A stretch of DNA of 32,951 nt from Gemmatimonadaceae bacterium (GTDB lineage: Bacteria > Gemmatimonadota > Gemmatimonadetes > Gemmatimonadales > Gemmatimonadaceae), in the NCBI GenBank assembly GCA_016742275.1, contig JACVCD010000017.1:1-32951 (forward strand), written 5' to 3'. A model generated the notes under the pieces. It was not told the DNA's origin, ran no database searches, and was given only the letters and a program-made list of their open reading frames with translations. A program made the position numbers and the translations under genes. Position 1 is the stretch's first letter. Each line of letters starts with the position of its first letter. Of this stretch, positions 1 through 32,951 are shown piece by piece.

Positions 1-1
1 G

Positions 2-829
2 GAGTATCCCATGGTCATCAATTCCAACATCGGCGCGGCGGATCACGAAGCCGCGCATATGTGGTGGCCCATGGTGGTGGGCAACAACGAGACTTGGTAC
101 GGCTGGATGGATGAAGGATTCAATCAGTACATGAACATCCTGTCCAAAGCCGATGCGGATGGAAAGTCGCCGGTGCTCGATAGTCTCGGGCAGAGCTACG
201 GTGCTACCAGCGGAAACGAAGCCGAGGCACCGATGATGTGGAACGCCAACTATGGCGGACCGGGATTCTATGGCTTCACGACGTACACCAAGACTCCGCT
301 CATGCTGTCGATGCTCGGCGCCATGGTGGGTGACAGCGCTGTACAGCGTGCGCATCGCGAGTGGGCCAGCGCCTGGCTGTTCAAACATCCGTCGCCGTGG
401 GATTGGATGTTCTTCATGAACAAGGCGCTGGGCCGCAATCTCGATTGGTTCTGGTACAGCTGGCTCTTCACCACCGATGCGGTGAATGGCCGTCTGGCTA
501 GCGTGAAGCGTCAGGGCCTCAACACGGCCGTGGTGGTAGCGCAGGATGGCAACATGCCGGCACCCATCGTGCTCGACGTGACCTTTGCCAAGACAGGGCC
601 GGCTATCCGCCCCATGCGCAACGCCGTCATGCTCAACGACTCAACGGCGCGGGTTACCGTGCCTGTGGACGTGTGGTTTGACGGACGTCGTGAACACACG
701 GTGAATCTGGTGTTCGGCGGGCGTGCCATTGTGTCGGTGCAGCTGGATCCGCAGGCGCGATTCCCGGATCGTGATCCCAAGGACAATCTCTGGACGGCGA
801 AGGCAGCGGAGAAGCCGGCAACGCGCTGA
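2..829 (+). CDS. M1-family zinc metallopeptidase, C-terminal part (5' end outside window)
   Basis: This is the C-terminal 275 residues of a gluzincin aminopeptidase-like protein. The reading frame is already open at base 2 and reads EYPMV, which matches the G-x-M/x-E-Y-P-M substrate motif of M1 peptidases, so the ATG at base 11 is internal and the gene starts upstream of the window. The zinc motif follows: HEAAH, then 18 residues, then the third ligand Glu in WMDEGFNQY. The remainder is the helical C-terminal domain and a short beta domain ending near SVQLDPQARFPD. M1 enzymes remove N-terminal residues from peptides; in this phylum many are secreted, but the signal-peptide region is not visible. 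The last 94 bases of coding sequence and 17 bases beyond the stop (733-843) recur at 3360-3482 after the KAP gene. The family assignment is firm; the substrate is unknown. Confidence 0.9.
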   Translation, partial: EYPMVINSNIGAADHEAAHMWWPMVVGNNETWYGWMDEGFNQYMNILSKADADGKSPVLDSLGQSYGATSGNEAEAPMMWNANYGGPGFYGFTTYTKTPLMLSMLGAMVGDSAVQRAHREWASAWLFKHPSPWDWMFFMNKALGRNLDWFWYSWLFTTDAVNGRLASVKRQGLNTAVVVAQDGNMPAPIVLDVTFAKTGPAIRPMRNAVMLNDSTARVTVPVDVWFDGRREHTVNLVFGGRAIVSVQLDPQARFPDRDPKDNLWTAKAAEKPATR

Positions 830-843
830 GCAATCGTTCGAGT
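733..843 (+). repeat. Left copy of a 111/123-bp direct repeat (3' end of the peptidase gene)
   Basis: These bases encode the last 31 residues of the M1 peptidase, its stop codon and 14 bases beyond. They match 3360-3482 except for one substitution after the stop (gcaatcg here, gcactcg there) and a 12-base unit, gcagcggagaag, that is single here and doubled there. Similarity stops abruptly at both ends, so the two copies behave like the flanks of an inserted segment. Confidence 0.93.
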
Positions 844-872
844 GTGCAAAGTTTCGACGGCCCTCGAACGAT
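833..872 (+). other. 10-bp perfect inverted repeat after the peptidase stop
   Basis: Arms ATCGTTCGAG (833-842) and CTCGAACGAT (863-872) are perfectly complementary across a 20-base spacer. The left arm lies inside the direct repeat and the right arm lies in the inserted DNA, so this structure exists only at the left junction. There is no T-tract, so it is not a classical terminator; a recombinase core or a protein site is possible. Confidence 0.5.
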
Positions 873-902
873 CAAGGCAATAGTGAATTCGAAGAAGAAT
901 CG

Positions 903-3323
903 ATGAAAGAAAACTCGAAGAGTCGGCTGGCGGCTCGTTCTTTAGATCGTCCTCTGCTATCGGACGAGCCGCTGTCGAGCCCCAAAGGCGATCGGTTTGG
1001 TATAGTCGGCTTTGCGCGGAGGGTAGCGCAGCTAGCCCTAAATGTGCCAGGAACATCAACAATGACAATTGGTGTCACGGCCCCTTGGGGAAGCGGCAAG
1101 TCTACAGTGCTGAACTATATCGAGGAGATCTTGCTTGGAGAGCTTTTACTCCCGGAGCATCGGCCAGTGTCTCCAGTCACAGGCAAGAGATCACCCCAAC
1201 CTATCGTCATTAGGTTCTCTCCATGGCTGTACACCGACGTAAACGCCCTTACCCGTGCGTTTTTTGATACGATTTCCAGAGGGCTTGGGCCACACGTTGG
1301 TTCGATATCCTCGCGCGCGTCATTCACTGAGGCGATGGGTGTAGTTGCGCAAGCGCTACAACCAGCAGCGAAGGCAGTAGGAGTATCCATGCTGCCAGGA
1401 GATGACGGCACCTTAGCTGTCGGTCTCCTCCGCCTAATGGCGCGCGCTATCGGTGCTGGTTCAAAGCGAACTGCGCTGGCCGAGCAAGACGTGTTGCTCG
1501 CGAAGGAAAAAATCACACGAGCTCTAGTTGGCTTGTCGAATTCTTCCGCGCCCAGAAGAGTTGTCGTACTTGTTGATGATCTCGATCGCTTAAGGCAGGA
1601 TGAGTTGCTGGGAATGCTTAAACTGCTTCGCCTCGCAGCAGGATTGCCGAATATCACTTATGTCGTTGCTCTTGACGAGCATCGCGTTTCGAGCGCACTG
1701 AACCCGGAGTCGCCAGCTGATGGAATGGCGTACTTGGAGAAATTCTTGCAGCTCTCAGTTCCTCTTCCCCTGCCAGAAGAGAGCGCGCATGTGGATTGGG
1801 TTTTGCGCGAAGCACGCGCCGTCCTCTCTGAAGTTGGCGTCGACGTAAGTGTGTTGGCGGTTGAGCGGCGTAGTGAGGAATATTTCGGGCGAGATCACTT
1901 GCTAGCCATTCTGCAAAACGCAGTGAAGAGTCACAGGGATGCCGTAAGAGTTGTCAATCTGCTAAGAGTGGCTACGGTCGGTGACCATACCGCAGTAGAC
2001 TTCCATGCCAAGGACCTGCTGATCCTATGTGTGGTGAAGGCCGCAATGCCGAATCTTTACCGCTTTATTGTAAGCAATAAGCGATTGCTTGTTCATCGTT
2101 CCCATCGACTGTTTCCAGAACCAAGTTCGTCGACGGCGAAGAAACAACGATTAGACGAGATTGGGATAGCACTCACAAGAGCTGGAATCGCTCTCCCTGA
2201 CGAAGGATGGAGAGAAGCTTTGGATGTTACAAGCCAGCCAGGGCTATCCGGCCCGGACCAGCAAGAGTTGTGGCTTGAGTCTCTGATTTCACTTTTCCCA
2301 AATCTTACGCAGACAGCATTTTCAGCGAGCGCTATGCGCAAGCTGCACTCGAGTTGTAGGATTGAGTCCTTTCATCACTTCGATTCATATTTTCGATTCG
2401 AACGGAGCACGGGAGTTGCTTCGCGAGCAGACGTGGAGCGAGCTCTTCGCGCAGTGACTGAAAATGCGTATGACGGGCTTGAACTCGAGTGGTTTGTGGG
2501 CCAGCTAGCCGGACTGCACGTTGATGCACAATACTACCTACTGGATGTGCTGCTGGATGACCTGGCTCATGCAAATGTTTCGGAGCTTCAATGTTCGTTC
2601 CGTTCTCTCCTCGCTATTTTTTTTAGCTATCGTTGGCAAGTGGTCTCTCGCGATGACGCCAACATAAGCTTGTTTGAAGCTCTTGAGCGCGTTGTGTGGT
2701 CAGTCTTGACTCGACTTCGGCATAGGATCTCATTCGATAGCTGGGCTCTATGCATCGCGCAGCTGGTTGGACTCGTCGCTGACGCTGATGGTGTTGAGCT
2801 TGTGGACCATTTGGTGTCTTCGTCGCAGAGCGATATTAGGCTATCTCCGCTAGAGGCAGGCTTGGTGGCTTCTCTTGTAGTCTTTCAAGCGGAGACAGTC
2901 GCTCGCGAAACTCTTGCTAGACTTGATTCCGGAATGAGTGCTTCGCGAACTATGGTTGGCTCTCTTTGGCGCTTCTATCGCCTGTCGCAGGCCGCAGGTG
3001 TTGCCACCGGCAAAGAAGAAGAAGCCTTGCCTATTGTTCACTCAATCGACCAGATGCTGCGTTCAAATCCCAAGCTTGTTGGTGTAGTCTTATCTCTTGC
3101 TGCGCAGTGGAGTGGCAACAACTACGAAGCTCCGAGCTTTATCGAAACGAATCGCAGCAGAATCGACGCGTCTTTGTCGAAATTCGTCTCGAGGTCGGTT
3201 CTGGATGATGCGCTCAGCCTTTACGCAAGGCAGACAACCTCAGATGTTCAGTGGGCGACCTTGGTGGACGATTACTTGGATTTGCTATCGACCGAACCTG
3301 AGGGTGCGGATGATTCTTTGTGA
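903..3323 (+). CDS. KAP-family P-loop NTPase
   Basis: An 806-residue soluble-looking ATPase of the KAP family (named for Kidins220/ARMS and the F-plasmid phage-exclusion protein PifA). The Walker A region is APWGSGKST at residues 60-68, of the KAP form W-G-S-G-K-S. The IRFSPWLY strand follows at about 103-110, Walker B is VVVLVDDLDRL at 220-230, then YVVALDEHRV (253-262) and the typical YLEKFLQLSVPLP segment (277-289). Many bacterial KAP proteins carry membrane helices between Walker A and B; I see none convincing here. Residues from about 320 to 806 form a long, mostly helical region I cannot assign. The frame stays open upstream into the peptidase gene, but composition and the A/G-rich gaagaagaa before the ATG at 903 support this start. 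KAP NTPases are often in phage-defence or mobile contexts; the AT-rich composition and flanking repeats fit acquisition by transfer. A defence role is inference. Confidence 0.88.
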   Translation: MKENSKSRLAARSLDRPLLSDEPLSSPKGDRFGIVGFARRVAQLALNVPGTSTMTIGVTAPWGSGKSTVLNYIEEILLGELLLPEHRPVSPVTGKRSPQPIVIRFSPWLYTDVNALTRAFFDTISRGLGPHVGSISSRASFTEAMGVVAQALQPAAKAVGVSMLPGDDGTLAVGLLRLMARAIGAGSKRTALAEQDVLLAKEKITRALVGLSNSSAPRRVVVLVDDLDRLRQDELLGMLKLLRLAAGLPNITYVVALDEHRVSSALNPESPADGMAYLEKFLQLSVPLPLPEESAHVDWVLREARAVLSEVGVDVSVLAVERRSEEYFGRDHLLAILQNAVKSHRDAVRVVNLLRVATVGDHTAVDFHAKDLLILCVVKAAMPNLYRFIVSNKRLLVHRSHRLFPEPSSSTAKKQRLDEIGIALTRAGIALPDEGWREALDVTSQPGLSGPDQQELWLESLISLFPNLTQTAFSASAMRKLHSSCRIESFHHFDSYFRFERSTGVASRADVERALRAVTENAYDGLELEWFVGQLAGLHVDAQYYLLDVLLDDLAHANVSELQCSFRSLLAIFFSYRWQVVSRDDANISLFEALERVVWSVLTRLRHRISFDSWALCIAQLVGLVADADGVELVDHLVSSSQSDIRLSPLEAGLVASLVVFQAETVARETLARLDSGMSASRTMVGSLWRFYRLSQAAGVATGKEEEALPIVHSIDQMLRSNPKLVGVVLSLAAQWSGNNYEAPSFIETNRSRIDASLSKFVSRSVLDDALSLYARQTTSDVQWATLVDDYLDLLSTEPEGADDSL

Positions 3324-3324
3324 A

Positions 3325-3468
3325 ATGCAGGTGCTTGTCGGTAGCGTACCCGTTTCGAGGTCGGTGCAGCTGGATCCGCAGGCGCGATTCCCGGATCGTG
3401 ATCCCAAGGACAATCTCTGGACGGCGAAGGCAGCGGAGAAGGCAGCGGAGAAGCCGGCAACGCGCTGA
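3325..3468 (+). pseudogene. Detached duplicate of the M1 peptidase C-terminus
   Basis: An ATG two bases after the KAP stop opens a 47-codon frame whose last 36 residues repeat the peptidase tail (SVQLDPQARFPDRDPKDNLW and onward), with one extra AAEK unit. It lacks every catalytic element and has no good ribosome-binding site, so it is best read as the displaced native 3' end of the peptidase gene rather than a working gene. The short stretch before the repeat (3325-3359) has only weak resemblance to the corresponding peptidase sequence. Confidence 0.75.
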
Positions 3469-3482
3469 GCACTCGTTCGAGT
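3360..3482 (+). repeat. Right copy of the direct repeat, with a 12-bp internal duplication
   Basis: This is the 123-bp counterpart of 733-843. It carries two tandem copies of gcagcggagaag (3430-3441 and 3442-3453), adding AAEK to the encoded tail. It is followed within 50 bases by a strong terminator, which suggests that this copy is the original chromosomal end of the peptidase gene. Confidence 0.93.
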
Positions 3483-3531
3483 TCCAGTCGGAACTCACGC
3501 GAGAATTCGATGAATGAGGGGCGCGATGAGG

Positions 3532-3563
3532 GGCGCGGGTTCATGGAACCCGCGCCTCTTTTT
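3532..3563 (+). terminator. Rho-independent terminator
   Basis: An 11-bp perfect G+C-rich stem (3532-3542 with 3546-3556, 3-base loop) is followed by ct and five T residues. It would end plus-strand transcription from the peptidase/KAP side. It overlaps the stop codon of the convergent DUF4249 gene at 3541-3543. Confidence 0.88.
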
Positions 3564-4422
3564 CTGCCACCGCACTGGCAATGAAGTAGCCAAGCGCACG
3601 CACTTCGGGTCGTGTCAGATTGGCGACGTTTCCGCGCACATTCGCGGCTGGCACCGCAAATGGTGATCCGTCACCATTACCCTGCTGATTGAGTGCCACG
3701 TAGTAGCGCCACACCGATTCGGAGATCGAGTATTGGCGCATCTTCACTGTCTGTCCGGATTGCACCTTGGTTTCGTCAAAGGGCTGGAAGTTCCGGGCGA
3801 GACCACCGGAATACATCTCGTCGCTGGCCACGATGCGAATGGTGTACGGAATTTGCGTGTAGCGCACCATGGTGCCGTCTATCCACTGATCCCACATGTA
3901 GTAGTTGGTCTGCGTCATGGGATCACGCATGTTGATCGTGGCGCGTAAACCGTCAGTCGCCGCATCCTTTCCTTCCCGACTCATGAAGTACAGTGAGTCG
4001 ATCGGTGGCACGGCGTCGAGTCGTTCAGTCGACTCGTAGCGATCGCCCTTCCAGTCGATGCGAAGTGTGTAGGTGCGTCCAACTTCGGCCACGAGATCCT
4101 GCGTTTCGTATTGACCGGGTGCCCGCGTTGACTCTACGAAACTCACTGCGCGTCCACGGTCATCCGTGACAGTGACCGTGGCACCACGCGCCGGTGGTGT
4201 CGGCACGTTGGAGAAGTAGGCCGCCGTGGTGGTGAGCCGGAATGACTGCCGTCCGCTTGGCGCACCCTGAATGGCTTCGAGGCGCGCCTCCACCACGAGA
4301 CGCTCCGGTCCTTCGTCGACATCGATGCTCACCACACGTTCGCACGCGCCCTGTGTCAATGCCGCGAGCGCCACAAGCAACGGTCGAGTCTTTCGCGCGA
4401 CTTTCGAATTCATCAGCGACAT
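3541..4422 (-). CDS. DUF4249-type outer-membrane lipoprotein, partner of the TonB receptor
   Basis: A 293-residue exported protein, last gene of a four-gene operon. The N-terminus (MSLMNSKVARK, then a hydrophobic stretch ending ALTQGAC) looks like a lipoprotein signal, although Gln at -3 of the Cys is an unusual lipobox residue. After it come beta-rich regions with VTVTDDRGR and YTLRIDWKGDRYES, as in DUF4249 proteins that accompany STN-type TonB receptors in Bacteroidetes. I chose the ATG at 4422 because a GAGG overlaps the upstream stop at a good distance and the receptor stop lies only 7 bases away, implying translational coupling. ATG 4413 is an alternative. The family role is thought to be a surface-exposed accessory to its receptor; the ligand is unknown. 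The DUF assignment rests on sequence feel and operon position. Confidence 0.72.
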   Translation of the reverse strand: MSLMNSKVARKTRPLLVALAALTQGACERVVSIDVDEGPERLVVEARLEAIQGAPSGRQSFRLTTTAAYFSNVPTPPARGATVTVTDDRGRAVSFVESTRAPGQYETQDLVAEVGRTYTLRIDWKGDRYESTERLDAVPPIDSLYFMSREGKDAATDGLRATINMRDPMTQTNYYMWDQWIDGTMVRYTQIPYTIRIVASDEMYSGGLARNFQPFDETKVQSGQTVKMRQYSISESVWRYYVALNQQGNGDGSPFAVPAANVRGNVANLTRPEVRALGYFIASAVAEKEARVP

Positions 4423-4429
4423 CAGTTCC

Positions 4430-7270
4430 TCAGAAGCGAAAGACATAGTTGATGCTCGGCACAATGCCGAAAATCGATGTGCGAACCGCTTCGGTGATCA
4501 GCGGATTCTTTTCCTGCGGCCGCACGTGCATGGACTGCGCATTGAAGCGGTTGTAGGCGTTGAGCAGACCGAACTGCAATTCGCCGCGTCGCATGAGTCG
4601 CGTGGCGCTCAAATCGAGTCGATGGTACAGCGGGAGGCGCGCACCGTTGCGTGGGCCGTACTCGGCAATCACGAATCCATCGAGCTCGTAGCGCGTGTGC
4701 GGCAGCGTGATGGGAAGACCGGACGCCACGACAAACGACGAGCCAAGCGTCCACTTCGGTTTCCACTGATATACGCCGACCAGCGAAAGCGTATGGGTCT
4801 TGTCGAACGGTGAGACATACCAGCGACCTTCGTTCACACCACCGCCCTGTGTCGCTCCGGCACGCGGCGGTACCTGGAATCGCTGCTCGGCGCGGGCCAA
4901 TGTGTAGCTGGCCCATCCCGTCAGGCGACCGGTGGTGCGCCGCGCAAAGAGTTCGAGGCCAGTCGCACGTCCTTGACCTTGCACGAGCAGTGTTTCGAGT
5001 CGTGGATTGAGTACCACATCTGCACCATCGATGTAGTCCACCACATTCTTGGAGCGCTTGCCGTAGATCTCGGCCGTAAACTCGTAAGACGCCGTGCGTC
5101 CACTGTACCCAAGAGCGATCTGGTCGGCGCGCTGCGGTTGAATCCAGTCTCCAACCGGTTCCCACACATCGAGCGGTGTGGGTGAATTCGTGTTGGACAC
5201 GAGTTGCAGAAATTGCTGCGTGCGCGCGTAGCTGGCCTTGAGGCTGTGATTGGGCGTCAGCGTGAAACGCATGGACGCGCGCGGCTCCCACCCGCCGTAT
5301 CGCGCAAACGATGTCTTCTTGGACAGCGACACACTGTCCAGCAGTACACCAGGTTCGTACCGGCCAAGCACCGGATTGTAGACCACCGGCGCATCATTGC
5401 GATACACGTAGCGTGTGCCGGGCCCCTGGCGATCAAATGCGGAATAACGCACGCCGTACTTGGCCGCAATACGCGACCCGAGTTCGACTTCGTGCTCGAT
5501 ATACGCCGCAGTGGCCAGACCATGGCGTGGCTCGATGATGCGGGGACGCAATAGTAGCGTGTCCCCCTTGGGGGTCATCGCGCCGGGACTGAACTCATTT
5601 GACGTCAGCTCGGCGCCGAACGTGAGCGATTGGCGGTTGGACAACTGCCACGCTTCATCGATCTTGATACCAGTGCTCTTGATACCGGCCACCCAGCGCG
5701 CCGAGTCCCGTGGCTCGAGTCGAAACTGCAGGCGATAGTCGTAGTCGCTCTGGGTGGCCGTCACCTTCGAGAACAACGCACCAAACGCCTGATTCCACCG
5801 GAGTGTGGTGGAGGTGTTGCCCCAGCCCACACCCGCGCCTTCAACGGGCTGCTTGAAGTGATCGCGACCGGCATAGGTGGAGAACATCAATGCACCAGAC
5901 TTGCCAAGTCGCCAATTGATCTTGGCATTCACGTCGTAGAAGTACGCATCCGTCTCCTGTAGTGCCGTGTCGCTCGCGAACGCGAGAAAGAGATCGGCGT
6001 ACGAACGGCGCCCTGCCACGAGATAGCTGCCGCGCTTGCCAGGCAGCGGGCCTTCGACCAGCACGCGACTGGAAAGCAGACCGATCGACGCCGAGCCACC
6101 GAACTGTGTTGCATTGCCTTCGCGCTGCCGCACGTCCACCACGCTGGATAGACGTCCGCCGAACTTGGCGGGGATGGCACCCTTGTAGAGCGTGACATCA
6201 TCCACGGCATCGGCATTGAATGTGCTGATGAAGCCGAGAATGTGTGACGGGTTGTAGATGGTGGCTTCGTCGAGCAGAATGAGATTCTGGTCCACGGCGC
6301 CGCCGCGCACACTGAACGCCGTCGATGCATCACTGGTGGTGGCAACACCAGGCAGGAGTGTGAGACTGCGTAGCGGATCCACTTCGCCGAGCAGCGGGGG
6401 AGCTTGGCGCACCGTGCGCAGGTCGAGTCGATTGACGCTCATGTCCGGGAGCGTCGGATCGAGATCTGCTCGCTCGGCCTTGGTGGCTTCGACCTTCACA
6501 GCGGAGAGCACCACACTGCGAGGACGCAAAATGAGATCGCGTGTGGTATTGCTGCTGATGGTCACCACTGTGTCGAGCGGAGAGAACCCGAGTGAGCGCA
6601 CCTGCAGGCGATACGTGCCCGCTGCGAGCATGAGCAGGTAGAAACCTTCCTCATTGCTTTCGCGACGCGCACTCGATGTTTCTGCATCTTCTGATGCTCC
6701 GGCCTCCAGCACCGCGTGACGCACGACTTCGAGACTGCTGGCGTTTCTCACGTAGCCAGACACACGAAACAACTGTGTGGTGCTGTCGGCGCGTGGTCTC
6801 CGGGGTTCCGTGGTACGCGGCACCACAATGACCTGTCCAGCCGGGCCGACCATTGCACGTAGTGCGCTGCCATCGAGCGCACGCAGCAACGCATCGCGAG
6901 CAGTGAATCGACCGGCTGTCGGCGTGATCGGCGTTTCGAGTTCCGGGCGTGCCGGATCTGCGGCGAAACTCAGTCGCGCCTGACGTGCGATGTCGTCGAG
7001 AACCTTGCCACGTGGTTGACGTGTGCTGTTCAGCGTAACGATGGTGGCGAGTGCACCTTTGGGTGGCGAAGCGCTGTCGAGCGGAACAAAGCCGGCAGGT
7101 ACAGTGCTGCTACGCTGCGCATGCAACACGGTTGCGGGAATGGTCAGGGCGCTCGCGAGCAGTGCACCGAACAGCAGCAGCGCACGTCGTCGCAGCGGCG
7201 CGCACCATCGCGCAGCCAGCGGGGCGCCCGCGGCATTCAGCCGACGGGCGTGGAATAGCGAAACACGCAT
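4430..7270 (-). CDS. TonB-dependent outer-membrane receptor with STN signalling domain
   Basis: A 946-residue receptor. Order of parts: basic N-terminus and signal sequence (about 29-52, ending LHAQ); STN domain (about 85-152), which in FecA-type transducers passes ligand status to a FecR protein; carboxypeptidase-regulatory-like beta domain (about 168-250); plug (about 290-400, with FSVRGGAVDQNLILLDEA and the YKGAIPAKFGGRLSSVVDV strand); then a 22-strand-type barrel ending in the aromatic signature NYVFRF. It would import a ligand across the outer membrane using TonB-ExbBD energy, none of which is encoded nearby. It starts 3 bases after the FecR stop and is followed by the DUF4249 lipoprotein, so receptor, transducer and sigma factor form one regulated unit. 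The ligand cannot be told from the sequence; iron chelate, sugar polymer and peptide are all possible. Confidence 0.9.
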   Translation of the reverse strand: MRVSLFHARRLNAAGAPLAARWCAPLRRRALLLFGALLASALTIPATVLHAQRSSTVPAGFVPLDSASPPKGALATIVTLNSTRQPRGKVLDDIARQARLSFAADPARPELETPITPTAGRFTARDALLRALDGSALRAMVGPAGQVIVVPRTTEPRRPRADSTTQLFRVSGYVRNASSLEVVRHAVLEAGASEDAETSSARRESNEEGFYLLMLAAGTYRLQVRSLGFSPLDTVVTISSNTTRDLILRPRSVVLSAVKVEATKAERADLDPTLPDMSVNRLDLRTVRQAPPLLGEVDPLRSLTLLPGVATTSDASTAFSVRGGAVDQNLILLDEATIYNPSHILGFISTFNADAVDDVTLYKGAIPAKFGGRLSSVVDVRQREGNATQFGGSASIGLLSSRVLVEGPLPGKRGSYLVAGRRSYADLFLAFASDTALQETDAYFYDVNAKINWRLGKSGALMFSTYAGRDHFKQPVEGAGVGWGNTSTTLRWNQAFGALFSKVTATQSDYDYRLQFRLEPRDSARWVAGIKSTGIKIDEAWQLSNRQSLTFGAELTSNEFSPGAMTPKGDTLLLRPRIIEPRHGLATAAYIEHEVELGSRIAAKYGVRYSAFDRQGPGTRYVYRNDAPVVYNPVLGRYEPGVLLDSVSLSKKTSFARYGGWEPRASMRFTLTPNHSLKASYARTQQFLQLVSNTNSPTPLDVWEPVGDWIQPQRADQIALGYSGRTASYEFTAEIYGKRSKNVVDYIDGADVVLNPRLETLLVQGQGRATGLELFARRTTGRLTGWASYTLARAEQRFQVPPRAGATQGGGVNEGRWYVSPFDKTHTLSLVGVYQWKPKWTLGSSFVVASGLPITLPHTRYELDGFVIAEYGPRNGARLPLYHRLDLSATRLMRRGELQFGLLNAYNRFNAQSMHVRPQEKNPLITEAVRTSIFGIVPSINYVFRF

Positions 7271-7273
7271 CTA

Positions 7274-8383
7274 TCAGGGAATCAGTGTGATTTGCGTTCC
7301 GCGCTGCTCGATCTCCACGCCAAGGACGGCGGTAAGCATGTCGAGAAGCTGCGGGAGTGGTTGTGTCTCGAAGCGCGCCGAAAGGCGTCGGTCGAGCAAA
7401 GCGGCGGGGGCCGTGATATTCACACCATACCAACGACCGATCACGGGAAGCGCTTCCCTGAGCGGTGTACCATCGAAGTGCAGTTCACCTTCGAGCCAAC
7501 CGAGTGCCAGTGCGGCATCACGCGTGACGGTCACATGTCCAGCACCGTCCAGCCGTCCACGATCACCGGCTTGCAGTCGACGTTGCTGCATGACTGCCGT
7601 TGTGCGAGCTGCGGCGGAGTCAGCGAGTGCCACCTCGCCCTCTTCCACCGCTACGTCAACACCGGCCAGTTCGGGCCAGCCACGCACCACGAATCGAGTG
7701 CCGATGTCTTCGGCAATGGCATGTCGGATGTGCACACGAAACGGTACGCGTTCGTCGTGCACGACATCGAAGTACGCTTCGCCGTCCACACGCACATCGC
7801 GTGAGCCCTGTGCAAAGCGGCGAGGCCAGCTGGCGCGGCTTCCCGCGGCCAGCGTCAAGCGACTTCCATCTGGCAACGTCACAGCAACGCGCTGGCCGAG
7901 CGGCGCCGTCAACGTCTGCATGGCAGTACGGGAGAACTGCCAATAGCTGCCAACGGCAATCACGATTGCCGCCGCCGCTGCCCACTGCCACCGTCGCCAT
8001 GTCGTTTGGGCGACTCGTGCATTGGCTCTTGCACCGATGTCGTGCGATGCGGCAGAAGCCGCTGCTGGAGTTGCCACAGCCGCGTTCGAGTTCGGCAACT
8101 CGAGGCGCTGCTGCAACTGAGTCCACGCCATATGCGCATGCAACGCACCAAACCGGGCGTTGGCATCACCCGACTGCTGTGCCAGCACACCCGGCAACGC
8201 CAATAGCAGCGCCGCGTTGGCCGGCGACGCATCCTTCCATACCGATACCGTGCGAATGTCAGCCGGAGTCGCCGTTCCCGAGAGCACGGCGTCGATGGCA
8301 CGCACGAGCTCCGTGCCCGCATCATCGACTGATGCGGCCGCTGGCGTGACAGCGCGGGAGTTGGGAGGCGTCGGGGTCTTCAT
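7274..8383 (-). CDS. FecR-family transmembrane anti-sigma factor
   Basis: A 369-residue inner-membrane regulator. The cytoplasmic part (about 1-130) contains the segment FGALHAHMAWTQLQQRL expected to bind the sigma factor. One membrane helix lies at about 132-149 (WQWAAAAAIVIAVGSYWQF). The periplasmic FecR domain follows (about 155-260, with GQRVAVTLPDGSRLTLAAGS and VDGEAYFDVVHD), and the C-terminal region (about 295-369, GELHFDGTPLREALPVIGRW) resembles DUF4974/STN-like folds that contact the receptor's STN domain. GGAG lies 8 bases before the ATG. The gene sits between the ECF sigma gene and the STN-type receptor, the standard arrangement for cell-surface signalling. The ligand sensed is set by the receptor and is not known. 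Confidence 0.92.
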   Translation of the reverse strand: MKTPTPPNSRAVTPAAASVDDAGTELVRAIDAVLSGTATPADIRTVSVWKDASPANAALLLALPGVLAQQSGDANARFGALHAHMAWTQLQQRLELPNSNAAVATPAAASAASHDIGARANARVAQTTWRRWQWAAAAAIVIAVGSYWQFSRTAMQTLTAPLGQRVAVTLPDGSRLTLAAGSRASWPRRFAQGSRDVRVDGEAYFDVVHDERVPFRVHIRHAIAEDIGTRFVVRGWPELAGVDVAVEEGEVALADSAAARTTAVMQQRRLQAGDRGRLDGAGHVTVTRDAALALGWLEGELHFDGTPLREALPVIGRWYGVNITAPAALLDRRLSARFETQPLPQLLDMLTAVLGVEIEQRGTQITLIP

Positions 8384-8455
8384 GGCATGGTCTCCATTGA
8401 CACCACACGTGAAAAGCGGATTTCCCCCCTCCCCGTGAGCGCCATGGTACGAGCG

Positions 8456-8998
8456 CTATTCGTTTGAGGGATTTCCCAAGGCATCGCGCAGCAGTCGGAT
8501 GCCGCGTGCCAGCTGCTTCTCTACCGCTTTGACACCAATGCCCAGGACCTGGGCCACTTCAGCGTAGCTAAGCCCTTCCTGCCAACGGAGCTGCATGGCG
8601 GTACGGCAGCGTTCGGGCAGTCCGTTCATGGCCGATGTCAGCGCCTCGTGACGCTCGGCCTGTTCGAGCAATTGGTCAGCGCGCGCCGGTGGCTCGTGCA
8701 GTGCACGTACATCATCGAGCGACTCGTCGTCCTCCCATGCACGCTCGACCTGGTCCCGGCGGCGCACATTGAGTGCGCGATTACGTGCCGTTGCATATAG
8801 ATAGGCTCGTACGCTGCCGGAGAGCGACAGAGACTCCCGGCGCTGCCACAATTCAAGGAAGAGATCCTGCACCAGTTCCTGGGCGCGGGCGTCATCACCC
8901 ACGATCCGCTCCACGAAGGCACACAGGGGCGCGTGCACATCGAAGAACAACTTGCGGAATGCCTCCACATTGCCCGCGCGCAATTGCGCGACGAGCAT
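8456..8998 (-). CDS. ECF-type RNA polymerase sigma-70 factor
   Basis: A 180-residue extracytoplasmic-function sigma factor. Region 2 runs from VEAFRKLFFDVHAPL through LVQDLFLELWQRRESL to AYLYATARNRALNVRRRD (about 12-90), and region 4 is LPERCRTAMQLRW followed by the helix-turn-helix GLSYAEVAQVLGIGVKAVEK (about 125-170). The frame can be extended to 9163, but that extension lacks family similarity and runs into the control region of the divergent chemoreceptor. The ATG at 8998, preceded by an AGGA-like sequence, gives the usual length of this class. It is expected to be held by the FecR protein downstream and to drive this operon or related receptors. The 265 bases between this start and the chemoreceptor start show no promoter I would defend. 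Confidence 0.88.
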   Translation of the reverse strand: MLVAQLRAGNVEAFRKLFFDVHAPLCAFVERIVGDDARAQELVQDLFLELWQRRESLSLSGSVRAYLYATARNRALNVRRRDQVERAWEDDESLDDVRALHEPPARADQLLEQAERHEALTSAMNGLPERCRTAMQLRWQEGLSYAEVAQVLGIGVKAVEKQLARGIRLLRDALGNPSNE

Positions 8999-9263
8999 GG
9001 CGTCCTGGAACTCAGTCGGTTGATCTGCAGGTGAATTGTGGGGCGGCACAGCACCGTCGCTGGCGGTCGCAGTCAAAGCACGGTGGGCGCTGAGCTGCGC
9101 TCCACATGGCCTCCGCACTACGGTAGACGTTTTCCCACGTTTCGCCACTGGCCGTGGGACCACCTCAAGTCTGCGAAGGGACCAACCGATACCACCTCAC
9201 GAAGCACTGGGTTCCGTATGGACCTTTTGGTGCTTTCGGCAGGGGCGAGGGCGTCCCGCCGGT

Positions 9264-10868
9264 ATGAGACCTCCCGCCTACCAGTCTGTGTCATTCCTTG
9301 AAATCCGGACACTGCGCGCCCGCCTGCGCGCCGTGGCAGTCCTTGGCGCCACGGGAATTCTGGCTGTTGCTGTGTCCGCAGTGCTGGCAATGCGAGGTGC
9401 GACGCCCGCGACCACGAATGTTCTTGCGGTGTGGCGTGTGCCCGGCGCGACATCCGTGCTCGTGGTGACGGCGCTCTTTCTGGTGGCTGTGCTGGGCTTT
9501 GCCTTTATAGTTGCCAAGCAACTCGGCGAACGACTCTCACGAGTGGCACAGCATGTCGAGCTGGTACAGCGGCAGGGTGTGGCACAGGTAGCGGCGGCGC
9601 TTGAAGCTCTGTCGCGTGGTGAGCAGGTGACATTGAGCACCCCAGCCTATCGCGCCCTGCGTGACGACATTCCGGATGAACTGGGTGCCGTGTCCGTTGC
9701 CGTGGACCGCATGGCCGATGAATGCAAGTCATCATTGGAAGCCTGCAGCAAGGCGCAGGATGCCATTGGTACCGCAGTGCAGGAGATTGCCCGCGTGGCA
9801 GCGCAGGCACGTCAGGGTGACCTGACGGTGCAGGCGCGCATTGGCGCGCTGCAGGGGCAGTACGCGGAAGTACTGACTGGTGTGGATGGCGTGGTGCAGG
9901 CCGTGCGTGAACCACTTAATGAAGCGTGCCGCGCACTCGAGGCGGTTGCCGAGCGCAATCTCGAAACGCGCATGACGGGAACCTATGCGGGCGATTTCGC
10001 GCGCATGCAGGGAGCGTTCAACACAGCAGTGCAGGAACTCGCCCAGACCATCGGTCAGGTGCGTGCGTCGGCTGTGCAGGTAGATCATGCCGCCGGTCAG
10101 TTGGCGAGTGGCAGTACGCAGTTGGCCAACGGTGCATCGCAGCAGGCTGCCAGCGCCGAAGAAATCGGTACCGCGTTGACGGAACTCACCACGCGCGCCT
10201 CGGTGGCATCGCGTGAAGCGATTGCTCTGCGTGAACGCGCCACGGAAGCTGGCGCACGCGTCGATGCCGGTAGTGCGGCCATGGATGCGCTGCGTGGCGA
10301 CATGGTGCGCATCAAGCAGTCGGCTGACGCGTCACAGCGTATTGTGCGCACCATCGATGAAATTGCATTCCAGACGAATCTACTGGCCTTGAACGCGGCG
10401 GTCGAAGCTGCGCGTGCCGGTGATGCGGGCCGCGGTTTTGCTGTCGTTGCCGATGAAGTGCGGCAGCTGGCTCTGCGCGCGGCAGAGGCGGCGCGTCAGA
10501 CGACCACTCTCATCGAGGAAGAAATCCGCAATGTCGATGCCGGTGTCGCGCGTGAGCAGCAGGTGCGTGAAGCACTGACCGCTACGCGAGTTGAAGTCAC
10601 GGCCATGCGTACATCGATCGACGATCTCGTATCGGGCGCTGCGCAACAGGTGGACGGCGTGCGTCAGGTAAGCAACGGCGTGCAGGCCATGAGCGAAGTC
10701 ACGCAGCAAGTGGCGGCCAGCAGCGAAGAGTCGGCGGCGTCAGCGGAAGAGTTGCTGGGGCAGGCGGCGCAGCTCAATACACTGGTGCAGGAGTTCCGGA
10801 CGAGAGACGCCGAGCGTAGGGGCAGTGATGGCCTTTCGCTTGATGCGCGGCGTCGGCGGGCGGCGTAG
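9264..10868 (+). CDS. Methyl-accepting chemotaxis protein without a periplasmic sensor domain
   Basis: A 534-residue chemoreceptor. Two membrane helices (about 23-43 and 64-83) are separated by only about 20 residues, so there is no ligand-binding domain outside the membrane. HAMP-like helices follow, including [19 protein letters not shown] (186-204) and a second [17 protein letters not shown] unit (232-248), suggesting stacked HAMPs. The signalling hairpin tip is canonical ([20 protein letters not shown] at 364-383, then [13 protein letters not shown]). Gln/Glu-rich flanks offer methylation sites. The C-terminus ends RRRRAA with no CheR/CheB-tethering pentapeptide. The frame extends upstream to 9036, but the ATG at 9264 places the first helix near the N-terminus as expected. 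No other chemotaxis genes are in the window. Sensing is presumably of membrane, cytoplasmic or energetic state. Confidence 0.9.
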
Positions 10869-10877
10869 ACGAGCAGT

Positions 10878-11864
10878 TCAGTGCCACGCGTAGATGCTGG
10901 TCGACACGGTTTCGATGCGAGAATTGATAGTCGCACTCTTTGATGTGACTCGCGTGGTATTGGTGATGCGGAGTGGGACCATCGTTGTCGCGTCGTAGAC
11001 ACCAACCGTTTCGATCGACTGCTCGGGAACGGGCATTCGTGCCTCCAGCTCCGCCACCATCTCCGGCGGGAGATTCGCCGTGGCACGGGCCTTTGCCCGC
11101 TCCATGCTCGCGCGCATGAACTCCTTCGGGAAACTCATGGTGCTGCTGAACTGCCAGCACAGCGTACGCCGCGCACCGTGCGCCGAATTGGTCGCAGGAC
11201 ACGAAACCACTCCGTCGTAGCGTAGTGTGCGTGGAACCTGCAACAGACGCCCCGAGTCATTGGGTACTTCGACCGGAATGAGGTCTACCATACTGTCGCC
11301 TTGGGCCCACTTCCGCCGAAGAATCCATCCAACCAGGAAGTCCCAACGGCGACGATAGCCCTCGTCCAGTGCGGACGCCGTAGGCCTGGCTATCGCGTCG
11401 AGTAGACGGTCAGGAGCGTTCCCGGAGCGAGAACTGGGCAGCGAATTCAGCAGGCGTACTTGTGAATCCACTCGGGCGAGCGCGACTGTTGTGTCCAAGG
11501 CAAATCGGTACGCACCCGCTCGCGATACGAGATACTGGCTCCGGTTTTGTCCCAGTACCTGTCCAATCGATGCCGTCCTGGATGTCTCGGTGGTGCCATT
11601 GGTCAGCTTGGCCACACGACTCGCTTCGGTCACTACCAGTCCACGGTTCTCGGCCTTGATCGAAAAATCGATCACTTGGTGCGCCGAACGATTGGGAACC
11701 GCGACAGACCTTCCGCTGGTCGTCATCGAGACGCTTGTCGTGATCTCCGCCGATCCATCGGTCCACGCAAACCGTGGTTGAATGGTCTGAGCCGTTGCAA
11801 GGACGGGCCAGGCAGAAATGGCAACCGCGCATAGGCTCGGCGATACGCGAAACGAACGGTGCAA
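10878..11864 (-). CDS. Secreted protein of unknown function
   Basis: A 328-residue protein with a clear signal peptide (about 1-26, ending VLATAQ) and no membrane helix afterwards. I do not recognise a family. Visible features are a beta-rich, Ser/Thr-rich N-terminal half, a paired-cysteine segment (SCPATNSAHGARRTLCW, about 222-238) that could form a disulfide outside the cytoplasm, and a polar helical stretch with MERAKARATANLPPEMVAEL. The start is a TTG at 11864, supported by a strong AAAGGAG 5-6 bases upstream. It converges with the chemoreceptor gene, the two stops lying 9 bases apart, and is divergent from the ATP-grasp gene. The shared upstream region contains several repeats described separately. 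Confidence 0.75.
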   Translation of the reverse strand: MHRSFRVSPSLCAVAISAWPVLATAQTIQPRFAWTDGSAEITTSVSMTTSGRSVAVPNRSAHQVIDFSIKAENRGLVVTEASRVAKLTNGTTETSRTASIGQVLGQNRSQYLVSRAGAYRFALDTTVALARVDSQVRLLNSLPSSRSGNAPDRLLDAIARPTASALDEGYRRRWDFLVGWILRRKWAQGDSMVDLIPVEVPNDSGRLLQVPRTLRYDGVVSCPATNSAHGARRTLCWQFSSTMSFPKEFMRASMERAKARATANLPPEMVAELEARMPVPEQSIETVGVYDATTMVPLRITNTTRVTSKSATINSRIETVSTSIYAWH

Positions 11865-11884
11865 TACAGCTCCTTTCTCAGTAC

Positions 11885-11914
11885 TTGACTTAGTGCTGCA
11901 ATACAGTCTAGACT
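11885..11914 (+). promoter_or_regulatory. Candidate sigma-70 promoter and overlapping operators for the ATP-grasp operon
   Basis: TTGACT (11885-11890) and TAGACT (11909-11914) are 18 bases apart and fit a housekeeping promoter moderately well. A perfect palindrome AGTCTAGACT (11905-11914) covers the -10, and an imperfect inverted repeat CAGTACT-N6-AGTGCTG (11879-11898) covers the -35. TGCAATACAG occurs twice, at 11860-11869 and 11897-11906. These are pattern matches only. Confidence 0.35.
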
Positions 11915-11965
11915 CTTAAACATAACCGATCCGTGGTCTTTTGCCGCCTATTGCCGCCACGTAAA

Positions 11966-12021
11966 ACAACGAGCTAAAACGCGACGCCCGGGCGGCTCAT
12001 CTGCCCGGGTTTTGTCGTTGT
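11966..12021 (+). terminator. Terminator-like hairpin in the leader of the ATP-grasp operon
   Basis: A 7-bp G+C stem (11987-11993 with 12003-12009, 9-base loop) is followed by TTTT. Outside it AAAA (11976-11979) can pair with that TTTT, and ACAACGA (11966-11972) with TCGTTGT (12015-12021), giving an alternative extended stem. It ends 32 bases before the ATP-grasp start. No plus-strand gene lies just upstream, so it is either an attenuator for the operon or a stop for antisense transcription coming from the chemoreceptor gene. Confidence 0.6.
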
Positions 12022-12053
12022 GGGACGGCACCACCGTTTGCTGGAGCCCGGTT

Positions 12054-13040
12054 ATGACCGCCATTCGCCCGCTCGCCATCTATCACGAGCACCCCGACTG
12101 GTTCCGTCCCCTGTTCGCTGAGCTCGATGCTCGTGGCATTCCGTACGAGCGTCTCGATGCGGCCGCACACGTATTCGATCCGAGCGAAACGGAATCCCCG
12201 TATTCCCTCGTGTTCAATCGCGCGAGTCCGTCCGCGTATCTGCGTGGACATGCGCAGACCACGTTCTATACGCTGCATTTCCTGCGTCACCTCGAGTCGC
12301 TCGATGTGCCCGTAGTGAATGGTGTGGCCGCCTACACCAACGAACTCTCCAAGGCCACGCAGCTCGACCTGCTGCGCACGCTCGGCCTGCCGTATCCCAA
12401 GAGCCGCGTGATCAATCATCCGTCGCAGGCTGTTGCCGCGGCCGAAGGGCTGCGCTATCCGGTATTGGTCAAGGCCAATGTTGGTGGTAGCGGCGCCGGC
12501 ATCGTGAAGTACGAAACGCGTGAGGCACTGGAAACTGCGGTTGCTGCGGGCACGGTGGATCTTGGTGTGGACAGCACGGCGCTCGTGCAGGAAGCCGCGC
12601 CACTTCGCGACGGGCACATCACGCGCGTGGAAACGCTGAACGGCAAGTACCTCTACGCGATCAATGTGTATCCGGCTGTTGGTTCATTCGACCTGTGCCC
12701 GGCTGACGCGTGCCAGACGACAGGCGGTGTGGAACTTGTGCGTGGTGCCTGCGCCATCGATGCGCCAAAGTCGGGCATGCGTGTGGAACGCGCCGATCCG
12801 CCGGCCGAGATCATTGCGCAGGTCGAGCGCATCTCGCAGGCCGCCGGTATCGATGTGGGTGGCATCGAGTATCTCGTCGATGATCGCGATGGACAGCACT
12901 ACTTCTACGATGTCAACGCCCTCTCCAACTTCGTGGCCGATGCCGTGAATGTGATCGGGTTTGATCCATTCGCGAAGCTGGTGGACTATCTCGAGGTGCG
13001 CGCGGGTCTCGTTGGTGCAGAAGCGGGAGCGAGCGTCTGA
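12054..13040 (+). CDS. ATP-grasp ligase of the RimK/glutathione-synthetase type
   Basis: A 328-residue carboxylate-amine/thiol ligase-like enzyme. The N-terminal part (1-100) is a pre-ATP-grasp Rossmann-like domain (LVFNRASPSAYLRGHAQTTF). The ATP-binding core contains YPVLVKANVGGSGAGIV (136-151), with the Lys and the glycine-rich loop that close over ATP, a QEAAPLRDGHITRVETLNGK segment, and the metal-binding strand YFYDVNALSNF near 285. Such enzymes activate a carboxylate as acyl phosphate and join it to an amine, as RimK does in adding glutamate. The start at 12054 has GGAG 8 bases upstream. Its stop overlaps the next start (TGATG), so it is coupled to the flavin monooxygenase gene. Substrates are unknown; the pair suggests a small peptide or amide that is then oxidised, which is inference. 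Confidence 0.85.
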   Translation: MTAIRPLAIYHEHPDWFRPLFAELDARGIPYERLDAAAHVFDPSETESPYSLVFNRASPSAYLRGHAQTTFYTLHFLRHLESLDVPVVNGVAAYTNELSKATQLDLLRTLGLPYPKSRVINHPSQAVAAAEGLRYPVLVKANVGGSGAGIVKYETREALETAVAAGTVDLGVDSTALVQEAAPLRDGHITRVETLNGKYLYAINVYPAVGSFDLCPADACQTTGGVELVRGACAIDAPKSGMRVERADPPAEIIAQVERISQAAGIDVGGIEYLVDDRDGQHYFYDVNALSNFVADAVNVIGFDPFAKLVDYLEVRAGLVGAEAGASV

Positions 13041-14095
13041 TGCGTTTTGGCTACTGGCTTCCGGTGTTCGGCGGGTGGTTGCGCAATGTCCCTGACGAAG
13101 GGATGGAAGCGACCTGGCCCTATGTGCAGCGTCTCGCGCGACGCAGTGAAGAGATCGGCTTTGATCTTACGCTCATCGCCGAGCTGTTTCTGAACGACAT
13201 CAAGGGTGTTGAAGCACCGGCACTCGATGCATGGAGCACGGCCGCAGCACTCGCGGCGGTTACCCATCGTCTCGAACTCATGGTGGCCGTGCGTCCCACG
13301 TTTCACCATCCGGCCACATTGGCCAAGCAGGCCGCGAATATCGATCGCATCAGCAATGGGCGTTTGTCGCTCAATGTGGTGTCGAGCTGGTGGAAGGACG
13401 AAGCGCGTCGTTATGGCTCGCAATTTGATGAACACGATGATCGTTATGCACGCACGGCCGAGTGGTTGGCGGTGCTGCATGGTGCCTGGTCGCAGAAGGC
13501 GCTGACGTACCACGGCAAGTACTACCAGGTCGATGAACTCATCGTCGAGCCCAAGCCCCTTGGCAGTCGCGCGCGTCCGCACCCGGTGCTCTACGCCGGT
13601 GGTGAGTCGGAAGCGGCGAAGTCGCTCATCACCTCGCAGTGCGATGCCTACGTGATGCATGGTGATCCGGCCGAACGCATTGCGCCAAAGGTGGCAGACA
13701 TGCGGGTGCGTCGCGAACGCGCCGGTCTGTCTCCAATGCAGTATGGCATGGCAGCCTATGTCATCGTGCGTGAGACAGAGGCCGAAGCCAAGAAAGAACT
13801 CGAGCGCATCACCAACGTGTCGCCGGGGTCGCCGGGCTTTGGCAACTACCAGGACTGGGTCGCCAACACCCAGCTCGAGCAGCAGCTGTCCTTGCAGGAC
13901 TACTCAGTGTCCAACCGTGGACTACGGGCTGGCCTGGTAGGGACGGCAGAGCAGGTGGCTGACCGGATTCGCGGCTATGAGCGCGCGGGTGTGGACCTGC
14001 TGCTGCTGCAGTGCAGTCCGCAACTCGAGGAGATGGAGCGCTTCGCGGAAACGGTCATTCCCCTGGTGCGCGGAACGCAATCAGCGGCGGCGTAG
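13040..14095 (+). CDS. Luciferase-like (LLM-class) flavin-dependent monooxygenase
   Basis: A 351-residue bacterial-luciferase-family oxidoreductase, close in pattern to the alkanesulfonate monooxygenase (SsuD) group. Visible marks are the N-terminal strand MRFGYWLPVFGGWLRN, LMVAVRPTFHHPATLAKQAA (about 80-99), ISNGRLSLNVVSSWWKDEA (about 104-122) with the flavin-loop region, FDEHDDRYARTAEWL (128-142), and the C-terminal GLVGTAEQVADRIRGYERAG that closes the barrel. These enzymes use reduced FMN from a separate reductase plus oxygen; no reductase is nearby. The ATG overlaps the stop of the ATP-grasp gene by one base, so the products are probably made in fixed ratio and act in one pathway. SsuD-like desulfonation is possible, but there is no sulfonate transporter here. 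Confidence 0.87.
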   Translation: MRFGYWLPVFGGWLRNVPDEGMEATWPYVQRLARRSEEIGFDLTLIAELFLNDIKGVEAPALDAWSTAAALAAVTHRLELMVAVRPTFHHPATLAKQAANIDRISNGRLSLNVVSSWWKDEARRYGSQFDEHDDRYARTAEWLAVLHGAWSQKALTYHGKYYQVDELIVEPKPLGSRARPHPVLYAGGESEAAKSLITSQCDAYVMHGDPAERIAPKVADMRVRRERAGLSPMQYGMAAYVIVRETEAEAKKELERITNVSPGSPGFGNYQDWVANTQLEQQLSLQDYSVSNRGLRAGLVGTAEQVADRIRGYERAGVDLLLLQCSPQLEEMERFAETVIPLVRGTQSAAA

Positions 14096-14143
14096 TAGAA
14101 TCCGGGAACTTCGGTTGGCCCAAGCCCTCCCGACATTCCCTCA

Positions 14144-15307
14144 ATGCACAATCGATCGCGGTATCTGCTTGTTGTAGCCGCTCTGGTGTTCGCCGGCAGT
14201 CTGGGTTCATCCCGACTGTCGGCGCAGGGCCGAATTGTGGGTGTGGTGGTGGACTCACTTCGTGGTGGAGTCCCACTGGCTGGCGCAACCGTGGTCTTGG
14301 TCAGCAGCAATCGTTATGCGTCGGCGGATTCGGCGGGACGTTTTGCCTTTGATCAGGTGCCGATTGGTGAACAGCAGCTGGCATTGCTGCACCCATCGCT
14401 GGACTCGTTGGATATTTCCTTGCCGCCGATCAAGGTCACGGTCGCGGAGGGCGCTGCGACAACAGCCACTCTGGCCATTCCCGGCGCGCGCAGATTGCAT
14501 CAGTTGATGTGTGGCGGCGTGTCGTCGGACGGAGCGGGGGTGGTGGTTGGATCGGTGCGTGTCCCCGCTGTCAGGTCAAACGACAGCACGCCGCTTCAGG
14601 TACGCGCCACCTGGACCGCAATGATCGCGAACAATGGGCAAGTGTCGGTTGTGCCACACGAAGCCGTGGTAGCGCCGGATGCCAACGGCACCTTTCTGCT
14701 GTGTGGTGTGCCGTCCTCGGCACGTGTGCGCATTGCCGCTGCAAAAGGACGCGACACACTGAGTGCGAAGACGGTGACGCTCGGCAACGCCGGAGTGCTT
14801 CGTGTTGCGCTGGGCGAAATCGGTTCAGGTGCGCTTTCGGTGCAGGAATTGGAGGCTATGGCGGTAAAGGCCAATGCACCCGGATCGGCGCCGGGTATCA
14901 TGGGCAGCTACGCAGGATTCGAAGAGCGGCGGCGCATGGGGTTCGGCGCGTTTCGCGTTCTTGAGGACCGTGAGAAGCAGTCGCTGGCATCCATCACCGA
15001 TGTAGTCGCCACGATGCGCGGTGTAACCCGTGGAGGTCCACCACACCTCTCGTTCCCGACGCTGCGCGATGGCAGTGGGAAACGCTGCTTACCCAGCTTT
15101 TTCATTGACGGTCTTTATGTCGGTGGAGACAAGGAGGTCGTCATGGACTTCCGTACACTCGAGGGGATGATGTCGCCCGCGATTCTCACCGCCGTGGAGG
15201 TCTACAGCAGCTCGAGTATGATTCCTCCCGCGTTTGATCGGTCACTGCGAACGGGTTGCGGCTCCATCGTGGTGTGGACCAATCGAGCGAACAAGTCGAA
15301 GTCGTAG
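14144..15307 (+). CDS. Secreted carboxypeptidase-regulatory-like / TonB-plug-like protein without barrel
   Basis: A 387-residue exported protein. The signal peptide (about 1-28, ending RLSAQ) is followed by a carboxypeptidase-regulatory-like domain (about 30-112: GRIVGVVVDSLRGGVPLAGA, SADSAGRFAFDQVPIG), a second beta domain (about 118-240), and a C-terminal region resembling a TonB-receptor plug (about 250-387). In that region RCLPSFFIDGLYVGG, ILTAVEVYSSSS and TGCGSIVVWT are recognisable; two cysteines there may be bridged. It stops where a barrel would begin. Proteins of this plan are, to my knowledge, common in Gemmatimonadota and unassigned in function. It lies 48 bases after the monooxygenase gene and 45 before the amidase gene, so cotranscription is possible. 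Confidence 0.75.
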   Translation: MHNRSRYLLVVAALVFAGSLGSSRLSAQGRIVGVVVDSLRGGVPLAGATVVLVSSNRYASADSAGRFAFDQVPIGEQQLALLHPSLDSLDISLPPIKVTVAEGAATTATLAIPGARRLHQLMCGGVSSDGAGVVVGSVRVPAVRSNDSTPLQVRATWTAMIANNGQVSVVPHEAVVAPDANGTFLLCGVPSSARVRIAAAKGRDTLSAKTVTLGNAGVLRVALGEIGSGALSVQELEAMAVKANAPGSAPGIMGSYAGFEERRRMGFGAFRVLEDREKQSLASITDVVATMRGVTRGGPPHLSFPTLRDGSGKRCLPSFFIDGLYVGGDKEVVMDFRTLEGMMSPAILTAVEVYSSSSMIPPAFDRSLRTGCGSIVVWTNRANKSKS

Positions 15308-15315
15308 GACTCGAA

Positions 15316-15327
15316 GACTGGCCAGTC
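15316..15327 (+). promoter_or_regulatory. 12-bp palindrome before the amidase gene
   Basis: GACTGGCCAGTC is a perfect palindrome, with CGA/TCG extending it across one mismatch on each side. It sits in the 45-base gap between the plug-like gene and the amidase start. It could be an operator; nothing else supports this. Confidence 0.25.
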
Positions 15328-15352
15328 GTCGATCTGCAGCCAAGTTTGGTGC

Positions 15353-16927
15353 ATGTCCACACGCCGCCCCGTCTTCGCGCCGTTCGCGCCAGCGCTCATC
15401 AAGCTCGCGCTTCTCCCGCTAACGCTGTCCGCCCAGCAGACACCGACTCGCCCGTTCCCCGTCGACACTGCTTCGATCGCCACAATTCACGCGGCCATGT
15501 CGCGTGGACAACTCACATGTCGGCAGCTCGTACAGCGCTATCTCGCGCGCATTGATTCGCTCGATCAGCGCGGGCCTTCGGTCAACAGCATCATCATGCT
15601 CAATCCCGAGGCGCTGCGGACTGCCGACTCACTCGATCGTGTCGGTAGCAACGCCGCGTCGCGCGGCCCGCTGCACTGTGTCCCGCTGATCGTCAAAGAC
15701 AATTTCGAAACACGCGGACTGCAAACAACGGGCGGGTCACTCGCGCTCGAGGGATGGAAGCCGAATCAGGACGCCACCATGGTGGCGCAGGTCAAGGCGG
15801 CCGGCGCGATTGTGCTCGCCAAGAGCAATCTGGCCGAGTGGGCGTTTACGCCGTATGAAACGGTGAGTTCGATTCTGCCGGGTTATACTCGGAATCCGTA
15901 TGCACTCGATCGTGTCACTGCGGGGTCTAGTGGTGGAACGGCTGCAGCCGTTGCGATGGGATTCGGCACACTCGGCCTGGGTACCGATACTGGCAACAGC
16001 ATTCGTGGACCATCGGCGCATCAGGCGTTGGTCGGCATTCGCTCCACCATGGGGCTCACGTCGCGCGCTGGGGTGATTCCGCTCAACGAAAGCGCAGATG
16101 TTGCTGGCCCTATGGCGCGCAGCATGGCCGATGCCGTACGCGTGTTTGATGTGATTGCGCACAGTGATGCGGCCGACACCGTGACTGTGTCAGCCGACAG
16201 CAAGCGCGCACCGACGTATCTCACGGCGCTCGCGCGTGGCAGTCTGCGTGGCGCGCGCATTGGTGTGCTGCGTCAGGCCTATGAGCGCCCCACGCTCGAT
16301 ACGGCAGTGCGTCGTGTGTTCGAGCAGGCCGTTCGCGATTTGCGCGCAGCTGGTGCGGTGGTGATTGATACGGTGCTGGTGGATTCGCTGGATAGCATTC
16401 AGCGTCGTCAGCAGGGTGGCTGCAATCGCTTCAAGGCTGATCTCGAGCGGTATCTGGCGGCGCGCGCGCCCAATGCGCCGGTCAGGACCATCGACGATAT
16501 CGTGCGTAGTCGGCGATTCCATCCTACGGTCGAGCAACGATTGCGCGACGCTGCGCAGGCCACGGAGATGCCGGAGAATGCCGCTGGATGCCGAAGCCGC
16601 GAACAGGTGCGAGCGGCGATGCGCGTCGCGTTTGACGCGATGATGGATGGACAGAAGCTTGATGCCGTGGTCTATCCGACGTGGAGCAATCCGCCGCGAC
16701 GCATCGGCGATCTCAACACGCCACATGGGGACAACAGTCAGGTGTTTTCGCCGTCGACGGGATATCCGGCGATCACGGTGCCCATGGGGTACACGCGAGG
16801 CGGAGTGTTGCCTGCCGGTATGACATTCATGGGTAAGGCGTGGAGTGAATACCGGCTCATGCAGTTGGGGTATGATTACGAGCAGGCGACGCGGCATTGG
16901 AAGGCGCCGCCAAAATACACGCACTAG
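15353..16927 (+). CDS. Secreted amidase-signature-family hydrolase
   Basis: A 524-residue amidase with a signal peptide (about 1-28, ending LTLSAQ), so it acts outside the cytoplasm. The Ser-cisSer-Lys triad of the family is visible: Lys115 in PLIVKDNFET, the serine pair in TAGSSGGTAAAVA (189-201), and the nucleophile Ser217 in GTDTGNSIRGPSA. Length and motif spacing are normal for the family. The C-terminal third (VVYPTWSNPP, FSPSTGYPAITVPMGY) carries the substrate-pocket strands. Amidase-signature enzymes cleave many carboxamides, including aryl and peptide amides; the substrate here is not deducible. The upstream neighbour is the plug-like protein. Downstream lies a long inverted repeat that separates it from convergent argJ. 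Confidence 0.9.
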   Translation: MSTRRPVFAPFAPALIKLALLPLTLSAQQTPTRPFPVDTASIATIHAAMSRGQLTCRQLVQRYLARIDSLDQRGPSVNSIIMLNPEALRTADSLDRVGSNAASRGPLHCVPLIVKDNFETRGLQTTGGSLALEGWKPNQDATMVAQVKAAGAIVLAKSNLAEWAFTPYETVSSILPGYTRNPYALDRVTAGSSGGTAAAVAMGFGTLGLGTDTGNSIRGPSAHQALVGIRSTMGLTSRAGVIPLNESADVAGPMARSMADAVRVFDVIAHSDAADTVTVSADSKRAPTYLTALARGSLRGARIGVLRQAYERPTLDTAVRRVFEQAVRDLRAAGAVVIDTVLVDSLDSIQRRQQGGCNRFKADLERYLAARAPNAPVRTIDDIVRSRRFHPTVEQRLRDAAQATEMPENAAGCRSREQVRAAMRVAFDAMMDGQKLDAVVYPTWSNPPRRIGDLNTPHGDNSQVFSPSTGYPAITVPMGYTRGGVLPAGMTFMGKAWSEYRLMQLGYDYEQATRHWKAPPKYTH

Positions 16928-16939
16928 TTCATTCGGCCG

Positions 16940-17060
16940 GACCGTTAACTGCGCACGCAGAGGCGCAAAGAAAAAAAGAGAGCCGCAGAGGAGCCTCACG
17001 TGTGTGCGGCTCTCTGCGGCTCTGCTTTTCTCTGTGGCTCTGCGTGCGCAGTTAACGGTC
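16940..17060. repeat. 121-bp inverted-repeat element between convergent genes
   Basis: The outer arms 16940-16962 and 17038-17060 are perfectly complementary over 23 bases, each containing GTTAAC. The interior continues as an imperfect inverted repeat made of CGCAGAG-type units, with an 11-bp stem (16977-16987 with 17005-17015) or, in another register, a 12-bp stem (16979-16990 with 17012-17023). No target-site duplication is seen at the ends. It would fold into a long hairpin on either strand and could stop transcription from both amidase and argJ. The CGCAGAG/GCGCAAAG wording resembles dispersed short repeats I have seen in many genomes, so this may be a non-coding mobile or REP-like element. 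Confidence 0.85.
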
Positions 17061-17093
17061 TTGCCGCACGATCAGCACCAGGCTCTCAGCGAC

Positions 17094-18272
17094 TCACGAC
17101 GAATAATACGCCGCATTCTCCTCGACATACCCCTTCGTGAGATCACACCCGTAGGCCGTCGCGGTGCCGTCGCCAACGCCGAGCGCGACCTCGATGTCCA
17201 CGATCTCGCGCGAGAGTGTTTCGCGCACGATGGCGTCGTCGAATGACAGACGTTCACCACGTCCCACCACCTGAAAGCCATTGATCCACGCATCGGTGGA
17301 TGCCGGCACAATGGTGCAGGTGAAACACTTGCCCACCGCCATCAACAGACGACCCACATTGGGGTCGGCGCCATGCACCATCGTCTTCACGAGCGGTGAA
17401 TTGACGATCGACTTGGCCACCACATGCGCTTCGGTCGCATTGAGCGCTCCGCGCACATGCACACGCAGCAGATGTTCGGCGCCCTCACCGTCACGCGCGA
17501 GGATTTCAGTCATACGCGTGCAACCGGCGCGGAGCACGGCCAGGAACTCGGCTTCATCCACAGCGCCGGCCTGCCCATTGGCCAGGATCGCGCAGGTGTC
17601 CGATGTGCTCGTATCGGTATCCACCGACAGCATGTTGAACGAACTGCCCACTGCGGCACGCAGCAAACGATCCAGCGTGGCGGCGTCGAGCGCGGCATCG
17701 GTGAAGATGTACGACAGCATCGTCGCCATGTTGGGCTCGAGCATGCCCGAGCCCTTGGCCACCCAGGTGATCGTCGCGTCGCCGACCGAAGCCGATAGGG
17801 CCTTGGGATGCGAGTCGGTGGTCATGATGCCTTCGGCACCCACCATCGGATCGTCCTGCAGATCGCGCGACATGCCGATGACACCGTTTTCGATCTTTTC
17901 AATCGGAAGCGATACACCGATGACACCGGTCGACGAAACGAGTACGCGATCCGCCGTTGTGCCCAGCTCCTTGGCCGCCGCCGCTGCCATGCGGCGTGCA
18001 TTCTCCACGCCGGCAAGACCGGTCGCCACGTTGCTGACCTTGCTGTTCGCAATGACCGCACGCAGAGTGCCGCCGCGCATGGTTTCCCGTCCCAGAATGA
18101 TGGGCGCGCCGGGAAAATGATTGCGCGTGAAGACCGCCGCCGCCGCCGCATCGGTATCGCTGACAAACAGTGTCAGGTCACGGGCGGAAGGCTTGAGGCC
18201 GACGTTGCGGCTGGCACAGCGAAAGCCACGCGGAAAGCGTGGCGTGGAGTGAAAAACGACGGGTTCGGTCAT
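17094..18272 (-). CDS. argJ: Bifunctional ornithine acetyltransferase / N-acetylglutamate synthase
   Basis: A 392-residue ArgJ that moves the acetyl group from N-acetylornithine to glutamate (and may use acetyl-CoA), recycling the acetyl group in arginine synthesis in the cytoplasm. The precursor cuts itself before Thr184 in KGSGMLEPNMATML, and that Thr becomes the nucleophile. The oxyanion-loop sequence SSTGVIGVSLP is at 113-123, TTDSHPKA is at 151-158, and the C-terminus TKGYVEENAAYYSS is typical. Length is normal. The ATG at 18272 has an AGG about 9 bases upstream. No other arg gene is in the window, so the pathway is dispersed. Both the acetyl-CoA-using and non-using forms share these motifs. 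Confidence 0.96.
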   Translation of the reverse strand: MTEPVVFHSTPRFPRGFRCASRNVGLKPSARDLTLFVSDTDAAAAAVFTRNHFPGAPIILGRETMRGGTLRAVIANSKVSNVATGLAGVENARRMAAAAAKELGTTADRVLVSSTGVIGVSLPIEKIENGVIGMSRDLQDDPMVGAEGIMTTDSHPKALSASVGDATITWVAKGSGMLEPNMATMLSYIFTDAALDAATLDRLLRAAVGSSFNMLSVDTDTSTSDTCAILANGQAGAVDEAEFLAVLRAGCTRMTEILARDGEGAEHLLRVHVRGALNATEAHVVAKSIVNSPLVKTMVHGADPNVGRLLMAVGKCFTCTIVPASTDAWINGFQVVGRGERLSFDDAIVRETLSREIVDIEVALGVGDGTATAYGCDLTKGYVEENAAYYSS

Positions 18273-18409
18273 GAGCCAAACCTGACAGGGAGGGCCTTCC
18301 CTCGCCAGTGAGGGGCCATTTCACGCAACTCCCGAAACCACATAGTCTTACCACAATTAAGAACTCCTTAACGCCGCATGGTTGAATCGTAGAATATGCG
18401 GTTCGAAAA

Positions 18410-18438
18410 TGGACAATATGGGGCTGAGGCGTTATTTT
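18410..18438 (+). promoter_or_regulatory. Candidate sigma-70 promoter for the winged-helix gene
   Basis: TGGACA (18410-18415) and TATTTT (18433-18438) are separated by 17 bases, in an AT-rich island of an otherwise G+C-rich region. If used, transcription would begin near 18445, which argues for a start codon downstream of the ATG at 18396. It is a pattern match only. Confidence 0.3.
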
Positions 18439-18497
18439 ATTGGGACGGTATCCTGGATTTATGCCGCGCGCCGTCAACCGGGCGACACGTAGACTTG

Positions 18498-19067
18498 ATG
18501 CGTTGCTCCTTCCCCTACGCCAACCACCCAGGTACTCCCGTGCCGTCTCAACCGTCCCTCCGTCCGTTCGACATTGCTGTGGCGCTTCGCCTGGTTCTAG
18601 TCCCCGAGGATCGCTATGAGCCACTGGCCACCGCATTGGCGACGAGCACGAGCGCAGTGCATCGCAGTGTTGCCCGTTTGCAGTTGGCCGGTATCTGCGC
18701 ACCCGGGACCCGGACCGTGCGTCTTGAGGCGTTGATGGAGTTCCTGGAGCACGGTATTCGGTTTGCCTTCCCGGCTGTGCATGGTCCCGAGCGTCAGGGG
18801 CAGCCTACCGCGTTTGCGCACCCCGACCTGGCACCGGTCAACGGCATCAGCAACGAGGCCCGTCCTCTCGTTTGGGCAGCCGAAGGTGGCCCGGTGCGTG
18901 GTGAGTCGCTGGCACCGCTGTTCAATGGCCTGACCCGGGTGGCGGCCAAGGATCCCCGTATGCATCTGTTGCTGGCCGGCGTGGATGCGCTGCGCGTTGG
19001 CACTCAGGGACAGCGTGATGCAGCGGCTGCGCATCTCCGTCAGGTGTTGACGGCTCGCGCCGCCTGA
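18498..19067 (+). CDS. Winged-helix-like putative DNA-binding protein
   Basis: About 189 residues. The N-terminal segment DIAVALRLVLVPEDRYEPLATALATSTSAVHRSVARLQLAGI reads as a helix-turn-helix with a recognition helix around STSAVHRSVARL. Next come VRLEALMEFLEHGIRFAFP and the conserved-looking patch FAHPDLAPV, then LVWAAEGGPVRGESLAPL and an acidic/basic helical tail. I recall related proteins of unknown role that share the (R/K)xxFP...TAxAxP...LVW pattern. The start is uncertain: ATG 18396, ATG 18498 and GTG 18540 are in frame. The AT-rich promoter-like stretch covers the first, and only the last has a (weak) AGG before it. It could regulate divergent argJ, but nothing shows this. Confidence 0.65.
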   Translation: MRCSFPYANHPGTPVPSQPSLRPFDIAVALRLVLVPEDRYEPLATALATSTSAVHRSVARLQLAGICAPGTRTVRLEALMEFLEHGIRFAFPAVHGPERQGQPTAFAHPDLAPVNGISNEARPLVWAAEGGPVRGESLAPLFNGLTRVAAKDPRMHLLLAGVDALRVGTQGQRDAAAAHLRQVLTARAA

Positions 19068-19105
19068 GCTGGCCGAGTCGCCGCCCAAGGCAGGTCGATA
19101 ATGCT

Positions 19106-19154
19106 CGGCACGGCGCGATGGACGCCGTGCCGTCCAGGTAACGAGGCTCGTTAC
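19106..19154. other. Two adjacent inverted repeats in the 19068-19242 gap
   Basis: The first is a 10-bp stem (19106-19115 with 19123-19132, 7-base loop) in GGCACGGCG/CGCCGTGCC. The second, GTAACGAG-g-CTCGTTAC (19138-19154), has a one-base centre and looks more like a protein-binding palindrome. Neither is followed by a T-run. The first may help end transcription of the winged-helix gene. Confidence 0.5.
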
Positions 19155-19203
19155 TGTCGGCGATACAAAGAAATGCCAGCAGTGTGATAGCAGTGCCGGT
19201 ACC

Positions 19204-19234
19204 GCTATTTCCGTTCCGTCGTCAGGGAAATAGC
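19204..19234 (+). promoter_or_regulatory. Start-adjacent hairpin before the 19243 gene
   Basis: GCTATTTCC (19204-19212) pairs perfectly with GGAAATAGC (19226-19234) across a 13-base loop. The only Shine-Dalgarno-like sequence before the start (AGGGA, 19224-19228) overlaps the right arm, and the stem ends 8 bases before the ATG. Folding could therefore limit ribosome access. Confidence 0.5.
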
Positions 19235-19242
19235 ATGCATCC

Positions 19243-20067
19243 ATGTCTTCCTCTCCTTCTGGACGCCGACCCTCCACGCTCGCCGCCGACCGCTTCCGTG
19301 CGGCGTCGCGGCCGTTGGGTGCGCCCGTCGATCTCAAGCCGCGTGTGCCGCATGAGATCCCGAAGGAGATCGTGCCCGTGATGGCCGCGCCCCGGAAGAC
19401 GTGGAAGGAAATGCATGCAGAGAATTCGCGCACGGGAAATGGGCGGCCAGGCGCCACGCAGGGCACGGTCCGATTGAATGATCCGTGGGCATCAGTGACG
19501 GGCCCCAAGGCCGGGAAGCCTGATGTCGCCCCGCGTGTCGTCGCGTCGGGAATCGATCTGCCGCAGAGTGCACCAGCAAAGTCGCAGGCAAAGCCAGCCG
19601 CGAAATCTGCCGGCAAGTCTGCCGCGAAGTCCTCGGCTCGCGGCAAGACAAAGGGCGCGGCGAAAACGGGCAATGCCTCGACTCGGAGCCGAAGCGAAAG
19701 TCTGCTGGTGTCGAGTCTGCTGGCGACATTTGCACTGGTGACGGTAGCCGTCGCATCCGTCACGGTCACCGGCAATATGCAAGAAGAGCGCAGCCGTACG
19801 GCGATTGCCGGAACGCTGGCTCAGGTGCATCAGCAACAGACCAGCTTCCGAGTGCTCAATCAGCGGTTTGCCTCATGGCCAGAGCTTCAGGCCATGGGCA
19901 TGAAGGTACCGGAAGGACAACGCGTGGTGAGGTCCAATGCCACGATGTCGCATTGGTTTGTGGCGCTCCGTGATGACGAGACGGGTGTGACGTGTTCCAG
20001 AACGGGTGAGCTGTTCGATGACAGTGCCACCGACCGTTCTCCGACCTGCAGTAAGCTCGTTCCGTAG
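19243..20067 (+). CDS. Membrane-anchored protein with Lys/Ala/Ser-rich linker, unknown function
   Basis: A 274-residue protein I cannot name. The N-terminal 110 residues are polar and probably disordered. Residues about 110-145 form a low-complexity linker with repeated AKS/AAKS/GK units, like histone H1-type basic tails. One membrane helix follows (about 152-174, LLVSSLLATFALVTVAVASV). The last 100 residues (RTAIAGTLAQVHQQQTSFRV onward) have the look of a pilin-like fold: a long helix, then a small beta domain with two cysteines (VTCSRTG and SPTCSKL) that may pair. An inside-N, outside-C orientation would put the basic linker in the cytoplasm, where it could touch nucleic acid or lipid. The pilin resemblance is inference. 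A hairpin overlaps its ribosome-binding region. It is followed after 64 bases by the TonB receptor. Confidence 0.6.
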   Translation: MSSSPSGRRPSTLAADRFRAASRPLGAPVDLKPRVPHEIPKEIVPVMAAPRKTWKEMHAENSRTGNGRPGATQGTVRLNDPWASVTGPKAGKPDVAPRVVASGIDLPQSAPAKSQAKPAAKSAGKSAAKSSARGKTKGAAKTGNASTRSRSESLLVSSLLATFALVTVAVASVTVTGNMQEERSRTAIAGTLAQVHQQQTSFRVLNQRFASWPELQAMGMKVPEGQRVVRSNATMSHWFVALRDDETGVTCSRTGELFDDSATDRSPTCSKLVP

Positions 20068-20131
20068 CACGCGGGTCCCGGCCGCGAGCTTCTCGCGCAC
20101 GTAACGCCGTGCCGCACGCGATATTCCGTGC

Positions 20132-22312
20132 GTGAACAACTCCTCGAAATTTCCCCGCCGCTACGCGTTCGTATTGCTGGCGCTCATTGGGAGCAGCGCT
20201 GCGCCCGCTATGCAAGCGCAGAGTCGTCAGGGCACGCGTGATTCATCTGCGGTGGCGGATGATTCTGTCGCGCAGCGCCTGAACACCATGCGGGTCTCCG
20301 TGACACGCGAAACTGCGCGCTCGCCATTCGAGCTGCCTTTTGCGCTCACAACATCGCCATTGTCCGCACGGCCGGCGCTCAGGCGCACCAGTGTGAGTGA
20401 TCTGCTGCTGGGAGTGCCCGGTGTGCAGGTGCAGGATCGCTCCAATCCCTCACAGGATGCACGCATTGCGGTGCGTGGATTCGGCGCGCGCTCAGCGTTC
20501 GGTGTACGTGGTGTGCGCGTATTGCGTGATGGCATCCCGCTCTCGCTCCCAGACGGACAGACGCCAATCGACTGGCTCGATCTGGAGACCGTTGAGCGTG
20601 TGGACATCGTGCGCGGTACGGCTGCAGCGCTCTACGGCAATGCGGCTGGTGGTGTGGTGGATGTGCGTTCGCGTGCGCCGTCTTCACTACCGCTGGCATT
20701 GTCCACGCGCATTTGGAACGGCGGCGGTGTGCAGCGCACAAATGTGCAGGGATCCGGGACAGCCGTTGGTCGCATGGGCGACACCGAAGGCACATTCCAG
20801 CGCAGTCAGTGGTTGGCGTCATTTACGCGCACGGCGGGCGACGGTCCACGCACCTGGTCGCGATTGGATGCCACAAGCGTCTTCGCGCGTGCTCTCTCGA
20901 CAGTTGGTGGTACCCGCTTCGAAGTGCAGGGCACTGCCTATGATGCGCCGCGTGCAGAAAACACCGGGGCGCTGACCGCTGCGGAAATGGCACGCGACCC
21001 ACGCCTCCCTGATTCACTCAACATCACACGGCGTTCGCGCAAGGCGGTGCAGCAGACACAGATCTCGCTCACTGCGGCGCGCGATGTGGGAAATGGAGAA
21101 ATCCGCGGCTCCCTGTTCGGTGGAACCCGTATGCTTGAGAACCCATTGCCGTTTGCCATCGTCGAAGTGGATCGACGTGCCGTGGGAGGCGGTCTCCACG
21201 GTAGCTGGCGCGTCATACCATTCGCGTGGCCGGTGCGCTTCGGGGTTGGTGTTGATGCGCAACAGCTTGTGGATGAACGCTACAATTATGAGAACTGCGC
21301 CGATGTGTTGCCCACTGCGCCGGTCACGGCGCGCTGCCCGGTTCGCGGTGCAGAGAGTGGCGCCACGCGTCTTGATCAGCAGGAGCGCGCGGCCAACGTG
21401 GGCGGGTACACACGCATCGAAGTGGAAGCGCCGCACGCGTTGTTCGCGAGTGTCGCGATGCGATACGATCAGGTGCGCTTCCGTGTGCAGGATCGTTTCA
21501 TCAATGCCACCAACCTTGATGACTCCGGCAATCGCACGCTTGGTGCCGTGAGTCCCATGCTGGGTCTCACATGGCGCGCCAGACCGCGTTGGTCCATGTA
21601 CGCGAATCTGTCCACGGCGTTCGAAACGCCGACGGCTACTGAACTCACCAATCAGGAATCAGGTGCGGCAGGTCTCAACAGCACGCTCGAGCCACAGCGT
21701 ACGCGTACGCTGGAGTTTGGTACGCAGGCATTGATCGGCGGTCGTGTGCGCGCCGATCTCGCGTTGTTTCATGCAACGGTGCTCGATGAGCTGGTGCCAT
21801 TCGATGTGCCGAACCAACCCGGTAGACGAGCATTCCGCAATGCCGGCGAAACGACGAGACGTGGTGCAGAATCGTCGGTTCGCCTGGCCTGGTCGCACCT
21901 CGATATCGGGACAGCGTACACGTGGTCGCATTTTCGATTCGATCGGTACAACGTGGGTACAACATCCTTTGCCGGTCGTGCCATCCCCGGTGTGCCCGAG
22001 CACTACCTGCAGGGATTTGCGACCACGCAGGCACGCGGCGTCTTTGCCACGCTGGAATGGACAGCGGCATCGGAAGCCACCGCAGATGATGCAGGCACGG
22101 TGAAGGGTGCCGGCTACGCGGTGTGGGCTGTTCGCATGGGCGCTACATCACCGCGCATTCACGGTGTGCGTCTCGAGCCCACCGTTGCCGTCGAAAACAT
22201 TTTCGATCGACGATACGCGTCGTCCTTGATCATCAATGCCACGCGCAATCGCTACTTCGAGCCGGGACTGCCGCGTCGACTGTCTGCGGTCGTCCAGGTG
22301 CGCTGGGACTGA
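20132..22312 (+). CDS. TonB-dependent outer-membrane receptor
   Basis: A 726-residue receptor with signal peptide (about 1-30, ending MQAQ), plug domain (about 55-175: SVSDLLLGVPGVQVQDRSNP, RIAVRGFGARSAFGVRGV, VERVDIVRGTAAALYGNAAG), then a beta barrel ending with YFEPGLPRRLSAVVQVRWD. There is no STN domain, so unlike the 4430-7270 receptor it is a transporter only. The plug wording and the R-Y-F-E-P C-terminal motif resemble siderophore or metal-chelate receptors; this is family-level inference. Translation starts at a GTG (20132). CGCACG (20113-20118) can pair with CGTGCG (20127-20132), placing the start codon's first base in a stem. No iron box could be recognised. It converges with sppA. 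Confidence 0.88.
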   Translation: MNNSSKFPRRYAFVLLALIGSSAAPAMQAQSRQGTRDSSAVADDSVAQRLNTMRVSVTRETARSPFELPFALTTSPLSARPALRRTSVSDLLLGVPGVQVQDRSNPSQDARIAVRGFGARSAFGVRGVRVLRDGIPLSLPDGQTPIDWLDLETVERVDIVRGTAAALYGNAAGGVVDVRSRAPSSLPLALSTRIWNGGGVQRTNVQGSGTAVGRMGDTEGTFQRSQWLASFTRTAGDGPRTWSRLDATSVFARALSTVGGTRFEVQGTAYDAPRAENTGALTAAEMARDPRLPDSLNITRRSRKAVQQTQISLTAARDVGNGEIRGSLFGGTRMLENPLPFAIVEVDRRAVGGGLHGSWRVIPFAWPVRFGVGVDAQQLVDERYNYENCADVLPTAPVTARCPVRGAESGATRLDQQERAANVGGYTRIEVEAPHALFASVAMRYDQVRFRVQDRFINATNLDDSGNRTLGAVSPMLGLTWRARPRWSMYANLSTAFETPTATELTNQESGAAGLNSTLEPQRTRTLEFGTQALIGGRVRADLALFHATVLDELVPFDVPNQPGRRAFRNAGETTRRGAESSVRLAWSHLDIGTAYTWSHFRFDRYNVGTTSFAGRAIPGVPEHYLQGFATTQARGVFATLEWTAASEATADDAGTVKGAGYAVWAVRMGATSPRIHGVRLEPTVAVENIFDRRYASSLIINATRNRYFEPGLPRRLSAVVQVRWD

Positions 22313-22332
22313 CGACGAGCGCCAGTCCCAGC
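22302..22332. terminator. Hairpin between convergent TonB-receptor and sppA genes
   Basis: GCTGGGACTG (22302-22311) pairs perfectly with CAGTCCCAGC (22323-22332) over an 11-base loop that begins with the last base of the receptor stop codon. The T-tract is poor on both strands. Its position suggests a shared, perhaps factor-assisted, transcription stop. Confidence 0.55.
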
Positions 22333-22343
22333 ATCGCATCTGC

Positions 22344-24236
22344 TTAGTGAATCGTCAGGATGTAAGGCAGGCGCGCATACACGGCACGCGGATCGTCGTA
22401 GCGCAGCAGCAACTCGAGTTCCTTCACGAACGCGCGACCCAGCGAAGCCGCCGCTGACGAGCGCGTATCGGCCAACTGGGTCCGCGCCAGTTGAGCCGCG
22501 ACCGGTGCGGGCTTGTCTTCGAGCATTTCGGTCAGACGCTCAGAGGGGCTCTTGAGACGGGGGAACTCCTGCACATCGTAGTCGCCGGTGATCTTGGCCA
22601 GCGAAGCCACGCTGCGAATGGCTTGAGTCAGTCCGCCGAGTGAGTCGACGAGTCCCAGTTGCACGGCACGGGCACCAGACCACACGCGTCCTTCGGCAAT
22701 CGCGCGGACCGAGTCTACCGATAGCGAACGTGCCGTCGAGACCCGCATCAGGAACGCGTCGTACACCGCATCGGTGCCACGCTGCAACACCGCCAGCTCG
22801 GCGTCCGTGCGCGGGCGCGCAATGGTGAACAGGTCGGCGTAGCGTCCCGTCTTTACCGTGTCGAAGGTAATGCCCTGCTTGTTCGCGAGCCCCTTCACAT
22901 TCGGCACGAGTGAGAACACACCGATGGAACCCGTGATGGTGTTGGGCTCGGCGAACACACGATGCGACGCGGTGGAAATCCAGTAGCCACCCGACGCCGC
23001 CAGTGATCCCATGGAGACCACCACCGGCTTGCGTGCCTTGATCAGCGACAACTCGCGCTGAATCTGCTCGGACGCAATTGCACTGCCCCCCGGACTGTTC
23101 ACCCGCAGCACGACGCCCTTGACCTTGCCGTTGTTGCGGAGCTTGCGCAGTTCGCGTGAGAGTGAGGCGCCGCCAATCATGCCCTCACCGCCTTCACCGT
23201 CGACGATATCACCTTCGGCATACACCACCGCGATCACCTGACTGGCGCTGAACAGGCGCTCCTTCGTGACTGCAAGCGGCGCGTAGTCATCGAGCGTGAT
23301 CTGGGGGAGACTTGGACGATCGAGCAGCATATCGAGATCCGCTGCACGTGTGCTGTCCTTGGCCGAAGTTTGCTCGGTGTCCGACGACTTGCCCTTGCCG
23401 GCAATGCGCTGGAGATCGTCGAGTACCACGTCGAAGTACGCACTGCGATCTACGAGGCCGGCCTGCAGTGCGTCTGGCGGCAGCACGATGGCCTGTGCAT
23501 CAACGATCGACTGCAGGGTTACTGTGTCGATCTTTCGCGATGTGGCAATGCCTTGCTTCACTTCACTCCAGAGGTCGGCCAGATACGCCTGCGTTTGCAG
23601 ACGATTCTCAGGGCTCATCTCCTGACGTGTGAACGGCTCGACGGCGGCCTTGAAGCGACCCACGCGACTCACCTGCACGCCGATACCATACTTCTCGAAC
23701 AGTCCGGTCAGAAACACCGGCTCGGCGGCCAGGCCAGGCAACAGCAGTGAGCCGAATGGGTCGAGTGTGACATTGCTCGCGGCAGATGCCACGTAATAGG
23801 TACGTGCATCAGGATTGACCAGATATGCGTGCACGGGCTTCTTCGACACCTTGAAGGAGTCGATGGCCGCACGCAGTTCGCGAAGCGCTGCAAATCCTGA
23901 TCGTGTGCCGTCGCTGTTCACCGAGCCGCGAATGAGCAGCGCACTGATGCGATCGTCCGACGCCGCCGCACGAATGCCGGTGACGGCTGCGCGGAGGGAG
24001 AGCGCTGTGCCGCCCGGCGAGAGTGCGCGATCAAACAGTCCGCCGGCTTCTGTGCGCGCCGGCTGGTCGCTGAGCGGGCGGTCGAGGTCGAGAACCAGGA
24101 CGGCGCCCTGCCGCACTTCAGTTGGTGTACGGCTGCCGGCTGAGGCCGCGATGCCAACAGCGAGCACGATGACACCGACCACACAGACCGCAATTGTGAC
24201 GAGATTCGCCGCCAGGGCGGTGAAGAACTGCTTCAT
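22344..24236 (-). CDS. sppA: Signal peptide peptidase SppA, 67-kDa type
   Basis: About 630 residues, the tandem-domain form as in E. coli. An N-terminal membrane helix (about 8-33) anchors it in the inner membrane with the catalytic part in the periplasm. The N-domain supplies the general-base lysine (VGRFKAAVEPFTRQEMSPE) and the C-domain supplies the nucleophile serine (MGSLAASGGYWIST), the Ser-Lys dyad used to digest released signal peptides. VVLRVNSPGGSA is the usual strand-loop before it. GTG 24245 and ATG 24236 are both possible starts; I prefer the ATG because the GGAG lies only 2 bases before the GTG. It is a single gene, divergent from the acyl-CoA dehydrogenase gene. Confidence 0.93.
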   Translation of the reverse strand: MKQFFTALAANLVTIAVCVVGVIVLAVGIAASAGSRTPTEVRQGAVLVLDLDRPLSDQPARTEAGGLFDRALSPGGTALSLRAAVTGIRAAASDDRISALLIRGSVNSDGTRSGFAALRELRAAIDSFKVSKKPVHAYLVNPDARTYYVASAASNVTLDPFGSLLLPGLAAEPVFLTGLFEKYGIGVQVSRVGRFKAAVEPFTRQEMSPENRLQTQAYLADLWSEVKQGIATSRKIDTVTLQSIVDAQAIVLPPDALQAGLVDRSAYFDVVLDDLQRIAGKGKSSDTEQTSAKDSTRAADLDMLLDRPSLPQITLDDYAPLAVTKERLFSASQVIAVVYAEGDIVDGEGGEGMIGGASLSRELRKLRNNGKVKGVVLRVNSPGGSAIASEQIQRELSLIKARKPVVVSMGSLAASGGYWISTASHRVFAEPNTITGSIGVFSLVPNVKGLANKQGITFDTVKTGRYADLFTIARPRTDAELAVLQRGTDAVYDAFLMRVSTARSLSVDSVRAIAEGRVWSGARAVQLGLVDSLGGLTQAIRSVASLAKITGDYDVQEFPRLKSPSERLTEMLEDKPAPVAAQLARTQLADTRSSAAASLGRAFVKELELLLRYDDPRAVYARLPYILTIH

Positions 24237-24405
24237 GAGACGCACATCTCCAGAGAGGATACCTGCAGTCTAAGGCGCGGGCCTCGGGCGGCCCACCCTG
24301 CGGTGGTCGCTGGCCGTCCCCCGTCGATACGGCTCCGCACGGGTTCCGGTTGCAATCGTGGCGCAGAAACATGACGGAATCGTCGCATAAACCCTTGCCG
24401 CAATC

Positions 24406-24459
24406 GGGATCCGGACCTAGCGTGAAGGGATCCCCATAAGGGACCCCTGAGGTAACCCC
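24406..24459. promoter_or_regulatory. GGGA(T)CCCC repeat cluster upstream of the acyl-CoA dehydrogenase
   Basis: GGGATCC (24406-24412), GGGATCCCC (24427-24435), GGGACCCC (24440-24447) and GGTAACCCC (24451-24459) lie in a row just before the ribosome-binding site. The first and second also form an inverted repeat with a 15-base spacer. This may be an operator for the dehydrogenase or for divergent sppA, or a leader fold. Confidence 0.4.
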
Positions 24460-24473
24460 TGCCGAGGCCTCCA

Positions 24474-26264
24474 ATGCCGTCCTACCGCGCGCCACTCGAC
24501 GAGATCCGCTATCTGCTGCACGACGTGCACAACATCGCGCAGCTGGCCGCGTTGCCCGGCTTCGAGGATGCGACACCGGAAATGATCGATGAAGTACTCG
24601 CCGGTGGTGCTGCGTTCTGCGAAGACGTGCTGTTCCCGCTCAATCAGAGCGGTGATGCCGAAAGCGTACACTTCGAAAACGGGGAAGTGCGCACGCCGTC
24701 CGGATTCAAGGAAGCGTATGCCCGATACGCTGCCGACGGATGGACTGGTGTAGCGGCCACGAGCAAGTACGGTGGACAGGGGCTTCCAGAGATGGTGCGT
24801 TTCGTGATGGAAGAAATGCTCTGCTCGGCCAACTTGTCATTCAGCATGTATCCGGGACTTTCGCATGGCGCCTACAGTGCGCTGGTGAGTCATGGATCGG
24901 ATGAACTCAAGCAGCGCTTCCTGCCGAAGCTGATCGATGGTACGTGGAGTGGCACCATGTGCCTCACCGAGGCACATGCGGGCACCGATCTTGGCATTCT
25001 CACCACGCGTGCCGAACCTGCGGGTGATGGTGCTTATCGTATTACCGGGCAGAAGATTTTCATCTCGGCGGGTGAACACGATCTCACCGAGAACATTGTG
25101 CATCTCGTGCTGGCCAAGCTACCTGATGCGCCTGGTGGCACGAAGGGCATTTCCTTGTTCCTCGTGCCCAAGTATCTGCCCACCGAAGAAGGTGCGCTCG
25201 GCAAGAAGAATGGCGTCACGTGCGGCAGTGTCGAACACAAGATGGGCATCAAGGCGTCGGCTACCTGTGTGCTCAACTTCGACAACGCGATCGGCTGGAT
25301 GGTGGGTGAAGCGCACAAGGGTATGCGCGCGATGTTCGTGATGATGAATGGCGCGCGTCTCGCGGTTGGTCTGCAGGGGCTTGGCCTGTCTGAAGTGGCC
25401 TATCAGAACGCGCTGGCCTATGCCAAGGAACGTTTGCAGGGACGCGCACTCACGGGCGTGAAGAATCCTGATGGTGCAGCCGATCCCATTCTCGTGCACC
25501 CCGATGTGCGGAAGGGATTGCTGCGCATCAAGGCGTTCAACGAGGGCATGCGCTCACTCGCGTACTGGGTGGGAGTGCGCATCGATCTCGAGCATCGTCA
25601 TCCCGATGCCGCCGTGCGTCAGGAGGCCGAGGACATGGTGCAGCTCATGACTCCGGTCATCAAGGCGTTTTTGACCGACAAGGGATTCGACAACACCAAC
25701 ATCGCACTGCAGACACTTGGCGGGCACGGCTACATCAAGGAGTACGGTGTCGAGCAGTACGTGCGTGATGCGCGCATTGCGCAGATCTACGAAGGCACGA
25801 ATGCCGTGCAGGCACTCGACCTGGTGGGTCGCAAACTGCCAATGGAAGGTGGCCGTTTGGTTCGCCGGTTCTTTGAACTGGTGAAAGCCGATGTCGATGC
25901 GGCGGCGCAGGATGAATCACTCGCCGATCATGCCAAGGCGCTTGGTGGTTCGTTGTATCAGTTGCAGAAGGCCACGATGCTGCTGGCGGAACGCGGCTTT
26001 GCCAATCCCGATGAAGCCGGTGCGGCGGCCACGGAGTATCTGCATCTCATGGGCTACGTGGCTGTGGGTTGGCAATGGTTGCGCATGGCCACCGTGTCCA
26101 CGCAGGCGTTGGCTGCGGGGAGGGGCGACGCACGATTCCACCAGGCCAAGCTCAAGACGGCACGTTTCTATTTCGCACGTTTGCTGCCGGAAACGGCGAC
26201 GTTGTTGTCGGTAATCCAGTCCGGTTCGTCGTCCATCATGGCGCTGGCAGCGGACGAATTCTGA
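24474..26264 (+). CDS. Acyl-CoA dehydrogenase of the DmdC/large-subunit type
   Basis: A 596-residue FAD enzyme, longer than standard 380-residue acyl-CoA dehydrogenases because of an extra C-terminal helical domain, as in the DmdC (3-methylthiopropionyl-CoA dehydrogenase) group. The start MPSYRAPLDEIRYLLHDV is typical of that group. Also visible are FAD/substrate motifs (TMCLTEAHAGTDLG at about 161-174), KIFISAGEHDL, the helix GARLAVGLQGLGLSEVAYQNAL, GGHGYIKEYGVEQYVRDARI and the catalytic-base region IYEGTNAVQALDL. It would oxidise an acyl-CoA at the alpha-beta bond and pass electrons to ETF. GAGG lies 6 bases before the ATG. No other beta-oxidation or DMSP gene is adjacent, so the true acyl substrate is open. 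Confidence 0.9.
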   Translation: MPSYRAPLDEIRYLLHDVHNIAQLAALPGFEDATPEMIDEVLAGGAAFCEDVLFPLNQSGDAESVHFENGEVRTPSGFKEAYARYAADGWTGVAATSKYGGQGLPEMVRFVMEEMLCSANLSFSMYPGLSHGAYSALVSHGSDELKQRFLPKLIDGTWSGTMCLTEAHAGTDLGILTTRAEPAGDGAYRITGQKIFISAGEHDLTENIVHLVLAKLPDAPGGTKGISLFLVPKYLPTEEGALGKKNGVTCGSVEHKMGIKASATCVLNFDNAIGWMVGEAHKGMRAMFVMMNGARLAVGLQGLGLSEVAYQNALAYAKERLQGRALTGVKNPDGAADPILVHPDVRKGLLRIKAFNEGMRSLAYWVGVRIDLEHRHPDAAVRQEAEDMVQLMTPVIKAFLTDKGFDNTNIALQTLGGHGYIKEYGVEQYVRDARIAQIYEGTNAVQALDLVGRKLPMEGGRLVRRFFELVKADVDAAAQDESLADHAKALGGSLYQLQKATMLLAERGFANPDEAGAAATEYLHLMGYVAVGWQWLRMATVSTQALAAGRGDARFHQAKLKTARFYFARLLPETATLLSVIQSGSSSIMALAADEF

Positions 26265-26270
26265 CGGACC

Positions 26271-26386
26271 GTCACCAGATGTGACAGTTGTGCCGGTGGC
26301 GTGACGATCGCGCACCAGCACACTGTCTCGAATGTGTTCGGGAGTTAAAGCGGCAGGGTGGGGGTGACGATCATTTCTTGAGTCAC
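26271..26386 (+). promoter_or_regulatory. Cluster of five GTGAC boxes before the diguanylate cyclase gene
   Basis: GTGAC or its complement occurs at 26271-26275, 26281-26285, 26301-26305, 26364-26368 and 26382-26386. The first two form GTCAC-N5-GTGAC, and two of the boxes belong to a longer direct repeat GTGACGATC (26301-26309, 26364-26372). The density suggests a regulator-binding array controlling the downstream gene. Confidence 0.4.
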
Positions 26387-26394
26387 CTTCACCC
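26356..26394 (+). promoter_or_regulatory. 13-bp hairpin ending 6 bases before the diguanylate cyclase start
   Basis: Bases 26356-26368 pair with 26382-26394 over 13 positions (11 Watson-Crick, 2 G-U), with a 13-base loop. No Shine-Dalgarno sequence lies between it and the ATG at 26401, and there is no T-run. It is therefore more likely a leader structure or operator than a terminator of the dehydrogenase gene. Confidence 0.55.
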
Positions 26395-26400
26395 AGAATC

Positions 26401-27600
26401 ATGTTCTTCAAGAAGCTCACTGAGCCCCGCCCTTCGTCCGAGCGAGGAAGTTCGGACCGCGCGAATGGCTCGACCCTGACTGCAGCACCGGCCGCTGGAT
26501 CGGCCACCTCCGCTGGGCAAGCGCCCGCGGGCAATGCCCTCGCCAATGCTGACGAAAGCCTCGGGATGGTTCTCGATGCGCTGGGCGGCATGTTGACGGC
26601 GATGGCGCGCTATCCGCTCGATCTCCCCGACCGACCCGGTGACGATACGTCGCGCGAAATGACGCGATGGCATCGGCACGCGACGCTGGGCTTCCCGCTC
26701 GATGAGCGCGATGCCACGTCGATGTCGGTCCACGAACGCGATTGGGATGGCGTGGTGCGTACAGTCACCGAGCAACGTCGCGAAGAACATCGGTACGTCA
26801 CGTCGAGCATCAATGAGCTCCGTGACGCGTTGTGGGCCTGCGTGGAGACGGTGCACAACGCGGTGAAGGTCGATCACACGGCCGATCAATCGACCGAGTC
26901 GCAGATGGAGCGCGCCAAGGGTGCGCTCAAGCGCATGCAGACAGGTTCCATCAAGCAGGAAGTGCTAGGTGCCGTGCTGGCCATCGAAAGCGCGCTGCAG
27001 ACACGGCGTGAACAGCAGCAGGAGCAGTACGTCACGCTGGCAGGCAAGCTTGATCGACTGGGCAAGCAACTTGAAGAAGCACGCCGCGAAAGCACCACGG
27101 ATCCACTCACGGGGCTCGGCAATCGCAAGTTGTTCGACATCATGGGACCGCGGGCGCTGCAGATGTTCTCGCTCGGTCGTCAGCCGGTCGTGCTGCTCAT
27201 GGTCGACATGGACAAGCTCAAGCTCGTGAACGACATGTACGGACATCAGGCGGGTGACCAGGCCATCCAGAATCTTGGCAAGGCACTGAGCAAGACGTTC
27301 CTGCGTCAGAGCGATGTGTTGTGTCGTCTGGGTGGCGATGAATTCGCAGCCATTCTGCACAACACCGATTGGAAGATGGCGCAGACTCTCGCGCGCCGAT
27401 TGCAGGAGCAGTTGGCGGCAATGCCAGCTCCGCATCCGGCGATGGAGTTTTCAGTGGGCGCCAGCGTTGGTGTTGCGCAGCTCGAGATCCACGAGGAAGT
27501 CGAGGAGTGGGTGGCGCGAGCCGACAAGGCGCTCTACAAGGCCAAGCAGAACGGCCGTGAGCGCGTGTGTGTGGCGGAGGGGTTGATTCCGCTGACGTAA
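26401..27600 (+). CDS. Diguanylate cyclase (GGDEF), soluble
   Basis: A 399-residue enzyme that would make the second messenger c-di-GMP from two GTP. The C-terminal GGDEF domain (about 232-395) is complete: DPLTGLGNRK, VDMDKLKLVNDMYGHQAGDQ, and RLGGDEFAAIL with the signature at 311-315. The inhibitory site RQSD (302-305) sits exactly five residues before it, so product feedback is expected. ADKALYKAKQNGR closes the domain. The N-terminal 50 residues are disordered. Residues 50-230 are helical with a coiled coil (about 165-230) and match no sensor I know, and there is no membrane helix. There is no EAL domain. It is monocistronic between a repeat-rich leader and a strong terminator. Residues and spacing argue for an active enzyme; the signal is unknown. 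Confidence 0.94.
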   Translation: MFFKKLTEPRPSSERGSSDRANGSTLTAAPAAGSATSAGQAPAGNALANADESLGMVLDALGGMLTAMARYPLDLPDRPGDDTSREMTRWHRHATLGFPLDERDATSMSVHERDWDGVVRTVTEQRREEHRYVTSSINELRDALWACVETVHNAVKVDHTADQSTESQMERAKGALKRMQTGSIKQEVLGAVLAIESALQTRREQQQEQYVTLAGKLDRLGKQLEEARRESTTDPLTGLGNRKLFDIMGPRALQMFSLGRQPVVLLMVDMDKLKLVNDMYGHQAGDQAIQNLGKALSKTFLRQSDVLCRLGGDEFAAILHNTDWKMAQTLARRLQEQLAAMPAPHPAMEFSVGASVGVAQLEIHEEVEEWVARADKALYKAKQNGRERVCVAEGLIPLT

Positions 27601-27632
27601 GCGCCTTGCGACGTGCCAAGCGGGATGAAGTG

Positions 27633-27665
27633 GCGGTCTTCGGAGCAATCCGGAGACCGCTTTTT
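27633..27665 (+). terminator. Rho-independent terminator of the diguanylate cyclase gene
   Basis: A 12-bp stem (27633-27644 with 27649-27660, one G-U pair), closed by the stable tetraloop GCAA, is followed by five T residues. It lies 32 bases after the stop codon. Confidence 0.93.
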
Positions 27666-27918
27666 CGTGATGCGATCCTGAGGTTGCGACGCAGCAAGTG
27701 TTGAGACGAAGACACTGTGTGTTGCTGGTGTGCTACACGCAATGTAAATATGAAGTTTAATCAATTTTTGCCTGAATGGAGAACGGTGCAAGTTATTGAA
27801 AAATAGACACTTGAGTTGATTAAGTAGACATCATGTATGTGATGGAATGGCACGAAGATTGAATGATGGGGACGCAGGTAGCAAAGCATTTATTCCGTCG
27901 CCTCATCGGGTCCCAATT
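27666..27918 (+). other. AT-rich leader/promoter region of the PEP-CTERM gene
   Basis: This 253-base stretch holds no gene. Its middle (about 27740-27830) is the most AT-rich intergenic DNA in the right half of the window. CATCA (27829-27833) and TGATG (27840-27844) form a short inverted repeat. GGGAC (27869-27873) can pair with GTCCC (27910-27914) just before the start codon. A TGG...GC pair with sigma-54-like spacing occurs at 27726-27740, but the other positions fit poorly. I see no clear sigma-70 promoter. Confidence 0.5.
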
Positions 27919-28488
27919 ATGAAAAAGATCGCCCTGGCAATTCTCACCGCCGCCGCGCTCGCGGCCGCGCCAACTGAATCACAGGCCCAGGCTTGTGCTG
28001 GATTCGGTGGCTTCACCGCTGCCACATTCAACTGGGGTGCCGGCATCACGTACATTGACTGCTACGGTCCTCAGAGCGGAGCCGCCAACGCTGCCGCAAA
28101 CCAGGCGGCCTACCTGAATGCCAACTACGGCATCTACGGTCCCTTCAGTTTGCTTGGAAAGTCGGATGACCCGAATGGTGGTCCGTTCACAGGAAACGAC
28201 CTCAACCCGTTGGTGTTTGATACGCCGATTTCTGGCTACTTCGCTCTTGGCCTCCAGCAGGCAGGTTCGTACAGCATGTACATCCTTCGCGCTGACCCAA
28301 GCGCAGCCAGTGTGAACTGGAACACGCTTGGTGTGGCGGGGAATGGCGGAACGACAGGTGAGCAGCTTTCGCATGCGGTGCTCTATCAGGGCGGTACGCC
28401 AACCCGCGTCCCCGAGCCCGCATCGTTCGGCCTCATTGCCGCCGGCCTCGCCGGTCTCGGTGTGGTGGCGCGTCGCCGCAAGGCCTGA
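27919..28488 (+). CDS. PEP-CTERM-anchored secreted protein
   Basis: A 189-residue exported protein. The signal peptide MKKIALAILTAAALAAAP... ends near SQAQA (about residue 25). The mature part is Gly/Ala/Asn-rich with aromatic residues and two early cysteines (ACAGFGG, YIDCYG). The C-terminus is a textbook sorting signal: VPEP at about 164, a hydrophobic helix (FGLIAAGLAGLGVVA) and a basic tail RRRKA. Exosortase cuts such tails in the inner membrane, usually in cells that make exopolysaccharide. No exosortase gene is in the window. The frame extends upstream to 27847, but the ATG at 27919 starts exactly at the signal peptide. The function of the mature protein is unknown; it follows a c-di-GMP synthase gene, which fits surface or biofilm biology only loosely. 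Confidence 0.9.
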   Translation: MKKIALAILTAAALAAAPTESQAQACAGFGGFTAATFNWGAGITYIDCYGPQSGAANAAANQAAYLNANYGIYGPFSLLGKSDDPNGGPFTGNDLNPLVFDTPISGYFALGLQQAGSYSMYILRADPSAASVNWNTLGVAGNGGTTGEQLSHAVLYQGGTPTRVPEPASFGLIAAGLAGLGVVARRRKA

Positions 28489-28526
28489 TTCGCTTCACGC
28501 TTGAGTGCGCGCCAATCGCGCACCTG

Positions 28527-28561
28527 ACAACGGCCCTCGAGCATCGCTCGAGGGCCGTTGT
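28527..28561. terminator. Strong hairpin between convergent PEP-CTERM and metal-ATPase genes
   Basis: A perfect 16-bp stem (28527-28542 with 28546-28561) has a 3-base loop. T-tracts are weak on both sides (gcttt on the plus strand), but the stem is very stable and could serve both genes. Confidence 0.75.
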
Positions 28562-28575
28562 GCTTTCAGGGGCCA

Positions 28576-30423
28576 CTAGGCGCGCGCAGCCCGCAGCGCA
28601 TTGAGAATCACCGCCACATCAATGGCTTCCTGAATGAGCGCCCCTGCAATTGGTGTGAGCAATCCGGCAGCAGCGAATCCCATACCGATCAGCGACAGGC
28701 CAAGCCCCACGCCAATGGACTGACGCGCGATATACAGTGCGCGCCGCCCAATGCGAATCGCCTCAGGTATGCGCGTCGGATCATCAACCAGCAGCACGAC
28801 ATCCGCGGCTTCGGTTACCACACCGCCACCATGACCACCGAGTGCCACACCAACGGTGGCGGTAGAAAGCGCGGGGGCATCATTGGTGCCGTCACCAACC
28901 ATCAGCACACGCTCACCCGCCGCCTGTAGCGCCGCGACTCGCTGCACCTTGTCTTCTGCCGTGAGATCGCCGGCATAGTCTGCAATGCCCACTTTGGCAG
29001 CAATGGCCTGCACGTTGGCCGACTTGTCTCCACTCAGAAGGTGCGGCGAACCAAGGCCCAATTCCGACAACTGTTGCAGCATCGATTGCACATCGGCGCG
29101 CATGACATCAGCGAAGTCGATACGCACCACCACACCATCCGACATCGCTCCCCAGGCCCGCAAACCATCGCCGCCGTCATCGAGCGATGCGATGGTGGTA
29201 GCCATGCGCGCATCACCCGGCCACTGCTCACGCACGAAAGCCAGCGACCCCACGGCGACATCCACGCCGCCCACGGTGCCACGCACACCTCGCCCCGGTG
29301 TCTCCACAACATTGGCTGCTGACATGGCGGGAGCCCCGCGCGATTCGGCGTCTTCCACGAGTACACGCGCCAGCAAATGACCCGAGCCTTGTTCCACCGC
29401 CGCCACGCGTGACAGCGCGGACATCGGGTCGGCGTCAGGCGAAAATCGCACTTCGGATACACGCGGCTTGCCGACCGTGAGCGTGCCCGTCTTGTCGAAT
29501 ACCGCCATCGTGACGCGGGCCAGACCTTCAAGTGCGCCACCACTGCGCACAATGATGGAGCGCCGCGCCGCGCGATTGATACCGCCAATGATGGCCACCG
29601 GCGCTGCAAGAATGAGCGGGCAGGGAGTGGCCACCACCAACACCGATAACACGCGCGTCCAGTCATGCGAGATCAGCCAGGCAATCGCGCAGAGCAACAG
29701 CGTGAGCGGCGTGAACCACACGGCCCATTGGTCCGCGGTACGCTGCAGGGGGCTCTTCGACGCCTGGGCCTCGCGCACTAATTGCACGATGCGCGCATAC
29801 TGGCTCTCGTTCGAGCGTCGTGTCGCGCGCATCCACAGGGCACCTTCCTGATTCACACTGCCGGAGGCGACCCGTGCACCGGCGCTGACACGCAGGGGAA
29901 CGGGCTCACCGGTGAGTCGCGAGGTGTCGAGGTGCGAAACGCCGTCCACAACAACACCATCGGCCGGTAGCAATTCGCCAGGACGCACAAGCAGCACATC
30001 ATCAATGGCAATGGCGTCAGCGTGAATGTCCGCGATACGCGCGCCGTCCACCCGATGGGCAACACGCGGCGCGTCCGCCTCCAGCGCTTCCACGGCATCC
30101 GACGCACGCGCCACAGCGTATGCATCCAGCGCTTCACCTCCTGTCTGCATGAGCACGACCACCAGACCGGCGAGTGGTTGCTGGAGCAATACCGCCCCCA
30201 CGATGGCCAGCATGGCCACGACGTCGGCGGCGAAGTTTCCGCGCAGCATGCCGCGCAGTGTACGCCACACGACGGGTGCTCCCGCAACCAGCAGACCGGC
30301 ATACCACACGCGCGAGCGCCACGGGTCCGCGGCCGCGACCAGCGGCACCGCCGCACCGGCCACGAGGAATCCCAGCGTCGCCAGCGGAACTGGTGCGATC
30401 GTTTGCAAAACGGATCGATTCAT
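28576..30423 (-). CDS. Heavy-metal P1B-type ATPase
   Basis: A 615-residue metal-transporting P-type ATPase of the inner membrane. The catalytic marks are complete: TGEPVP (171-176), the phosphorylated aspartate in DKTGTLT (310-316), and [11 protein letters not shown] in the hinge. The membrane metal-site motif in the helix before the P-domain is ATPCPL (265-270), that is TPC rather than the CPC of copper or SPC of cobalt-type pumps, and the last helix carries QEAID (598-602). From memory, TPC with QExxD marks the P1B-5 class, linked to nickel/iron export; this needs checking. The usual His-Pro of the nucleotide domain reads His-Leu ([11 protein letters not shown]). There is no N-terminal HMA or CXXC metal-binding domain and no C-terminal hemerythrin domain. 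It starts 18-87 bases from a divergent sensor kinase gene. Confidence 0.9.
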
Positions 30424-30441
30424 CCGAATAAATGCTCGGCG

Positions 30442-32136
30442 GTGAGTGAATGGCTCGAAGATGTCATCGACCGACTGGCCGCGCTCCGGTCCCCCACGTT
30501 ATTGTCGCATATGCCCGATACGCAGTCGCATGCAGCGCTTGCTGCCATCGTGAATATCGCGTCGGACGCGATCATTGCGCTGGACGACAACTTCCGCATC
30601 GTTCGTTTCAACCGTGGCGCCGAAAACATCTTCGGCTGGACGGAAGCGGAAATGAAGGGACAGCCGCTGGACCGGCTGCTGCCCATGGCGTCGCGCGCGG
30701 TGCATCGTGGCCACGTGCGCACGTTTGCCGAGGGATCGGTGGACGCGCGTGCCATGGCGGACCGTCGGCAGATCGCAGGTCTTCGCAAGAACGGAGAACA
30801 GTTTCCTGCCGAAGCGTCCATCGCTCGCGTGACCATGCACGGCGAGCGCACCTTCATGGTGACGTTGCGTGATGTGAGTGAACGTCGGCGCGTGGAAGAG
30901 CGACAGAAGCTATTGGCCACTGCCGGCTGGGTGTTGGCTGCATCGCTCGATGTGGAGTCGACGATGGCCACCATTGCGGAACTGCCAGTGCCGCTGCTCG
31001 GTGAGTGGAGCCTGCTCGAGTTGCTCACGCCGGATGGTGCGATTCGCCGGGCCGCGGCCTCCCATGTCGATCCCCAGCGTCATGACGACACCACTGCACT
31101 TGTGATGCGCACGGCAGAACCGTTGCCGCTCGAACCGCGTGCCATGAGTGGTGCACGTGTCGCGCATGAGATGGAAGCGCAGCGCATCACCGATATTGCC
31201 GCGTGGCTGCAGGACAACTTCCCTGATGCCGCATCGCGCGCGCGTGCGGAAGCCCTGGGTGCGAGTACCGTATTGCTGGTGCCACTGCGCGCCGGCGGCC
31301 GCGCGATTGGCGCCTTGCATCTCGTTCGTACGCGGCCCGGTGCGTCGCATGCCATAGAAGAATTGCACGTGGCCGATCAGTTCGCAGGTCTGGCTGCGCT
31401 CGCACTCGAAAACGCACGCCTGTATCAGGAGTCGCGTCGCGCCGTGCGGGAACGTGACGAGATGCTGGCCATCGTATCACACGATCTGCGCAATCCCGTC
31501 AATGCGATCGTGATGTTGACGGGTGCCGTACTGGGACGCGAAGCCACACCGGAAGACGAAGCGGATGCACCGCTCATGGCGCGCGACACGGTGGAATCCA
31601 TTCGCGCAGCCGCGCGTCAGGCGGATGGACTCATCCAGGATCTGCAGGACGTCACGCGCATCTCGGCTGGCAGGCTGCGTGTAGAGCGGCGTTCAATCAA
31701 TCTTGCCGCGTTGCTCAAGGAATCCGCCGATGTGTTTGAGCCCGTCATGGCCAACGCATCACTGCAGTTCGTTCGGGATTTTGCGAGTGAATATCCCGCA
31801 CTGCTGGCTGACAAGCAGCGCGTGCAGCAGGTGCTGTCCAATTTGCTGGGCAACGCCGCGCGCTTCACACCAGCAGCTGGAGAGATACGCATTGGCGCCG
31901 CGCTTGAAGAAGGGGCGGTGCGCATCGTGGTGAGTGATTCAGGCCCGGGTGTGGCGCCGGAAGATGTGCCACGCCTATTCGAGCGCTATTGGCAGGCCCC
32001 CCGCTTGCTGCGCGCGGGATCGGGGCTCGGACTCTACATCGCCAAGGGCATTGTCGAAGCGCACGGCGGAGAGATCGGTGTGCACAGCGAGACTGGGAAG
32101 GGCGCCAGATTCTGGTTCACCCTTCCCGTGGCCTGA
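30442..32136 (+). CDS. Soluble PAS-GAF sensor histidine kinase
   Basis: A 564-residue cytoplasmic kinase if started at the GTG 30442, or 541 residues from ATG 30511; neither has a clear ribosome-binding site. The upstream start leaves coding-like codons but almost no room for divergent promoters. Domains: PAS (about 32-150, [20 protein letters not shown], then the PAC-like [10 protein letters not shown]), GAF (about 160-328, [20 protein letters not shown]), HisKA with the phosphorylated His347 in [14 protein letters not shown], and HATPase with N box [15 protein letters not shown]1 DSGPGV, F box FERYWQ and G2 [18 protein letters not shown]. There is no membrane helix, so it senses an internal signal. 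No response regulator is adjacent, making it an orphan kinase. The divergent metal ATPase gene is a possible target of its pathway. Confidence 0.9.
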
Positions 32137-32141
32137 CCAAA

Positions 32142-32714
32142 TCAGACGGGGACTGGTGTGACGAGACCCGTGTCGAGGTCATACACACCACCGGCAATGA
32201 GCAGCGTGCCCTCTTTGACGCGACGCGCAATCACGGGTGACGCTTCGCGCAGAATCTCGGCCTGAATCTCCACGTTGCGTTGTACGGCAACGGCGATGTC
32301 GCCGTGACTTTCCTTCACGGCGCGGCGGATGTGCTGGTACAGCGTGGAAATCTGGCCCGGTACTTCGGCACCCTGCATGGTGGCCGTTACGGCACCACAT
32401 CGCGTGTGGCCGAGCACGAACAGCACTTCGGCGCCAAGCACCTCAGTCCCGAATTCCAGCGAACCAATGATGGCGGGGTCGGCGACATTGCCAGCAATAC
32501 GCGTCACGAACAGATCGCCAAAGCCCTGATCGAAGACGATCTCGATCGGTACACGCGAATCGGCGCAGCCGAGGAATGCGGCCATCGGACGCTGCGATGA
32601 CGCGACTTCGCGGATACGGCCAGGATTCCGATGCGGAGCGGTCATCTCGCCGCTCGCGAACCGGCGATTGCCGGCGTAGAGCTCAGCCAGAACGGCTTCA
32701 GGATCGCGCGTCAT
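32142..32714 (-). CDS. Beta-class carbonic anhydrase
   Basis: A 190-residue zinc enzyme interconverting CO2 and bicarbonate in the cytoplasm. Zinc ligands are Cys50 in GCADSRVP (with the Asp52-Arg54 dyad), and His103 and Cys106 in LGHTRCGAV. The helix LAELYAGNRRFASGE and the C-terminal GVYDLDTGLVTPV are typical of the bacterial clade. Length is normal for short beta enzymes. There is no signal peptide. It converges with the histidine kinase, the stops lying 5 bases apart, and lies downstream of a terminator, so it probably has its own promoter within 32715-32735. Confidence 0.95.
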   Translation of the reverse strand: MTRDPEAVLAELYAGNRRFASGEMTAPHRNPGRIREVASSQRPMAAFLGCADSRVPIEIVFDQGFGDLFVTRIAGNVADPAIIGSLEFGTEVLGAEVLFVLGHTRCGAVTATMQGAEVPGQISTLYQHIRRAVKESHGDIAVAVQRNVEIQAEILREASPVIARRVKEGTLLIAGGVYDLDTGLVTPVPV

Positions 32715-32730
32715 CAGTCCTCTGGTTCTG

Positions 32731-32768
32731 GAGAAAAAGAAACGCCGCGATCGGGAGATCGCGGCGTT
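32731..32768 (-). terminator. Rho-independent terminator, minus strand
   Basis: A perfect 12-bp stem (32768-32757 with 32752-32741 read on the minus strand, loop tccc) is followed by tctttttctcc. It ends transcription of the partial gene at 32808-32951 before the carbonic anhydrase gene. Confidence 0.9.
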
Positions 32769-32807
32769 GATGCAGCTGGGATACCGCGTTGAACGGGCGG
32801 AGCAGGC

Positions 32808-32951
32808 TCAGTGCGCAGCGCCAGCAGGCTTCGCAGCCGCTGAATCCGCCGCAGGGGCGTGGCTTTCGCCAGCCGGAGCGGCTTCGCCATGACCCGCAGC
32901 CGGTGCGGCATGCTTGGCCTTGTCGCGGTCATGGTACACCTGCGTGGCCAT
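32808..32951 (-). CDS. C-terminal 47 residues of an Ala/His-rich protein (cut by window edge)
   Basis: The minus strand opens at the very edge with ATG and reads MATQVYHDRDKAKHAAPAAG, continuing through a low-complexity Ala/Pro/Gly/His tail to ...KPAGAAH and stop. A strong terminator follows 40 bases later on the same strand, which supports a real gene end. The edge ATG may be internal. Four histidines in an Ala/Pro-rich tail recall metal-binding or disordered tails of respiratory or metallochaperone proteins, but I do not recognise a family. Confidence 0.6.
   Translation of the reverse strand: MATQVYHDRDKAKHAAPAAGHGEAAPAGESHAPAADSAAAKPAGAAH

What the first reader, a model, noticed from the sequence alone, without database searches (positions are those of the whole stretch)
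733..3482. A lone AT-rich KAP NTPase gene sits between two copies of the 3' end of an M1 peptidase gene
The sequence shows a 111-bp segment (peptidase tail, stop and 14 bases beyond) repeated 2,627 bases later with one substitution and one 12-bp unit gain. The enclosed DNA is much poorer in G+C and contains one gene. This mimics elements that integrate into a gene's 3' end and restore it with their own copy, yet no recombinase is present. A defence-type gene moving as a recombinase-free cassette with a protein-gene 3' end as its site would be a little-described mode of exchange. The right copy lies next to the native terminator, suggesting that the left tail belongs to the incoming DNA. An 8-base GAATTCGA also recurs after both copies (885-892, 3503-3510).
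Basis: partly seen in the sequence, partly recalled or inferred. Interest (0 to 1): 0.75.

Follow-up and report, generated by a model that had tools for sequence, protein, structure and literature searches.

The report
KAP defence gene between duplicated gene tails
A probable anti-phage gene entered this Gemmatimonas-like genome without any visible recombinase, leaving the neighbouring peptidase gene intact but duplicating its last 111 bases, and two other genomes of the same phylum show the same kind of arrangement around the same kind of gene.

Summary
733-843 recurs at 3360-3482 (one substitution, one extra 12-bp unit); the copies enclose one KAP NTPase gene (903-3323, PifA-like by PADLOC) at about 53% G+C against about 60%. 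The genome has only these two copies. Relatives lack the gene, and in most of them the peptidase is followed directly by a chemotaxis gene. Here 8.3 kb lies between: KAP is one part, an ECF/FecR/TonB/DUF4249 module the other.

Of 29 well-scoring KAP loci in the phylum, two more sit between duplicated gene ends without a recombinase: L206 (113 bp of motB's start, the functional copy recoded) and L274 (289 bp of an ABC-ATPase's start plus upstream DNA). In 2.5 Mb of other DNA I found no comparable case, though not every repeat was followed up. All three fit single-crossover addition of DNA carrying the cargo plus a fragment of the target gene's end; placement at gene ends may only reflect survival of the target gene. 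Whether the crossover was RecA-type or made by a recombinase acting in trans or since lost is unresolved. Best call: new variant of a known kind.

The parts
11..829 (+). C-terminal part of an intact M1-family peptidase gene (its front half ends contig C19)
   Evidence: PF01433; 85-92% protein identity to G006/G008
733..843 (+). left copy of the duplicated segment (peptidase 3' end, stop, 14 bases beyond)
836..876 (+). imperfect inverted repeat ATCGTTCGAG/CTCGAACGAT that begins inside the end of the left copy; not better folded than shuffles (z -1.3)
   Evidence: sequence
903..3323 (+). KAP-family P-loop NTPase, 806 aa, PifA-like (probable anti-phage gene)
   Evidence: PF07693 E=6.2e-30; PADLOC PifA E=8.7e-53
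3324..3359 (+). 36-bp spacer between KAP and the right copy; its last bases with the first of the repeat match KAP's 3' end (3185-3199) at 14 of 15
   Evidence: 2 of 200 shuffles reach 15
3360..3482 (+). right copy of the duplicated segment, with one extra 12-bp unit; 5'-truncated remnant of the peptidase gene
3529..3564 (+). hairpin followed by a T-run, terminator-like
   Evidence: inverted repeat I8; sequence; not listed by the terminator scan
3541..9163 (-). DUF4249, TonB-dependent receptor, FecR-like and ECF-sigma-like genes: second insertion between peptidase and chemotaxis gene
   Evidence: DUF4249 and TonB by Pfam, the other two named by eye; absent from this place in relatives
9252..10868 (+). 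chemotaxis (methyl-accepting) gene that directly follows the peptidase in most relatives
   Evidence: named by eye from the sequence

Best explanation
The KAP gene was added next to the peptidase by one crossover between the chromosome and incoming DNA that carried KAP plus a copy of the peptidase's 3' end (a small circle, or an equivalent end-joined or homology-facilitated integration of DNA from a close relative). The product is an intact peptidase gene, then KAP, then a leftover peptidase tail; no recombinase has to travel with the gene. Placement at a gene end needs no special site, because only integrations that keep the target gene whole survive. Shown: the repeat, the lone cargo, its absence in relatives, no recombinase in the segment, the same topology around two other KAP genes. 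Inferred: the single crossover by homologous recombination, the circular or end-joined form, the route of entry (for instance transformation), and the anti-phage role.
For: 111 bp of near-perfect identity at both edges of one low-G+C gene. Occupied only here: peptidase then chemotaxis gene in most relatives, KAP in no other genome of the family. Same topology with different targets and repeat lengths in L206 and L274, and none of the three segments has a recombinase. In L274 the repeat crosses an intergenic region into the upstream gene, as an arbitrary chromosomal fragment would. HFIR and transformation-made duplications are known processes (PMC5361080, PMC3784515).
Against: No donor, circle or empty site of the same species was seen. 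In L206 the change from incoming to resident sequence falls within about 10 bp of the end of the repeat, which a site-specific crossover explains more directly. In the window and L206 the outer edge of the repeat lies within 14 bases of the gene's end, more than an arbitrary fragment requires.
Confidence: 0.5

Rival explanations
1. A site-specific mini-island: a recombinase supplied in trans, or since lost, integrates a KAP cassette at a core inside a protein gene, and the cassette's own copy of the gene end restores the gene.
For: Repeat edges near the stop (window) and start codon (L206). Recoded functional motB start in L206 with the apparent crossover in the last 8 bp, GTCACGGC. Tyrosine recombinases exist elsewhere in all three genomes.
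Against: No recombinase in any of the three segments; three unrelated targets and repeats of 111, 113 and 289-500 bp; no other occupant or tail duplication at the peptidase end in relatives.
Confidence: 0.35
2. Two unrelated local events: a duplication of the peptidase tail followed by insertion of KAP between the copies (or the reverse), without KAP and tail arriving together.
For: Local duplications do occur here, for example the 549-bp tandem duplication in C12.
Against: Needs two events at one spot, and the same coincidence in L206 and L274. KAP begins close to the end of the left copy.
Confidence: 0.1
3. An assembly error joined unrelated stretches.
For: The window begins at a contig break inside the peptidase gene.
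Against: The copies differ by a substitution and 12 bp, both sides are unique sequence, and two other genomes show the same topology with diverged copies.
Confidence: 0.05

Closest known systems
Homology-facilitated illegitimate recombination, as proposed for T6SS effector-immunity arrays of Vibrio cholerae (PMC5361080)
   Same: Addition of a foreign gene next to a homologous anchor, leaving old gene parts behind; no recombinase
   Different: There the old effector is displaced and its immunity gene kept; here the target gene stays whole and one end is duplicated. Homologous anchor and donor not identified
Integrase-less islands flanked by attachment sites (CIMEs; pseudo-SCC elements at rlmH), from own knowledge
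   Same: Cargo between direct repeats at a protein gene's end, no recombinase inside
   Different: No recombinase-bearing relative at this site, no defined core, targets differ between cases
Gene-restoring elements such as e14/phage 21 in icd (own knowledge)
   Same: Element carries a copy of the target gene's end, in L206 with synonymous changes
   Different: Those encode an integrase; here the cargo is one to a few genes
PifA / KAP NTPases of plasmids and defence islands
   Same: KAP domain; PADLOC PifA match over residues 19-610 of 806
   Different: Matches in plasmids are under 30% identity; activity unknown

Membership tests
KAP NTPase / PifA-like | KAP P-loop domain above the curated cut-off | tested here: met
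   PF07693, 104.9 bits against a cut-off of 20; PADLOC PifA E=8.7e-53
KAP NTPase / PifA-like | phage exclusion activity | not testable with these tools
   needs an experiment
Qat system | QatA above NCBIfam's cut-off | tested here: not met
   39.9 bits against a cut-off of 600; KAP is alone in its segment
Integrative element with its own recombinase | recombinase gene inside the element | tested here: not met
   KAP is the only convincing ORF between the copies
Integrative element with its own recombinase | direct repeats at both ends | tested here: met
Integrase-less island (CIME-like) | same site used by a recombinase-bearing relative | tested here: inconclusive
   no tail duplication in the relatives examined; recombinases were not searched for around every locus
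Integrase-less island (CIME-like) | empty site in the same species | not testable with these tools
   one genome per species; in most other species of the genus the peptidase is followed by the chemotaxis gene without KAP
Homology-facilitated illegitimate recombination | one homologous side and one joint at microhomology | tested here: inconclusive
   15 bp with one mismatch between KAP's 3' end and the right junction, reached by 2 of 200 shuffles; donor unknown

The most novel reading that the evidence does not exclude
KAP-type defence genes in Gemmatimonadota travel as recombinase-free cassettes that carry a short copy of the end of the gene they enter, so that a single crossover inserts them and restores the gene; the same cargo class reaches different genes by carrying different ends.
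Probability: 0.25. Interest if true: 0.75.

Novelty: new variant of a known kind. Interest (0 to 1): 0.5.

Why it matters
How small defence genes move without transposases or integrases is poorly explained. A duplicated gene end is a readable scar: it marks the joint, can tell which copy is incoming (as in L206), and makes a recombinase-free route testable by comparing strains and by transformation. If the pattern holds in a wider census, it would give a simple rule for finding recently moved defence genes.

Tried and rejected
Foreign tail: the peptidase's last 63 bp fit the nearest relatives less well than its body does (differences -0.18 and -0.13), but other close pairs show a mean of -0.10 with sd 0.058, so this is not exceptional.

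Third motB case in G146: the fragment lies at a contig end and the rest of the gene at another contig end, so it is a split gene. motA-motB gaps in G156 and G072 are filled by ordinary high-G+C genes without a motB duplication.

L203 (vapC end beside a Qat locus), L270 (repeat beside, not around, KAP), L272 (repeats that look like an insertion sequence) were not counted. L284, L290, L292: repeats without a clear gene end. L287 was not examined.

Close KAP relatives: none in genome contigs or viral contigs, none in phages. tRNA and Rfam searches: nothing. The hairpin after the left copy is no better than shuffles. Ten low-G+C islands of the own genome, tested for flanking repeats by a cruder window scan, gave none; that scan also missed the KAP repeat itself, so it is no control. 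Literature queries on KAP and on recombinase-free cassettes were unhelpful.

Full report
Observation. The 111-bp segment 733-843 returns at 3360-3482 with one substitution and one extra 12-bp unit. Both copies hold the end of an M1-family peptidase gene, its stop, and 14 bases beyond. Between them lies one gene, a KAP-family NTPase of 806 aa (PF07693; PADLOC PifA E=8.7e-53), in DNA of 0.527 G+C against about 0.60. The genome holds no third copy. The peptidase gene's front half ends another contig, so the left copy belongs to an otherwise complete gene.

Surroundings. In most of the genus the peptidase is followed at once by a chemotaxis gene, the homologue of window 9252-10868; a few genomes have other neighbours. 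In the window 8.3 kb lie between: KAP, the second tail, a hairpin with a T-run, and a DUF4249/TonB/FecR-like/ECF-like module on the other strand. DUF4249 homologues occur elsewhere in the genus, but not at this place in the loci compared. The site has therefore received at least two additions. KAP has no homologue at E<=1e-30 in the other 178 genomes of the family, none in phages, and only matches under 30% identity in plasmids.

Is it a class? I searched the phylum for KAP genes and read up to 20 kb around the best of them. Of 29 well-scoring KAP places (E below 1e-20, window included), three have KAP between duplicated gene ends. L206 (G155): motA, the first 113 bp of motB cut short, KAP with an XRE-type gene and small ORFs, then complete motB; G+C 0.59 inside and 0.73 outside. 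L274 (G341): a gene U, a PD-T4-5-like ORF, the first 289 bp of an ABC-ATPase gene cut short, a 1367-aa KAP, a decayed copy of U's end, then the complete ABC-ATPase gene. I saw no recombinase in these segments; in L206 and L274 this rests on family searches of the main ORFs only.

Control. In 1.2 Mb of the own genome the other repeat pairs are a 549-bp tandem duplication, an intergenic array and a distant pair; a search for duplicated protein ends gave no other case around low-G+C DNA except the tandem duplication. In 1.33 Mb of non-KAP loci only L284 and L287 have repeats in the size range; L284 shows no clear gene end, L287 was not examined. Fifteen PD-T4-5 regions gave no comparable arrangement. 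The comparison is informal: loci were chosen for KAP, part of them after thresholds were set on the first cases.

Mechanism. All three have the form expected when a circle, or DNA behaving like one, that carries cargo plus a piece of the target's end recombines once with the chromosome: the target stays whole and a cut-off piece remains on the far side of the cargo. Placement at gene ends follows if only integrations that spare the gene survive. In L206 the two copies are different alleles. The left one agrees with the related genome G156 where they can be compared; the one now used by motB has its changes concentrated in the last 53 bp, nearly all synonymous and poorer in G+C, and the change back to resident sequence falls within about 10 bp of the end of the repeat. 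That is how gene-restoring site-specific elements look, and it is the best evidence for the rival. Against one site-specific system stand three unrelated targets, different repeat lengths, and no recombinase. The two models cannot be separated without an empty site from the same species.

Membership. The protein is a KAP NTPase; a Qat assignment fails. As a mobile element it fails the test of having its own recombinase, and no recombinase-bearing relative at the site was found, so I do not file it as an integrative element. It works like integrase-less islands or HFIR products (the latter proposed for Vibrio T6SS arrays, PMC5361080), without proof of membership in either.

Verdict. A real and probably recent acquisition of a defence-type gene with a duplicated gene end, recurring in kind at two other loci; mechanism open; interest 0.5.

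Noticed in passing
L206 11134-11182 (G155): A strong hairpin inside the insert (z -7.2); one arm contains CGATGATGGCGTTCTTCAT, identical to motB just after the apparent crossover.
   Followed up: partly
window 3541-9163: ECF/FecR/TonB/DUF4249 module inserted between peptidase and chemotaxis gene in this lineage; homologues lie elsewhere in relatives.
   Followed up: partly
G000:C12:62272-63374: 549-bp tandem duplication (99.8%) of the 3' end of a low-G+C gene, partial second copy of 170 aa.
   Followed up: partly
L270 9953-12642 (G224): 5' end of an aspartyl-protease-like gene duplicated around a RecG-C-terminal-like gene, right beside a PDC-S20-type KAP gene: possibly the same kind of event without KAP inside.
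   Followed up: partly
L203 3292-5235 (G308): 195-bp 3' end of a vapC-like gene duplicated 1.7 kb apart, next to a Qat-like locus.
   Followed up: no
L274 11290-12303 (G341): A PD-T4-5-like ORF sits between the upstream gene and the truncated ABC-ATPase start, so this site received two defence-type genes.
   Followed up: partly
window 837-919: Five TTCGA/TCGAA words in about 80 bp around KAP's start, against 0.3 per 100 bp in the window; possible operator.
   Followed up: no
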